From the NCBI RefSeq assembly GCF_019753045.1, contig NZ_JAIELN010000022.1, positions 1 to 64,000 on the forward strand: DNA of 64,000 nt, given 5' to 3'. Below the pieces are notes generated by a model. The model did not search any database, was not told the origin of the DNA, and worked only from the letters and a program-made list of their open reading frames with translations. This DNA comes from Hyphomicrobium sp. (GTDB lineage Bacteria > Pseudomonadota > Alphaproteobacteria > Rhizobiales > Hyphomicrobiaceae). A program made the position numbers and the translations under genes. Of this stretch, positions 1 to 64,000 are shown one piece after another (position 1 is the first letter of the stretch; each line of letters opens with the position of its first letter).

Positions 1-51
1 ACTCCCCCAGCGGTCCGCGCACGCTACATCGAAAGACTGGGGTTTCGCTAG
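1..51 (+). CDS. C-terminal end of a truncated-by-window ORF, possibly a sulfotransferase-like paralogue
   Basis: An open frame runs in from the left edge and stops with TAG at 49-51, giving a 16-residue tail ending in YIERLGFR. The next gene on the same strand contains a similar stretch (DAVADRLGFK, residues 173-182), which suggests a tandem paralogue of the sulfotransferase-like gene. Only 16 residues are visible, so both the coding status and the family are inference. The upstream sequence would settle it. Confidence 0.35.
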   Translation, partial: TPPAVRARYIERLGFR

Positions 52-222
52 ACTTCACTCCTGAACAATAGACACCGGCGAAAATACTGTGCTTCAGTCG
101 TATCCGGTTATCCTTGGAAGGATCGGTGACCCGATCGAATGAACTAGAAAAAGGCACCGACTATTCACAGGTCGGACCTCACTCAACCGCACTCCACGCT
201 CACTGCACGAGAAATGTGAAAC

Positions 223-1128
223 ATGAAAATGCACGACGCCGACCTGATCCTTTTTCACGGCATGAAGCGCAGCGGCAATCACGCGGTGCTCGATTGGATG
301 ATGGACAACGTCCGCGGCATCAAGCACTTCAACAACGTGTTTCCGCTTCGGGTTGAACTAGAACAACCCGGCTCTTTCAAGTTCCCTGTGGTCCTTGGAG
401 ATGTCCTTCGCAAGCAGAAGCGGTGGTCGGATTTCTTTGCGAAAGCGCCGGCGCACACGATTTGCAGCATCGAAGACTGGGACTTCGGCCGAAATTACTT
501 TTCAGGCGCAGAGCACACGCTCAACATTTTATTACTGCGGTCGGCTGAAAACCTGTTCTCGAGCCGGATCCATAAGGCCTTCAAGATGCACATGGCGGCT
601 TATCCTCGCGAGTTCGACCATGTGATGCGCCGGGCCATGAACGTATGGGTCGATCACGTGGACGCGTTGCTCGAAAATAGCGGTCGGCCTGATTTCGTGG
701 GCATCGTGTTCGATGATTGGGTGACGAAGCCAGCGTATCGCGATGCAGTCGCCGACCGGCTAGGCTTCAAAGCTGTCGTGCAGCCGAGAGCTTCACGTGC
801 CAAGGAGGGAGGCGGAAGCTCGTTCGACGGTCACGCGGAGGTCGCCGGGACGGACCCAAGCTCGCTCTTGCAGCGCAGTCAGCGGTTGAGCCCTACGGAG
901 CGCGATTTGCTGGCGCAAGTTCTCGCTGACGCGGCCATCGTCGAAGCCCAGCGCAAGTTGAGCGCATTTCTGCAGAGCGAGAAGCACCTCAAGGAGACGT
1001 CGAGCACTACCGATCATCAGGCGAATGCGTCCAGAGGTCCGGGAGCGGTCATATCTGCCGTTTTTCCTGCCGTTTTGGCCTACCCAAGCCTTGAAAGCTG
1101 GAGCTCGCTGATCATGATTTCCGGATAG
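223..1128 (+). CDS. Sulfotransferase-like P-loop protein
   Basis: This 301-residue protein opens with a beta-strand followed by FHGMKRSGNH (residues 11-20), which resembles the PAPS-binding loop (GxxRSGxT/H) at the start of sulfotransferase-fold proteins. The middle of the protein keeps an LLRSAENLFSSR segment, like the 3'-phosphate-binding strand and serine of that fold. It has no signal peptide and no clear membrane segment. The start ATG at 223 is the first in frame; its ribosome-binding site is weak. A tail of a possible paralogue lies just upstream. Substrate is unknown; a role in modifying surface polysaccharide is plausible because glycosyltransferase and UDP-glucuronate epimerase genes lie within 5 kb. 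Family assignment is by motif only. Confidence 0.7.
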   Translation: MKMHDADLILFHGMKRSGNHAVLDWMMDNVRGIKHFNNVFPLRVELEQPGSFKFPVVLGDVLRKQKRWSDFFAKAPAHTICSIEDWDFGRNYFSGAEHTLNILLLRSAENLFSSRIHKAFKMHMAAYPREFDHVMRRAMNVWVDHVDALLENSGRPDFVGIVFDDWVTKPAYRDAVADRLGFKAVVQPRASRAKEGGGSSFDGHAEVAGTDPSSLLQRSQRLSPTERDLLAQVLADAAIVEAQRKLSAFLQSEKHLKETSSTTDHQANASRGPGAVISAVFPAVLAYPSLESWSSLIMISG

Positions 1129-1376
1129 AGCGGTGGCCATCACCATATTGCCCGCCGTCAAACGTCGTGACCGAATTGGTCTTGGTTCGAGACGCTGAAA
1201 TCGCTTCTGCGGACGATGATACCGTTTCCGTCGCCGGAGTACCGGCGAAGCACGGGCGGCGACGCTCCATCGCGCTGATCTCGGCGGCGACGCTGATGTT
1301 GTAAGGGCGCTTTATTCGGGACGCTGGGCGCTGATCGGTCGCCTTCCGCGGCGCCACTCTAACCCATTGAAAGCAT

Positions 1377-1451
1377 TGGCTGGGATGCCAGGATTCGAAC
1401 CTGGGAATGGAGGAATCAAAATCCTCTGCCTTACCACTTGGCGACATCCCA
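1377..1451 (-). tRNA. tRNA-Gln(TTG)
   Basis: Read on the minus strand the segment folds as a full cloverleaf. The acceptor stem TGGGATG pairs with CATCCCA, the anticodon stem GAGGA/TCCTC encloses the loop TTTTGAT (anticodon TTG), and the T-arm CCAGG-TTCGAAT-CCTGG is present. The discriminator G and the 3' CCA are encoded (GCCA). The T-A first pair and overall sequence match bacterial tRNA-Gln closely. Confidence 0.97.
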
Positions 1452-1552
1452 ATGCGGAGACGGGGCGATAGCAGTGTTTAGTCCGGGTATCAAGGTGCAG
1501 TTGCGGGCGGCCATTTGATGCACAAAGGGAAAACAATGCGATCCCGCGCTGC

Positions 1553-1892
1553 TCAATCGCAAGTCTGCAATGCGGACGGCATGATGGTCTGCGGGAAGAC
1601 GTAGCCGCCCTCGAACGTGATGATGCCCTTCACCGTGTCGCTCTTGAAGCGCGCCATCCAGCCATGGATGCCCCGACTGCGAGTGCGTTACGAGGATCGC
1701 CGGGCGGATCTTATCGAAGGAGCGCGACGATGGCCTGGCGGCGCCGGTCATCGTGGCCATGCCGACGAAGAGCGCCGCGGTCGCGGTACTCAGACGTGAT
1801 TTAATAGCGTGTCCTCGTTCGATCCCGAGGTATCTCCCTGTTCCACCCTTTAAAAATGCTGTCCGGGTCGTTGCATGAGGAACCTGCAACAT
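1553..1892 (-). pseudogene. Decayed secreted alpha/beta-hydrolase (esterase-like) remnant
   Basis: On the minus strand one frame gives a hydrophobic signal-peptide-like stretch (about 1750-1805) and then, after only about ten residues, the nucleophile-elbow segment ILVTHSQSG. The reading then shifts by one base near 1650-1680. The new frame continues the hydrolase sense with KGIITFEGGYVFPQ and stops at TGA (1553-1555). An intact esterase would have well over 100 residues between signal peptide and nucleophile and another 100 or more after this point. The locus is therefore a remnant with an internal deletion, a frameshift and a truncated 3' end. The family call rests on the THSQSG elbow and the following TFEGG strand. 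It lies between two tRNA genes. Confidence 0.6.
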
Positions 1893-1996
1893 TCCGCGAA
1901 GAGGCGCTTGCGGGACGTGATCGGGGTCGCTATAACCCCGGTCTCCCTGGTGCCCCCGCGGTGCCGGGGGAAGCCTTTATTAGGCTGACGGTCGGG

Positions 1997-2073
1997 CGGA
2001 GCGTAGCGCAGCCTGGTAGCGCACTTGCTTCGGGAGCAAGGGGTCGGAGGTTCGAATCCTCTCGCTCCGACCA
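1997..2073 (+). tRNA. tRNA-Pro(CGG)
   Basis: The 77-nt sequence folds as a cloverleaf. The acceptor CGGAGCG pairs with CGCTCCG, the D-arm is present, the anticodon stem CTTGC/GCAAG encloses the loop TTCGGGA (anticodon CGG), and the T-arm TCGGAGG-TTCGAAT-CCT is followed by discriminator A and an encoded CCA. It resembles bacterial tRNA-Pro(CGG) closely. Confidence 0.97.
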
Positions 2074-2306
2074 GTTTCCCTCGAAACCATCGATATGGGT
2101 TCGTAAGATCGGCTTGCGGTCCGGGCCTGATGGGCTTTTCGGACTTCATTTCCGTTGTCGAGTTGGGGCTGCGATCCGGCGTCGCGCCGATTGCCTCTCC
2201 ATCGGTGAATATCCTCATCTCACGATGGCCGGTTCGGGGACGGTCGCCATTTCTCTGTGATATCGTGAAAGCCAGCATAACCGCTTGGCCGCGCTAAGGA
2301 TCTCGC

Positions 2307-3236
2307 ATGAGGGGGTTGATTTCCCGCCTAGCCCGGCGCCTCAGAGGCTGGCGAAATCCGAGCGTCACGGTTTGCCTGATCATCAAGGATGAAGGCCAGT
2401 ATCTACCGGAATGGATCGCTCATTATCTCGCTCTCGGGTTCGATCGCATCGTCATCTATGACAATGGTTCCAGGCCCGAGACGCTGGCTGTCGAACGCGT
2501 CTGCGCTCAACAGGACACGCGGATCACCGTCATCCCCTGGCCCGATGTTCCGTCGCAATTCTCGCAAATAACGGCTTACGAAGATGCGCTCGCCCGCTCA
2601 GCGACCGATTGGATCGCTTTCTTCGACACAGACGAATTCCTCGTTCTCAAAAAGCACGCCTCGATCCAAAGCTATCTCAAATGCGCGCCGGCCGATGCCG
2701 GGGCTGTCTGCATCAACTGGGTCATATTCGGCTCCAGCGGAGAAGCTCGTTATCGGCCCGAGTTGGTCGCTCGACGGTTCCGACGATGCTCGCTGACGGC
2801 GGACCCCAACCTACATGTCAAATGTATCGTGCGAAAAGCAGGCGCGAATCGCATGTCCCATCCCCACTCGCCCGAACTGAGGAAAGGATTCACATACGTC
2901 GATAGCGAGCTGAAACCCATCACGCTCGAACAGCGCGCTTTCAACGCGAACTACACGTATGAAACGGCGCAGCTCAATCATTACGTCTTGAGATCACATG
3001 AAGAGTTCCAGTGGAAAATGGAACGCGGGACCGTCGAACCGCGAGAGGGAGGATTCAAGAACCGGAAATTCGCCGACCCCGAATCCTTCTGGGCGAGGCA
3101 CGATTTCAACGACACCGACGACCGATCGATCGATGTCTGGGTCGACAGGGCGAGCGAACTCCGGTCGAAGTTCAGCAAGGCGCTCGGCGAGCCTGATCAT
3201 GTCACCGAAGAGCTCGCTGCTCCGATCTCCTCTTAG
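2307..3236 (+). CDS. Glycosyltransferase family 2 / family 92-like protein
   Basis: This 309-residue protein has the N-terminal strand SVTVCLIIKDEGQYLPEW (residues 19-36) and the metal/nucleotide-binding motif FFDTDEFL (about 105-112). Both are typical of the GT92/Glyco_tranf_2_4 group of GT-A-fold glycosyltransferases. A basic N-terminus (RLARRLRGWR) could contact the membrane, but no helix spans it. The ATG at 2307 has an AAGGA site six bases upstream. The gene stands alone between tRNA-Pro and a phage-tail operon on the other strand. The acceptor is unknown; a part in exopolysaccharide, lipopolysaccharide or protein glycosylation is inferred only from the fold. Confidence 0.8.
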   Translation: MRGLISRLARRLRGWRNPSVTVCLIIKDEGQYLPEWIAHYLALGFDRIVIYDNGSRPETLAVERVCAQQDTRITVIPWPDVPSQFSQITAYEDALARSATDWIAFFDTDEFLVLKKHASIQSYLKCAPADAGAVCINWVIFGSSGEARYRPELVARRFRRCSLTADPNLHVKCIVRKAGANRMSHPHSPELRKGFTYVDSELKPITLEQRAFNANYTYETAQLNHYVLRSHEEFQWKMERGTVEPREGGFKNRKFADPESFWARHDFNDTDDRSIDVWVDRASELRSKFSKALGEPDHVTEELAAPISS

Positions 3237-3342
3237 GTCTTCGGTTCCATTTCGTGCGGCTCTTTCCAGACGGAACCTCTCACTGAGCCAAAAACGCACG
3301 CGCGGAGTGATGGACGGGATTTGCCGCCCAATGGCTTGGGGC

Positions 3343-3660
3343 TCAAAGCGCCGGCGGCAAATTGAACTCTATCGATTCGGCGACGGCTAAAAGCTCCGCT
3401 GCACTTGACGCCGATCCTGTCGCTTCGGCGTCGATCCGCAATAATGCTTCGCGTACTTCCTCGACGGTGAATGTCCGCGACGGGCCTTTTGCCGTCAATT
3501 TCAGCCGCGAGAGAACGTCGAAAAGTTCGACCTCGTTGGCGATGCGCGTCACCCGGCCGGACGAAAATTCGGAGACATAAGCGCCGGCGGCGCTCGACCA
3601 TGCCTTGCTCTCGTCGCCAGCGACAATCCAAAACCAGTTTTTGGGCGTGAATTCTTCCAT
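3343..3660 (-). CDS. Small phage-associated protein downstream of the DUF2793 tail gene
   Basis: This 105-residue soluble protein starts at the ATG whose first base overlaps the TGA of the upstream DUF2793 gene (TGATG), so translation is probably coupled. The N-terminus (FTPKNWFWIVAGDESKAWSS) reads like the short proteins that follow DUF2793 tail genes in alphaproteobacterial prophages. The C-terminal half is helical and Ala/Glu-rich. The open frame extends farther upstream to 3888, but that part is antisense-like sequence inside the partner gene. The function is not known; a tail-fibre assembly or accessory role is inferred from position. Confidence 0.65.
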   Translation of the reverse strand: MEEFTPKNWFWIVAGDESKAWSSAAGAYVSEFSSGRVTRIANEVELFDVLSRLKLTAKGPSRTFTVEEVREALLRIDAEATGSASSAAELLAVAESIEFNLPPAL

Positions 3661-5321
3661 CAATTGTATTGCGCTCCTGTCGCTACGCTGCCCGCCGAGC
3701 TTCCAGGGAAATAGCTCGCGCCGCCGCCACCTGTTTCGATTGTCCCGTTTAGTGTCGCTGAATAGCGGAGGCCCGTTGCACTTCCCGAGAACGTCAATGC
3801 GCGCATGAGGATGCCGCCAAGCCGCGTCGCCAATACGAACATAGATATCGCAAGCGTGCCCGTGAGCGTGATCGTCGTACTCTCGCATTGGATTTGACTT
3901 CCATCAGCCGCGACCGCGAAAGCGCCCGTGTTCCCTGCGATCGTGAAGGCACCCGTGCATTGAATTTTTGCGCCCGGGGCCGTCGCGTTGAGGCAGTAGG
4001 TGGCGCAAGCGCCGAAGATGACCGTCCCGAACTGCACCAAACCGGCCATCTGCATCCAAATACCGGAACCGCTTGTGGTCGTTTGCATTGTCACCCGATC
4101 GACGGTGAACGGGGCGTTGCCTGTGAAGCACGACGTGCTCGTCGTCGAGATCGTGACCTTCGTGGCGTCGGCACTCGTCGACGTGAAGCGATAGTTGGCC
4201 GGTCCGGCCTGCCCGACTTTCTGTCCGACAGTCACACCCGCCGTATACGTTCCGTCGCCGATGCTGACCGTGACCGTGAAGCCGTTGAAGTCGATCGTGC
4301 GGGCGACGTTTTCGGCTTTTTGGAGCGTTGCGAATGCGGAGCCTGTCGATAGGCCGTCATTCGTCGAGTCGCTGCCGGTCGTGCTGACGTAGTAAGTCCG
4401 GTTGGCTGTCAAAACTTCGCGCGGGCCGCCCAATTGGGGAAACGTGACTTTCCCCGTGGCACGATCGATCTTTATCGCTTCGCGCCACGTCGAGCCGTCG
4501 GCGCTGACCTTGAAGTGAAAGTCGTCGTCGCCGGTCAGGCCAATTTCGGCGCGGCCCGAATAGTTCGTTTGATAGAGCTGGCTCGCCGTGTCGCTCGCTG
4601 CGGCCTTGTTGATTTTCTGCTGATGCCCGTTGCCGGCGTTATCGAAGAGGCTGGCCGCGCTTTTGATGGCGAGCTTGTTCGTTGCATCCGCGGTCGCGTT
4701 GACTCCGATGAGCGGGACATTGCTCATGTCTCGCCACGTCCCATCCTCACGCAAATATCTGGCCGTTCCGGCAGTTGCGCCGGGATCCGGGACAAGACCT
4801 TTCTTGTGACTCGCGCCGGAGCCCATGAAGACATCGAGAACCGCCGTTGCCTGCGCCGCGCTCAAGTCTTCCGGCGAACCGCTCCCGGCGCTCGCACGGC
4901 CCTTGATCGTGCCTGACGACACATTGGCGAGATTGGAGTTGGTGACGGGTCCAGTGAGGCCGCTGCCGCCGCCTGAACCCGCAAACAGCGACCAGGCCCC
5001 GGCGTCGTAGATAACGAGTGCGCCTTCGTCCGCTACCCACGCGATCCAACCGTCCTTCGGTCTATAGAAGGCCCACGCGCCGTCCTGAAATGCTGCGATC
5101 TCGCTCGCATGGCCGGACCATGCGCCGGTCGGCGACGCGGCTATCAGGAACCTGTCGCCATTGGTCGGGGCCGACGGCGGCGCCGTCAGCGCCCGGTTTT
5201 CGACGGACAGCTGGACGAGGCAATCGAGCGCGCGAATCGCCTCGTTGTGCGTGACATGCTTCTGCGCCTGGGCGGCCAGTATATAGGGCAGTGCGAGGTT
5301 CGGCGTATCGTTCATGTTCAC
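3660..5321 (-). CDS. DUF2793 phage tail protein with C-terminal beta-helix (tail-spike-like)
   Basis: This 553-residue protein begins with a DUF2793 domain (about residues 5-115; ALPYILAAQAQKHVTHNEAI and the FYRPKDGWIAW stretch are diagnostic). The middle is low-complexity tail-fibre-like sequence rich in Gly, Ser, Asn and Ala (about 115-300). The C-terminal half carries DSTNDGLSTGSAFATLQKA and regular Thr/Ser/Gly strands typical of a right-handed beta-helix spike. The predicted start is GTG at 5321; an in-frame ATG two codons later (5315) is equally possible because neither has a clear ribosome-binding site. It forms a two-gene unit with the 105-aa gene. No capsid, terminase or integrase lies nearby, so the tail module is isolated. 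Confidence 0.8.
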   Translation of the reverse strand: MNMNDTPNLALPYILAAQAQKHVTHNEAIRALDCLVQLSVENRALTAPPSAPTNGDRFLIAASPTGAWSGHASEIAAFQDGAWAFYRPKDGWIAWVADEGALVIYDAGAWSLFAGSGGGSGLTGPVTNSNLANVSSGTIKGRASAGSGSPEDLSAAQATAVLDVFMGSGASHKKGLVPDPGATAGTARYLREDGTWRDMSNVPLIGVNATADATNKLAIKSAASLFDNAGNGHQQKINKAAASDTASQLYQTNYSGRAEIGLTGDDDFHFKVSADGSTWREAIKIDRATGKVTFPQLGGPREVLTANRTYYVSTTGSDSTNDGLSTGSAFATLQKAENVARTIDFNGFTVTVSIGDGTYTAGVTVGQKVGQAGPANYRFTSTSADATKVTISTTSTSCFTGNAPFTVDRVTMQTTTSGSGIWMQMAGLVQFGTVIFGACATYCLNATAPGAKIQCTGAFTIAGNTGAFAVAADGSQIQCESTTITLTGTLAISMFVLATRLGGILMRALTFSGSATGLRYSATLNGTIETGGGGASYFPGSSAGSVATGAQYN

Positions 5322-5422
5322 GCTAATGTCTGCAACGAGGCTCCCACGCAGGAAGATACGTGCAGGCGAATGGGCGGGGATAAGTTTTTTGGGTGAGTGC
5401 GCGGCGCGAGAGTCTTTATTTG

Positions 5423-5461
5423 GCGCCGGCGACTCCCCTCCGGGGAGCCGGCCGCCGGCGC
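5423..5461. repeat. Palindromic repeat, copy A
   Basis: This is a 39-bp near-perfect palindrome whose arms are GCGCCGGCG and CGCCGGCGC around a core ACTCCCC-TCC-GGGGAG. The same core and arms recur at 13185-13225 (inverted orientation) and 15324-15364, with a partial copy at 17124-17144. Copy A lies upstream of the UDP-glucuronate epimerase gene, immediately after the T-rich string TTTATTTG. Confidence 0.85.
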
Positions 5462-5569
5462 GGCGTTAAGGCTCGGCCATTGGGCGTGATTGACAGTTTG
5501 AGCGGACCTACTAAACCGGGGTCTTCTCGATCTCCCCGGGCCAGAAATCAGACAAGGACTCGCTCGCCA

Positions 5570-6577
5570 ATGAAGTTTCTGGTCACTGGCGTTGCCGGCT
5601 TCATCGGCTATTACACGGCGGCTCGTCTTCTCGACCGCGGCGACGAAGTCGTCGGTGTCGATAACATCAACAGCTACTACGATCCCGCTCTCAAGAAAGC
5701 GCGGCTGGCGAAGCTCGGCGGCCGAGAGGGCTTTTCGTTCCTGCATCTCGATATTGCCGATCGAGCGCCCATGAATGAGCTGTTCAGGGTGCAGCGGTTC
5801 GATAAGGTCATTCACCTCGCGGCTCAGGCTGGTGTTCGCTACGGCAGCGAAAATCCGAGCGCGTATATTGATTCCAATATCGTCGGCACAGCGAACATTC
5901 TCGAGGGATGCCGCCATAACGGCGTGCAGCATCTCGTGTTCGCGTCATCGAGTTCGGTGTACGGCGCCAATACCAAGCTGCCGTTCAGCACTCACGACAA
6001 CGTCGATCACCCTGTGAGCCTCTACGCTGCGACGAAGAAGGCCAATGAGCTTGCCGCGCATGCCTATGCCCATCTCTACCGCCTTCCCGTCACGGGTCTT
6101 CGCTTCTTCACGGTCTACGGGCCGTTCGGACGGCCGGACATGGCGTACTTCACCTTCACGCGGAAAATTCTCGCGGGCGAGCCGATCGAGGTTTTCAACA
6201 ACGGCCATCATGCGCGCGATTTCACGTATATCGACGACATTGTGGAAGGCGTCGTTCGTACAGCCGACCGGATTGCCAAGCCCGACCCGAATTGGAATGC
6301 CGCGCTTCCCAATCCCGCCAGCTCGAACGCTCCCTACCGGCTCTACAATATCGGCAACAACAATTCGATCGCGCTGATGGATTTTATCGGCGCGATCGAA
6401 AAGGCGACCGGGCGCGAGGCGAAGAAAGTCTTTCTGCCGATGCAGCCCGGCGACGTCGCGAAGACGTACGCCGACGTCGACGATCTTGAGCGTGATGTCG
6501 GCTTCCGGCCCTCGACACCGATTGCCGAGGGCATCGGCCGCTTCGTCGATTGGTATCGATCGTACTACGGCGTGTGA
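5570..6577 (+). CDS. UDP-glucuronate 4-epimerase (NAD-dependent epimerase/dehydratase family)
   Basis: This 335-residue extended short-chain dehydrogenase has the Rossmann NAD loop GVAGFIG (7-13), SSSVYG (127-132) and the catalytic YxxxK (Tyr152, Lys156). The [12 protein letters not shown] segment after the first strand and the overall length match UDP-glucuronate 4-epimerases, which make UDP-galacturonate for capsule or lipopolysaccharide. The open frame extends upstream to 5393, but ATG at 5570 is where homology begins and has AAGGA 11 bases upstream. UDP-glucose 4-epimerase activity is the main alternative. The neighbouring glycosyltransferase and sulfotransferase-like genes fit a surface-polysaccharide role. 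Confidence 0.88.
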
Positions 6578-6588
6578 CGCATCGTTCC

Positions 6589-6680
6589 AATGTCATCCTC
6601 GGGCTTGGGCCGAGGATCCATCTAACAGCAGGCGCAAACTGAACCATGGATCCTCGGCATGAAGCCGAGGATGACAATGT
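6589..6680. repeat. Nested inverted repeat between convergent genes
   Basis: Two palindromic units face each other. The left unit (6589-6621) reads ATGTCATCCTCGGGC...GAGGATCCAT and the right unit (6646-6680) is its inverse, ATGGATCCTCGG...CGAGGATGACA. Each unit can form its own hairpin, and the two together can form a long cruciform. The CATCCTCGG-GGCTT-CCGAGGAT pattern resembles interspersed palindromes that are common in Hyphomicrobiales genomes. Lying between the convergent epimerase and SDR genes, it could also work as a bidirectional terminator. Confidence 0.85.
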
Positions 6681-6734
6681 TTGGGGAGACGTGACGTCAG
6701 AGGCTGTCTGACAATCCGGCAATCCGGCACGCGA

Positions 6735-7514
6735 TCAGAGGTTCACACCGCCCGAAACTTCGAGGCGCTGCGCTGTCATCCAGCGGTTTTCGTCAGCCAG
6801 CAGCGTTGCGATCATCGGTCCGATGTCGTCGGGAACGCCGACGCGCCCCAGCGCCGTCACCGATGCGATGTGCTTGTTGATTTCGGCATTGTCGCGCACG
6901 AGGCCGCCGCCGAAATCGGTTTCGATTGCTCCCGGCGCCACGACGTTGACGGCGATGCCGCGCGGTCCGAGTTCCTTCGCCATGTAACGCGTCAGCACTT
7001 CGATCGCACCCTTCATCGCGCCATACGCGGCATATCCCGGCATCGTGAAGCGCGCGAGGCCGGACGAGAGATTGACGATGCGGCCGCCATCGGCCATCAG
7101 CGGCAGCAGCTTCTGCGTCAGGAAAAACACGCCCTTCAGGTGGATGTTGTAAAGCTGATCGAAGTCGGCTTCCTTCATACTGGCGATAGGCGCATTCAAG
7201 CCGATGCCGGCATTGTTCACGAGATAATCGAAATTGTCGCGGCCCCATTTGTGTTTCAGAACCTTCTTGACCTCGGCGGCGAAGGCATCGAACGACGAAC
7301 TGTCGCCGGTGTCGAGTTGCAGAGCGACCGCCTTGCGGCCGTGCTTTTCGACTTCCGACACCGTCTTATCGGCTTCTGCGCGATTGGAACGGTAGGTGAA
7401 GATCACATCGACGCCTCGTTCCGCGAGGCTCGTCGCGGTGTTCTGTCCAAGCCCGCGGCTGCCGCCCGTGACGATGGCGATCTTGGGACCCGATCCGGTT
7501 TTTGCCTGTGCCAT
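6735..7514 (-). CDS. Short-chain dehydrogenase/reductase (SDR)
   Basis: This 259-residue classical SDR has the NADP-type loop TGGSRGLG (16-23), an NNAG motif (LVNNAGIG), the catalytic Ser in NLSSG, and the YGAMK (YxxxK) pair. The C-terminal MTAQRLEVSGG is typical of the family. Arg after the glycine-rich loop (TYRSNRAE) suggests NADPH preference. It is transcribed divergently from an AraC-type regulator with 180 bp between them, a common arrangement in which the regulator controls the reductase. The substrate cannot be read from sequence. ATG 7514 is preceded by AGGAG. Confidence 0.9.
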   Translation of the reverse strand: MAQAKTGSGPKIAIVTGGSRGLGQNTATSLAERGVDVIFTYRSNRAEADKTVSEVEKHGRKAVALQLDTGDSSSFDAFAAEVKKVLKHKWGRDNFDYLVNNAGIGLNAPIASMKEADFDQLYNIHLKGVFFLTQKLLPLMADGGRIVNLSSGLARFTMPGYAAYGAMKGAIEVLTRYMAKELGPRGIAVNVVAPGAIETDFGGGLVRDNAEINKHIASVTALGRVGVPDDIGPMIATLLADENRWMTAQRLEVSGGVNL

Positions 7515-7619
7515 TGCTTGCTCCTCAAAGGAAAATTTGTGAGCGCACTATCTATGTCGCGAAGGCCGTCTCCTGAATACCGGAACTCTCAAATTTCTTG
7601 CCTAATCCTCCAAGCGGGC

Positions 7620-7648
7620 TTGGGCAGCACGCGCGCCCACTCTATAAT
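7620..7648 (+). promoter_or_regulatory. Predicted sigma-70-type promoter of the AraC regulator gene
   Basis: TTGGGC (7620-7625) and a perfect TATAAT (7643-7648) are separated by 17 bp, about 47 bp before the ATG at 7695. The start codon also has a strong GAGGAAAGG site. The promoter lies in the shared region with the divergent SDR gene. Confidence 0.6.
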
Positions 7649-7694
7649 AAAGTCCAGTTCGGCATGAGGTTGTGCGCAGAGGAAAGGCTTCGCG

Positions 7695-8597
7695 ATGCTC
7701 GATTTGAAGACGGCGCTTAGCAGCTATGCCGATGCGAACGGCGGCGGCGAAGGCGTTTTCGACACGCCGATTCCGGGCTTCACCTTCATGCGCACGAGCC
7801 GCGCCACGCTTCCGCGTCACATGGTCTACCGGCCGTCGCTGTGCATCGTCGCGCAGGGCGAAAAGCAGGTTCTGTTCGGCGAAGAGACACTCACCTACGG
7901 CGAGATGCAGGCGTTGGTCTTCAGCGTCGAAATTCCGGCACTCGGGTGGGTCTCGAAGGCGAGCGCGGAGAAGCCGCTTCTCGGGCTCATCCTCGAACTC
8001 GATCTCGGCATCATGCGCGAGGTGATGGAAGAACTCGAAGCGCCGCCTCAGCCCAATGACGACGGCGGCGTCGGCGTCTTCGTCAGCAATCTGGAAGGAC
8101 CGCTTGCCGATTGCACGGCGCGGCTCTCACGATTGCTTGCGACGCCGAACGCCATTCCCGTCCTCTATCCCACGATCATGCGCGAGATCTCGTTCTGGCT
8201 GCTGACGGGCGAATACGGCGGCGAGTTCTGCAAGCTCGTCTTGCCCAACAGCCGGACGCGGCGGCTCGCTCAGGCGATCCAAGTCTTGCGCGAGGATTTC
8301 TCTCGTCCGATCCGGATCGAGCAGCTCGCGTCTGTTGCGCGGATGAGCCCCTCGTCGTTTCATGCGCATTTCAAAATGCTGACATCGATGACGCCGCTCC
8401 AATATCAGAAGCAGTTGCGCCTGCTCGAAGCGCGGCGGCTGATGGCGGCCGGCGACATCAACGTGGCGGGCGCTGCGTATCAGGTCGGTTACGAAAGCGC
8501 GTCGCAGTTCAGCCGCGAATACGCGCGCATGTTCGGCACGTCGCCGAAGCGCGACGTCGTCGATCTCAAATCTTTGGCGCTCGGGAGTCCGGTATGA
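7695..8597 (+). CDS. AraC family transcriptional regulator
   Basis: This 300-residue regulator has an N-terminal cupin-like AraC_N domain (about 20-170; MVYRPSLCIVAQGEKQVLFGE is the typical opening) and a C-terminal double helix-turn-helix (about 195-295). The second recognition region shows the family pattern VGYESASQFSREYARMFG. Homologues of this subgroup usually regulate adjacent oxidoreductases. It is divergent from the SDR gene, and its TGA overlaps the ATG of the following FAD-monooxygenase (ATGA), so those two are probably cotranscribed. The effector is unknown. Confidence 0.93.
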   Translation: MLDLKTALSSYADANGGGEGVFDTPIPGFTFMRTSRATLPRHMVYRPSLCIVAQGEKQVLFGEETLTYGEMQALVFSVEIPALGWVSKASAEKPLLGLILELDLGIMREVMEELEAPPQPNDDGGVGVFVSNLEGPLADCTARLSRLLATPNAIPVLYPTIMREISFWLLTGEYGGEFCKLVLPNSRTRRLAQAIQVLREDFSRPIRIEQLASVARMSPSSFHAHFKMLTSMTPLQYQKQLRLLEARRLMAAGDINVAGAAYQVGYESASQFSREYARMFGTSPKRDVVDLKSLALGSPV

Positions 8598-9877
8598 TGC
8601 TTGAAGCGGGCTCTGCGCCAGGTCCGAGATCGTCAGAAAGCGAAGAGGTCATGGCGGCGAACCCGGAGATCAGCACGACGTGCGCCATCGTCGGCGCGGG
8701 ACCTGCAGGCCTTATGCTCGGCCTCATGCTCGCGCGTGCGGGCGTCGATGTGACCGTCGTCGAAAAGCATGGCGATTTCCTGCGCGATTTTCGGGGCGAT
8801 ACGATCCATCCGTCGACGTTGCAGGTGATGCACGAACTCGGTCTTGCGGATGAACTTCTGAAGCTTCCGCATACTGAAGCGCGTACGCTCCATGCGGAGG
8901 TCGACGGCAGGAACATCAAAATCGCGGATTTCTCCTGGCTGCCCACGAAGAACCGCTTCATCGCGTTCATGCCGCAATGGGACTTTCTCGATTTCCTGGC
9001 GCGCGAAGCCAAGCGCTATCCGAACTTTCGTCTACTAATGCAGAGCGACGTGACGGACCTCATCATCGAAGGCGACCGGGTCACCGGGCTTCGCGCGACG
9101 ACAGCCGAGGGTCCGCTGACACTCCGTGCATCGCTCGTCGTCGGTGCTGACGGCCGCAATTCGGTGACGCGCAAGCTTGCAGGTCTCGAAGTCGAGAGCT
9201 TCGACAATCCGAGCGAAGTGCTCTGGATGAAGCTTTCGCACGCCGCCGGGGATCCGGCGCAGACCATGGGTCATGCGGGGCCGCGCCAGGGCTTCGTGAT
9301 GATCGACCGCGGCGAATACTGGCAGTGCGGATATATCGTTCGCAAGGGAACCTATGCGGATATCAAGTCAGCCGGGATCGATGCATTCCGCAAAATGGTC
9401 GGGGCGGTGTCGCCGCTGCCGCCGGAACGGCTCGATGAAATTCGCTCGTTCGACGACGTGCATCTTCTGAGCGTCAGGATCGATCGCTTGAAGCACTGGT
9501 GGCGGGCGGGCCTTCTCTGCATCGGCGACGCGGCGCATGCGATGTCGCCGATCGGCGGCGTCGGCGTTAACCTCGCAATCCAGGACGCAGTTGCCGCAGC
9601 GAACATTTTGACCGCGCCGTTGAAAGAACGCCGTCTTTCCAACGCGCATCTCGCGGCTGTGGAAATGCGCCGCACATTTCCGACGAACGCCACACAAAAG
9701 CTGCAACTCATGATGCGCCGAGATCGTAGGAAACGGGAAGCCAAGGAGGCAACGAAATCCGGTCCACCTGGGTTTGTGCTCGGCATCGCCCGATGGCCCA
9801 TCCTGGCGCATCTTGCAGGCCGTTTGATCGGTCTCGGGTTCCGTCCGGAACATGTGCGAAATCGAACGCGGCATTAA
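8594..9877 (+). CDS. FAD-dependent monooxygenase (PHBH/UbiH-like)
   Basis: This flavoprotein hydroxylase has the dinucleotide loop GAGPAG (34-39), the DG motif in VGADGRNSVTRK, and the second FAD motif GDAAHAMSPIGGVGVNLAIQDA. Together these define the aromatic hydroxylase group (PF01494). The chosen ATG (8594) overlaps the AraC stop codon and has GGGAG six bases upstream, giving 427 residues. ATG at 8651 (408 residues) begins nearer the conserved fold and cannot be excluded. The open frame farther upstream to 8111 lies antiphase inside the AraC gene. With the SDR and regulator it probably forms a small catabolic or detoxification locus; the substrate is unknown. Confidence 0.88.
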   Translation: MMLEAGSAPGPRSSESEEVMAANPEISTTCAIVGAGPAGLMLGLMLARAGVDVTVVEKHGDFLRDFRGDTIHPSTLQVMHELGLADELLKLPHTEARTLHAEVDGRNIKIADFSWLPTKNRFIAFMPQWDFLDFLAREAKRYPNFRLLMQSDVTDLIIEGDRVTGLRATTAEGPLTLRASLVVGADGRNSVTRKLAGLEVESFDNPSEVLWMKLSHAAGDPAQTMGHAGPRQGFVMIDRGEYWQCGYIVRKGTYADIKSAGIDAFRKMVGAVSPLPPERLDEIRSFDDVHLLSVRIDRLKHWWRAGLLCIGDAAHAMSPIGGVGVNLAIQDAVAAANILTAPLKERRLSNAHLAAVEMRRTFPTNATQKLQLMMRRDRRKREAKEATKSGPPGFVLGIARWPILAHLAGRLIGLGFRPEHVRNRTRH

Positions 9878-9957
9878 CCTGCGTCGAATTTCGGGGTATT
9901 CGTCGTTTGCCGGTGTTCCCTATAAGCGGGCCATAATTCAACGAGGGGTCACGGGGT

Positions 9958-10866
9958 TTGGATTCACTTAATTTCAAAACAGAGATGGCCTTCACCTACG
10001 GCGCGCCGTCTCCGATGGGTCCGGGGGTCATCCGTCTCGTCGCCGACAATCCGAGCCCTTTCACTTTCAAGGGCACGAATACCTATCTCGTCGGCTCGAC
10101 GTCGCTCGCCGTCATCGACGCCGGACCCGATAGCGCCGAGCATCGCGCGGCCATTCTGAAAGCTGCGGGCGGCCGGCCGATCACGCACATCTTCTCGACG
10201 CATGCCCATCGCGACCACGTCGACGGCATCGCCAAGCTGCAGGCGAAGACCGGCGCCGTGACCGCCGCCTATGCGCGCGATCCGTCCACGGGGAAAATGG
10301 CGCTCGAGAACAGTCCCTCGGGAAGCTACTTCGTCGACTACGACTTCATGCCCGATATCGCGCTCAATGGCGGCGACACGATCGCGGGCGCCGATTGGGC
10401 GCTGACGGCGATCCACACGCCCGGGCACGCGCCGGATCATCTCTGCTTCGCGCTCGAGGGCCGCCGCGTCGTCTTTTCCGGCGATCATGTGATGGCGTGG
10501 AATACGACCGTCATCGCGCCGCCCGAGGGGCGAATGGCCGACTACGTCGCATCGCTCGAAATTCTGCTCGATCGCAACGACGACGTATTTCTCCCGGGTC
10601 ACGGCGACCGTCTCAACGATCCGCAGCGGACCGTGAAAGCCTATCTCTTGCACCGGACGTGGCGCGAGAAATCCGTGCTCGATGCGCTAACCGGCGGTGC
10701 GACGACTATTCGTCGAATTGTCCCCGAGATTTACCGCGGCCTTGCCCCGCAGATGATCCCGGCGGCGACGCTTTCCGTTCAAGCGCACGTCGAATATCTG
10801 ATCGAGAAAGGTTTGGTCGCTTCCGATCTGCCTTTGACGCCTGACCGCGACCTTTCTCCGCTTTGA
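9958..10866 (+). CDS. Metallo-beta-lactamase-fold hydrolase (LACTB2-like)
   Basis: This 302-residue MBL-fold protein has the zinc motif THAHRDH (His82, His84, Asp86, His87), then HTPGHAPD, FSGDHVM and the C-terminal LPGHGD, in the order expected for this superfamily. The last ~50 residues form the winged-helix-like tail seen in LACTB2-type members. The start is TTG at 9958, with GAGGGG nine bases upstream; the conserved NFKT..F.YG lead-in supports it over ATG 9985. The 3' end overlaps the convergent DUF1499 gene by 161 bp. It is probably a soluble hydrolase of unknown substrate. Confidence 0.88.
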   Translation: MDSLNFKTEMAFTYGAPSPMGPGVIRLVADNPSPFTFKGTNTYLVGSTSLAVIDAGPDSAEHRAAILKAAGGRPITHIFSTHAHRDHVDGIAKLQAKTGAVTAAYARDPSTGKMALENSPSGSYFVDYDFMPDIALNGGDTIAGADWALTAIHTPGHAPDHLCFALEGRRVVFSGDHVMAWNTTVIAPPEGRMADYVASLEILLDRNDDVFLPGHGDRLNDPQRTVKAYLLHRTWREKSVLDALTGGATTIRRIVPEIYRGLAPQMIPAATLSVQAHVEYLIEKGLVASDLPLTPDRDLSPL

Positions 10867-11758
10867 GCTTGTTCTTCTTCTCGACGGCGGCTTTGGTTTC
10901 CTTGTCGACGTCGGGAACGGAAGCTTCGAAGCGGCTCGCGACTTCCTTCAGGATCGTGCGCACGTGCGCGGCGTTGCGACCGAAGTCGTTCGAGCCGTAG
11001 CGCGACGCCGATCTGATATCGACGCGGGATGAACCGTCCTCGCCCAGCACGCGAATGACGATGTCGTCGACGAGGCCGAGAACGGGCGATTGGTCCGCGA
11101 GCTCGATGAAGCCCGGCGCGTCCTGCTCGTCCTCCGGCGGGACTTCGAGGGTCGTCTTCAGCTTGAGCTTGGTCAGCGCCTGCAGCACCAGCTCGTAGCT
11201 TTCCTCGGTCGAGCGCGGAAGGATCAGGCTTTTCAGATCGGGATAATGCTGGCGCTGGAGCGCCGCGAACTCGTCTCCCGGATATTCGGTCGGATTGGCG
11301 TCGGCCGCGCGCTCATCCTTCGCCTCGGTGAACTCCGGCGGCTCGGCGAGATCGGTCGAGACGTCGTAGATCGGCGGCCACTTGACGCTCATCGCCCAAA
11401 CGCCTGCCGGAATGGCGAGCAGCCCAAGCGCCACGATCGCGCCGCAGAACACGCGCGCCGCGCCGAGCCTTCCCGTCACCCAGATATCGAGACCGGCGAC
11501 GAACGCCATCAGGAGCGACAGCGCAGCGCTGAAGATGACGATGTAGGCGATCGTGAGCGCGACCGGCGTCGGCAGCAAATGGAGGCGATGCAGAACCGCC
11601 GTCACGAGGGCGGCGACGGCCGCGAACAGGGCGATGCGGCTCGTCCATTTCGCGAGAAATGACGGCGGCCGACCGGCCGCGTAATAGATCCGCGTCGACT
11701 GATAGCGGTCGCGCACCCGCCTTCTCGGGCGGCGTTCGTCGATGCGATCCGTTACCAT
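10706..11758 (-). CDS. DUF1499 membrane protein with an overprinted C-terminal tail
   Basis: This 350-residue protein has about three transmembrane helices in residues 30-125 followed by a DUF1499 domain (about 140-290; SASRYGSNDFGRNAAHVR is the conserved segment). The last ~60 residues are low-complexity and very basic (Lys, Arg, Gly, Ser). The final 53 codons lie antisense to the 3' end of the MBL-fold hydrolase gene, whose C-terminus is conserved, so the DUF1499 tail looks overprinted. The ATG at 11758 is close to pdxH, which ends at 11827 on the same strand. DUF1499 function is unknown. Confidence 0.85.
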   Translation of the reverse strand: MVTDRIDERRPRRRVRDRYQSTRIYYAAGRPPSFLAKWTSRIALFAAVAALVTAVLHRLHLLPTPVALTIAYIVIFSAALSLLMAFVAGLDIWVTGRLGAARVFCGAIVALGLLAIPAGVWAMSVKWPPIYDVSTDLAEPPEFTEAKDERAADANPTEYPGDEFAALQRQHYPDLKSLILPRSTEESYELVLQALTKLKLKTTLEVPPEDEQDAPGFIELADQSPVLGLVDDIVIRVLGEDGSSRVDIRSASRYGSNDFGRNAAHVRTILKEVASRFEASVPDVDKETKAAVEKKNKLKAEKGRGQASKADRKRPNLSRSDIRRALERKASPPGSSAGQGRGKSRGQFDE

Positions 11759-11826
11759 TCAAGCCTCAAAACTCGAACCTCGCCACCGTTCTTCCTTATG
11801 GCACAAGCCGCGCCTTTTGTGGTCAC

Positions 11827-12507
11827 TCAAGGATAGAGGCGGGTTTTCTGCCAGGAGTCGCGTGGGGCGTCGCGGCGGAAAACGATGCGGTCGTGCAGGC
11901 GATACGGACGGCTCATCCAGAATTCGATCTCCACGGGGAGAACGCGGAACCCCGACCAGTAGGCGGGGCGCGGAATCGAATCTTCCGGGAACTTGGCTTC
12001 GAAATGATGAACCTTGGCTTCGAGCACGTCGCGCGACGACAGCGGCCGCGATTGATGCGACGCCCAGGCGCCGATCCGGCTCAGCCTCGGCCGCGTTGCG
12101 TAATAGGCGTCGGCCTCGCCGTGTGAGACGAGGGAGACGGGACCGCGAATGCGGACCTGCCGCTCCAAGCTCTTCCAATGAAAGAGCAGACCGGCTTTCG
12201 GGTTTGCGAGCAGCTCGCGGCCCTTCGCGCTTTCGAAGTTCGTGTAGAAAACGAAGCCGCGATCGGCGCTCTCTGCGCTATCGAGGCCCTTCAGCAGCAC
12301 CGTTCTCACGTTCGGCATGCCGCCTGCGTCGACGGTTGCGAGCGCCATCGCGTTCGGATCGTTCGGCTCGGATTTCTCGGCCTCCGACATCCACGCTTCG
12401 AACAGCAGGAACGGATCCTCCGCCGCTGAAAAATCCGGCGCCGCGACTGGGGCCGAGCCTTGGGTCGTGCTTGGGGCCGATTGGGAGGCGCTTTCGCTAT
12501 CACTCAT
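11827..12507 (-). CDS. pdxH: Pyridoxine/pyridoxamine 5'-phosphate oxidase
   Basis: PdxH oxidises pyridoxine or pyridoxamine phosphate to pyridoxal phosphate with FMN, the last step of vitamin B6 synthesis and salvage. The 226-residue protein shows the family segments [33 protein letters not shown] and the C-terminal [15 protein letters not shown]...RLHDR...LYP. Residues 1-25 are an extra Ser/Ala/Pro-rich leader. The start ATG at 12507 is supported by the preceding gap. The DUF1499 gene follows on the same strand after 68 bp. Confidence 0.96.
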
Positions 12508-12662
12508 GTTGCATGCTCAATGCTTGATCTTAGTTTCCGCGGCGCGCCGTTACAGCACACAGCGACTGCAGGTGTTCAGTACCTTTTAACCATACTTAGG
12601 CAGAGTACCCTTATCGTCCTGTTGGGCGAAACAGAGTTCAGTCCGCGTAAGAAAGTAGCGTC

Positions 12663-13115
12663 ATGTCCACAAATGCGTCTCTTTTCTCACTAGCCGCGGC
12701 CGGCGCAACGGCTTTCGCGCTGGTTGCGGCGATTTTCGTACCATACGGGTTCGCCTGGGCCGGAGACCAGCCCCTGGACCGGGCCCTCGCGGCGGCGGCT
12801 TGTCCGAAAACCGGCGCGACCGCCGACACACCCAAATTCACGGACATCAAGGTCGCCCTCAACCAGGATGACGAAGATGCGGCGCTCGAAAGCGTGCAGT
12901 TCGCCCTGACGGAGGTCGCCGACGGCTCGAGCTATGTCTGGCACCGCGCGCATGGCCGCCTCTCCGGCATCGTCAAACCCATCTCGTCGTTCAAGGACAT
13001 GCGCGGCAGCGTCTGCCGCCATGCGATGGTCTCGCTGACCGGCCTCGACGCGACGAAGCAGACCGAAATCGTCGCCTGCCGTTTGCCGACGGGCATCTGG
13101 CAACTCGAATCCTGA
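12663..13115 (+). CDS. Secreted/anchored RT0821/Lpp0805-like surface protein
   Basis: This 150-residue protein has a hydrophobic N-terminal segment (about 8-32) that acts as signal peptide or anchor. The C-terminal ~75 residues (VQFALTEVADGSSYVWHRAHG...VCRHAMVSL...IVACRLPTGIWQL) match the domain found at the end of RT0821/Lpp0805-family surface proteins of alphaproteobacteria. The glycine-zipper half of those proteins is absent. Cys in VCRH and VACR could form a disulfide. A clear terminator follows. Function is unknown. Confidence 0.75.
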   Translation: MSTNASLFSLAAAGATAFALVAAIFVPYGFAWAGDQPLDRALAAAACPKTGATADTPKFTDIKVALNQDDEDAALESVQFALTEVADGSSYVWHRAHGRLSGIVKPISSFKDMRGSVCRHAMVSLTGLDATKQTEIVACRLPTGIWQLES

Positions 13116-13152
13116 TTTTCCCCAGACTTACCAATCCTCCCAAACGAGAATG

Positions 13153-13180
13153 AAAAAGGCGGCGCAAGCTGCCTTTTTTA
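13153..13180 (+). terminator. Rho-independent terminator with GCAA tetraloop
   Basis: A GGCGGC / GCTGCC stem closed by a GCAA (GNRA) tetraloop is flanked by A5 on the left and T6 on the right. It lies 38 bp after the stop codon of the surface-protein gene. A palindromic repeat begins five bases downstream. Confidence 0.88.
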
Positions 13181-13184
13181 TTTG

Positions 13185-13225
13185 GCGCACGGCGGCCGGC
13201 TCCCCGGAGGGGAGTCGCCGTGCGC
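13185..13225. repeat. Palindromic repeat, copy B (inverted orientation)
   Basis: This 41-bp palindrome has arms GCGCACGGCGG and CGCCGTGCGC around GGCTCCCC-GGA-GGGGAGTCG. It is the reverse complement of copies A and C in its asymmetric core. Like them it begins directly after a T-tract (TTTTTTATTTG), here the tail of the terminator. Confidence 0.88.
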
Positions 13226-13259
13226 GGGGTTGGGGTGAGAGAGGGTATTGGTGGGGTGA

Positions 13260-14324
13260 TTAAACTAGGTTCAAAACCATCTGCCGCTCTTCAAGTTGTC
13301 TCAAAGAGGCTTCGATAACTGCGAGCTGCTTCATGATTTCGGAAAATGGCGGCGGAGTGCCAAACATCATGCCCTTCATTGCCTGATAGTCTACTTCCAG
13401 CATCTTTTTGACGGCCTCTGTTGGCACGATTGCAATCGTGTCAGGCTTGGCAAGGTCATAGCGTGCAGCGCCTCCTGGGAAGGTCATCGCAGAATGCGAT
13501 ACGACGTGGGCAAAAAGCTCTGCATCTTTGACAGCTTTTTTGCCGTGTTTGGTCGGTGCTATGCGTGCCACATCATAGAAATGACGAGAATAGCGGTTGG
13601 CGTCCATTGGCCTTTTTGATCCATCTTCGTGCGCGCACTTGCTATTGAAGGCGTGTATTGCGACCAATTTTTCAAGCATCGTGCGTTCAGGCTTAATCAT
13701 CGTAATATTATTGATTCTGAAGTCGAATTTTTGTTTTCCCGTTAATGCGTCCTGGACATATGGAACCACCGACTGTTCTACAATTGGCACCAGTGCGCCA
13801 CGCGCCCCGCCTTCAATTTTTATTTTCGGTTTCGCATAATCGTCGGCGTCACAGGCTGTCTCGTATGCGACCAACACCGCGCCTTCTGCTTCTTCGTAGG
13901 TTACTGTGCAATTCGGCAAAGCCTTGGTGAGCTTTTCGAGCAGCTTCCCTCGCATATGATCAGTGCTCTTGGTTTTCACTTCTTCGAGCTGCTTTTTGCG
14001 CTGTGTAGCGGACATCTTCCTATTCGGATCCGTCGGGTCGCTATCACCAGAAATTGCCAATCCGGCCCGTGAAAAGACAATGTCGATATCTTCAGAAAAT
14101 CTATCTATTAGCCCGAATCCCTTAGATAGTGAGGTCCCACCCTTGAAATAGCATTTGGGCTGATACGGAGGCTCTTTCATCAGGATGTCGAGAACGCGAC
14201 AGACCCAAAAATCCTTCTCGACATAAGCCGAGCGCAGTCCGCGTTTTTCAGCGACGATTTCGAAAATATCGCGACGGTCCCGTCGCGATATTTTTTCAAA
14301 CCGCGAGTACTCTTGAGCTTTCAT
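13260..14324 (-). CDS. AbiEii/AbiGii-type nucleotidyltransferase toxin
   Basis: This 354-residue protein carries the nucleotidyltransferase signature of AbiEii toxins: KGGTSLSKGFGLIDRFSEDIDI, with GGTSLSK at 62-68 and the metal-binding EDID at 78-81. In this family the toxin is a nucleotidyltransferase that acts on cellular RNA or nucleotides and causes abortive infection or stasis when unrestrained. The start codon overlaps the stop codon of the upstream AbiEi-like gene by four bases (ATGA). The coding sequence is visibly poorer in G+C than its neighbours, which suggests recent acquisition. Confidence 0.9.
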   Translation of the reverse strand: MKAQEYSRFEKISRRDRRDIFEIVAEKRGLRSAYVEKDFWVCRVLDILMKEPPYQPKCYFKGGTSLSKGFGLIDRFSEDIDIVFSRAGLAISGDSDPTDPNRKMSATQRKKQLEEVKTKSTDHMRGKLLEKLTKALPNCTVTYEEAEGAVLVAYETACDADDYAKPKIKIEGGARGALVPIVEQSVVPYVQDALTGKQKFDFRINNITMIKPERTMLEKLVAIHAFNSKCAHEDGSKRPMDANRYSRHFYDVARIAPTKHGKKAVKDAELFAHVVSHSAMTFPGGAARYDLAKPDTIAIVPTEAVKKMLEVDYQAMKGMMFGTPPPFSEIMKQLAVIEASLRQLEERQMVLNLV

Positions 14325-14908
14325 GTCACCGCAAGTGTCAGAACCCTAATGGGTTCACGCAATCTATTAGGAACCCGCTTGCTTTTTAGAGCACGCGCAA
14401 TATTGGGCGTCATAGAATTGCGTAACTTCTCCACTGCGTCGTCGTCAAGATCGTCGCCAAGCCAATTAAGCGCCTGCACAATAGGCATTGCCGCCGTTCT
14501 CCGGAAATCCAACAGCCAAGCAGGTGCGCGCTTCAGCTCGATCGTGCGATTTCCTATCTCTCGCACACGACTTTGACCCGCCGTCAAATATGCCGGCCGC
14601 ACTGACACCGCGGTCGTGACACCGAGCGCGTTCGCGGCAGCGAGATCGTCCTTCGCGACTGCGCCCAAGGCAGCGGCCACCGCATCTGCCGATGCGGGAA
14701 CCGCAGTATCGAGAAGCTTGCTGTGCCGAGGGTAATCGTAAAGTCCCCGTGCAATCCGTCGCAATTTTCCTGCCTTCTCAAGCCGCGACAATGCTTGCCA
14801 CACTGCTCCTTCAGAACCGAGATCGCGAAAATGCGCGGCTGTATACACTCGCGCACCACGACCGTGCCGCGCGACTCTATTCATAATTTTCAAAGCAATA
14901 CCAGTCAT
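14321..14908 (-). CDS. AbiEi-like antitoxin / DUF6088 transcriptional regulator
   Basis: This 195-residue protein has an N-terminal winged helix-turn-helix (about 20-65; FRDLGSEGAVWQALSRLEKAGKLRRIARGLYDYP) followed by an all-helical/beta C-terminal domain typical of AbiEi and DUF6088 antitoxins. Type IV antitoxins of this family counter the toxin without binding it tightly and repress their own operon. It precedes and overlaps the AbiEii gene by four bases. ATG 14908 has GGATAAAG upstream. Which of the two related antitoxin families fits best is uncertain. Confidence 0.85.
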   Translation of the reverse strand: MTGIALKIMNRVARHGRGARVYTAAHFRDLGSEGAVWQALSRLEKAGKLRRIARGLYDYPRHSKLLDTAVPASADAVAAALGAVAKDDLAAANALGVTTAVSVRPAYLTAGQSRVREIGNRTIELKRAPAWLLDFRRTAAMPIVQALNWLGDDLDDDAVEKLRNSMTPNIARALKSKRVPNRLREPIRVLTLAVT

Positions 14909-14940
14909 TTGCTTTATCCTACTGCTTTTATTATGTCAGG

Positions 14941-14969
14941 AATCTATGTTTTTTTCCTTACATCGTCAA
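14941..14969 (-). promoter_or_regulatory. Predicted promoter of the AbiE operon
   Basis: On the minus strand TTGACG (14964-14969) and TAGATT (14941-14946) are separated by 17 bp, about 33 bp upstream of the antitoxin ATG. The spacer is A-rich. This is the best sigma-70-like match in front of the operon. Confidence 0.55.
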
Positions 14970-15054
14970 GGACCGATCGGACCTGTCCACTGAATGCTCC
15001 GCCAATTCCCCCCACTCAAAAAACTTATCCCCGCTCTTTCCGCCCCTCACATAA

Positions 15055-15319
15055 TCGGCTCGCCCATCCGGCAAAGGGCTCGTGCGCAAGGCGTTGCGCC
15101 GGGCTCGGGTGGGGCAGCCCGACCCGGGGCGTGACGCGCGCTTCCGGACAAGGCGATCGACCGGTTCGCACAGGGTGAGAAGCCTGTGTGCGGAGCATCC
15201 CGCTGACGTAAAGTGATCGCGCTCGAGACCCTGTTCTCGGTCTGTCACGGAGCGGATCGGTTCCGAGACTTCATTGCTGCACGACCCAGCCGCGGAACCC
15301 GTCCGCTTCGTGCTTTTTT
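15055..15319 (+). ncRNA. Candidate structured small RNA of unknown family
   Basis: No convincing protein lies between the AbiE operon (minus strand) and 15452, yet the stretch is rich in stems. GCGCAA-GGCG-TTGCGC (about 15093-15108) is a perfect hairpin. CGGGT...ACCCG follows. CGCACAGG pairs with CCTGTGTGCG around 15165. GATC-CGCTC...GAGCG-GATC encloses GAGACC/GGTCT. The stretch ends in a strong plus-strand rho-independent terminator with no protein gene upstream to terminate. I could not match it to RNase P, tmRNA, 6S or SRP RNA. The 5' end is a guess, placed after a CATAAT box at about 15050. Read-through or decayed sequence is the alternative. Confidence 0.4.
15279..15319 (+). terminator. 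Rho-independent terminator
   Basis: An outer stem GCACGA/TCGTGC encloses an inner stem GCGGA/TCCGC with loop ACCCG and is followed by six T residues (15314-15319). No plus-strand protein gene precedes it, so it probably ends an untranslated transcript. Palindromic repeat copy C begins five bases downstream. Confidence 0.75.
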
Positions 15320-15323
15320 GATT

Positions 15324-15364
15324 GCGCACGGCGACTCCCCTCTGGGGAGCCGGCCGCCGTGCGC
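15324..15364. repeat. Palindromic repeat, copy C
   Basis: This 41-bp palindrome has arms GCGCACGGCG and CGCCGTGCGC around ACTCCCC-TCT-GGGGAGCCGGC. It is in the same orientation as copy A and is nearly the reverse complement of copy B. It sits directly after the T-tract of a terminator (TTTTTTGATT). Confidence 0.88.
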
Positions 15365-15451
15365 GCTTGATGTTGCGTCGTTCTTTATTGTGGGTGCCAA
15401 CGCTCGGCCACCGCGGAGCAGGCCCCGGGGGCGGAAAAGAGACCTACGCGA

Positions 15452-15586
15452 TCAGCGTCGAGAGGAAGCGTGGAAGCTCGGGATGAAATGGTGTCCGGCG
15501 CGGCCGCCGGTGACGGCGTTGGCGATGAGCGTTCCGAGAACGGTGACGATGACGCCTATGACGATCTGCGAGAACCAACCCTGCAT
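15452..15586 (-). CDS. Small single-helix membrane protein
   Basis: A 44-residue frame begins MQGWFSQIVIGVIVTVLGT and contains one clear transmembrane helix (about residues 6-27) followed by a short polar tail (GGRAGHHFIPSF). The longer frame to 15721 adds a basic stretch that does not look like protein; ATG 15616 is a possible alternative start. Small proteins with this helix-then-Gly/His pattern are common and unassigned. Coding status rests on the hydrophobic pattern and its place in front of another small gene on the same strand. Confidence 0.45.
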   Translation of the reverse strand: MQGWFSQIVIGVIVTVLGTLIANAVTGGRAGHHFIPSFHASSRR

Positions 15587-15760
15587 GGCCCGACAATTCC
15601 CGCTCAAACAGCCCATAGCCCCAACTGCGCGTCCGGTGTTCAACCGGCGGCGACCGGGTTTCCGTCGCACGGCACGCGTGCTTTTGCGCGGCCGCGTCGC
15701 GGCGGAATTCGGGCGACCCAATTGGCGCGGGCTATTCCGGCTCGGTCTATTCCGGCGCGT

Positions 15761-16003
15761 CTATTCCGGTTCTGGGGCCGCCGGCTTGCAGACGAGATCG
15801 ATCTGCGTGCACGTCGCGTCGCGCACGTCGATCAGCGGCTTGCACTCGGCGGTCGACTGCTCCTTCGTACATTTCAGAGCCTTCGCCGTCGCTTCCTTGC
15901 AGAGCGCCTTCATGTCGTCGCAGCCGTCGGCGCGGGCCTCACCTCCGCAAAGCGCCAGCGCCGCGATTGCCGCCAGGAGCGGCCGGGACGACTTCGTCTG
16001 CAT
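15761..16003 (-). CDS. Small cysteine-rich secreted protein
   Basis: The 80-residue product has a basic N-terminus and hydrophobic core (about residues 1-25, ending ARA-DG) that form a signal peptide. The mature part has six cysteines (DGC, ALC, LKC, AEC, ATC, LVC), enough for three disulfides, and a Pro/Glu tail. ATG 16003 has GGAGG ten bases upstream; the longer frame to 16126 has no such site. It is transcribed divergently from lexA, and the region between them holds an SOS box. Its role is unknown; a periplasmic or extracellular protein is likely. Confidence 0.75.
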
Positions 16004-16160
16004 TGCGCGTTCTCCCTCCCGTTGCTGCTCGTCAGCGGAGATTGGATTCGCTGTGCCGTTCAATTCGGCCGGCTGGATCCAGCCGAATGGCCATGCGAGG
16101 CATTCGAGCCACTCGCGCGTTGCCATTGACGCTGCGGAATGGGGATAACGCGGGGCGCAC

Positions 16161-16189
16161 TTGCAGAACGAGACAAGAACGTGTAGCGT
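16161..16189 (+). promoter_or_regulatory. lexA promoter with LexA-binding SOS box
   Basis: GAAC-N7-GAAC at 16166-16180 is the reverse complement of GTTC-N7-GTTC, the direct-repeat LexA operator of alphaproteobacteria. It sits between TTGCAG (16161-16166) and TAGCGT (16184-16189), 17 bp apart, where bound LexA would block RNA polymerase. It lies about 110 bp before the lexA ATG and about 160 bp before the divergent cysteine-rich gene. Confidence 0.8.
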
Positions 16190-16290
16190 ACATACATGAT
16201 TTGTACCGTCATTCAGCGGGTTTCCGATCGGTGGTCAGCGTTTCGGCCCACGGTCCCCGCGCAGCCACGGAAGGCTTGAGACGAAACGCG

Positions 16291-17097
16291 ATGCTTACCG
16301 AGAAACAGAGAGACCTCCTGCTCTTCATCCATGCGCGCATGCAGGAACGCGGCGTGCCCCCCTCCTTCGACGAAATGAAGGACGCACTGGATCTGAGGTC
16401 CAAATCCGGCATTCACCGCCTGATCACGGCCCTGGTCGAGCGCGGCTTCATCCGCCGCCTGCCGCACAGGGCGCGGGCGATCGAAGTGATCAAGCTGCCG
16501 GACAATCAGACTGGCGGGCAGACGGGCGCCCCGAATGGCGGGCAGAACGTTGCGGCTAATGCCGGCCAGCCCGCGGGCCACAATTCAGGTTACAGTTCCG
16601 GCGCGTCCGTCGCCTCCATGCCGCAACGCGGCGGCTTCCAGCCGAGCGTGATCGAGGGCTCCGGGCCACGGGCGAGCGTTTCTCCCCCGCCGCCGTCGCA
16701 CATCATCGATGCGCGGACGGTGTCGATCCCCGTCATGGGGCGGATCGCTGCCGGTACGCCGATCAGCGCCATTCAAAACCACACGCACGACATCGCCGTG
16801 CCGCCCGATATCCTAACGAACGGCGAGCATTTCGCGCTCGAGGTCAAGGGCGACTCGATGATCGAGGCGGGTATCCATGACGGCGATACCGTCATTATCC
16901 GCCGCTGCAATAACGCCGAGAACGGGGACATCATCGTTGCGCTCGTCGAAGGCGAGGAAGCGACGTTGAAGCGGCTTCGCAAGAAGGGCTCGACGATTGC
17001 GCTCGAAGCGGCCAACCCAGAATTCAAGACGCGCATTTTTGGGCCCGACCAGATCGATATCCAAGGCCGGCTCGTGGGGCTTCTCAGGCGCTACTGA
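16291..17097 (+). CDS. lexA: SOS repressor LexA
   Basis: LexA represses DNA-damage genes and cleaves itself when RecA filaments form. The 268-residue protein has an N-terminal winged helix ([13 protein letters not shown]..., 1-65) and a C-terminal S24 peptidase domain with cleavage site Ala154-Gly155, nucleophile Ser189 (GDSM) and Lys227. The linker between them (about 70-140) is unusually long and rich in Gly, Asn, Gln and Pro, making the protein longer than the usual 200-240 residues. ATG 16291 is where the conserved N-terminus begins; the frame upstream is not LexA. An SOS box upstream indicates autoregulation. Confidence 0.97.
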
Positions 17098-17120
17098 TCT
17101 ACACCGGGCGCTAGAGCGCC

Positions 17121-19472
17121 CTACGGGGAGTCGCCGGCCGCCGGAAGAGCATTCGTGAACTCCGTCTCGAAGTCCGGCTCCTCGCCCGGATCGCTCTCCG
17201 CAAGCGTTCGCGGCTCGGCTTCGGCTTCCGCGATTGACCGCGATGGCGTCGCGGCCGGTGACGTTGCGCCGGGTGTCTCCAGGATGCGGGGTTTCGGGAG
17301 GCCGCCCGGTGTTTTCCTTTCGGGCATGACGCTCCACGGGCGCTCGCCGCGATGGGATGCGACTGTCACAAGGCGCACGCGCGGCTCGGGGTTATCATCG
17401 CTTCGATCGATGTAGAGGGCGTAGGCGCCGTTGCGCCAGCGGTCGAAGACGTCGATGACGGTCGCGGGCACCGCGCAGTCTTCGGGCTTCGGATCGTTGA
17501 TCACCAGCACATCGGCGTTGAGGCAATCGTCGGTCACGGCTGCCGGATGCCGGGCGACTGCAACGGTTGCACCTTTGACGTGGGCAATGCAGCCGACCGC
17601 GTCACACGAGAACGCGTCACCGGACTGCGCCTCGCGCGCCGTCCGGCCGTCGCCATCGTATTCGAGCCAGCGATCCAGGTCGTATTTCGCGCCCTTGTTC
17701 GGCAGTGCGGAGAGTTTTCCGGACGTATCACGCACGGCGATCAGGCCTTTCTGGCCGATGAGGATATCGGGGCGCGTCATCAAGGGCGCTCCGAGCAGGC
17801 CCAGAACGCAGAGCGCAACGCCGAAGAGGCGGATTCGCGTTTGCCAAAGCGAAAGCCAAATTCCGCCGGCGAGCATGAGGATGAACGCGAATGCCGGAAT
17901 TTCCGGAAGGTGCCCGACGGCGCCGGGCAGCGCGCCGACCTTGTTCGCGCACCAGGCCATGCCTTCGATGCCCCAGCCCATCGGCTTCAGGCCGAACCAT
18001 TCAAGTCCGAACGGCATCAGCACCATCGCCAGCAGGGCGGAGGGCATGACGATGATGTTGCAGATCGGAATGGCGATCATATTGCCGAGCACGGCATATT
18101 GCTGGCTCTGGTGAAAGTTATAGGCAGCGAGCGGCGCGACGGCCACGCTCGCGATGAGCGTCGAGGCGACGATCTCGCCGAAGAATTTCAGCACCTTCAT
18201 GGCCGGGTGCGGCCTCGACTGACGTCCGAGAAAATTACTCAACGTTTCGTGCGAGGCTATCAGGGCCGTGACCGCGGCAAATGACATCTGAAAGCCGGCG
18301 TCCAGCAAGCTTTCCGGATAGACGATGAGGATCAGGAATGCGGCGAGAGCGACGTTTCGCAACGCCAATGCGGGGCGATCGAGAAGGACGGCTCCGAATA
18401 TGATGAGGATCATCAGGGCCGAGCGCACGGTTGCAAACTGTCCGCCGGAGATCGCGAGATAGGCAATCGCGCTTATTATTCCCAGCGCCGCCGCGATTTT
18501 CTTGATCGGCATCGTCAGCGCAATCAGCGGAATGGCTGCGAGCAACAAGCGGACCGAATAGAATACGGCGCCGGCCGCGATCACCATATGCAGGCCCGAT
18601 ATCGACAGGATGTGGAAGAGGCCCGAATTCTTGAAGGCGTCATTCGTCGCTGCGGTTATCCCGCCTCGCTCTCCCGTGATCAGCGCCAGCGCGATCTCGC
18701 CGGTCTCTCCCGGTAGCGCCTGGCGAATGCGCGCGGCGATTGCTTGGCGAATGTTTTCGATCGAGCGGCGGTACCACTGCGAAAGAGTGCCTGTATCGCT
18801 CTGGCCCTCGATCTGAGGCGCCGCGAACGCATAACCAACGGCGCCGACGGAATCGAACCATGCCGTGCGGGCGTAGTCGAAGCCGCCGGGCAGCGGCGGT
18901 TTCGCGGGCGGCGACAGGTTTGCCTTTATCCGGATGAGGTCGCCGGGCGCCGCGGGCGAACGCGCCGACATCGTGCGCACACGAATAACGGCTGGCGTTT
19001 GCTCGGGCGAGAGGCCCGCGATGCTCGGCGATTTGATCGTGAGTCGCTGGCCGCGCGGGATCTTCGCTTCCACCATCGTCACGGTGCCGGTGATCTCGAC
19101 GCCGTGGAGCGCCTTGGTGAGAACCGGCGCACGCACCGCTTCGACGCGCAGTTTTGCGATTGCAAAGCCGGCTCCGGCCAAGACAAAAGCCGTCATAATC
19201 GTTGCAGCGAGCGTTCCTCCGCGGACAGTCAGGCGCAAGATGAGCGCCAGCACGAACGGCACGCACGCGGTGATCGTTGCTGGCTCGATGGGTAATGCGA
19301 AGTAGGCCGCGATGCCTGCGCCCAGGCAAACCGGAGCCCAAAGAAAAAAGCTTTCACGCTCGGCTTCGAAAAGAAGCGCAGCGCGGCTGATCCCGCGCTC
19401 GGGGAGCGCCGGAAATCCGATCTCTCTTGCCGCCTCCCGACCGAATTCCGGTCCCGCCGCCTCGACCGACAT
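17121..19472 (-). CDS. comEC: ComEC/Rec2 family DNA-uptake channel protein
   Basis: This 783-residue membrane protein has an N-terminal helix pair, an OB-like DUF4131 domain (about 90-215) and the multi-helix Competence domain (about 260-545) with [15 protein letters not shown] and [29 protein letters not shown]. In ComEC these helices form the channel that moves single-stranded DNA across the inner membrane. The C-terminal third corresponds to the region that is a metallo-beta-lactamase domain in other phyla, but I see no HxHxDH motif, as is usual for alphaproteobacterial members. The last ~60 residues are low-complexity and end in repeat-derived sequence. It is convergent with lexA and divergent from gltX. 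Confidence 0.93.
17124..17144. repeat. Partial palindromic repeat, copy D, inside the comEC 3' end
   Basis: CGGGGAGTCG followed by CCGGCCGCCGG matches one arm and half the core of copies A-C. It encodes the last residues of ComEC (PAAGDSP). A perfect hairpin GGGCGC-TAGA-GCGCCC (17106-17121) separates it from the lexA stop codon and could serve as a terminator, although no T-run follows. Confidence 0.5.
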
Positions 19473-19585
19473 GCCCCGCCCAACGCGCTGCCGAAGGCCG
19501 GTATTTCCGCCCTCTTAACTTGTCCCACCTCACATGCTACGAGCGGAACCTTATTCCCTCAATGGCAGGCGAGCAAAAAGGTCCA

Positions 19586-21127
19586 ATGTCCGTGACCACT
19601 ACACCGAGTGCGCCCATCGTACGATTTGCCCCCTCTCCTACTGGGTATCTGCATATCGGGGGGGCCCGCACGGCGCTTTTCAATTGGCTCTACGCCCGCG
19701 GCCACGGTGGACGGTTCCTTCTGCGCATCGAGGATACCGATCGCGAGCGCAACAACGAGGCCGCGGTTGCCGCGATCCTCGACGGCGTCAAATGGCTCGG
19801 CCTCGACTGGGACGGCAATGTCGTTTCGCAGTTTTCGCGGGCCGACCGGCATCGGGAGGTCGCGAAGGAACTCTTGAAGCGCGGGGCTGCCTACTACTGC
19901 TATTCCTCGCCCGCCGAGATCGACGCGGCACGTGAAAAGGCCAAGGCCGAGGGCCGGCCGCAGATCTTCCTTTCGCCCTGGCGGGATCGCGATCCGCAGG
20001 ATGCACCGAAGGATGTTAAGCCGACGATCCGCCTCAAGGCGCCGCGCGAGGGCGAGACGATCGTCAACGATCACGTGCAGGGCCGCGTCGCGTTTCCGAA
20101 CAAGGATCTCGACGACCTGATCATTCTCCGGTCGGACGGCAATCCGACGTACAATCTCGCCGTCGTCGTCGACGATCACGACATGGAGGTTACGCACGTC
20201 ATCCGCGGCGCCGACCATTTGACCAACGCCGCACGCCAGACGCAGATCTATCAGGGCATGGGGTGGACGGTTCCGGAATTCGCGCACGTGCCGCTCATTC
20301 ACGGTGCGGACGGCGCGAAGCTCTCGAAGCGTCACGGCGCGCAAGGCGTCGAAGAATACCGCGATATGGGCTACCTGCCGGTCGCACTGCGCAATTATCT
20401 CGTGCGCCTCGGCTGGAGCCACGGCGATGACGAGATCATCTCGACCGACGATCTTATTCGCTGGTTCGACATCGACGGCATCAACAAGAGCCCGGCACGG
20501 CTCGACTTCAAGAAGCTCGACGATCTGAACGGGCACTACATCCGCGCATCAGGGGACGAGGAACTCGAAGCGCACGTGCGTGGAATGCTGCCTCATCTCA
20601 ATTTTCAGGCGCTCGTGGAAATCCCGTCCGATCCGAAAGCGCCGGCACGCCCCGACATCGCGCTCGCGCGCGAAGTGTTGCGCCAGCTTCCCGCGGTTTC
20701 GACGGGCAAGGAACTCGCAGATCTTTTCGCCGCCAAGGGATGGGGAAAATTCACGGCAGCCATTCCGTCTCTTAAAGAGCGCTCGAAGACTCTCGCGGAA
20801 CTCGTTGGCGGAGCACTGTTCATCGTTGCGGAGCGGCCGCTCAAACTCGAGGATAAGGCAGCGAAGCTTCTCGGACCGGAAGGCCGCGCATCGAACGCCG
20901 AGATTCTCAAGCTGCTTTCGGCCGTTCCGGAGCAGGAATGGTCGGCGGCTTTCTTGGAAGCGAAGGTAAAATCCTTCGCCGAGGAAAAGGGGTTGAAACT
21001 CGGCAATGTCGCGCAACCGCTTCGGGCGGCGCTCACCGGACGGGCGGTTTCGCCGCCGGTGTTCAATGTCCTCGAAGTGCTTGGCCGCGACGAAAGCCTC
21101 GGCCGTATCGGCGACGCCGCCGGTTAA
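19586..21127 (+). CDS. gltX: Glutamyl-tRNA synthetase
   Basis: This class I synthetase charges tRNA-Glu, and in alphaproteobacteria often tRNA-Gln for later amidation. The 513-residue protein has [20 protein letters not shown] (HIGH motif at 23-26), [12 protein letters not shown], the KLSKRHG motif near residue 250 and a helical anticodon-binding C-terminus. ATG 19586 is chosen because AAAAGG lies five bases upstream and the Rossmann fold starts soon after; ATG 19562 lacks such a site. It is divergent from comEC and followed by gltA. Confidence 0.95.
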
Positions 21128-21210
21128 TCCGGAATCGCGATCTCTTAACGATCCCTTGCCGCACCGCAAAAAATCCGTTAAATCCTTCAATAGCCGACTG
21201 CTTTTTTGAA

Positions 21211-21239
21211 GGCCGCCGACAGTTCTCCGGGCCGCCGAC
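21211..21239 (+). repeat. Direct repeat in the gltA leader
   Basis: The decamer GGCCGCCGAC occurs at 21211-21220 and again at 21230-21239, 19 bp apart, in the gltX-gltA gap. It follows an inverted repeat CCTTCAA...TTGAAGG with an internal T-run (about 21184-21212) that may terminate gltX. Two same-phase copies about two helical turns apart could bind a regulator, but nothing identifies one. Confidence 0.35.
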
Positions 21240-21316
21240 GTCCTGGTCTATGCGACGGGGAATGCGAAAGTTAACTTCAGACGTCGGCAGTGTCTTCCGG
21301 GGCGAAGGTGGCGAAC

Positions 21317-22627
21317 ATGAACATTCACGACAAAGCTTCCAAGGGCGGGACCAAGCCGAACGCGACATTGACCGTCGACAACAAGCAGGTCCAGCTTTCG
21401 GTGCGCTCTGGCACGATTGGCCCTGACGTCGTCGACGTCGGCAATCTCTACAAAGACACCGGCTGCTTTACGTACGATCCCGGCTTCACATCCACCGCGA
21501 ACTGCAAAAGCTCGATCACCTACATCGACGGCGACAAGGGCGAGCTGCTCTATCGCGGCTATCCGATCGATCAGCTCGCGGAAAATACCAACTTCCTGGC
21601 GGTCTGCTATCTGCTGCTCTACGGGGAACTGCCGACCAACGCCGAGTTCATCAATTTCCGCAAGACCATTACGAACCATACGATGGTTCACGAGCAGATG
21701 ACGCGGTTCTTCACCGGCTACCGGCGTGACGCGCATCCGATGGCGGTCATGGTCGGAACGGTCGGTGCGCTGTCATCGTTCTATCACGACTCGACCGACA
21801 TCAACGATCCGGCGCAGCGCGAAGTCGCGAGCCAGCGCATGATCGCGAAGATGCCGACGATGGCGGCAATGGCCTACAAATATTCGATGGGCCAGCCCTT
21901 CATCTATCCGCGCAACGATCTCGACTACACATCCAATTTCCTGCAGATGTGCTTCGCCGTTCCGTGCGAGCCCTACATCGTCAATCCGATCATCTCGCGG
22001 GCGCTGGATCGCATCTTCATCCTGCACGCCGATCACGAGCAGAACGCCTCCACCTCGACGGTGCGTCTGGCGGGCTCGTCGGGAGCCAATCCGTTCGCGT
22101 GCATCTCGGCCGGTATCGCTTGCCTTTGGGGGCCCGCACACGGCGGTGCCAACGAAGCTGCACTGAACATGCTGAAGGAAATAGGCACCGTCGATCGCGT
22201 TCCTGAATTCGTGAAGCGCGCCAAGGACAAGTCGTCCGGCTTCCGGCTGATGGGCTTTGGCCATCGCGTCTACAAGAACTACGATCCGCGCGCCAAGGTG
22301 ATGCAGAAGACCTGCCACGAGGTGCTCGATGCTCTCGGCCACGGAGACGATCCTCTGCTCAAGGTCGCGATGGAGCTCGAGCGCATCGCGCTTCAGGACG
22401 AATATTTCATCGAGAAGAAGCTCTATCCGAACATCGACTTCTATTCGGGCATCACGCTCAGGGCGATGGGCTTCCCGGTCGATATGTTCACTGTGCTGTT
22501 CGCGGTCGCGCGCACGGTCGGATGGATCGCGCAGTGGAAGGAAATGATCGAGGATCCGGAGCAGCGCATCGGGCGCCCGCGCCAGCTCTACATCGGACCG
22601 CCGCGCCGCGATTTCCCGGCCGCTTAA
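21317..22627 (+). CDS. gltA: Type II citrate synthase
   Basis: GltA condenses acetyl-CoA and oxaloacetate to citrate, the entry step of the TCA cycle. The 436-residue protein shows the hexameric type II features: [17 protein letters not shown] near the N-terminus, [26 protein letters not shown] and [15 protein letters not shown] (catalytic His), and the C-terminal [13 protein letters not shown] 21317 has AAGGTGG upstream. Its TAA stop overlaps the stop of the convergent lpxI-lpxB gene by three bases. Confidence 0.97.
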
Positions 22628-25068
22628 TCCGCAACAACCGACAGCACGACTTGGAGCACGACCTGGGCCGCCGCGTCGCTCGGACTCGAGGCGGCGAGGC
22701 GAAGCTTTTCGGGCGCCAGGCTTAGTCCATGGAGTTGCGCAGAGCGTGCGTCCGTGTCGCCAAGAAGCGGCTCGATGGCGTTTGCCAGATTTTCGGCCGT
22801 GCACGCTTCCTGCAGATATTCGGGATAGACGTTCTTGCCGATCACGAGGTTGGCCAGCACTACGCTCGGCACCTTCAACAGGAAGCGCAGGTTCGACATG
22901 ATCGCGTCGACCTTGTAGGCAACGACCGTTGGCGTGCCCGCGAGCGCAAGCTCAAGCGTTACGGTGCCCGATGCCGCGAGGGCAGCGCGTGCGAGGCGCA
23001 TGGCGGCGTATTTATCGTCCGTGTCGACGATGTGCGGTTTCGGCGTCCATGCAGACGTCTTCTCGGCGATGCGATCTCTGAGGTGGCGGACCGCCGGGAT
23101 AACGACCTCGATCGGACCCTTGGCGGATGAGACGCGCGCGACGGCCTCGCCGAACACGTCGATCAGACGCTCGACCTCTGATGTCCGGCTTCCGGGCAGG
23201 ACGAGAAGAACCGGTCGATCCTGTGCAATTCCAAGGCGTGACGCGAGGCTCGTCGCATCGGCATTCTGGATCTCATCGAGCTTCTCGATCAGCGGATGGC
23301 CGACATATGTGCATGCCGGGCCGCCGAGGCGTGCGTGCGCTTCAGGCTCGAACGGGAGCAGCGCCAAAACGTGATCGACGTACGGGCGCATTTTCTTCGC
23401 GCGTCCCGGCCGCCAAGCCCAGACGCTCGGACTGACATAGTCGACGATCGGAATATTCGGCGCACGCTTCCGGATGCGCTTCGCAATCGGGTGCGTAAAT
23501 TCAGGGCTGTCGATGATGACGACGAGGTCAGGCGCGAATGCGACGGCGGCATCGACCGTCTGATAGACGCGGCGCATGATGCGCGGAAGCTTCGGCAATA
23601 TGGACAGCGGGCCCATGACTGCCACGTCTTCGATGGGAAAGAGCGAGCGAAAGCCCTGCTCCGCCATTTCCTCTCCGCCGACGCCCGAGAAGTCGATCGG
23701 ACCTGAATGTTGCTTCTTGAGTGCACCGATCAGCTTGGCGCCCAACGCGTCGCCCGAGTGCTCACCAGCCACGAGGAAGATTTTCAAGGGCTTCGGTCCT
23801 GATCCGAGGTTTGAAGTGGCGACAAACATCGCGGACCTGTTTGCCAACTGAATGACTGGGGAAGATTTTTCAAGATGCGAGCCGTTTCCGGTGATCGCTA
23901 CGCCGATCAGGTGAGCGCTGTGAGCCGCACCGATCAGTGCTTCGTCGAGCCGCTCATCCGATCCGACGACCAGGACGCCACGGCGGCGCGTATTGCTGCC
24001 GCGAAGCGTTCGCACGCGTTCGACGACGGTCGTGGGTGTTTCCGAGGCGCCGACTGCGAGGATGCGTCCGCCGTCGATGACGACGGCCGAACTGAGGCCG
24101 AACGATGAGAGCGCCGATAAAACGCCGCCCGCTCGTGCGATATCGGCTTCGGCTGAGGGATTGACTGGAAGTTCGCCGACGGCGCGGACGCGGTGCTTCT
24201 GAGCTTCCCGTGAGCCAGGCTTGGTTTCCTCGGCCGTGATGCCCTGGACGAATATCCCTCGCTCGTCGGCGAGCGCGATCATCTCAGAACGGTTGGCGGC
24301 GAGGACGTGATCGGCCATGACGGCGATGCCGCAAAGCCCGGCTGCGTCGGCCTGGGCGACCGTGTTCGGTCCGATCGCTGGTAGATCGACGCGAAGATCC
24401 TGACCGGGCTTCGGACGCTTGACGAGAACGCCGTAACGTTCGCGATCGCCTCGGGCCCGACGCGCTTCGGCGACGCGCTTCAGCATCCGATCGGTTCCCT
24501 CGGCGCCTTCAATTGCTTCGATGCGGCCGCGGCTCACGACCACCGCCTGACCGATATCGTATCGGCCGAGTGCGGCGACGAGATCGAAGCCGCGCGCGAT
24601 GTCTTCGGCGTTCTCGGCCGACGCTGAGGCTTTCGTCAGATTGCCGTCGCCGACGAGCAGCTCCGGCGCGACTTCATCGACGCCGACGATGCGGAGGCCG
24701 AGCGCTTCGAATTGGGCCAGAACGCCCCGCAGGACGGCATCATCGCCGCCGGCCTTCAGAAGCTTCACCACTGCCGGCGCGAGACGCAGAAAAGCGAGAT
24801 CGGGACGCGCCGTCGCGAACGATGGCCGCCCGTAGGCGCCAAGCAGCAACGCGTCGCTGATGCCAGCCCGCCGAAACGCTGCCATCGCGCGTCCGGGCTG
24901 AGCCCAGTTGACGACCGTATGTGGAAATGCGCCGAGCGCCGGATCGGCGGCGCCCTCAACCATGACGACGTGAACCTCGCCGCCGCGGCGCGTAACACTT
25001 TGGGCGACTTCGAGAGGAAGCGAGCCGGCGCCAGCGATGATCCCGATGCGGTTCATCGGACCGTCCAT
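22624..25068 (-). CDS. lpxB: LpxI-LpxB fusion: UDP-2,3-diacylglucosamine pyrophosphatase plus lipid-A-disaccharide synthase
   Basis: One uninterrupted frame of 814 codons joins two consecutive lipid A enzymes. Residues about 5-280 are LpxI (DUF1009): [15 protein letters not shown] opens the N-domain and a full C-domain follows. Residues about 425-814 are LpxB, with [50 protein letters not shown] and [11 protein letters not shown]. Between them, residues about 308-420 resemble a second, degenerate LpxI C-domain: [22 protein letters not shown] mirrors [22 protein letters not shown]. LpxI releases UMP to give lipid X; LpxB couples lipid X to another UDP-diacylglucosamine. ATG 25068 follows the lpxA stop by eight bases; ATG 25056 is an alternative. 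Both enzymes are normally separate proteins. Confidence 0.93.
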
Positions 25069-25076
25069 GGGCGGTT

Positions 25077-25883
25077 TCAGCTCTCTTCGCCGTTCTTCGG
25101 CGTGCACAGTGATCGCTTGCCGCCCTGGCGGATGAACGCGAGGATTTCCTGCACGGAGGCATGGCCCGCGAACTCTTCCGCGACGTCTTCCATGCGCTCG
25201 ACCAGCGTGCCTTCAGCGGCGAACAGCAGCCGGTAGGCGCGGCGGAGATCGTGAATATCGTTGCGGGAGAAACCGCGCCGCTGCAGGCCGACGATGTTGA
25301 GGCCAGAAAGATATGCGCGATTGCCGATCGCCATGCCGTACGGAATGAGATCGTTCTCGAGGCCCGACATGCCGCCGACGAAGGCGTGGTGGCCGACGCG
25401 AGCGTACTGAATAACCGCAGCGCCGCCGCCGATGATCGCGAAATCGCCGACGTTGCAATGGCCCGCAAGCATGACGTTATTGGAAAAGATTACCCCATTG
25501 CCGACGTGGCAATCGTGGCCGACGTGGCTGTTTGCCAGGAAGGCGCAGCCGTTGCCGACGCTCGTCACCGAGCCGCCGCCAGCGGTGCCCGGGTTCATCG
25601 TTACGCCTTCGCGAATGATGCAGTCGGACCCGACGGTCAGCGAGCAGGGCTCGCCCTTGTATTTCAGATCCTGCGGCTGATGGCCGATCGACGCGAACGG
25701 AAAAATGCGTGTGCCGGCGCCGATCTCCGTCGTTCCGGCGACGACGACATGGCTCACGAGTTCGACGCGCTCGCCGAGCGTTACCTCGCGGCCGACGACA
25801 CAGAAGGGCCCAACCTTCACCCCCGCGGCTAGCTTTGCCCCGTCTTCGACGACAGCCGTCGGATGGACTTCCACTTCAGCCAT
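25077..25883 (-). CDS. lpxA: UDP-N-acetylglucosamine acyltransferase
   Basis: LpxA transfers a hydroxyacyl chain from ACP to the 3-position of UDP-GlcNAc, the first step of lipid A synthesis. The 268-residue protein is a left-handed beta-helix of hexapeptide repeats from residue 5 to about 180, with the catalytic-His region [15 protein letters not shown] and the typical [13 protein letters not shown] at the start of the helical C-terminus. ATG 25883 overlaps the fabZ stop by eight bases; the longer frame to 26120 is antiphase within fabZ. Confidence 0.97.
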
Positions 25884-26379
25884 TTTGGCTCGCAAATGCG
25901 CGCGCATCGGCGGTGTCTGCCAGCATGGCGCTGATTTCGGCCTCGGCCACGGTTTTGCCGTTGACCTTCGCTTCGCACTTGAAGCGCCAGACGCGGCCAC
26001 GATTGCGGATCTTGCGCACGTGGTAGTGGAGCTGGTCGCCCGGCAGCACGGGCTTCCTAAACTTGGCGTTGTCGATGCCCATGAAATAGACGAGCTCGGC
26101 CTTGTAGTCGTGGCCGACATTCGAAACGCAGAGAGCGCCTGCCGTCTGCGCGAGGCCCTCGATGATGAGCACGCCCGGCATTACGGGAAACTGCGGGAAG
26201 TGGCCTTGAAAGAACGGCTCGTTGATCGTGACGTTCTTGACGCCGACGCAGCTCTCGTCGGCATCCATGTCGTACATCCTATCGACCAGGAGGAACGGAT
26301 AGCGATGCGGCAGGAGCTTCATCACCCGGTTGATATCCGCGGTGCCCAGGGTTTTGACCGCCGTTGCCTTGCCTTCCAT
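25876..26379 (-). CDS. fabZ: 3-hydroxyacyl-ACP dehydratase
   Basis: FabZ dehydrates 3-hydroxyacyl-ACP during fatty-acid elongation and competes with LpxA/LpxD for the same acyl-ACP pool. The 167-residue hot-dog-fold protein has [13 protein letters not shown], the catalytic His in [13 protein letters not shown] and the catalytic Glu in [12 protein letters not shown] 26379 has GGAG ten bases upstream. It overlaps lpxA and follows lpxD by 49 bp. Confidence 0.97.
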
Positions 26380-26428
26380 CGTCGTGTGCTCCAAAAAATT
26401 ATGCTCGATCGATCGAGCCTGCCGGGCG

Positions 26429-27490
26429 TCAGCCTTCTTCAGGCTCCGGCGTCCCGTCCTCATAGCTGCCTTTATCGCGCGCGACGAGCCGCTTGATCAT
26501 GGCCTGTTCACGGGCGGATTCGCGCAGTGGCTTTGCCGGAGTGCCGAAATAACGGGCGCCCGGCGGCACGTCGTGCGTCGGGTGCGAGGCCCCGCCGACT
26601 TGTGCACCGCTTCCGATCTTGATGTGGCCCACTGTTCCAGACTGGCCGCCCATGACGACAAAGTCGCCAAGTTCGGTCGAGCCCGAGATGCCGCACATTG
26701 AGACGATCACGCAATGGCGACCGATGATCACGTTGTGCCCGATCTGGACCAGATTATCAATTTTCGTGCCCTCGCCGATGATCGTATCCTTAAGGGCACC
26801 CCTGTCTATGGTTGTATTTGCGCCAATTTCCACGTCGTCCTGGACGATCACCCGGCCGATCTGCGGCACTTTCAGGTGACCTGTGCGCCCCATGGCGAAG
26901 CCGAAGCCATCCTGGCCGATGCGGACGCCGGAATGGATGATGACCCGGTCGCCGACGAGCGCATGTGTCACGGTCGCCAGCGGGCCGATGAAGCAATCGC
27001 GACCGATTGTGACGCGCGCCCCGACCACCGCACCAGCCGCGATTCGCGTTCCCGCCCCGACCTGAGCCTCAGGCCCGATAATGGCGCCAGGCTCGATCAT
27101 TACACCTGCTTCGAGGACTGCCGTCGGATCGATCGGCGGCGCGCCGGCTGTCGCCACCATCGGCTGCATGGCAGCCGGATAGAACAGCGCTAGGGCGCGG
27201 GCAAAGCCATGGTAGGGCTGCTTGGTAATGAGCGCCGTCGTTCCGGCCGGAACGCGGTCCATGATTGCCGGAATGACGAGACAGGCACCGGCCTTCGTCG
27301 CGGCGAGCTGGGACAGATACTTCTTGTTGTCGATGAAGGAAATATGGCTCGGGCCTGCTTCGGAAAGCGGGCGCACATCATCGATCTTGACCGCCGGGTC
27401 TCTGCCGTTCGCGATTTCCGCGCCCGCAGCCGCCGCGACTTCCGAGAGTGCATACGGCCCGGCACGTTCAAAGAATCCGGGATGCTCCAT
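26429..27490 (-). CDS. lpxD: UDP-3-O-(3-hydroxyacyl)glucosamine N-acyltransferase
   Basis: LpxD adds the second hydroxyacyl chain to the glucosamine nitrogen in lipid A synthesis. The 353-residue protein has an N-terminal uridine-binding domain (about 15-110; [21 protein letters not shown]), then left-handed beta-helix repeats (about 115-310) including the [14 protein letters not shown] and [11 protein letters not shown] segments, and a short C-terminal helix. ATG 27490 has a strong GGAGG-CGG site upstream; the frame beyond it to 27592 is not conserved. It starts a leftward unit after a terminator. Confidence 0.97.
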
Positions 27491-27614
27491 AACGCCGCCT
27501 CCGGTCCGCTTCTGTTTCAGATCTGTCGATGTTGGAAGCGTTGAATGAACGACGCGAGGGATGTTGGCAAGACCCTGACGAAAATAGCCCATTCAACTAG
27601 GTGATAACTCAATG

Positions 27615-27644
27615 AAAAAGAGCGGCGCTTTTGACGCCGCTCTT
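27615..27644 (-). terminator. Rho-independent terminator after bamA
   Basis: A perfect 10-bp stem AAGAGCGGCG/CGCCGCTCTT with a seven-base loop is followed on the minus strand by TTTTTC. It lies 35 bp after the bamA stop codon and separates bamA from lpxD, so lpxD-fabZ-lpxA-lpxI/B probably has its own promoter within 27491-27610. Confidence 0.9.
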
Positions 27645-27679
27645 CAAAACTCAAGTCGCTCGGCCCTTTGGCTCAGACG

Positions 27680-30061
27680 TTAGAACTTCGTCTGAGCGCC
27701 GAAGCGGAAGAACTGCGTTTCGTCGTAAGCCTGCTTCGTCAGGACCTTCGCGAAGTCCATACGCAGCGGGCCGACAGGCGAGTTCCACATCAAGCTGCCG
27801 CCGACCGACGAACGGACGGAGTCGCTGTCAGCAAGATCGCCTGTGCCTGCCAGCGCCTTCCTGGCACCGCCCGTCGCGTCCCACAGCGAGCCAGCGTCGG
27901 CGAAGACCGCGGCGCTGATGCCGAGATCGTCCGGAACGTATGGGATCGGGAAGCGGATTTCGGCGGTCGCGGCCCAATACTTCTGGCCGCCCAGCGCGTC
28001 TTTGTTTTGGGAACCCAAGTCGCGCGGACCATAGCCTGAGCGGTCGAAGCCGCGGACCGTTTCGCCGCCCTTGAAGAAGGCGTCGAGCAATCGGACGTCC
28101 TCGCCGCCCCAGCCCTGGATCATACCGCCGATGGCGCGGCCGACGAAGGTGATCTTGTCGGCGATCGGGTAGTAGAAGCGGCCTTCCGCATTGACGCGCC
28201 AGTACTGAGCGTCACCGCCGAGGCCAGCGAAGTCGTTGGCGACCTCAATGTAATAGCCGCGGTTCGGGTTCGCCGCATTGTTGCGCTTGTCGTAGCTGAT
28301 CGTGGTGCCGACCAGCGACGTCCAGTAGCCGGAGTCTCTGCAATTTACTTGGTTCGGATCAGTGCTCGTGTCTCCGCAAGCTTCCTTGATTGCACGCGAA
28401 GCATCGTCTTGGACGTTGAAGATTTGGTCACGCGAAATCGAGTACGCCGTCTGCATCCAGAGGCTTTCGGCGATCGGGAAGCCAAGACGGACCTGACCGC
28501 CCATCTTCTTCTGTTGGAAGCCGGACTGCTGGATGTAATTAAGCTGCTTGTAGAAGAGATCGAAGCCTGCGGACAGGTTGCGATCCAGGAAGCGCGGCTC
28601 GGTGAACGAGAAATCCGCCTGCATACGCTCGAATGAACCTGCGAGTTTCAGTCGAACGAACTGGCCGTTGCCGAACAGGTTGCGCTCGGTGATCGACACG
28701 TCGCCGATCACGCCTTCACTCGTCGAATAGCCGGCGCCGAACGAGAGTTCGCCTGTCGACTGCTCTTCAACAACCACATCGAGAACGACGCGATCGGGTG
28801 CCGATCCGGGACGCCGCTTGACGTCGACGTTCTTGAACAGGCCGAGCGACTGCAATCGCTTCTTCGCGCGGTCGACCATGAGGCTGTTGAAGGCATCGCC
28901 TTCAGCCAAACGGAATTCGCGGCGGATGACGAAGTCTTTGGTGCGTGAGTTGCCGATGATGTTGATGCGCTCGATGTAAACTCGCGGGCCTTCGTCCACA
29001 ACGTAGGTGATCGCGATCGTGCGGCTCGCGGCATCCGGGATCGGACGCGGACGAACACGCGCAAAGGCATAGCCCTTATCCGCGATGTTGAGCGTCAGCC
29101 GCTCGGACGTCTTGTCGATCTGAGAGGCGTCATAGACGGCGCCAGCTTGCGTCAGCAGGTCGCTCGAAAGACCGTTGCCGTCAATGCCGGGCAAAGAGCT
29201 TTCGACATTGATTGCGCCGAAAGTATAGGGCTGGCCTTCGTCGATCGCGAACGTGATGAGGAAGCCCGAACCATCGGGATCGATTTCAGCATTCGCAGCC
29301 GTGACGGTCGCGTCGGGATAGCCGTTCTTGAGATAGTACTGACGAACGAGCTCGCGATCGAGATTCATGCGGTCAGGATCGTAGACCGCCGTGCCCTTCA
29401 GGAAGTCGAACCAGCCGGCCTGCGTCGTCGAGATGACGTCGCGCAGCTGGCTATCGGAGAACGCGTGGTTGCCCACGAAGTTGATGCCCTTGACCTTGGT
29501 CGCGTTGCCTTCGTCGATTTCGAAGACGAGGTTCACGCGGTCTTGCTCGAGCTGAATGATTTTCGGCTCGACGCTGGCAGCGAAGCGGCCCTGCCTGCGG
29601 TAGACGTCCAGAATGCGCTGCACGTCGCCCTGCGCCTTGGCGCGGGTGAAGACGGAGCGCGGCTTCAGCTGGACTTCACCAGTCAAGGTCTTGGTGTCGA
29701 CCTCGCTGTTACCTTCGAAGGCAACCTGGTTGATGACCGGATTTTCCTTGACCGTGATGACGACGGTCGAGCCCTTGTAGTCCATCGAGACGTCGGCGAA
29801 GAGGCCCGTCCCAAACAGAGCCTTGATCGACGCATCGATCTTGGAGGCACTGTATGCGTCACCCGCACTGAACTGCAGGTACGAGCGCACCGTTTCAGGT
29901 TCGACACGCCGGTTACCGACGACTTCGATGTTCTTGATCACGCTTTGGGCCGACGCAGCACCTGAAATCCAGGCGGCGTCACCCATGGCGACCACCGGCG
30001 AGAGGACTACAAGCGCCAACGCAAGGCGCAGTCCCGCCAAGATGATCTTAAATTTCTGCAT
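27680..30061 (-). CDS. bamA: Outer-membrane protein assembly factor BamA
   Basis: BamA inserts beta-barrel proteins into the outer membrane. The 793-residue protein has a cleavable signal peptide (1 to about 39, ASA-QSV), five POTRA repeats (about 40-430; the first opens VIKNIEVVGNRRVEPETVRSYL) and a C-terminal barrel (about 440-793). The barrel contains the conserved VRGFDRSGYGPRD loop motif and ends in Phe, the usual outer-membrane targeting signal. It lies between rseP and lpxD, the standard alphaproteobacterial order. The leader upstream has two inverted repeats. Confidence 0.97.
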   Translation of the reverse strand: MQKFKIILAGLRLALALVVLSPVVAMGDAAWISGAASAQSVIKNIEVVGNRRVEPETVRSYLQFSAGDAYSASKIDASIKALFGTGLFADVSMDYKGSTVVITVKENPVINQVAFEGNSEVDTKTLTGEVQLKPRSVFTRAKAQGDVQRILDVYRRQGRFAASVEPKIIQLEQDRVNLVFEIDEGNATKVKGINFVGNHAFSDSQLRDVISTTQAGWFDFLKGTAVYDPDRMNLDRELVRQYYLKNGYPDATVTAANAEIDPDGSGFLITFAIDEGQPYTFGAINVESSLPGIDGNGLSSDLLTQAGAVYDASQIDKTSERLTLNIADKGYAFARVRPRPIPDAASRTIAITYVVDEGPRVYIERINIIGNSRTKDFVIRREFRLAEGDAFNSLMVDRAKKRLQSLGLFKNVDVKRRPGSAPDRVVLDVVVEEQSTGELSFGAGYSTSEGVIGDVSITERNLFGNGQFVRLKLAGSFERMQADFSFTEPRFLDRNLSAGFDLFYKQLNYIQQSGFQQKKMGGQVRLGFPIAESLWMQTAYSISRDQIFNVQDDASRAIKEACGDTSTDPNQVNCRDSGYWTSLVGTTISYDKRNNAANPNRGYYIEVANDFAGLGGDAQYWRVNAEGRFYYPIADKITFVGRAIGGMIQGWGGEDVRLLDAFFKGGETVRGFDRSGYGPRDLGSQNKDALGGQKYWAATAEIRFPIPYVPDDLGISAAVFADAGSLWDATGGARKALAGTGDLADSDSVRSSVGGSLMWNSPVGPLRMDFAKVLTKQAYDETQFFRFGAQTKF

Positions 30062-30080
30062 ACGCGGAATAGCCCCCGTG

Positions 30081-30121
30081 TGCCGCCGACCCCCAATTTC
30101 ACATGCGCGCTGTCGGCGGCA
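30081..30121. promoter_or_regulatory. Hairpin in the bamA leader
   Basis: TGCCGCCGAC (30081-30090) pairs perfectly with GTCGGCGGCA (30112-30121) around a 21-base loop, 20-60 bases upstream of the bamA ATG. A second inverted repeat, AAGTCTTC (30222-30229) with GAAGACTT (30248-30255), lies farther upstream. Neither is followed by a T-run on the minus strand, so they are more likely leader structures than terminators. Function is inferred only from position. Confidence 0.45.
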
Positions 30122-30345
30122 GCGTCACACTCATGCGTAGTGTTGTTTTTCGAGTTTTTCTTGTTCTTGTCGGTCGTTTCTTATGGTCGTTAAGGCTCTT
30201 AGTTCCCACCGCAGCCAATCGAAGTCTTCAACTCGGCCCCCCGATTCGAAGACTTAACCTGCTGCGCACCATACCGCTTTTAACGATTCAGAAAGCCTCC
30301 GGAAAGTGGTAAGTTTACGTCACTCTACAGGGAATCTGCAGGCGT

Positions 30346-31488
30346 TCAGCCGGTGCCGACCAAACGTCGCCAAACGTTCAAAATGTCGTTGAAATTCACG
30401 AAAACCATCAACATCATCAGGAGCGCCAACCCGACCTGGAAACCCATCTGCTGAAGGCGCTCGCTCGCGGGCTTTCTGCGGATGGCCTCGAACGCGTAGA
30501 ACATAAGGTGACCACCGTCGAGGACGGGAATCGGCAACAGGTTCAGGAAGCCGATGTTCGCCGAGATGAAGGCGATCCACCGCAGCATCGGCTCAATTCC
30601 AAGCTCGGCGACCTTGGCCGTCACCTCGGCCATCATGATCGGACCACCCATTTGCTCGGCCGACTGACGACGCGTGACGATGTCCCGCAGTCCGGCGAGC
30701 GTCTGCGATAAATTGCCATAGGTTTCGGAAACGCCGAGCGCCACCGCTTCCGGCAGGCTGACCTGGACCGTCTTGACCTTGTCCGGGGAAATCGCGCGCT
30801 GGATGCCGATAAGACCACGCCTAAACGTCCGGCCCATCGCGTCTTTTTGCTCGTCCACGTTTGGCGTCGCGTTGAGCGTAAGCGTGTCGTTACCGCGTTG
30901 CACGGTAAACTTCAGCTCTTCGCCGGCGCTCGAGCCCACGATGCGCTGGAGGTCGTCGAACTTGTCGATCTTGGTGTCATCGATCGCGAGGATCGTGTCG
31001 CCCGACTTGAAGCCCGCCCGCTCGGCCGGAGAATTGGCGACGACCGCATCAACGAGCGGCGGCAAGATGCGGATGCCGACCGTGGCGTTGATTGCCGAAT
31101 AGAGCACAATGGCCAGCACGAAGTTGGCGATCGGTCCGGCCGCGACGACAGCTGCACGTGCACCGACGGATTTCGAATGAAACGCCCCTGCCCGCTCGGA
31201 CGGCTTCAGGTGCTTCTCGCCACCAAAAGACGATGCGTTTTCGTCGTCGATGAATTTGACGTAGCCGCCGAGGGGTATCCAAGCGAAGCGCCAGCGCGTT
31301 CCGTGCTTGTCGAAAAACCCAAATATTTCAGGCCCGAAACCGATCGAGAAGGTTTTGACAGTGACGCCGCACCAGCGCGCCACCAGAAAATGCCCAAGCT
31401 CGTGGATGAAAACGACGAGCGTCAGCACCAGGAGGAACATGATCCCGTATTGCCAGATCCCACCTGCCAGCGACGACAAAAATTCCAT
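30346..31488 (-). CDS. rseP: Intramembrane zinc metalloprotease RseP (site-2 protease)
   Basis: RseP cleaves the membrane-anchored anti-sigma factor in envelope stress signalling and also clears signal-peptide remnants. The 380-residue protein has the zinc motif HELGH (29-33) in the first helix, a single PDZ domain (about 125-215) and the C-terminal LLPIPVLDGGHL motif, with about four membrane helices. The E. coli enzyme has two PDZ domains; one is usual in alphaproteobacteria. It lies between dxr and bamA on the same strand. Confidence 0.96.
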   Translation of the reverse strand: MEFLSSLAGGIWQYGIMFLLVLTLVVFIHELGHFLVARWCGVTVKTFSIGFGPEIFGFFDKHGTRWRFAWIPLGGYVKFIDDENASSFGGEKHLKPSERAGAFHSKSVGARAAVVAAGPIANFVLAIVLYSAINATVGIRILPPLVDAVVANSPAERAGFKSGDTILAIDDTKIDKFDDLQRIVGSSAGEELKFTVQRGNDTLTLNATPNVDEQKDAMGRTFRRGLIGIQRAISPDKVKTVQVSLPEAVALGVSETYGNLSQTLAGLRDIVTRRQSAEQMGGPIMMAEVTAKVAELGIEPMLRWIAFISANIGFLNLLPIPVLDGGHLMFYAFEAIRRKPASERLQQMGFQVGLALLMMLMVFVNFNDILNVWRRLVGTG

Positions 31489-31549
31489 TTGAAAATCCCT
31501 TGAGTGCTGAATCGAACAGCGGAAAACCCGACCCTAAGCGCGAGCCGCT

Positions 31550-32794
31550 CTAATAGCCACTGAGTTTGTCTTCCGACAGATAGCGAGCGAGTTCGTCCAC
31601 GGCCAGTATATCGTCCAGTGTTTCTGCAGGGCAAATGGCACCCTGACGCTCCGCCGCCTCGAGCGTTTCTTCGACCAGGGCGGCGATGTCCAAAAACTTG
31701 ATCCGGCGCTCGAGGAAAGCCTTAACGGCGATCTCGTTTGCGGCATTCAGTACCGCGGGGGCCGTGTCGCCTCGCCGCATGGCTGCGCGAGCGACACGAA
31801 GGGCCGGAAAACGGGCTTCATCGGGCGGCTCGAACGTCAACGTTGCGAGACGGGCGAGATCGAGCTTTTCAGTCGGCGCGATCATGCGGTCGGGCCATGC
31901 CAGTGCAACGGCGATGGGGGTGCGCATGTCGGGCGCGGCCAACTGGGCCAGCACCGATCCGTCGACGTAGCTCACAAGGCAATGAACGATCGATTGGGGG
32001 TGTACGATGCAATCGAGCGCATCAACCGAGACGGGGAAGAGGTGAAATGCCTCGATCAGCTCGAGACCCTTATTCATCAGGCTGGCGCTGTCGATCGTGA
32101 TTTTTGCGCCCATCGACCAGTTGGGATGCTTCAAAGCCTGCTCAGGTGTTGCCGCCGCGATCTGTTCGTGGGTCCAGCTGCGAAAAGGGCCGCCCGACGC
32201 CGTCAGAACGATCTTCTCGATCGAACCCGGGTCGGCTCCCGCCAATGCCTGGAAGGCTGCGGAATGTTCGCTGTCGACGGGCAAAAGCTCGGCACCGGAC
32301 TGGGCGACAGCGGACGTGAAGACGTGGCCGGCGGAGACGAGACATTCCTTGTTTGCGAGGGCTACGCGGGAGCCCTGGGACGCGGCTGCAAATGTCGGCC
32401 GCAGCCCGGCCGCGCCGACGATTGCCGCCATGACGCAGTCGGCTGGCTCCAGAGCCGCTTCCACGAGCGCCGAGGCGCCGCCCGCTGTCCTAATGCCGGT
32501 TCCCGCGAGTGCCTCCCTGAGTTCGCCCAAGCGGCTTTCATCGCCGATGACCGCGAGCTTGGCTTTGTGAAGTCGCGCGAGGTTGGCCAATTCCTGGGCG
32601 TTCGATTGCGCGGTCAGAGCAACGATCTCGAAGCGCTCCGGCGTGCGGCCGACGAGATCGAGCGTGCTCGTACCGATTGACCCTGTCGCGCCGAGAACGG
32701 TCAGCCGCATAACCTGAGACGCGGCGGTCGAGCCAAGTCGAGCCGCTGACGCTTTCTCAGGCAACCGGTAAGGAACGCTCGTTGTCACTGCCAT
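31550..32794 (-). CDS. dxr: 1-deoxy-D-xylulose-5-phosphate reductoisomerase
   Basis: Dxr makes methylerythritol phosphate, the committed step of the MEP isoprenoid pathway, using NADPH. The protein has VLGATGSIGTST for nucleotide binding, NKECLVSAG, the catalytic-loop region PVDSEHSA, TASGGPFR and ATPEQALKHPNWSMG with the metal and substrate ligands. ATG 32794, four bases after the cdsA stop, gives 414 residues with a 28-residue leader before the conserved fold. ATG 32710 would give 386 residues, closer to the E. coli length, so the start is uncertain. Confidence 0.95.
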   Translation of the reverse strand: MAVTTSVPYRLPEKASAARLGSTAASQVMRLTVLGATGSIGTSTLDLVGRTPERFEIVALTAQSNAQELANLARLHKAKLAVIGDESRLGELREALAGTGIRTAGGASALVEAALEPADCVMAAIVGAAGLRPTFAAASQGSRVALANKECLVSAGHVFTSAVAQSGAELLPVDSEHSAAFQALAGADPGSIEKIVLTASGGPFRSWTHEQIAAATPEQALKHPNWSMGAKITIDSASLMNKGLELIEAFHLFPVSVDALDCIVHPQSIVHCLVSYVDGSVLAQLAAPDMRTPIAVALAWPDRMIAPTEKLDLARLATLTFEPPDEARFPALRVARAAMRRGDTAPAVLNAANEIAVKAFLERRIKFLDIAALVEETLEAAERQGAICPAETLDDILAVDELARYLSEDKLSGY

Positions 32795-32798
32795 TCGC

Positions 32799-33671
32799 TT
32801 AAGACCCGTAGAGAAGAGCGCGCGCCGGCGCATAGGCATCAATCGCAAAGCCGATCAGGGCCGCCAGAACGCTCGCGGTCACGATGCCGTCCATGCGATC
32901 CATGAACCCGCCGTGGCCCGGTATCAAGCCGCCCGAGTCCTTCAATCCGAAGTGCCGTTTCAAGGCCGATTCCGCCAGATCACCGCACTGGGCCACCAAT
33001 CCTGTGGCAAGACCGAGGCCCGCGAGCCAAAGTGCGGAGCCCGAACCGGTGAAAAACGAAAAAAGCAGGCCCGTAAAACCCGCGGCGGTGACGCCGCCGA
33101 GAAGTCCCGACCAGGTCTTGTTCGGGGAAATCGCCGGCCAGAGCTTCGGTCCGCCGATTGTCCGCCCTGAAACGTAGGCTCCGATATCCGTTACTGCGAC
33201 GGCGATCAGAACGAACAGCGTTGCAAGGAATCCCAAAGGTTCGTCCGATCTCAGCCAGATGAGCGCAATAATCGGCAGCGCCGTGTATATCACCCCGGCG
33301 CCCGAGAGCCGCGCCCGGCCGGATCCTATTGCAAGGGCTGCGACAACGGCGGCGCCGATTACCGCCGTCAGGACACTCAGGCCGGCCATATCGTTGGTCA
33401 CAAGGACCGCCGCGAAGAAAACTGCGATGACGTGGACGACGAGGGCGCGATCCGGCATTTCGCCTCGAACGATCCGGCCCCACTCCCAGCTCATCGCCGC
33501 CGCAATCAGAAACGTCAGCACGGCAAAGGCGACGGGGCTCCAGTAGAGCATGGCGAACGCAACGACACCGATGGCGACGCCCGACGCGATGCGCAGCCTC
33601 AACTCGTGCGGGATGAAATCGAGCGCGCCTCCGAGAAACGGCCTTTGATTGTCGGGATTATCGGCCGGCAT
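32799..33671 (-). CDS. cdsA: Phosphatidate cytidylyltransferase
   Basis: CdsA makes CDP-diacylglycerol for all phospholipids. The 290-residue integral membrane protein has about seven to eight helices and the C-terminal signature region GDLAESALKRHFGLKDSGGLIPGHGGFMDRMD, here from about residue 235. ATG 33671 lies 11 bases after the uppS stop, with GAGGG upstream; the longer frame to 33824 is not conserved. It is part of the uppS-cdsA-dxr-rseP run. Confidence 0.95.
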   Translation of the reverse strand: MPADNPDNQRPFLGGALDFIPHELRLRIASGVAIGVVAFAMLYWSPVAFAVLTFLIAAAMSWEWGRIVRGEMPDRALVVHVIAVFFAAVLVTNDMAGLSVLTAVIGAAVVAALAIGSGRARLSGAGVIYTALPIIALIWLRSDEPLGFLATLFVLIAVAVTDIGAYVSGRTIGGPKLWPAISPNKTWSGLLGGVTAAGFTGLLFSFFTGSGSALWLAGLGLATGLVAQCGDLAESALKRHFGLKDSGGLIPGHGGFMDRMDGIVTASVLAALIGFAIDAYAPARALLYGS

Positions 33672-33682
33672 TTTCCAAACCC

Positions 33683-34441
33683 TCAAGCTGTCGAGCGTTT
33701 GGACAAGCCGCCGAAGCGACGTTCGCGCGAGCGAAATTCTGCGAGGGCGACTTCGAACGCCGCCTTGTCGAAATCCGGCCAATAACAGTCCAAAAACACA
33801 AATTCCGAATACGCCGTCTGCCACAGCAGGAAGTTGGAGAGCCGCATCTCGCCTGACGTCCTGATCAACAGGTCGGGATCGGGAATGCCCGACGTATCGA
33901 GAGCATTGGCGATGCGCTCGACGTTGATGTCGGACGGATCGAGTTCGCCCGCCGCTACTTGCTCGGCGAGCTTCCGCGCCGCTCCCGCGATCTCGGTGCG
34001 CGAGCCGTAATTGAAGGCGATGACGAGCGTCAAAACATCGTTGCCGCGGGTCAGCTCGACGGCTTCGTCGATCAACGTCGTCAGCTCACTGTCGACGTGC
34101 TGGCGCTGCCCGATGACGCGAATGCAGACGCCCGCCTCATGCAGCTCGGCAAGATCGCGGCGGATGAAGCGCTTCATCAGCCCCATGAGATCGTCGACCT
34201 CTTCGACCGGCCGGTTCCAGTTCTCGGAGGAGAAGCTGAAGATCGTCAGGTAAGTGATTTTGAGTTCGATCGCGGCACGGACGGCGCGGCGAACGGCCTC
34301 GACGCCTTGGCGATGGCCCAGCGCTCTCGGCAGCCCTCGCTCCCGCGCCCACCGCCCGTTTCCGTCCATGATGATCGCGACGTGACGCGGAGGGGCCAGT
34401 ACGCCGGACCCATCGTCGGTAGGCTTAGCTGCTGGCGCCAC
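33683..34441 (-). CDS. uppS: Undecaprenyl diphosphate synthase (isoprenyl transferase)
   Basis: UppS chains isopentenyl diphosphate onto farnesyl diphosphate to make the C55 carrier lipid for peptidoglycan and O-antigen. The 252-residue protein has [13 protein letters not shown] with the catalytic Asp, FSSENWNRP, and the C-terminal [22 protein letters not shown]. The start is GTG at 34441; no in-frame ATG precedes the conserved [12 protein letters not shown] lies about 11 bases upstream. Confidence 0.96.
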
Positions 34442-34513
34442 TGTCGAATGGCCTCTGGGATCAAAATCTCAAAATCAGTTATACGACTTCCTGCCCCCGA
34501 AAGGGCCCGGAGA

Positions 34514-35077
34514 TCAAACCTTCTGAATTTCGGCTTCTTTTGTGATGAGCGTAGCGTCGATCTCCTTGATGAGGCGATCTGTCAGCTCCTGGACCTTTTC
34601 GGAATTGCCCCGATGGTCGTCCTGGCTCATTTTGCCGTCTTTCTCAAGTTTCTTAAGAACGTCCATTGCCTCGCGCCGGACGTTGCGGATCGAAACCTTG
34701 CCCTGCTCGGCATACTTATGCGCAAGCTTGACCAATTCCTGGCGGCGGTCCGCCGTCAGCGCCGGGATCGGAAGGCGAAGAATCTGGCCGTCCATAATCG
34801 GATTGAGACCGAGATTGGCTTCACGGATCCCCTTATCGACGGCCATGACGTTGCTGCGGTCCCAGACCTGAACGCTAATCATTCGCGGCTCGGGCACTGA
34901 GACCGTCGCGACCTGATTGAGCGGCATCCGCGAGCCGTAGACCATTACCTGGACAGGGTCGAGCAGGTTGGCGCTGGCGCGCCCAGTCCGAAGCCCTGAA
35001 AACTCGCGCTTCAGCGCGTCGATCGAGGCGCGCATGCGCGTTTCGATTTCTTTGATGTCGTGAACTACCGATGCCAT
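34514..35077 (-). CDS. frr: Ribosome recycling factor
   Basis: With EF-G, this factor splits the post-termination ribosome. The 187-residue protein matches the family length (about 185) and has RTGRASANLLDPVQVMVYGSRMPLNQVATV near the N-terminus, NVMAVDKGIREANLGLNP and the helical RREAMDVLKKLEKDGKMSQDD. ATG 35077 has TAGGAAA close upstream. It follows pyrH on the same strand. Confidence 0.97.
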   Translation of the reverse strand: MASVVHDIKEIETRMRASIDALKREFSGLRTGRASANLLDPVQVMVYGSRMPLNQVATVSVPEPRMISVQVWDRSNVMAVDKGIREANLGLNPIMDGQILRLPIPALTADRRQELVKLAHKYAEQGKVSIRNVRREAMDVLKKLEKDGKMSQDDHRGNSEKVQELTDRLIKEIDATLITKEAEIQKV

Positions 35078-35159
35078 TTTCCTATTCCTCCCAGCGCGCG
35101 AAACCTCAAACCACAGCTGCCGTCAACGAGGCGGCGCGAGGATGGGTTTTCAGCGGCGT

Positions 35160-35891
35160 TCAGCCGGCTCCCTCGATAAGGGTCTGGCGAGCTTCTCCGC
35201 GCAGAGCTTTCAAGAGATTTCCCGGTTCGTCGATTGAAACCACAATTAGCGGAAGTCCATTATCCCGGGCAAGGGCAATGGCCGCACCATCCATCACTTT
35301 GAGATCCTTGGCCAAAACTTCCGAATAGGTCAGCTGGTCGTAGCGGACTGCGTCCTTGTGCTTCTTCGGGTCGGCCGAATATACGCCGTCGACCTGAGTG
35401 GCCTTTAGAACCGCGTTACAGTTCATCTCAATGCCACGCAGAACGGCCGCCGTATCGGTCGTGAAAAAGGGGTTTCCGGTGCCGGCCGCAAATATGACGA
35501 CGTTGCCCCGGCCGAGGTATGCGAGCGCCTTCGGGCGAACATAGCTTTCGCAGACCGTCGGCATCGGAATTGCCGAGAGAACGCGAGACTGGACGCCGCG
35601 GTGATCCAGCGAATTCTGGAGGGCCAGCGCGTTCATCACGGTGGCGAGCATGCCCATGTAATCGGCCGTCGCGCGGTCCATCCCCTTGGCCGCACCACTG
35701 AGGCCGCGGAAGATATTACCGCCGCCCACGACGATGGCGATCTCGGCGCCTTCGGCCACGGCGGCCGCGATATCGTTCGACAAGCGGTCGGCGACGCCCA
35801 TGTCGATGCCATAGGGCTGCGCGCCCATCAGAGCTTCGCCGGAAAGCTTCACCAGCAGCCGCTTATACTTGAGACCCTGCGCTCCACGCAT
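35160..35891 (-). CDS. pyrH: Uridylate kinase
   Basis: PyrH phosphorylates UMP to UDP. The 243-residue amino-acid-kinase-fold protein has [25 protein letters not shown], and the C-terminal [17 protein letters not shown] 35891 is preferred because GGGAG lies eight bases upstream and the length then matches the family; ATG 35906 and GTG 35942 are longer alternatives. It lies downstream of a terminator that follows tsf. Confidence 0.95.
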
Positions 35892-35941
35892 CGGCGTCAC
35901 TCCCATAGGCACTTCTATTGGCACGACAATCTGAAATGGCA

Positions 35942-35972
35942 CAAAAAACGGCCGGTCGCGAGGACCGGCCGG
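35942..35972 (-). terminator. Rho-independent terminator after tsf
   Basis: CGGCCGGTC / GACCGGCCG form a nine-bp stem around a five-base loop, followed on the minus strand by T6. It lies about 65 bp after the tsf stop codon and just before pyrH, so rpsB-tsf is probably a unit with limited read-through into pyrH. Confidence 0.9.
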
Positions 35973-36037
35973 CTGATACCTAACGCTCTGGAGCGATTCC
36001 AGCTAGCGTCTACCGGGCCATTTGGCCCGGCGAGAGC

Positions 36038-36961
36038 TTAGCCGCCGCTTGCGAGCTTGCGGACTTCCTCGCCGAAGTCCTCTTCCTTCTTGTCGATGCC
36101 TTCGCCGAGCGCGAAGCGGACGAAGCCTGCGACCTTGATCGGTGCGCCGGCCTTACCCTCGGATTCCTTGACGGCCTGAGCGACCGTCTTGGTGGTGTCG
36201 TGGATATACTGCTGCTCGAGCAGGCAGTTTTCCTTGGCGAACGCCTTGATGCCGCCGGAGATGATCTTCTCGAGAACGTCCGGCTTCTTGCCCTGGTTCT
36301 TGTCGGCGAGAATGGCTTTCTCGCGCTCGATCACATCGGCCGGCACCTCGGAAATGTCGAGTGCGACGGGGCTTGCGGCTGCGACGTGCATCGCGATCAT
36401 GCGTGCCAATTCGAACAGCGTCGGCTCGTCGCCGGCACTTTCGAGGGCGACGAGAACGCCGATCTTGCCGAGGCCATCGGCTACGCGGTTATGGACATAG
36501 TCGGCGACGACGCCTTCCTTGACTGCAACCGCTGCCGTCCGGCGAACGGTCATATTCTCGCCGATGGTCGCAACGGCTTCCTGGATCGTCGTTTCGACGC
36601 TGTTCTTGGTGCCGGGATAAGTTGCAGCCAAAAGCGCCTTGAGATCGCCCTTCGCGGCCGGAGCCAGCGCGGCGATCTCGCGGACGAGCGTCTGGAACTG
36701 CTCGTTACGCGCAACGAAGTCCGTCTCCGAGTTCACCTCGACAACGGCGCCTTCGCGGCCCTTCGCGACGATGCCGATGAGGCCATCGGCGGCGACGCGG
36801 CCGGACTTCTTCGCGGCCTTCGAGAGGCCCTTCTTACGCAGCCAATCGACGGCGGCTTCGATATCGCCGTTCGTCTCGGTCAGCGCCGTTTTGCAATCCA
36901 TCATGCCGGCGCCGGTCATATCGCGCAGCTTCTTCACATCTGCAGCGGTGATCGTCGTCAT
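36038..36961 (-). CDS. tsf: Elongation factor Ts
   Basis: EF-Ts exchanges GDP for GTP on EF-Tu. The 307-residue protein has the N-terminal UBA-like region ([18 protein letters not shown]), the core [11 protein letters not shown], and the C-terminal module with [19 protein letters not shown] 36961 opens the conserved start. It lies about 108 bp downstream of rpsB and is followed by a strong terminator. Confidence 0.97.
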
Positions 36962-37068
36962 TCTGTCACCTATGAGGTTCGAGGCGCCACGATGGGCGCC
37001 TCATATCAGTTCATTCACAGTCGCGCTTCAACAGCACGACAGTTCGATGTCGGACACCAACGCCGGAA

Positions 37069-38058
37069 TTAGACGGTGGCTGCCTCAACGAGCTTCTTGG
37101 CCTGAGCGACCCAGTCTTCCTTGGCGATCTGCCCCCTCAGCTTGAGCTGACGGTCCAGCGACTCGACGTAGTCGGGCGTGAGGTCGGCGATCTGCCAGAA
37201 GTGGTAGACGCCGGCATCGTTGAGGCGCTGCTCGATCTTCGGATTGATGCCCGTGATCCGCTTGAGATCATCAGCTTCGCCGCGCGGCGCTTCGATGCCC
37301 TTGAAGACGACCTTCGGCAGCTCTTCTGCCGGCGGCGTCTCGGATGCACCGACGTCAACGCCGGATGCGCCTTGCGAACGCTCGAGACCGTCGAGGGCAG
37401 CGCGAGCCATCAGATCGCAATAAAGGGTGATTGCACGGCCAGCGTCGTCGTTGCCCGGAACCGGATAATCAACGCCGTCCGGATCGCAGTTGGTGTCGAC
37501 GATCGCGACGATCGGGATGCCAAGCTTGCGCGCCTCTTGGATGGCGATCGCTTCCTTGTTCGTGTCGATGACAACGAGGAGATCGGGCGTACCACCCATG
37601 TCCTTGATGCCGCCGAGCGACTGGTTGAGCTTGTCGCGTTCACGCGTGAGGTTCAGGACTTCTTTCTTCGTGCGGCCCTGCGGGTCGGCCAGGATCTCAT
37701 CGAGCTGGCGGAGACGGCGGATCGACTGCGAAACGGTCTTCCAGTTGGTCAGCGTGCCGCCGAGCCAACGGTGATTGATGAAGTACTGGGCGCTGCGCTT
37801 TGCGGCGTCGGCGATGCCATCGGAAGCCTGGCGCTTCGTCGCGACGAAAAGAACGCGACCGCCGCCGGCGACCGTGTCGGAGACCTTGAGCAGCGCCTGA
37901 TGCAACAGCGGCACCGTCTGCGTCAGATCGAGAATGTGTATTTTGTTGCGCGACCCATAGATGAACGGCGCCATCTTGGGGTTCCAGCGGTGTGCCTGGT
38001 GGCCGAAGTGAACGCCAGCTTCCAATAGCTGACGCATGTTGAAGGCAGGAAGTGCCAT
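37069..38058 (-). CDS. rpsB: 30S ribosomal protein S2 with C-terminal helical extension
   Basis: Residues 1 to about 225 are a standard S2, with [40 protein letters not shown] and [36 protein letters not shown]. After an acidic/Pro linker, residues 262-329 form an extra helix-hairpin-helix-like domain ([26 protein letters not shown]). The same domain is found at the C-terminus of NuoE in this window. Bacterial S2 is usually about 240-260 residues; this one is 329. AAAGGAAACG lies upstream of ATG 38058. A promoter is predicted about 150 bp upstream. Confidence 0.97.
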
Positions 38059-38204
38059 CGTATCGTTTCCTTTTCCGGTTAGACCTCCGCGAGACTTAAG
38101 AAGAGATTTGCTAGCCGTTTCATGGGCTTAGCGCTTCTCCACCGGAGCGCGATACGGGGCTTTTCATCCGTATTGCGCGAGCGTCTCGCGTGTGAGATGG
38201 CGGC

Positions 38205-38233
38205 TATATACGGGGGATTGTCCGAATGCGCAA
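38205..38233 (-). promoter_or_regulatory. Predicted rpsB-tsf promoter
   Basis: On the minus strand TTGCGC (38228-38233) and TATATA (38205-38210) are separated by 17 bp. The start would leave a leader of about 140 bases before rpsB, long enough for the autoregulatory structure S2 leaders often have. The gene-free gap 38059-38438 otherwise holds an inverted repeat GCACTGC...GCAGTGC (about 38317-38354) that may terminate the upstream small gene. Confidence 0.55.
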
Positions 38234-38438
38234 CCCATGAGGATCATTTGGGCGGCCCTTGCATCCGGCGCGGGAGGACCCGCCCGCCCTCCCCTCCAGT
38301 TAGCGGCCGAAAAGCAGAACGCACTGCGACCGACCAGCGTGGTTCGGAAGGCAGTGCGTCCATGATTTTTCAGGGCATTTTATCAGCCGTCGCGGATCGC
38401 TCCGCTACGCTACCGGCTGCGTCTTCCGGCTTTCGCCG

Positions 38439-38783
38439 TTACTTGCACTTGCCGTCGAGCAACGCGACAGCCCCGTCCATCGCGTTTGCTTCAGGAGAAC
38501 CGTCGGCTGCGTTCTGGCCTGCATCCCAGGCGTTCTCGAAATCGTCGCCAAGCGTCTTGAAGTAGCCGTCGATTTCGTCGCCTGCAGCTTCAGCCTTCTT
38601 CTCGTCGTCGCCGATCTCGTCCATCTTTTTCGACATCGAACAATAGGCTTTGAGCTTCGCGGGGTCGGATGCGGTCGCCTCGAGGTTTTTCTTGATATCG
38701 GGCGCGGCCATTTTCTGGTCGGCGGCGTAAGCAGCGGGGGCGAGCAGCAAAGCAGCGACCAGGGCGGCGTAGAATTTCGACAT
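38439..38783 (-). CDS. Small secreted protein of unknown function
   Basis: The 114-residue product has a clear signal peptide (1-20, cleaved after AYA). The mature part is helical and rich in Ala, Asp, Lys and Glu, with two cysteines (AYCSMSKK and the C-terminal GKCK). It has no membrane segment after the signal. I do not recognise a named family. It stands alone on the minus strand between rpsB and another small secreted gene. Confidence 0.75.
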   Translation of the reverse strand: MSKFYAALVAALLLAPAAYAADQKMAAPDIKKNLEATASDPAKLKAYCSMSKKMDEIGDDEKKAEAAGDEIDGYFKTLGDDFENAWDAGQNAADGSPEANAMDGAVALLDGKCK

Positions 38784-38884
38784 TTTTGCCTCTTATTTGG
38801 CTAGCTCAACAGAGCGGAGCTATGGACGCAAACTGTGTCAGAAGAAGGCAGCGCTTCCGCTACCTTCAATAGAGTTGCAGGCGC

Positions 38885-39148
38885 TTACCGCCAAGCGCAG
38901 TGACGGCGTCCAAAACGGTAGCGGCAGACCCACTTCTGATTGTTTCCGCGGTAGTGCCGCTTGTAACCCCGCCTGTAGTCACGCTTATAGTACCGCTTTT
39001 TTCTGTAATCGACGTGTTCGACAACAGATTTCTCGGCGTGAATGCCGATGCCGTTGAGAGTGGCACCGGCCACGCCAGCATTCGCACTGCCGGCAGCACC
39101 GAGGGTGATAGTTGCGAGCGTCGCTGCAGCGATCAAGCTCATTTTCAT
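38885..39148 (-). CDS. Small secreted basic Tyr/Arg-rich protein
   Basis: The 87-residue product has a signal peptide (1 to about 24, ANA-GV) and a C-terminal half made of Tyr/Arg/Lys-rich stretches (YRKKRYYKRDYRRGYKRHYRG) ending in a CRYRFGRRHCAWR pair of cysteines. AGGAG lies seven bases before ATG 39148, which decides the start; the longer frame to 39184 has no such site. Such cationic tails bind polyanions such as lipopolysaccharide or DNA, but no function is established. Confidence 0.75.
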   Translation of the reverse strand: MKMSLIAAATLATITLGAAGSANAGVAGATLNGIGIHAEKSVVEHVDYRKKRYYKRDYRRGYKRHYRGNNQKWVCRYRFGRRHCAWR

Positions 39149-39282
39149 TGATAGGCTCCTATCGAAACTAGACGCGTCTCTCACGTCTGGTCCCTTAACG
39201 CCTATCTGAGGACAAAGCCGTCGCTAATTTGATTAAAATCTTCACGGGCCGGAGCGGAACAGCCGATTCGCAACCGCTGGTT

Positions 39283-42200
39283 TTAAATTTCGATGATTTC
39301 CGACACGATTGGCAGCGCTTCAATGCGAAGGGCTTCGCGTGGAGAAACGTCATATCGGCCGGGCAATACGAATTCCATTTCGCGATTGCGATCATCGAGC
39401 GCAAGCACGATGCGAATTTCACCACCCCGCGCATTCGGCTTCAAAAATTTTCCGACATCTGAAACGGGCGCAGCTTTTGCGACAACCGACCGGCGATCGA
39501 GCACGAGCTTCAGATTGCGCGGAACAGCGGCCGCGGCCTTGTCGAGTTCTTCGATCGATTGCACACGCAGTTTCATCGTGTCGCCGTCACGCTCGGCTTC
39601 GACGGAAACAATGACGGGTGTTCCTGGCTCGAGAAGGTGGCGGCTCGCCGCCAGCGTGTCCGAGAAAATGATCGCCTCGAATTGTCCAGTCGCGTCGGAG
39701 AATGTGGCGAACGCAAATTTGTTACCTTTCTGGGAGCGCCGCTCGCGGGCCGCGATCACGATACCGGCAAGACGTCCTGCGCTCGCTCCGCGCATCACTA
39801 GCGCCTCGAACTCGCTCACCCGTTTGACGCCGAGCTTTCCCAGCACCCGGTCGTACTGATCGAGCGGATGACCGGAAAGATAGAAGCCAATGGCTTCGAA
39901 TTCAGCCGACAACTTCTCCATGCTGGTCCAGGCGGGCGTCGCCCGCAGCACAAGGTCGGCGGGCTTTCCGCCCGAGCCAAAAAGATCGGTGATGCCCTGC
40001 GCTGCGTCGGCGGTTCGGCGCTGAGCGGACGCAAGGATGGTGTCGGCGTTGGCTGCAACGAGCGCGCGATTGGAATTCAGAGAATCGAAAGCTCCGGCTT
40101 TGGCCATTGTTTCGACGGCTCTCTTATTCAAAGCCTTGGCATCGACACGGCTCGCGAAGTCGCCGAGGCCGCTATAGAGTCCGCCTGCGGTCCGCTCGCT
40201 GACGATCGTTTCGACCGCGGCCGCCCCAATGTTCTTCAAAGCCGCGAGCGAATAGCGAATAGCGCCGCATTTGGAATCGCCGGACGGCGGCTCGACGCCG
40301 AAATCGACGCCCGATTGATTGACGCACGGCGGCAGCATCTTAATTCCGGACTTTCGCGCTTCGGACGCAAACATCGCGAGCTTGTCGGTATTGCCCATAT
40401 CGAGCGTCATCGAGGCCGCGAAGAATTCCTCGCGGAAGTTCGCCTTCAAATAGGCTGTGTGATAGCTGACGAGCGCGTAAGCGGCTGCGTGCGATTTGTT
40501 GAAGCCGTAGCCAGCGAACTTATCGACCAGCTCGAAAATGTAGATCGCGTCTTCCTTTTTGACGCCGTTGGCGAGCGCGCCTTCGACGAAGCGGGCTTGC
40601 TGCTTCGCCATCTCGGCCTTGTCTTTCTTACCCATGGCGCGGCGGAGCAAGTCGGCTTGTCCGAGCGTGTAGCCGCCCATCACCTGAGCGATCTGAATGA
40701 CCTGCTCCTGATAGATGATAACGCCGTACGTCTCCTTCAGGATGCCTTCGAGCATCGGATGCAGGCAGTCGACCGGCTCTTCGCCGTGCTTGCGGTTGAT
40801 GTACGTCGGGATGTTGTCCATCGGGCCCGGGCGATAGAGCGCAACCATGGCGATGATGTCCTCGAAGCGGTCGGGCTTCAGCCGCTTCAAGCTTTCGCGC
40901 ATGCCCGTACTTTCGAGCTGGAACACGCCGGCCGTATCGGCCTTGGCCAGCATCTCGTAAGCCGGCTTATCGTCGAGCGGCAGCGCCGCCAGATCGATAT
41001 CGATACCGCGGCCGCGCTTGATCAGTTCGAGTGCCTTGGCGAGGACCGTCAGCGTTTTGAGGCCGAGGAAGTCGAACTTCACGAGGCCCGCCGCCTCGAC
41101 CATTTTCCAGTTGTATTGGGTGATCGGGAAGTGGGACTTCGGATCGCGATAGAGCGGCACGAGTTCTTCGAGCGGCCTGTCGCCTATCACCATGCCGGCG
41201 GCGTGGGTCGAGGCGTGGCGATAAAGGCCTTCGAGCTTCTCGGCGATTTCGAGCAGCCGCGCGACGATCGGTTCGCTGTCGCGTTCTTCCTGAAGCTTCG
41301 GCTCGCCGTCGATCGCCTCGCGCAGCGTAACCGGATTTGCGGGGTTGTTCGGCACGAGCTTGCAGAGACGGTCGACCTGACCGTAAGGCATTTGCAGCAC
41401 GCGGCCGACGTCGCGCAGCACGGCGCGAGCCTGCAGCTTTCCATGCGTGATGATCTGCGCGACGCGATCATCACCATATTTCTTCTGCACGTAGTCGATG
41501 ACGCGATCGCGCTTTTCCTGGCAGAAGTCGATGTCGAAGTCCGGCATCGAGACGCGCTCGGGATTGAGAAAGCGCTCGAAGAGCAAGCCGAAGCGCAGCG
41601 GATCGAGATCGGTGATCGTCAGTGCGTAAGCAACGAGCGAACCCGCGCCCGAACCGCGGCCGGGTCCGACGGGCACGCCGTTGGCTTTCGACCACTTGAT
41701 GAAGTCGGCCACGATCAGAAAGTAGCCGGGGAACTTCATCTGCGTGATGACGTCTACCTCGTAGGCGAGGCGCTTTTCATAATCCTCGACCGTGAAGCCT
41801 TGCGCGGGACCATGCGCATCCAGCCGGCGCTTCAATCCTTCGATGGCTTGGTTCTTCAGCTCTGCGGCTTCAAGACGGAAGTTTTCGATCTCGCTCAAGC
41901 TGTCGTCGGCGGCGACAAAGCGCGGTAGGATCGGCTTTTTTCCCTCAGGGCGAAATGCGCAGCGGATGGCGATTTCAACGGTGTTCGCCAAAGCCTCCGG
42001 GAGATCGGCGAACAGCGCCGCCATCTCGTCTTCGCTTTTCAGGTAATGCTCGGGGCTTGCGCGGCGGCGATTGTCCTCGACGACGTAGCGGCCGTCCGCG
42101 ATGCAAAGAAGCGCGTCGTGCGCTTCGTAGTGGCCGCGCACCGCGAAATAACATTCGTTCGTCGCGACGATCGGCAGGTTGCGTGCATAGGCGAGTTCGA

Positions 42201-42828
42201 TGAGCTGCGGTTCGACTTCGGCTTCTTCAGGAAGGCCGTGGCGTTGGAGTTCAACGTAGAGCCGGTCGCCGAAAATCTTCTCGAGCGTCTTCAGCCGTTC
42301 GACAGCCTGCTCGTGCTGGCCGTCACGAAGGGCTGCATCGATCGGACCCTGCGGGCCGCCCGTCAGCGCGATGATGCCTCCCGACAGTTCTTCGAGGCGC
42401 GCGACTTTGACGTGCAAAGGTTCATCTGCCGACGGCTCGAAATTCAAAGATTTCGAAAGCCGCATGAGGTTGGCGAACCCCTCAGCGTTCATGGCGAGCA
42501 GCGCTAGCTTGCCGGCCGGCTTAACGCGCGGCTCATTGCTCATCGCCTTGAGCACAACCGTACCGTTGTCTCGATTGTCCCCAAAATCGATATCGAGCGT
42601 CGTGCCCGAAATCGGCTGCACGCCCGCGCCCCACAGCTTTTCAGAAAATTCGAGTGCGCCGAAGAGATTGTTCGTATCGGTCAATCCGAGCGCGGGGAGA
42701 TTCATCGCAGTCGCGAGTTTGGCGAGCTTCGTTATCGGAAGCGCGCCTTCGAGCAGCGAGTAAGCCGAATGCACCTTGAGGTGAATGAACTTCGGGTTTC
42801 GCGCGGGTGGCCGAATCGGGTGTTCCAT
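39283..42828 (-). CDS. dnaE: DNA polymerase III alpha subunit
   Basis: DnaE is the replicative polymerase catalytic subunit. The 1181-residue protein has an N-terminal PHP domain (FIHLKVHSAYSLLEGA, GLTDTNNLFGALEF), the polymerase active site with PDFDIDFCQEKRDRVIDYV, GPGRGSGAGSLVAYAL, and a C-terminal OB fold and tail (about 1000-1170). The length fits DnaE1 rather than the damage-inducible DnaE2/ImuC, and no SOS box is visible upstream. lolD and lolC lie upstream on the same strand. Confidence 0.97.
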   Translation of the reverse strand: MEHPIRPPARNPKFIHLKVHSAYSLLEGALPITKLAKLATAMNLPALGLTDTNNLFGALEFSEKLWGAGVQPISGTTLDIDFGDNRDNGTVVLKAMSNEPRVKPAGKLALLAMNAEGFANLMRLSKSLNFEPSADEPLHVKVARLEELSGGIIALTGGPQGPIDAALRDGQHEQAVERLKTLEKIFGDRLYVELQRHGLPEEAEVEPQLIELAYARNLPIVATNECYFAVRGHYEAHDALLCIADGRYVVEDNRRRASPEHYLKSEDEMAALFADLPEALANTVEIAIRCAFRPEGKKPILPRFVAADDSLSEIENFRLEAAELKNQAIEGLKRRLDAHGPAQGFTVEDYEKRLAYEVDVITQMKFPGYFLIVADFIKWSKANGVPVGPGRGSGAGSLVAYALTITDLDPLRFGLLFERFLNPERVSMPDFDIDFCQEKRDRVIDYVQKKYGDDRVAQIITHGKLQARAVLRDVGRVLQMPYGQVDRLCKLVPNNPANPVTLREAIDGEPKLQEERDSEPIVARLLEIAEKLEGLYRHASTHAAGMVIGDRPLEELVPLYRDPKSHFPITQYNWKMVEAAGLVKFDFLGLKTLTVLAKALELIKRGRGIDIDLAALPLDDKPAYEMLAKADTAGVFQLESTGMRESLKRLKPDRFEDIIAMVALYRPGPMDNIPTYINRKHGEEPVDCLHPMLEGILKETYGVIIYQEQVIQIAQVMGGYTLGQADLLRRAMGKKDKAEMAKQQARFVEGALANGVKKEDAIYIFELVDKFAGYGFNKSHAAAYALVSYHTAYLKANFREEFFAASMTLDMGNTDKLAMFASEARKSGIKMLPPCVNQSGVDFGVEPPSGDSKCGAIRYSLAALKNIGAAAVETIVSERTAGGLYSGLGDFASRVDAKALNKRAVETMAKAGAFDSLNSNRALVAANADTILASAQRRTADAAQGITDLFGSGGKPADLVLRATPAWTSMEKLSAEFEAIGFYLSGHPLDQYDRVLGKLGVKRVSEFEALVMRGASAGRLAGIVIAARERRSQKGNKFAFATFSDATGQFEAIIFSDTLAASRHLLEPGTPVIVSVEAERDGDTMKLRVQSIEELDKAAAAVPRNLKLVLDRRSVVAKAAPVSDVGKFLKPNARGGEIRIVLALDDRNREMEFVLPGRYDVSPREALRIEALPIVSEIIEI

Positions 42829-42930
42829 GTGCCTACGTTATGTACACGACGGCATGCCGCAAGTTAAACGCGCCGGCGCCGCACAGCTCTGAACGAGCCT
42901 TTGTCGGCAGACTTGCAAATCCGTGGATTT

Positions 42931-43641
42931 TCAGCGCGTTTGTGCCAGCGAGATCTCGACAAGGCGGCCTTCATGAACCTGCAGAACGCGGTCCATGCGG
43001 CTTGCGAGTTCAAGATTGTGGGTCGCGATCAACGCTGCAACCCCTTGGCGGCGAATGACATCGATCAGCTGACGGAACACATGTTCAGACGTGTGCGGAT
43101 CGAGGTTTCCGGTCGGCTCGTCGGCTAGCAGAAGCCGCGGGCTGTTCGCCAGTCCACGGCAGATGGCGGTGCGCTGCTGCTCGCCGCCCGATAGCTCGGC
43201 GGGACGATGCTCGGCGCGTCCGGCGAGACCTACGCTTGCGAGAAGCTCGCGCGCGTGTTTATCCGCCGCCTTACGGCTCGTGCCGAGAATGAGCTGCGGA
43301 ATGACGACGTTTTCGAGCGCGCTGAATTCCGGCAACAGCTGGTGGAACTGATAGACGAATCCGATCTCTTTCCGACGGAGCTTCGTGCGCTCGGCTTCGG
43401 TGAGCGTCGCGCAATCGTGGCCGTTGATGATCACGCGGCCGCTCGTCGGGGATTCGAGCAATCCCGTTATGTGCAGAAGCGTAGACTTGCCGGCGCCGGA
43501 AGGCCCGACGAGCGCCACGGCCTGACCGGGCCAAAGAACGGCGTCGACGCCCGTTAAAACCGTGATCTCCTTTTCGCCTTGGCGAAAGGATCTCGTGACG
43601 TTCTCGAGCTGCAGGATCGGCGCGATGGGTGTGGTGTCCAT
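42931..43641 (-). CDS. lolD: Lipoprotein-releasing ABC transporter ATPase LolD
   Basis: LolD powers release of outer-membrane lipoproteins from the inner membrane to LolA. The 236-residue ATPase has Walker A GPSGAGKST, the family-specific VYQFHQLLPEFSALENV, signature LSGGEQQR and Walker B LLLADEPTGNLD. ATG 43641 lies five bases after the lolC stop; GTG 43650, overlapping that stop, is an alternative three codons longer. It forms a pair with the permease gene. Confidence 0.96.
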   Translation of the reverse strand: MDTTPIAPILQLENVTRSFRQGEKEITVLTGVDAVLWPGQAVALVGPSGAGKSTLLHITGLLESPTSGRVIINGHDCATLTEAERTKLRRKEIGFVYQFHQLLPEFSALENVVIPQLILGTSRKAADKHARELLASVGLAGRAEHRPAELSGGEQQRTAICRGLANSPRLLLADEPTGNLDPHTSEHVFRQLIDVIRRQGVAALIATHNLELASRMDRVLQVHEGRLVEISLAQTR

Positions 43642-43646
43642 GGGTC

Positions 43647-44963
43647 TCACTCGTACCGCAACGCTTCAACGGGATCGAGCTTCGACGCTTTCCAAGACGG
43701 ATAGAGCGTTGCGATGACCGACAGTGCAAGCGCCATCAAGACGATGCCTCCCGTTTCGTGCACATCGATCTCTGCGGGCAGCTTCGTCAGATAATAGACG
43801 CTCGGATCGAAGACCGTCGTACCGGAGACCCACGATACGAAGTTCTTGATGTTCTCGATGTTCCAACAGAAGACGACGCCGAGCACCAGTCCGGCGAGCG
43901 TGCCGACGACGCCGATGGAAGCGCCGGTGATCAGGAATATCCGCATCACGGCGCCCTTGGTTGCTCCCATCGTCCGCAAGATCGCAATATCGCGGCCCTT
44001 GTCCTTCACGAGCATCATCAGGCCGGAAATGATGTTCAGCGCCGCGACGAGCACGATCAGCGAGAGGATGATGAACATGACGTTCCGTTCGACCGCGAGC
44101 ACGTTGAAGAACGTCTCGTTGCGCTGACGCCAATCGTTGATGGTGATCGACGGCCCCGTCGCCTCCTGGATAAGCCGATTATAACGATCGACATCTTCCG
44201 GATTGTCGACGACGACTTCGACGACATCGACTTCGCCGTTCTTCGAGAAATATTTCTGCGCTTCGCCGAGCGGCATGAAGATCATCATGCGGTCGTATTC
44301 GGACATGCCCAATTCGAAGATCGAGGTGACCTGATAGGCTTTAGATCTGGGCGCTGTCCCGAACGGGGTTGCAGCTCCGCGCGGCGAGACGAGCGTCACC
44401 GTATCGCCGAGACCGACGCGCAACTGGTTCGCAAGGCGCACGCCCATTGCGATGCCGCTCTGACTGTCGAAGCCATCGAGCGTGCCGGCGCGAACGTTGC
44501 TGGCGACGAGCTTCAGCGATTTCAAATCGTTCTCGCGCACGCCGCGAACGAGACCGCCGAGCGCCTGCGAGGTCGAGGAGACCATCACCTGGCCTTCGAT
44601 GACGGGCATCGCCGTCTGGACGCCGGGCACGCGCGAAATCGTGTTGGCGACATCCGTGTAGTCAGTGAAGGGATCGCCGAGCTTCTGGACGATGACGTGG
44701 CCGTTGAGGCCCATGATCTTGCCGAACAGATCGTGCCGGAAGCCGTTCATCACCGCCATGACGATAATCAACGTCGCGACGCCGAGCATGATGCCGAGAA
44801 ACGAGAACCCGGCAATGACGGAGATGAAACCTTCCTTCCGCCTTGCACGCAGATAGCGGCCGGCGATCATCCATTCGAAGGCCGAGAATGGCTTCGTCCC
44901 GCTGGACGCTACCCGTTCGCCTGAAAACCCAGCCGACGCCTCGCTGTGCCCTGAAACAGTCAT
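43647..44963 (-). CDS. lolC: Lipoprotein-releasing ABC transporter permease (LolC/LolE family)
   Basis: The 438-residue protein has one N-terminal helix (about 45-75), a large periplasmic domain, and three C-terminal helices in an FtsX-like domain (about 300-430) with ILRTMGATKGAVMRIFLITG. FEWMIAGRYLRARRKEGFISVI is the typical LolC/E opening. Alphaproteobacteria usually have one permease that works as a homodimer (LolF-like), and only one is seen here. The ATPase gene follows with a few bases of overlap or gap. Confidence 0.93.
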   Translation of the reverse strand: MTVSGHSEASAGFSGERVASSGTKPFSAFEWMIAGRYLRARRKEGFISVIAGFSFLGIMLGVATLIIVMAVMNGFRHDLFGKIMGLNGHVIVQKLGDPFTDYTDVANTISRVPGVQTAMPVIEGQVMVSSTSQALGGLVRGVRENDLKSLKLVASNVRAGTLDGFDSQSGIAMGVRLANQLRVGLGDTVTLVSPRGAATPFGTAPRSKAYQVTSIFELGMSEYDRMMIFMPLGEAQKYFSKNGEVDVVEVVVDNPEDVDRYNRLIQEATGPSITINDWRQRNETFFNVLAVERNVMFIILSLIVLVAALNIISGLMMLVKDKGRDIAILRTMGATKGAVMRIFLITGASIGVVGTLAGLVLGVVFCWNIENIKNFVSWVSGTTVFDPSVYYLTKLPAEIDVHETGGIVLMALALSVIATLYPSWKASKLDPVEALRYE

Positions 44964-45051
44964 CGTGGCCTCACCGCCGTTTCCCCAATCGCGCGCCGCA
45001 TCGCAGCTCCCTGTGTCGCAGTTAAGGCCGTTTGACCGTATTCCAGCCGTT

Positions 45052-46587
45052 TTAGTATGCGCGTGCGATCAGCACGTACTCCTTCGCCGGTTCGCCGGTG
45101 AAGAGGCAGGCCCCCGCGACCGCCTCCTGCGCCAGGGGCGCGTTGCGGATGGTGAGCTTCAGGGCCTTCAGCTTATCGGCGATGGCGTCGAGCGCTGCAC
45201 CTTCCGGACGCGACCAAGGAACGCGTACCCAGCCCTTGAACGCTCCGGCTTCGTCGTCGCCTTCGGCCGCCGGCCCGAAGTACTCTTCGAGTTCCTTGAA
45301 CGACTTAATGTTCGTGATGATGTTGCTGTCGAGTCGCGCCTTCGCCTCGCTATAGAGCGTCGACTGAATCTCTTTCAGAAGCGCGGGCGCCTCGGCCACG
45401 AAGTCGGCGCGAGGCTTCGTATTGGAAATGACTTTGTCGCCGTCGCGCAGGCGGTCGCGGCGCATGAACGTGACGTTGCCGCCGGTCGCATCGCGACCGC
45501 CGATCTCGACAATAACGGGGGCGCCACGGCGCACCCAGTTCCAGCGCTTCTCGGCGGATTTCGTCAGTTTCAAATCCACAAGCGTGCGGATGCCGGCTGC
45601 CTTCAGCTCTTTTTCGAGCGACTTGCAATATTCGATCAGCTCAGCGTCTTCCGGCTTCTCGCGGAGCATCGGCACAATGACGATCTGGCGCGGAGCAATC
45701 ATAGGCGGCAGGCGCAGACCATCGTCGTCGCCGTGGGTCATGATCACGCCGCCGATCAGCCGCGTCGAGACACCCCAGCTTGTCGTGTGGCAGTGCGTGA
45801 GCGCGCCTTGCGCGTTCTGGAATTGGATGTTCTGCGCTTCGGCGAAGTGCGTGCCGAGATAATGCGACGTTCCGGCTTGCAGGGCTTTGCCGTCCTGCAT
45901 CATCGCTTCGATCGAATAGGTATTATCTGCTCCGGGGAAGCGTTCGTTCGGCGGCTTCTCGCCCGCCACGACAGGCATCGCCAGCACGTCTTCCGCAAAC
46001 GTCCGATAAACTTCGAGCATCTTCAGCGTCTCGGCAACCGCATCGTCGCGGTCCGCGTGGGCCGTGTGGCCTTCCTGCCAAAGAAACTCGGTCGTGCGCA
46101 GGAACAGACGCGTGCGCATTTCCCAGCGCACGACGTTGGCCCACTGATTCACAAGCAGCGGCAGGTCGCGATAGCTCTTGATCCAGCGCTGGAACGCGTC
46201 GCCGATAATCGTCTCCGACGTCGGGCGGACGATCAACGGTTCTTCAAGCTTGGCGTCGGGATCGACCACCAGCTTGCCGCCCTCGTTTTTCAGGCGATGG
46301 TGCGTGACGACCGCCATCTCCTTGGCGAATCCCTCGACGTGCTCCGCCTCCTTGGCGATGAAGCTCATCGGGATGAACAGCGGGAAGTAGCAGTTGTCGT
46401 GGCCCGTATCCTTGATGCGGGCGTCGAGTTCGGCCTGGATGCGTTCCCAGACGCCCCAGCCCCACGGCTTGATGATCATGCAGCCGCGAACGGGGCTCGT
46501 CTCGGCCATATCGCCGTCGCGGACGATCGCCTGATACCATTCCGGGAAGTTCTGCTCGCGGGTGACGGAAAGGGCGCGCTTGCTCAT
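45052..46587 (-). CDS. proS: Prolyl-tRNA synthetase, archaeal/eukaryotic type (ProS type 3)
   Basis: This class II synthetase charges tRNA-Pro. The 511-residue protein begins NFPEWYQAIVRDGDMAETSPVRG, carries FPLFIPMSF, VRPTSETIIG, WEMRTRLFLRTTEFLWQEGHTAHA (motif 2) and GVIMTHGDDDGLRLPP (motif 3 region), and ends in Tyr. All are marks of the eukaryote/archaeon-like ProRS also found in Thermus. The short or INS-containing bacterial ProRS, which opens with a quite different N-terminus, is absent. It occupies the conserved alphaproteobacterial slot before lolC. The C-terminal domain lacks the zinc cysteines of the Thermus enzyme. Confidence 0.95.
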   Translation of the reverse strand: MSKRALSVTREQNFPEWYQAIVRDGDMAETSPVRGCMIIKPWGWGVWERIQAELDARIKDTGHDNCYFPLFIPMSFIAKEAEHVEGFAKEMAVVTHHRLKNEGGKLVVDPDAKLEEPLIVRPTSETIIGDAFQRWIKSYRDLPLLVNQWANVVRWEMRTRLFLRTTEFLWQEGHTAHADRDDAVAETLKMLEVYRTFAEDVLAMPVVAGEKPPNERFPGADNTYSIEAMMQDGKALQAGTSHYLGTHFAEAQNIQFQNAQGALTHCHTTSWGVSTRLIGGVIMTHGDDDGLRLPPMIAPRQIVIVPMLREKPEDAELIEYCKSLEKELKAAGIRTLVDLKLTKSAEKRWNWVRRGAPVIVEIGGRDATGGNVTFMRRDRLRDGDKVISNTKPRADFVAEAPALLKEIQSTLYSEAKARLDSNIITNIKSFKELEEYFGPAAEGDDEAGAFKGWVRVPWSRPEGAALDAIADKLKALKLTIRNAPLAQEAVAGACLFTGEPAKEYVLIARAY

Positions 46588-46930
46588 CGTGCGGCCTCCG
46601 GCGCATGTGCGCGCTTACGAGAGGGATTGCACGGAAAGCCTTGGGAAATTCGCATTGCGAGCTCGCTCGTTAAATTCGCGCGGGCGAGCCGCGCCTTAAG
46701 TCTCTCGGCACTCAGGAATTTAGCCCAAGCCGAATAGCCTTTTCATGCGGGCGTTGCAACGGAGCAAAGCCGGCGCGCGAAGGGTTCAACCTCTGAAAGA
46801 CTTGCGGCATCGGGCCCGCGCGAGGGACAGGGCGCAATAGCGGGTCGGCGTTGCCCTGGCAATCGGCGGTCACGTCGAAGTTGTGGGCAGTGATGGCCGG
46901 GCTTATCCCGATCCTAGATGGCGGATAATC
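46588..46930. other. 343-bp gap upstream of proS
   Basis: No protein or RNA gene is apparent. The stretch must hold the proS promoter, but no strong -35/-10 pair stands out. Around 46890-46925 the sequence GATGGCCGGGCTTATCCCG is an imperfect palindrome of the same style (GGCCGGGCTT-CCCG) as the interspersed repeat at 6589-6680, possibly a decayed copy. Confidence 0.4.
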
Positions 46931-47155
46931 TCAGATATTCGCGATCACTGCGTAGACGCCCGCGAAGGTGACGGCTGCGACCAGCGTGTTGACCCACACA
47001 AGCCTGAAGACGTTCATCTTGTGAGGCGCGCTTTCAGGGGTGCCTGGAACGATGTCGCCCGCCTCGTCCTGAGTTTTCGCGAAGAAGGGCAGCACTGCGA
47101 ACAGCGTGATGAACCAAAGGCAAAAGAACGTTGCCACCGCTACCGACGTACGCAT
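46931..47155 (-). CDS. DUF1467 family small membrane protein
   Basis: The 74-residue protein has two transmembrane helices (about 5-25 and 50-71) joined by a short loop (PGTPESAPHK), as in DUF1467 proteins. In alphaproteobacteria this gene regularly lies beside methylmalonyl-CoA epimerase and the RNase J gene, as here. Function is unknown. Confidence 0.88.
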   Translation of the reverse strand: MRTSVAVATFFCLWFITLFAVLPFFAKTQDEAGDIVPGTPESAPHKMNVFRLVWVNTLVAAVTFAGVYAVIANI

Positions 47156-47217
47156 AACACCATCCCTTATTTCCTAGGCATCGCCAGGGCCGGATTCAGA
47201 TCTCTTTCAGATCTGCC

Positions 47218-47622
47218 TCAGACCTGCTCCAACTCGACGAGGGTGCCGCAGAAATCCTTCGGATGGAGAAACAGCACGGGCTTGCCGTGTGCACCGATCT
47301 TCGGAGTGCCATCGCCGAGCACGCGAGCCCCCTGAGACTTCAACTGGTCGCGTGCTGCGATAATATCATCTACCTCGTAGCATACATGGTGAATCCCGCC
47401 GTCGGGGGATTTTTCGAGGAATTTCGCGATGGGGGAGCCTTCACCGAGCGGCTCAAGCAGCTCGATCTTGGTGTTTGGAAGCTCGATGAAAACAACGGTA
47501 ACGCCGTGCTCTGGCTGAGCGAGTGCGGGACCGACCTTTGCGCCGAGAGCATTTTTATAAACCGCGGAGGCCTTGGCGAGATCTTTGACGGCTATGGCGA
47601 CGTGGTTAAGGCGTCCAATCAT
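47218..47622 (-). CDS. mce: Methylmalonyl-CoA epimerase
   Basis: This glyoxalase-fold enzyme interconverts (R)- and (S)-methylmalonyl-CoA, linking propionyl-CoA or ethylmalonyl-CoA metabolism to succinyl-CoA. The 134-residue protein shows GRLNHVAIAVKDLAKA with the first metal His, FIELPNTKIELLEPLG, GGIHHVCYEVDDI and the C-terminal HPKDFCGTLVELEQ with the last metal ligand. In methylotrophic relatives it also serves the ethylmalonyl-CoA pathway; whether that pathway is present cannot be seen here. Confidence 0.95.
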   Translation of the reverse strand: MIGRLNHVAIAVKDLAKASAVYKNALGAKVGPALAQPEHGVTVVFIELPNTKIELLEPLGEGSPIAKFLEKSPDGGIHHVCYEVDDIIAARDQLKSQGARVLGDGTPKIGAHGKPVLFLHPKDFCGTLVELEQV

Positions 47623-47667
47623 GCTTCGGTCTCCAGCACGGCAAAGGCGGGCAAATTGTTGAGGCGA

Positions 47668-49380
47668 TCAGTTTCTGCCATCCACCACGGAGACAAGCAC
47701 TTTGACAACCGGTTTCTTGCCCCAGGCCTCGTTGATGGCGGAACGCACTGCGCGAAGCACTGCGTCCTGAACCATGCCGTGGTCGCTGCGCCGTTTCGGC
47801 GGAATTGAGCGGAGCGTTCCGTCGATAGCGTCAAGCACGATTTCGCGCATCGATTCGCCGTTGCGGTCGGCGGCCGGAATGCCCTCGAGAACAACGCCCG
47901 GTTTACCAACGATTTCGCCGCGCCGCGATAGCGCCATCGCAATCACGGCGATGCCCACGAACGATAGTTTGCGTCGGCTCTTCACCGGTCCTTCGGCGTC
48001 CGGAACAATGAGGTTGCCGTCACGATAGAGGCGGCCGACCGGCGCTTGATCGATGACGGCTGCGGGCCCCGGCCACAGCTTCAAGACGTCTCCGTCGACG
48101 ATCGTGAAAGTTTCGCTGACGCCGCACGAGCGCGCGAGCTTCGCGTGCTCTCTTAGATGCCGCGCCTCGCCGTGCATCGGAATGGCGATCTTCGGACGAA
48201 TCCAACCGTACATGTCCCTGATCTCGTCGCGACGCGGATGGCCGGTAACGTGCACGAGCTCTTCGCTGTCAGTGACGATATCGACGCCGAGGCGGGCCAG
48301 TCCGTTCTGGATGCGCGAGACGGCTTTTTCATTTCCGGGAATGGTGCGCGAGGAGAAGATGACGAGATCGCCCTTGTCGAGCGAGATATCCGGATGTTCG
48401 TCTTCCGCGATGCGTGCCATCGCAGCGCGTGTCTCGCCCTGACTGCCTGTGCACAGAACGAGGACCTTATCGCGCGGCAGATCGGAGAACCGCTGCTGGT
48501 CGAGATACGTGAAACCCTGCGGGAGGTAGCCCGTTTCGATTGCCACCTCGATGATGCGATGAAGCGCCCGGCCGGCGACGACGAGCGTGCGCCCGGCGGC
48601 ATGGCCAGCCGCTGCGATCGAGGCAACGCGCGCTACGTTCGATGCGAAGAGCGTAACGGCGACACAGCGCGGCGCGTCGGCGATGAGCTTCCGCAGCGTC
48701 TTGGCGACATCAGATTCCGAGGCGGATCTGCCCTCCCTCATCGCGTTCGTCGAATCGCCGACCATCGCGAGCACGCCTTCATCGCCGAGCGCCTCGAGCC
48801 TTCCGGCATCGTGCGGACGGCCAACGACGGGCGTCGGATCGAGTTTCCAGTCGCCGGTATGGAAGACGAGACCTGCGGGCGTTCGGATCGCGAGACCATT
48901 GGGCTCGGGAATCGAATGCGTGACGCTGACAAATTCGACTTCGAAGGGGCCGGCATTGAAGCGGCCGCTGAGCGGCACTTCCTTGATCGGCAGCGAGAGC
49001 GACCCGCCATATTCACCGACCTTCATCTTCAGCATTCCCGCCGTGAACGGCGTCGCGAAGATCGGGCATTCTAGTGACGGCCAGAGATCGATGATGGCGC
49101 CGACGTGATCCTCGTGCGCGTGCGTCAAGACAAGGCCGACGAGGTTTTTGCGTTCGGCAGTGATGAAGCGGAGGTCGGGCAGCACGACGTCGGCCCCCGG
49201 CTCGCTTTCATGCGGAAAGGTAACGCCCAGATCGACCATCAGCCAGGAGCGTGCTCTCGGCGGCCCGAAGCCGTAGAGATAGACGTTCATGCCGATCTCG
49301 CCGAGACCGCCGAGCGCCATGAATACGAGTTCGTCTGGTCTCAAACTTCCCGTTCGCGAAGAGGGTGCGCGTTCGCTCAT
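47668..49380 (-). CDS. rnj: Ribonuclease J
   Basis: RNase J is a metallo-beta-lactamase/beta-CASP nuclease with endo- and 5'-3' exonuclease activity in RNA decay and rRNA maturation. The 570-residue protein has LTHAHEDHVGA (zinc motif), VTHSIPEPNGLAI, HTGDWKLDPTP, the beta-CASP segment CTGSQGETRAAM, and HVTGHPRRDEIRDMY with a C-terminal domain. Its ATG overlaps the birA stop by four bases, so the two are coupled. The symbol follows common usage for single-copy RNase J. Confidence 0.95.
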   Translation of the reverse strand: MSERAPSSRTGSLRPDELVFMALGGLGEIGMNVYLYGFGPPRARSWLMVDLGVTFPHESEPGADVVLPDLRFITAERKNLVGLVLTHAHEDHVGAIIDLWPSLECPIFATPFTAGMLKMKVGEYGGSLSLPIKEVPLSGRFNAGPFEVEFVSVTHSIPEPNGLAIRTPAGLVFHTGDWKLDPTPVVGRPHDAGRLEALGDEGVLAMVGDSTNAMREGRSASESDVAKTLRKLIADAPRCVAVTLFASNVARVASIAAAGHAAGRTLVVAGRALHRIIEVAIETGYLPQGFTYLDQQRFSDLPRDKVLVLCTGSQGETRAAMARIAEDEHPDISLDKGDLVIFSSRTIPGNEKAVSRIQNGLARLGVDIVTDSEELVHVTGHPRRDEIRDMYGWIRPKIAIPMHGEARHLREHAKLARSCGVSETFTIVDGDVLKLWPGPAAVIDQAPVGRLYRDGNLIVPDAEGPVKSRRKLSFVGIAVIAMALSRRGEIVGKPGVVLEGIPAADRNGESMREIVLDAIDGTLRSIPPKRRSDHGMVQDAVLRAVRSAINEAWGKKPVVKVLVSVVDGRN

Positions 49381-50135
49381 GGAGTTCCATCGCGCGCAAT
49401 CTGGTCAACAAGCATGACGTCGCCGTAGCTGATTTCTTTAATGGTGCCACCAACGTCGGCACGCAGCGCGCCGGTTTCGGAAAGCCCTTGATAAGTTGCA
49501 GATAAGAGGCCCGCGGCCGTATTTATCGTGATGCGTTCACCAATGGCGCCTGCGCGCTCCATCCACGCCTCGCGGATTGCGGCGAAGCCCTCCCCCGCCT
49601 GCCAGCGGCCGAGCCAGAAAGCGACCTTTTCGGAAAGCATCTCAAGGAAGACGAGCGGCTCGGGAGATTTGCCGTGCTGGCTGAGCGCCGTGACGGCACG
49701 ACCGAGGCTGTCAGGTGCGCTGATCAAATTCAATCCAAAGCCTAATATTGCTAAAAAACCAGGGCCAGCGCGAACGGAAGTGCTCTCGACCAGAATCCCC
49801 CCGGCTTTGGCGCTTCCGATCAAAATATCGTTCGGCCATTTGAGGCGAAGTTCGGTTCCCGGCGCAAGATCCATTGTGGCGCGAACGGCGTCTATCACCG
49901 CAATTCCAGCGAGTAGTGACAATTGGCCCGCCTTTTCCAGCGGGGCATCGGAGCGGAACGCGACGCTGGCGTGGAGGTTACCGGGCTCTGATACCCAGGC
50001 CCGGCCGGAGCGTCCCCGTCCGCCGGTCTGAGTATCGGCGATGACCCATAGGGGAAGCTCCTCGCCGCTCAGGCCGAGACGCATGGCGTCGGCGTTCGTC
50101 GACGCAGTCTCAGCGAGATGGACGATGCGCGGCAT
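49377..50135 (-). CDS. birA: Biotin--[acetyl-CoA-carboxylase] ligase
   Basis: BirA attaches biotin to carboxylase carrier proteins. The 252-residue protein has TQTGGRGRSGRAW for biotinyl-AMP binding, LKWPNDILI and GGILVES. It lacks the N-terminal DNA-binding domain of the E. coli repressor, so it is ligase-only. The ATG follows the nuoN stop by two bases and the stop overlaps rnj, tying it to the complex I transcript. Confidence 0.95.
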   Translation of the reverse strand: MPRIVHLAETASTNADAMRLGLSGEELPLWVIADTQTGGRGRSGRAWVSEPGNLHASVAFRSDAPLEKAGQLSLLAGIAVIDAVRATMDLAPGTELRLKWPNDILIGSAKAGGILVESTSVRAGPGFLAILGFGLNLISAPDSLGRAVTALSQHGKSPEPLVFLEMLSEKVAFWLGRWQAGEGFAAIREAWMERAGAIGERITINTAAGLLSATYQGLSETGALRADVGGTIKEISYGDVMLVDQIARDGTP

Positions 50136-50137
50136 GA

Positions 50138-51595
50138 CTAGGGATGGGCCGGCACAAGCACCGAAGCTGCAGCCGTTGCCGCGTCGACCACCGTTCCGCC
50201 GACGAAGGGCAGAACGAACGCCACAACGAAGGCTGCCGAAAGCGCCATGACTGCAAAGGTCCGGCCTTCAGGCGGCGAAAAGCCCTCCGCCGTCTCGTCG
50301 AAGAACATGATCTTCACGACCCGCAGATAATAGTACGCGCCAACGACGCTCGTTACGACGCCGATGACGGATAGCGGATAGAGCCCTGCCTTGATCGCCG
50401 GCAGGAAGACGTACCATTTCGCCCAGAAGCCGGCGAGCGGCGGTATACCGGCGAGCGAAAACATCAGAACGGCGAGGATCGTTGCGAACGTGAGGTTGGT
50501 TTTCGCGAGGCCCGAAAGGTCGGAGATGCTCTCAACGTTGCGGCCGTTGCGCTGCATCGCGAGGACGCACGCAAACGCGCCGAGCGTCATCGCGACGTAG
50601 ATCACGAGATAGACGAGTACGCCGGCTGTACCTTCGGTGTTGTTCGCGGCAAGCCCTATCAGGGCGAAGCCGACGTTGCCAATCGAGGAGTAAGCGAGCA
50701 GGCGTTTAATGTTGTTCTGACCGATCGCCGCGAAAGAGCCGAGCACCATCGAGGCAATCGCGAGGAAAATGACGATCTGCTGCCACTGTGGCGCAATGCC
50801 CGGAAGTGCTGCCTGGGTGAAGCGGAGCAGGAGCGCCATGGCGGCAATCTTCGGTGCGCCGGCGAAGAACGCGGTAACCGGGGTCGGCGCACCCTGGTAG
50901 ACGTCGGGCGTCCACATGTGGAACGGCACGGCTGCGATTTTAAACGCCAAGCCAACGAGGACGAACACGAGGCCGAAAGTCAGGCCGATATTCGTCGACA
51001 TTTCCGGGATCGTTGCCGCGGCTGCTATCGTTGCGTAACCCGTCGAGCCCGTGACGCCGTAGAGCATCGACGCGCCGTAGAGCAGCATGCCCGAGGACAA
51101 TGCTCCGAGGACGAAATACTTGAGGCCCGCTTCGCTGGATTGCACGTCGTCGCGCTTGAACGCGGCGATGACGTAGAGCGCCAGGGACTGCAGCTCGAGG
51201 CCGAGGTAGAGCGCGATGAGGTCATTCGCCGAGACCATCATCAGCATGCCGAGCGTCGCGAGCAGAACGAGCACCGGATATTCGAACTGGAGAAGCTTGG
51301 CGCGGCCGAAGTTGTCGAACGTCATCAGCAGCGTCAACGCGGCGCCGATGAGGATGACGATCTTCAGGAAGCGCGTGAATCCGTCGGAGACGAACGCTCC
51401 GCCGAAAACAAGCGAGCTGCCGCTGCCCTGGAAGACGGCGATGGCGGTCGCGAGCAACAGGCCGATCGAAAGCCACGTCACGGTGCGGCCCGCCGCTTCG
51501 CCATTGGATGTAAAGACGCCGAGCATCAGCAGCGAAATGGCGCCGATCGCGAGGATCAGCTCCGGCAAAACGACATTTAGGACCGAGCTATCCAT
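50138..51595 (-). CDS. nuoN: NADH-quinone oxidoreductase subunit N
   Basis: NuoN is one of the three antiporter-like proton-pumping subunits in the membrane arm of complex I. The 485-residue protein has about 14 helices; GLELQSLALYVIAAFKRDD, MWTPDVYQGAPTPVTAFFAGAPK and NIKRLLAYSSIGNVG are the conserved antiporter-family segments with charged residues in the membrane. Its ATG shares one base with the nuoM stop codon (TAATG). Confidence 0.97.
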   Translation of the reverse strand: MDSSVLNVVLPELILAIGAISLLMLGVFTSNGEAAGRTVTWLSIGLLLATAIAVFQGSGSSLVFGGAFVSDGFTRFLKIVILIGAALTLLMTFDNFGRAKLLQFEYPVLVLLATLGMLMMVSANDLIALYLGLELQSLALYVIAAFKRDDVQSSEAGLKYFVLGALSSGMLLYGASMLYGVTGSTGYATIAAAATIPEMSTNIGLTFGLVFVLVGLAFKIAAVPFHMWTPDVYQGAPTPVTAFFAGAPKIAAMALLLRFTQAALPGIAPQWQQIVIFLAIASMVLGSFAAIGQNNIKRLLAYSSIGNVGFALIGLAANNTEGTAGVLVYLVIYVAMTLGAFACVLAMQRNGRNVESISDLSGLAKTNLTFATILAVLMFSLAGIPPLAGFWAKWYVFLPAIKAGLYPLSVIGVVTSVVGAYYYLRVVKIMFFDETAEGFSPPEGRTFAVMALSAAFVVAFVLPFVGGTVVDAATAAASVLVPAHP

Positions 51596-53094
51596 TATTG
51601 GGTTCCTTGTGGCGCCGCCGATGCAGCCGCCGTCCCCTGGGCGGATTGATAATTCTGCACGAGGTTCTTCACCGACGTCGCCGTCACGTCGAGGACGGGA
51701 GCCGGATAGACGCCGTAGAAAATCGTGAGCAGCACGAGCGGGGCGAGGATCGCGATCTCGCGCGGAGAAAGATCGAGCAAGCCCTTAAGGTTTGCCTTTT
51801 CGAGCGCGCCAAAAATGACCCGGCGATAGAGATAGAGCGCGTAGGCTGCCGAGAGGATGATGCCGGTCGTCGCCAGGATCGCTACCCAGGTGTTGGCCTT
51901 GAAGGCCGCCAGCAGCGTCAAGAATTCGCCGATGAAGCCGCTGGTCCCGGGCAGGCCGACGTTCGCCATCGTAAAGACCATGAAGGCGACTGCGTATTTC
52001 GGCATGCGCTCGACGAGGCCGCCATAGGCCGCGATTTCACGGGTGTGCGTGCGATCGTAGATGACGCCGACACAGAGGAAGAGTGCAGATGAAATGATGC
52101 CGTGCGACAGCATCTGGAAGATCGCGCCGTCAACGCCCTGCTGGGTGGCCGTGAAGATGCCCATTGTCACGAAGCCCATGTGCGCCACCGAAGAGTAGGC
52201 AATGAGCTTCTTGATATCTTCCTGCACGAGCGCGACGAGCGACGTGTAGATGATCGCGACGATCGACAGCGTGAACACCAGAGGCGCGAGATCGGCCGAA
52301 GCGTTCGGGAACATCGGCAGCGAGAAGCGCAGGAAGCCGTAGCCGCCCATCTTCAAGAGAATGCCGGCGAGAATGACCGAACCCGCAGTCGGCGCTTCGA
52401 CGTGCGCATCAGGAAGCCAGGTGTGGACGGGCCACATCGGCATCTTCACCGCGAACGATGCAAAGAACGCGAGCCATAGCCACCACTGCATATCCGGCGG
52501 GAACTTCGTCTGCAGCAGGGTCGGGATATCGGTCGTTCCGGCGTGCCAGTACATCGCCATCATGGCAAGCAACATCAGCACCGAGCCGAGCAGCGTGTAG
52601 AGAAAGAACTTGAAGCTCGCGTAGACGCGCCGCTTGCCGCCCCAAACGCCGATGATGATGAACATCGGGATGAGGCCGCCCTCGAAGAAGAGGTAGAAGA
52701 GAACCATATCGAGCGCGCAGAACACGCCGAGCATCAGCGTTTCCAGAACGAGAAACGCGATCATGTATTCCTTGACGCGATCCTGGACCGATACCCAGCT
52801 CGCCAGAATGCAGAGCGGCATCAGGAACGTCGTCAGGATGACGAACAGCATCGAAATGCCGTCGACGCCCATTTTATATTTCAGCGGACCGAGCCAAGCG
52901 TGCTCCTCGACGAACTGGAAGCCCGCCGTGTTCGTATCGAAGTTGATCCAGATGAGAAGCGAGACGGCGAACGTGACGAGCGTCGTCCAGAGCGCAATCC
53001 AGCGCGCGTTGCCCTTGGCTTCCGAGTTGAGCGTCGCGATCAGCAGCGCTCCGACAAGCGGCAGGAATGTCGTGACAGTCAGAATGTTGCTCAT
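51595..53094 (-). CDS. nuoM: NADH-quinone oxidoreductase subunit M
   Basis: This is the second antiporter-like subunit of complex I. The 499-residue protein has about 14 helices, [21 protein letters not shown] with the key Glu, [21 protein letters not shown] and [18 protein letters not shown] 53094 overlaps the nuoL stop (ATGA). The last ~15 residues are Ala/Gln-rich and variable. Confidence 0.97.
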
Positions 53095-55049
53095 TTGAGC
53101 ACCCCGCCAAAGAGCCCGTTGTAGGTGAGCCATGTCAGGATGGCCGCAACGCCGATCAGCATCGCGAAGGCATAGTGGTACATGTAGCCCGTCTGCAGTT
53201 TGACGACGCGATCGGTAACGCGGACGACGCCCGCCGCCGTTCCATCGATGGCGCCATCGATGACGGCCCCGTCACCGCCCTTCCAAAGGAAGCGGCCGAT
53301 TGCAAACGCGGGCCGCACGAAAATCAGATTGTAGAGCTCGTCGAAGTACCACTTGTTCAACAGGAAGAGGTAGAGCGGGCGGAACGCGCGCGCCGTTGCC
53401 TCCGGCAGCCAAGGAGCACCGATGTAGTAGACCCAAGCGATCGCAAAGCCCGCGAGCATCGCGATCAACGACGAATAGGGGACCCATCCCGGCACTTCGT
53501 GCATTTCGTGCAGGATATGATTGTGCTCGCCGCGGAAAATCGCAGCGCCCCAGAATTCGCTCTGGTCATGCCCCATGAAATACGGCGCGAAAACGAGACC
53601 AGCGAGAACGGCTCCGAGCGACAGGACCGCAAGCGGCACCATCATCGTCGGCGGGCTTTCATGGGCGTGGTCGAAGGTGTGATGGTCGGCGCGTGTTTCG
53701 CCGTAGAACGTCATGAAGATGAGGCGCCAGGAATAGAATGACGTCATCAATGCCGCGACAACGAGGAGCCAGAAGGCGTAGTTGTTCGGCGTGTTGGCGG
53801 CATAGGCCGCCTCGATGATGGCATCCTTCGAATAGAAGCCGGCGAAGCCCGCGAGATGGGGAATGCCGACGCCCGTCAACGCGAGCGTGCCGATCATCAT
53901 CGCGGCGAACGTCCACGGTATTTTACGCCGGAGGCCGCCCATCGCGCGCATATCCTGCTCGTGATGCATGGCGTGAATGACCGAACCCGCGCCCAGGAAC
54001 AACAGCGCCTTGAAGAAGGCGTGCGTAAAAAGGTGGAAGATGCCGACGCCGTATGCGCCGATGCCGCACGCAACGAACATGTAGCCGAGCTGCGAGCACG
54101 TCGAATAGGCGATGACACGTTTGATGTCGTTCTGGACGAGGCCGACAGTCGCGGCGAAGAAGGCGGTGATGGCGCCGATGAACGTCACGACGATGAGCGC
54201 ATTCGGCGCCAGCTCGAAGATCGGCGACAGGCGCGCGACCATGAACACGCCGGCGGTCACCATCGTCGCGGCGTGGATGAGCGCGGAGACGGGCGTCGGG
54301 CCTTCCATCGCGTCAGGCAACCACGTGTGCAGCAGGAACTGAGCGGACTTGCCCATCGCGCCAACGAACAGCAACAGCGAGAGCGTCGTCAGGATATCGA
54401 CTTCGTAACCCGCAAAGCTGAAGGTCTTGCCGATGGCGCTCGGCGCTGCTGCGAACAGCGCGTCGAGGTTCACAGTGTGAAAGACGAAGAAGAGGCCGAA
54501 GACGCCGAGCGAAAAACCGAAGTCGCCGACGCGGTTGACGATAAACGCCTTGATGGCGGCGGCGTTGGCTTCGGGCTTCTTGTACCAGAAGCCGATGAGC
54601 AGATAGGACGCCAGGCCGACGCCTTCCCAGCCGAAGAACATCTGCACGAGGTTGCCGCTCGTGACGAGCATCAACATCGCGAAGGTGAAGAGCGAGAGAT
54701 ACGCGAAGAACCGCGGCCGCGAGTCATCTTCGTGCATGTAGCCGATCGAATAGAGATGCACGAGCGAGGAGACCGTCGTCACGACGACGAGCATGACGGA
54801 CGTCAGCGTATCGATCTTGAGCGCCCATGAGACGTCGAGTTCGCCCGACGTGATCCAGCGCATCAGGGTGATTTCGCGGGTTTCGTGTCCGAGGCCGACC
54901 TGGACGAACACGACCCAGGACAGCACGGCGGCGATCATCAGGAACGCGGTCGTGATGATCTCGCTCGGCCGATCGCCGATGACACGGCCGAACAGCCCGG
55001 CAATCAGCGCGCCGGCAAGCGGCAGAAAAACGATGGCGGCGTAAATCAT
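53091..55049 (-). CDS. nuoL: NADH-quinone oxidoreductase subunit L
   Basis: NuoL is the distal proton-pumping subunit, with the long lateral helix. The 652-residue protein has about 16 helices, [46 protein letters not shown] and [19 protein letters not shown]. The C-terminal helix is preceded by the variable amphipathic lateral segment. It follows nuoK by seven bases. Confidence 0.97.
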
Positions 55050-55056
55050 TCCCGCC

Positions 55057-55365
55057 TCACCCCTTCATCATGTTGATGTCTTCGACCGCGATGGAACCGC
55101 GGTTGCGGAAGTAGACGACCATGATCGCGAGGCCGATGGCGGATTCGGCCGCGGCGACGGTCAGCACGAACAGCGCGAAAATCTGCCCGACGAGGTCGCC
55201 GTTGAAGTGCGCGAACGCGACGAAGTTGATGTTGACCGCAAGCAGCATCAACTCGATCGAAAGCAAGATGACGATGACGTTCTTCCGGTTCAGGAAGATG
55301 CCGAAGATGCCGAGCGTGAAGAGACACGCGGCGACGACCAGATAATGCCCAAGACCGATGGTCAT
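55057..55365 (-). CDS. nuoK: NADH-quinone oxidoreductase subunit K
   Basis: The 102-residue protein has three transmembrane helices with the conserved membrane Glu residues in [19 protein letters not shown] and [11 protein letters not shown]. These belong to the E-channel of complex I. The start overlaps the nuoJ stop by four bases. Confidence 0.97.
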
Positions 55366-56003
55366 TCCGCAGCCTCCGGATGTTTGGCGGGTGGCGGGAT
55401 GACCGAGCCGCCGCTCGGGACCTTGACCACTTCAAGGCCGGTCGCCGGCCCCCGCGCGACCTGTGCGCTGATGGACTGGCGCTTGACGTTTTGGCGGTGC
55501 TTCAGCGTCAGGACGATAGCGCCGATCATCGCGACGAGCAGGATGAGGCCCGCTCCCTCGAAGTAGTAGACGTACTTCGTATAGAGGATTTCGCCGAGCG
55601 CCCGGGTGTTGGTGATGCCCGCCGGCACGGGCGACGTTGGGCTCATCACGGGCGAGACCGCAAGGCCCTTGTAACCGACGAGCGCGAGAAGCTCGAGCAG
55701 AACGAGGCCGCCGATCAGAGCGCCGATCTTGGCGTTCTTGATGAAGCCGGCTTTCAGTTCGGCGAAGTCGACGTCGAGCATCATCACGACGAACAGGAAG
55801 AGCACCGCAACCGCACCGACGTAGACGATGACAAGCAGCATCGCCAGGAATTCGGCGTTGAGCAGAACGAACAGACCCGCAGCGTTGAAGAACGCCAGAA
55901 TGAGGAACAGGACGGCGTGAACCGGGTTCCTCGTCAGAATGACCGACGCGCCCGCTGCCACCGCGAGGACAGAGAAGAGATAGAAGAAGAGAGCCGATGC
56001 CAT
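55362..56003 (-). CDS. nuoJ: NADH-quinone oxidoreductase subunit J
   Basis: The 213-residue protein has five helices; [19 protein letters not shown] is the conserved third helix next to the quinone path. The C-terminal ~35 residues are polar, Pro-rich and variable. ATG 56003 lies 11 bases after the nuoI stop; the longer frame to 56201 is antiphase within nuoI. Confidence 0.96.
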
Positions 56004-56014
56004 CGCCTTGCCTT

Positions 56015-56503
56015 CTATCGATACTTCGCGTCGAGCGCGATGTTCTTTGCGATTTCGCGTTCCCAGCGGTCGCCGTTCGCGAGCAGCCGGTCCTTGTCGT
56101 AGAAAAGTTCTTCGCGCGTCTCGGTCGCGAACTCGAAGTTCGGCCCTTCGACGATGGCGTCGACCGGGCAGGCTTCCTGGCAGAGTCCGCAATAGATGCA
56201 CTTCGTCATGTCGATGTCGTAGCGCGTCGTGCGGCGGGTGCCGTCGTTGCGGCGCGGGCCGGCTTCGATCGTGATTGCCTGAGCCGGGCAGATGGCTTCG
56301 CAGAGCTTGCAGGCGATGCAGCGCTCTTCGCCGTTCGGATAGCGGCGGAGCGCATGCTCACCGCGGAAGCGGGGCGACAGCGGGCCTTTTTCATAAGGAT
56401 AGTTCAGCGTCTTCTTCGGCGAGAAGAAGTAGCGCATCGTGAGGAAGAACGCCGAGACGAACTCCAACAGGAAAAGCGACTTTACTGCGCGCGCTACGCT
56501 CAT
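56015..56503 (-). CDS. nuoI: NADH-quinone oxidoreductase subunit I
   Basis: NuoI carries the two [4Fe-4S] clusters (N6a/N6b) before the terminal cluster N2 of complex I. The 162-residue protein has [12 protein letters not shown] and [12 protein letters not shown] and the family's [16 protein letters not shown] 56503 overlaps the nuoH stop by four bases; the frame upstream to 57226 is a shadow of nuoH. Confidence 0.97.
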
Positions 56504-57570
56504 GAGAGGAAGCCTCCGAATTGGAGCACGGCGGCGGTGATGACGACCATGACGAGCGACAACGGCAGGAACACTTTCCAACCGAGACGCATCAATTGAT
56601 CGTAGCGATACCGCGGCACCATCGCCTTCACCATGGCAAACATGAAGAAGACGAATACGACTTTGATCAGGAACCAGAAAATGCCCGGGACGGCGTTGAG
56701 CGGCCAGATGTCCAGCGGCGGCAGCCAGCCCCCCAGGAAGAGGATGGTCGTCATCGCGCACATGGCCGTTATCGAGACGTACTCGCCGAGCATGTAAAGC
56801 AGGTAAGGGGTCGAGGAATATTCGACCATGAAGCCCGCAACGAGTTCGGATTCGGCTTCGACGAGGTCGAACGGCGGCCGGTTCGTCTCGGCGAGCGCCG
56901 AGATAAAGAACACGACGAACATCGGGAAAAGCGCGAACCAGTTCCAGTCGAGCAGCGAGTTCGTCAGGCCGATGTGCGTGCCGATCCCGGTCTTCTGCGA
57001 GTTGACGACATCGGTCACGTTGAGCGAGCCGACGCACAGCAGCACGCAGATAATGACGAAGCCGATCGAGACCTCGTAGGAGACCATCTGCGCGGCGGAG
57101 CGCAGCGCGCCCATGAACGGATATTTCGAGTTCGACGCCCAGCCGCCCATGATGATGCCGTAGACGCCGAGCGACGAGATCGCGAGCAGGTAAAGAATTC
57201 CGACGTTCATGTCGGAAATCACCCACCGGCCCCAGCTATTCTCGTTGACGGGGATGACGGCCCACGACGCCAAGGCGCACGTTGCCGTTGCGAGCGGCGC
57301 CAGTAAGAAGACGACCTTGTCCGAGCCCGATGGGATGATCGGCTCCTTCAGGACGAACTTCAGAAGGTCGGCGAAGGATTGCAAAAGGCCGAATGGTCCG
57401 ACGACGTTCGGGCCACGGCGCATCTGGACTGCGGCCCACACCTTGCGATCCATCAAGAGCAGGAAAGCGATGATGACCAAGAGCACGACCAGCAAGAGCA
57501 GGGAAAAGCCGATCAGCACCAGCAAGTTCCAGCCGTAGTCGTTCATGAATGTCTGCAGCGTGTCGAGCAT
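56500..57570 (-). CDS. nuoH: NADH-quinone oxidoreductase subunit H
   Basis: NuoH forms much of the quinone-binding chamber. The 356-residue protein has about eight to nine helices, with [67 protein letters not shown] and [19 protein letters not shown]. It follows nuoG by five bases. Confidence 0.97.
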
Positions 57571-57575
57571 GTTCC

Positions 57576-59672
57576 CTATTCCGCTGCGTTGAGTTTCTGT
57601 TGGTGAGACGCCCGAAGCGCGCTCATGCCCGCCATTACGGCGGAAGATCGCGCGATCGGGTTCGTCATGTAGAAGTCAGCGATCACCGGCGCGAACGGCG
57701 CTGATGACGGCTGCGCACCGAGTTTGGCAAGCGTCTCGAGCCCGGACACGGCGCGAACTTCGATCGTATCGAGGGCTGCAAGCTGCGGGCTCGTCCGGTA
57801 CATCGCGGCGCGAAGCTCTTTCAAGCTGTCGTAGGGCAGTTTGCTGCCTGCACGCTCGGAGAGCGCCCGTATAATCGTCCAATCTTCCTTCGCGTCTCCC
57901 GGTGGAAACACGGCCTTCAGCGTCTGCTGCGCGCGGCCCTCGGTGTTCACGAAGGTTGCGCTCTTTTCAGTATAAGCCGCGCCGGGAAGAATGACATCAG
58001 CCCGTTCGGTGCCTTTGTCGCCATGCGTTCCCTGGTAAACGACGAACGCGGACGGGCTCACTTTCGACAGATCACATTCATCGGCGCCAAGCAGATAGAT
58101 GAACTCTGAATCGGGCCCGAGAATTCCGGCGACATCCCTGCCGCCCTTCCCCGGAACGAAGCCAAGATCGAGACCTGCGACGCGGGCTGCTGCCGTGTGC
58201 AGGACATTGAAGCCGTTCCAGGCTGCGTCTTTCCCGGCAGATGCCGCGAGGAGGATGCGTGCTGCGAGCGACAGCGTAGCGAGACCGTCGGCACGGGCGA
58301 AGGCGCCCTGCCCGACGATGACCATCGGCTTGCTCGCGGCCTTCAATGCTTCGGCGAACGGGTGCTTGCCGTTTGCGATCTCGGCCAAGGTTTCTGGCCC
58401 GGCGCCCAGATATTCATAAGGGTACGCAAGATCCACCTTGGCGCCGACAAGCGCGATTTTCGTCGGCGCGCTGCGCCAGCGCTTACGGATACGTGAGTTG
58501 AGAACCGCAGCTTCGAGACGTGGGTTGGCGCCGACGATCAGGATCGCGTCGGCCTCTTCGATGCCTTCGATGCCGGAGTTGAAGAGATAGCTTGCGCGGC
58601 CGAGCTTCGGATCGAGCTTGTCGCCTGCCTGGCGGCAATCGAGAGACGTTGCACCCAAGCGCGTGAGAAGGTCTTTCAGCGCGAACATTTCCTCGGCACC
58701 CACGAGGTCGCCCGCTATGGCGCCGATCTTTTCCGGCGAAGCCGCTTTCAATTTCGCGGCAACGAGACCCAGCGCTTCATCCCAGCTTGCGGGTTCGAAG
58801 CGGCCGTTCTTGCGGATGTAGGGTTGATCGAGGCGCTGCGTTTTCAGGCCGTCCGCCACGTGACGCGTCTTGTCGGAGATCCATTCCTCGTTCACGGCGT
58901 CGTTGTTGCGCGGAAGGATGCGCATGACGGCTGCGCCGCGGACGTCGGCGCTGACCGAGGAACCGACCGCGTCCATCACGTCGACGGTCTCAAACGTTTC
59001 CATTTCCCATGGCCGGGCGGCGAAGGCCCAAGGGCGATGCGTCAGCGCGCCGACCGGGCAAAGATCCACGGCGTTGGCACTCATTTCGGAAAGGATGCCT
59101 TGCTCGAGATAGGTCGTGATTTCAGCGTCTTCGCCGCGGCCGATCAGTCCGAGTTCCTCGACGCCCGCGACTTCCGTCATGTAGCGAACGCAGCGCGTGC
59201 AATGGATGCAACGCGTCATCATCGTCTTGATGAGCGGACCGATGTGCTTTTCTTCGACAGCGCGCTTGTTTTCGGTATAGCGCGAGCCGCCCATGCCGAA
59301 CGCCATCGCCTGATCTTGCAGATCGCATTCGCCGCCCTGATCGCAGATCGGGCAGTCGAGCGGGTGGTTGATGAGCAGAAACTCCATCACCCCTTCACGC
59401 GCCTTCTTCACCATCGGAGAGGCGGTGTTGACGACCTTCGGCGAGCCGTCCCTGTTCGGCGGCAGATCGTTGACGAGCATGGCGCAGGACGCGACCGGCT
59501 TCGGCGAACCTTCGACCTCGACCAGACACATGCGGCAGTTGCCGGCGATCGACAGCCGCTCGTGATAGCAGAAGCGCGGAATGACTGCGCCCGCCAATTC
59601 GCAGGCGTGCATCAGTGTCGTGCCGTCTTCGACCTCAATCGGCTTGCCGTCGACAATAAGTTGCTTGGCCAT
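57576..59672 (-). CDS. nuoG: NADH-quinone oxidoreductase subunit G
   Basis: NuoG is the large iron-sulfur subunit. The 698-residue protein has an N-terminal [2Fe-2S] ferredoxin domain ([16 protein letters not shown]), the His-Cys cluster [17 protein letters not shown] and the [4Fe-4S] [11 protein letters not shown], all within about 200 residues. A molybdopterin-oxidoreductase-like domain without cofactor follows (about 220-600). ATG 59672 is followed by [17 protein letters not shown], the usual start. Confidence 0.97.
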
Positions 59673-59687
59673 CGTTTTTTCCGCAGC

Positions 59688-60974
59688 CTACTCTGCCGCC
59701 ATGCGTGAATGTTTTGCCTGGTAATCGTCGATACGTGCTTCGATCACCGAGCGGAAGTTGTTGATCAGGCCTTGAACGGGCCATGCCGCCGCGTCGCCGA
59801 GCGCGCAGATGGTATGGCCTTCTACCTGCTTCGTGACATCGAACAGCAAATCGATCTCGCGTTTTTCAGCTTCGCCGCGCTCCATACGCTCGAGCACACG
59901 CCACATCCAGCCGGTGCCTTCGCGGCACGGCGTGCACTGGCCGCAGCTCTCATGCTTATAGAAATAGGCGATGCGCCGGATCGCGCCGATGATGTCCGTC
60001 GATTTGTCCATCACGATCACGGCGGCGGTACCGAGACCCGAGCCGAGCTTGCCCAGCGCGTCGAAATCCATCGTCACCGCTTCGGCTTGCTCTGCCGTGA
60101 TGCAGCGAACGGACGATCCGCCCGGGATGACGGCGAGCAGATTATCCCAGCCGCCGCGGATGCCACCGCAATGCTTGTCGATAAGCTCCTTGAGCGGGAT
60201 GCCCATCTCTTCTTCGACGACGCACGGGCGCTCGACGTGTCCTGAGATCTGGAAGAGCTTGGTGCCGGTGTTGTTCGGCTTGCCAAGGGCAGCGAACCAG
60301 GCCGATCCGCGACGCAGGATTTCGCCCGCGACGGCGATGCTTTCGACATTGTTGATCGTCGTCGGGGCGCCGTAAAGGCCGACGTTCGCCGGGAACGGCG
60401 GCTTCAGGCGCGGCTGGCCCTTTTTGCCTTCAAGGCTTTCGAGCATCGCCGTTTCTTCGCCGCAGATATAGGCGCCGGCGCCGTGATGCACGAAAATGTC
60501 GAAGTCCCAGCCGTGGACGTTATTCTTGCCGATTAGCTTGGCGTCGTAGGCTTCATCGATGGCGCGCTGGAGCGCTTCGCGCTCGCGAATGTATTCGCCG
60601 CGCACGTAAACGTAGCAAGTGTGTGCGCGCATCGCGAAGGAGGCGAGTAACGCGCCTTCGATCATAAGATGCGCGTCGTGCCGAAGGATCTCGCGGTCTT
60701 TGCAGGAGCCGGGCTCGGACTCGTCGGCATTGATGACGAGATAGCTCGGCCGCGCATCGGCCTTCGGCATGAACGACCACTTGAGGCCCGTCGGGAAGCC
60801 CGCGCCGCCTCGGCCGCGCAGGCCCGACTTCTTCACCTCGTCGATGATGTAGTCGTGACCTTTGTCGATGAAGAACTTGGTGCCATCCCACACGCCCCGA
60901 CTCATCGCGCCTTTGAGACTGACGTCGTGGAGGCCGTAAATATTGCGGAATATGCGGTCGCGATCATGCAGCAT
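59688..60974 (-). CDS. nuoF: NADH-quinone oxidoreductase subunit F
   Basis: NuoF binds NADH and FMN and carries the [4Fe-4S] cluster N3. The 428-residue protein has [33 protein letters not shown], and the cluster motif [15 protein letters not shown] 60974 lies five bases after the nuoE stop; the frame to 61055 is a nuoE shadow. Confidence 0.97.
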
Positions 60975-60979
60975 GCGCG

Positions 60980-62143
60980 CTACCCTTTCGGCCTTTTGCC
61001 GGCTTTGCTTTCCGGACGCGATCCGGATGCGAGCTTCTGCGCCTGCTCGATCCATTTGTCACGCGTTACGCGTCCCATGAAGCCATCGAACTGGACTTCG
61101 AACCACGCGATGTTCTGCGGCGTCCACTTGGCGATCTGATCGAAATGCCAGATGCCCATTGCGCCAAGCTTATCGCGCAGGTCGGCGGTGATACCTGAGA
61201 TCAGCGTTAAATCGTCGGCCTTGCCGTCGCGCGGCGTTTTCAAAAGCTCTGGCTCGACGGACTGGCTTGCGGCGGCGCCTGCAATCGCCCTGTCGCGGAT
61301 CATGTCCGCCTTGATCTTATCAAGTTCGCCCGCGGAAAGCGCCTTGCCGCCGCTCCGCTCTTCGAGCTCCTTGACGAGGCCGGCATTCGCCATCGCGGTC
61401 AGCGCTGCAGGGTGAACCGGTGGGGGCTTTCCAGCCGCTGCTCCCGGTGTTGCCGGGGATGTTTCGTTGGCCATGTCGGGGGCGCCCGACGTTTCTTCAA
61501 AACGCTTCTTCCAGGCGCCGATCGTCGAGCCGTCGTAAAGCGTCGGATCGGTCAACGTGGTCGGGCCGGACACCGGGCAAGACGCAACGCGGCCGATCTG
61601 AGATCCGGCCTTCGGTTGCTTACCGGCGAGGAAGCCGTCAATAATCTTGTTCAGCTGCTCTGGCGTCAGATCTTCGAAGGTATCCTTGCCGACCTGAACG
61701 ACCGGAGCATTGGCGCAGACGCCGATACATTCAACCTCTTCCCACGAAGCCGTGCCATCGGCGTTCAGCGTGTGCGAATGCTCGTCGATCCGGTTCTTGC
61801 AAACGGCGATGAGATCGCGCGAGCCGCGGAGCATGCATGGGGTGGTGCCGCAGACCTGAACGTGGAGTTTTGTTCCGACCGGCGAGAGCTGGAACATCGT
61901 ATAGAAGGTGGCGACCTCGAGGCCACGAATGTGGGCCATTCCCAGCATATCGCAGACAAGTCTGATCGCGGGCTCCGGCAGCCAGCCGCCAGCCTGCTCT
62001 TGTGCACGCCAAAGCAGCGGAATGATCGCGGAAGCCTGTTTGCCTTCGGGATATTTCGCGATCACCTCGCTCGCCCACGCTAGATTTTCGGGCGTGAAAG
62101 CGAACTGTGCAGGTTGCACTGGATTTAGTCGGCGAACGCCCAT
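60980..62143 (-). CDS. nuoE: NADH-quinone oxidoreductase subunit E with long C-terminal extension
   Basis: Residues 1 to about 175 are a standard NuoE thioredoxin-like [2Fe-2S] protein with ligands Cys98, Cys103, Cys139 and Cys143. The protein then continues to 387 residues, more than twice the E. coli length. A low-complexity Pro/Ala linker (about 215-260) leads to a C-terminal domain (309-375) that resembles the extra domain at the end of ribosomal protein S2 in this window (ADDL..I.GI, HF.QIA..TP, W...A.KL). GAGGAG lies upstream of ATG 62143. No nuoD precedes it; nuoE is the first gene of this transcription unit. Confidence 0.96.
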
Positions 62144-62374
62144 CCACGGCTCCTCGAACGTCGGTCGTATGGCGCCGAATACACAACGTGGCCGTGTCAC
62201 AAACTGTGATTCGGCACGTCGCGCGCAATGTCGACTCTCAGAGTGACATTAAACCCTCAGCCACCAACGCGGTCCAGTACGAGGAATGCCGCGCCAAAGC
62301 AAGCATTTGCCGATCCATGAGGGGCATCAAGCGCTGTTCGCAGTGGAGATTTAGGTGCGACGAAAAGCGCGAAG

Positions 62375-62854
62375 CTATGGAGCCGATTTCGGCGGCGGCG
62401 TTGGCGACGTCGCGCCCGCATCCGGCGCGAGAATTCCGCGGCGCTGAAGCGTTTCGGATGGGCGCTCCGTTGCCCACCTGCGTTCGGAAAAGCCGAGTGG
62501 CACGGCGAGCCAACCGAGCAGCAGAAGAAACGTAGCGATTGGTGCGAGAAACAGCGCGAGCTGCGAGCCGACGCGGAGGCAACCCGTCCAAATGCCGGCG
62601 AACAGCAGACCCAGCGCAATGATCATCCAGCCACCGTCGTCGGCACCGCGCGCCGTCGCGAACAGCAAGCCGGCGAACAACCCGCCAAGCCCGATCAGAA
62701 CCGGAATGAACGGCATGTCGGCTTGCAACGCGCCCATCGGCCAGCTCCGAGAGCGGGCAAAAAGCCGATAGGTTGCAAGGCTCAAGCCCCAGCCGACGGC
62801 GGCGACCGCCAGCAGAAACAAGTTGTCGACCATCGGCGCAGCACCGGGCAGCAT
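62375..62854 (-). CDS. Four-helix inner-membrane protein of unknown function
   Basis: The 159-residue protein has four predicted transmembrane helices (about residues 10-25, 45-65, 75-90 and 95-120) and a polar, Pro-rich C-terminal tail of about 40 residues. ATG 62854 has AAAGGAG about six bases upstream, which decides the start; the longer frame to 63010 lacks such a site. It is not a recognised complex I gene despite its place upstream of nuoE on the same strand. The function is unknown. Confidence 0.7.
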   Translation of the reverse strand: MLPGAAPMVDNLFLLAVAAVGWGLSLATYRLFARSRSWPMGALQADMPFIPVLIGLGGLFAGLLFATARGADDGGWMIIALGLLFAGIWTGCLRVGSQLALFLAPIATFLLLLGWLAVPLGFSERRWATERPSETLQRRGILAPDAGATSPTPPPKSAP

Positions 62855-63061
62855 ACGCGGCTCCTTTGATTTTGACGCTCGGCCCCGCCCGCAATCTGCC
62901 AGGGCTTCGTGACAAGCGCCAGCGCGTTTCGCCGCAACTCCGGCCACGATGGCAGGCCGAAACGGATGAACGCGCGATCTCGTTACGGATTGGCGACAAG
63001 CCGACCACAAGTGCGCCGCTATGGTGTGTCACCCGCCTAAAAACTGAAGGGGGACAGCCGC

Positions 63062-63784
63062 TTGCAAGCCGACATCACTATCGTTGCGACCCGCCGGCCC
63101 GAACTTCTACGGCAGATGATCGCGAGCTTTTCGAAGAACGTTTTTCCGAGGTTGGAAATCGGCCACGTCTACGCCAACGTGGACCCGGCCTTCGGATCCA
63201 AAGACGATCAGGCGGAAGCCGTCCACATCATCCGGCAGCGTTTCCCTACGGCGACGGTGTTCGAGCCCGAGACACCGGGCTTCGGCGCAGCAGTGGTCCG
63301 CGTCTGGGCTGCGACCAGCTCCCCTTTCGTGATGCATGTGGAAGAAGATTGGCTCGCCATCAAAGATGCGGGAGATTTCTCCGCCCCCTTCGCTAGCCAT
63401 CCGAAACTCGCGCAGGTCGTTCTCTCGATGCCCTTCCAAGAAAAGCGGTCGGGGATGCGGCGCAAGTTCCTGTCCCGAAGGTTTATCGGCCTGACGGCCC
63501 CATTCACCCGCCAACCGTGCAACCATATCGGCACTTCGCCCGGCATTTTTCGAGGCTCATTCTGCCGCGAGGCGGCTCGAATGATGGACCCGGCACTCGA
63601 CCCCGAAAAGCAGTTTTGCGGCGGCCACAACCCGCCGCTCGAGCGATACGCGAGAGACTTCGACAGCTTCATTCATTCGCCTGACGGCGATTGTGTTCTC
63701 GCCGATCTCGGCCGCGATTGGATGAAGGCGCACGGCCGCCAGAAACAGATCGTCAACGGTGTCGTGACTTGGCCTGAAATATAA
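63062..63784 (+). CDS. Small glycosyltransferase-like protein (GT-A fold)
   Basis: The 240-residue protein opens with DITIVATRRPELLRQMIASF, a GT2-type first strand and helix, and has HVEEDW (about residues 91-96) where such enzymes carry the acidic metal-binding motif. It is about the size of a minimal GT-A domain with no membrane helix. The start is TTG at 63062, supported by a strong AAGGGGGA about seven bases upstream; no ATG precedes the first strand. Substrate is unknown. It is divergent from the four-helix membrane protein. Confidence 0.7.
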   Translation: MQADITIVATRRPELLRQMIASFSKNVFPRLEIGHVYANVDPAFGSKDDQAEAVHIIRQRFPTATVFEPETPGFGAAVVRVWAATSSPFVMHVEEDWLAIKDAGDFSAPFASHPKLAQVVLSMPFQEKRSGMRRKFLSRRFIGLTAPFTRQPCNHIGTSPGIFRGSFCREAARMMDPALDPEKQFCGGHNPPLERYARDFDSFIHSPDGDCVLADLGRDWMKAHGRQKQIVNGVVTWPEI

Positions 63785-63852
63785 GATTCCGCCCCCGCCG
63801 GGGATGATCCGAAGCGCTCGCCAGCGCGTTTTGCGGCAACTCCGTCCTGCCG

Positions 63853-64000
63853 TTACCGAGCTTCGGATTTTGCCTTCAGCGCTTCGTTCATGGCTCGAAA
63901 ACCGCGCTCCGTGACAGCCAGGACGTTACCGAAGAAGGGGATGAGCATCCCCGAAAACTGTTCCGAGTGCTCGAAGCGGGTGTTCGGACCTTCCGCGCTG
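63853..64000 (-). CDS. C-terminal part of an SRPBCC domain protein (runs off the window)
   Basis: On the minus strand, 48 codons enter from the right edge and stop at TAA (63853-63855). The visible sequence (TRFEHSEQFSGMLIPFFG and TERGFRAMNEALK) matches the last strand and long C-terminal helix of SRPBCC/polyketide-cyclase-like proteins. The rest lies beyond the window, so the family is well supported but the substrate is not known. Confidence 0.7.
   Translation of the reverse strand, partial: SAEGPNTRFEHSEQFSGMLIPFFGNVLAVTERGFRAMNEALKAKSEAR

Follow-up and report, generated by a model that had tools for sequence, protein, structure and literature searches.

Background

It is established biochemistry that lipid X, the product of LpxI, is a substrate of LpxB. 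The LpxI of Caulobacter crescentus (PDB 4ggm, 4j6e) is a stand-alone chain of 283 residues with two domains, and the LpxB of Escherichia coli (PDB 5w8n, 5w8s, 5w8x) likewise stands alone. LpxI is described as a two-domain dimer with mobile domains, contacting its substrate through Q169, T187, D188, K214, D225 and T233 (PMC6286764). LpxB is described as an intertwined, C-terminally swapped dimer whose surface is basic close to the dimer interface, and its active-site residues are E15, S17, D98, R201, T277 and E281 (PMC5785501).

In Alphaproteobacteria, lpxI and lpxB form a neighbouring pair placed after lpxA, each gene in its own frame, with the stop of one close to the start of the other. The locus reported here has the same order and the same place after lpxA (compare PMC3087551), but a single frame. 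The closest described fusion is that of lpxC and fabZ in Bacteroidetes, Chlorobi and Verrucomicrobia, which also joins neighbouring genes of the lipid A cluster (PMC3087551). Other genes are involved there, whereas in the present fusion the first enzyme produces the acceptor substrate of the second. FabZ is a fatty-acid enzyme and does not catalyse the step after LpxC. Searches of openly licensed papers for LpxI together with LpxB and fusion returned no account of the present one (weak evidence of absence, given that source), nor did these papers give a match for DUF1009 with LpxB or for Hyphomicrobium with lipid-A-disaccharide synthase.

The window analysed here is a stretch of 64,000 nucleotides (positions 1 to 64,000 of contig NZ_JAIELN010000022.1). 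Its host is a Hyphomicrobium; the nearest named record, Hyphomicrobium facile DSM 1565, is 94% identical and also carries the fused gene.

Results

One frame from LpxI to LpxB

An earlier note on this DNA had reported a complete LpxI running into a complete LpxB within one frame of 814 codons, naming no strand. The architecture is confirmed: translation of the minus strand from 25068 to 22624 gives 814 codons without a stop, and the comparison with the LpxI_N, LpxI_C and LpxB profiles that the note had proposed yields strong Pfam matches to all three, in that order. The mass, put there at ~87 kDa, is calculated at 85.7 kDa for the 814-residue product, which stops about 8 residues short of the H. 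facile product (822 aa). Candidate starts are ATG 25068, ATG 25056 and GTG 25107 (the last giving 827 aa), and the choice between them leaves the fusion finding unaffected. The parts of the gene are as follows.

22624..25068, minus strand: lpxI-lpxB fused gene, 814 aa, start ATG 25068, stop 22626-22624
24658..25050, minus strand: LpxI N-terminal domain, residues 7-137 (PF17930, E 1e-30, profile positions 1-129 of 129)
24247..24648, minus strand: LpxI C-terminal (catalytic) domain, residues 141-274 (PF06230, E 1.3e-48, profile positions 2-130 of 131)
23821..24165, minus strand: third domain, a duplicate of the LpxI C-domain without catalytic residues, residues 302-416 (PF06230, 25.9 bits)
23782..23820, minus strand: short linker, residues 417-429, with a possible internal TTG start
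22669..23781, minus strand: LpxB, residues 430-800 (PF02684, E 9.3e-89, 298 bits)

The LpxI part is homologous to the Caulobacter enzyme over residues 5-281 (E 8.2e-51). All substrate-contact residues are present in its C-domain (Q174, T192, D193, K217, D228 and T236); the first five are kept in 95/95 aligned LpxI C-domains and T236 in 94/95. The NCBIfam equivalog model for LpxI (NF047836) is covered at positions 1-273 of 275 and scores 216.4 bits, far below a cut-off of 400 that is a curated naming threshold and no functional feature. By this score the LpxI part is divergent, yet its alignment with the solved Caulobacter LpxI runs over the whole length; from that enzyme the window protein differs by an extra, apparently dead C-domain and by the joined LpxB.

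The LpxB part scores 237.9 bits with TIGR00215 (cut-off 190.25) and is homologous to the E. coli enzyme over residues 426-806 (E 2.3e-48), here as the C-terminal portion of a longer chain. The active-site residues are retained: E436, S438, D520, R628, T702 and E706 are kept in 10/10 complete fused proteins, and N740, also counted among the active-site residues, is present in the window protein.

A search of the host genome with the fused protein matches this gene alone, and two further LpxI_C matches lie far under the cut-off. A single lpxI/lpxB locus was thus found, and LpxK is present.

Gene neighbourhood

The genes upstream follow the order bamA, lpxD, fabZ, lpxA and then the fused gene, with the lpxA stop eight bases ahead of ATG 25068.

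27680..30061, minus strand: bamA (Omp85 and POTRA domains)
26429..27592, minus strand: lpxD (PF04613)
25876..26463, minus strand: fabZ (PF07977)
25077..26120, minus strand: lpxA, an open frame assigned by Hexapep and Acetyltransf_11 matches and by its position in the cluster; the true start is probably internal

On the other side, a citrate synthase gene is convergent with the fused gene, and a shared TTAA at 22624-22627 holds both TAA stops. Elsewhere in the window (13260-14908, minus strand) a gene for an AbiEii-family nucleotidyl transferase (PF08843, E 1.8e-35) is preceded by one for a DUF6088 protein (E 3.2e-19); the two look like a type IV toxin-antitoxin pair.

An older, degenerate copy of the LpxI C-domain

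The block between the two enzymes had been described in the earlier note as a degenerate LpxI C-domain, and this description holds. A scan of the block by itself gives an LpxI_C match with E 1.9e-5, whose 25 bits fall right at the Pfam family cut-off, and in the search of the host genome residues 302-416 reach 25.9 bits. Profile-to-profile comparison of 87 third domains from the family with 95 LpxI C-domains gives a probability of 99.7% (E 8.9e-27), against 0.3% for the control comparison with the LpxI N-domain. The third-domain model moreover detects the LpxI C-domain in 20/20 loci from outside the family, so that the relation is independent of the family's own proteins.

When the LpxI contact residues were sought in residues 302-416, the catalytic set proved to be absent. 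Across the merged alignment, K214 is kept in 0/87 third domains, Q169 in 4/87, T187 in 2/87, D188 in 3/87 and T233 in 2/87. At the position of D225 there is a gap in 68/87 (D in 3/87; deleted in the window protein), and the surrounding R-x-D-[LMV]-P motif occurs in 0/87 third domains against 95/95 active ones. The block is therefore a second copy of the LpxI C-domain, predicted to be catalytically dead.

The claim that this spare domain came with the fusion does not stand. It was found in 90/93 readable lpxI loci of the family (a partly circular count, the model itself deriving from 87 of these loci), and 78 of those 90 are unfused; the exceptions are L099, L112 and L114. Lengths agree with this count, separate lpxI genes of the family encoding 400-492 residues against 271-302 in the 20 outside loci. 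None of these 20 loci, which were chosen for long open frames, has a second C-domain, and their LpxI ends 2-35 residues past the C-domain. Given the 78 unfused loci, the third domain preceded the fusion and did not originate as its spacer.

Values of dN/dS are 0.27-0.30 for the third domain and 0.06-0.20 for the LpxI and LpxB domains; the former evolves faster than the active domains yet is constrained by purifying selection. A relaxation after the fusion was considered and rejected: there is no clear difference between three fused pairs (0.19-0.39) and seven unfused groups (0.12-0.47).

Distribution of the fusion

A match was obtained in 22/22 Hyphomicrobium genomes searched. Listing the architecture genome by genome, as the earlier note had advised, shows it fused in 11/22 and as two genes in 10, while in the last (G004) the pieces lie on different contigs. 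Two of the fused cases are single-contig assemblies (G003 and G007), and in one (G012) the N-terminus is cut off by the contig end.

At the family level 103 genomes were searched, 100 had a match, and 93 readable lpxI loci (one per genome) were examined. Outside the genus our script flagged four of these as fused. One, L103 from genome G041, has a clean fused frame that keeps a GGAGG-ATG lpxB start within it; the genome belongs to another genus of the family and is a fragmented draft of 410 contigs, and this unconfirmed case reflects either an error of assembly or a fusion that occurred independently for a second time. The others were rejected. The fused look of L112 (G106) comes from a frameshift in lpxI ahead of the third domain, and that domain reads intact in a different frame. 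In L099 and L114 lpxB overlaps in a different frame; the frame of L099 breaks in the C-domain, and L114 (G114) shows no third domain, its lpxI extending into an out-of-frame lpxB.

Wider searches for LpxI took in 297 genomes of the order, some family members included (242 matched), 289 of the class (242) and 150 of the phylum (101). Among the matches listed, which for the phylum sample are all of them, no lpxI frame exceeds 600 codons except in the window's own genome, the next-longest having 598 (order), 457 (class) and 488 codons (phylum). A two-part match in a Kiritimatiellales MAG (L034) proved to be separate genes, and three genomes with long open frames in full-length searches (G025, G055 and G046) have stops between the genes.

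Origin

Maximum-likelihood analysis of 35 LpxB sequences groups the 11 fused copies from Hyphomicrobium in a single clade (support 97/97, present in 98% of 200 bootstrap trees), within which no split copy was sampled. The tree as a whole, in which 14/32 inner branches are well supported, requires two changes between fused and unfused, the second being G041. As LpxB belongs to the locus itself and so is no independent marker, the tree has to be read with that in mind; it indicates a single fusion event within Hyphomicrobium, placed in the common ancestor of the clade.

The starting point can be judged from the unfused genomes of the genus, where in 9/10 the lpxB start lies anywhere from 7 bases upstream to 8 bases downstream of the point at which the lpxI stop ends. 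These spacings depend on our choice of start codon, and in the tenth genome, L021, the junction contains Ns. Four of the nine have an ATGA junction. Across the family, lpxI and lpxB are in different frames in 71/77 separate loci, so that stop loss would not usually be enough to join them without an insertion or deletion.

The junction and internal starts

The position of the ancestral lpxB start is without ATG or GTG in 8/11 aligned fused genes. In the remaining ones (L007, L008 and L011, the third sub-lineage) the old ATG survives as an in-frame internal methionine, preceded in L008 by GGAGG at 11 bases. The linker itself has a dN/dS of ~0.7 over 10-20 codons.

The earlier note had pointed to M414 as a possible internal start. 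Located at the third domain's end, this ATG has only a 3-base Shine-Dalgarno (SD) match and looks weak. A better candidate, absent from the earlier note, is the TTG at residue 428 (23787-23785), with AGGA 9 nt upstream; from here LpxB would begin just before KIFLVAGE. We defined a strict internal start as an in-frame ATG, GTG or TTG with four SD-core bases 4-10 bases upstream. An SD-like TTG is found at the junction in 7/10 complete fused genes, against 0-11% of 36-codon windows in the same genes, and no start passing the strict definition was found in L003, L007 and L008. The seven fall in two of the three sub-lineages; resting on two lineages, the excess is suggestive only.

Discussion

Overall, we consider it probable that the gene encodes one bifunctional protein that makes and then uses lipid X, derived from a single fusion and with a dead LpxI C-domain as spacer. 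Its LpxI part would cleave UDP-2,3-diacylglucosamine to lipid X and UMP, and its LpxB part would form the lipid A disaccharide from this lipid X and another molecule of UDP-2,3-diacylglucosamine. Adjacent lpxI and lpxB genes would have been brought into one stop-free frame in the ancestor of one Hyphomicrobium clade, and the older duplicate would now act as a folded spacer. Since both enzymes are described as homodimers, the product should be a 2:2 particle or a larger oligomer, which would bring two sites of each enzyme together. Points that count against this reading are the SD-like TTG codons and the retained ATG at the junction, the dN/dS of the linker and the low score of the LpxI part with the NCBIfam equivalog model. 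The sequence itself and its frame, the homologies, the pattern of retained and lost residues, the single origin and the purifying selection are observations; from them we infer translation as a single chain, both activities and an oligomeric state. A direct hand-over of lipid X from LpxI to LpxB is speculative, and the fixed ratio of the two activities that the earlier note proposed alongside it is conjectural.

A missing stop or frameshift introduced by sequencing or assembly did create the apparent fusion in G106, but for the window gene such an artefact has a negligible chance: the open junction is common to 11 genomes of the genus, two of them single-contig, which form a clade. Sequencing error is thereby refuted for the Hyphomicrobium clade and is a possibility for the singleton G041. 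Far harder to dismiss is a neutral accident, in which the halves work independently on one chain with neither channelling nor gain. The single origin and the hardly constrained linker agree with it, and in unfused relatives the genes overlap or sit a few bases apart, so that a small change suffices; the absence of any split copy among the 11, in spite of how easily the linker could acquire a stop, speaks against it. We give this reading slightly less than an even chance, and it does not exclude the bifunctional protein, for which we claim a chain but no gain.

Also compatible with the bifunctional protein is a gene with two products, the fusion and a free LpxB made from an internal start, much like the ancestral operon. 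TTG 428 would serve in the window's lineage, and a TTG or the old ATG in the other sub-lineages. The frequency of SD-like TTG codons at the junction and the ATG retained in three loci favour such an arrangement, but the candidate start varies between sub-lineages, three genes lack a strict one, and counted by lineage the excess amounts to two cases. TTG is moreover a weak start codon, and we regard a second product as rather unlikely. More doubtful still is a fusion that channels substrate from the lipid X synthase to the disaccharide synthase while the dead domain, through allostery or assembly, sets LpxI against LpxB activity. We are about equally sceptical of a regulatory third domain that has kept the ability to sense UDP-diacylglucosamine or lipid X: its presence in nearly all family loci and its purifying selection, fused or unfused, would fit, but the contact residues needed are mostly gone.

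The bifunctional protein that we favour is no new kind of system; it joins, in one lineage, two enzymes that act in succession in a known pathway, by way of an older dead duplicate. Its value to lipid A biochemists lies elsewhere. Direct hand-over of membrane-active lipid A intermediates is hard to test with separate enzymes, and fused and unfused orthologues within one genus allow a direct comparison, a natural test of intermediate passing. Within this core pathway, the dead copy of LpxI's catalytic domain, which selection maintains throughout the family, is another small puzzle.
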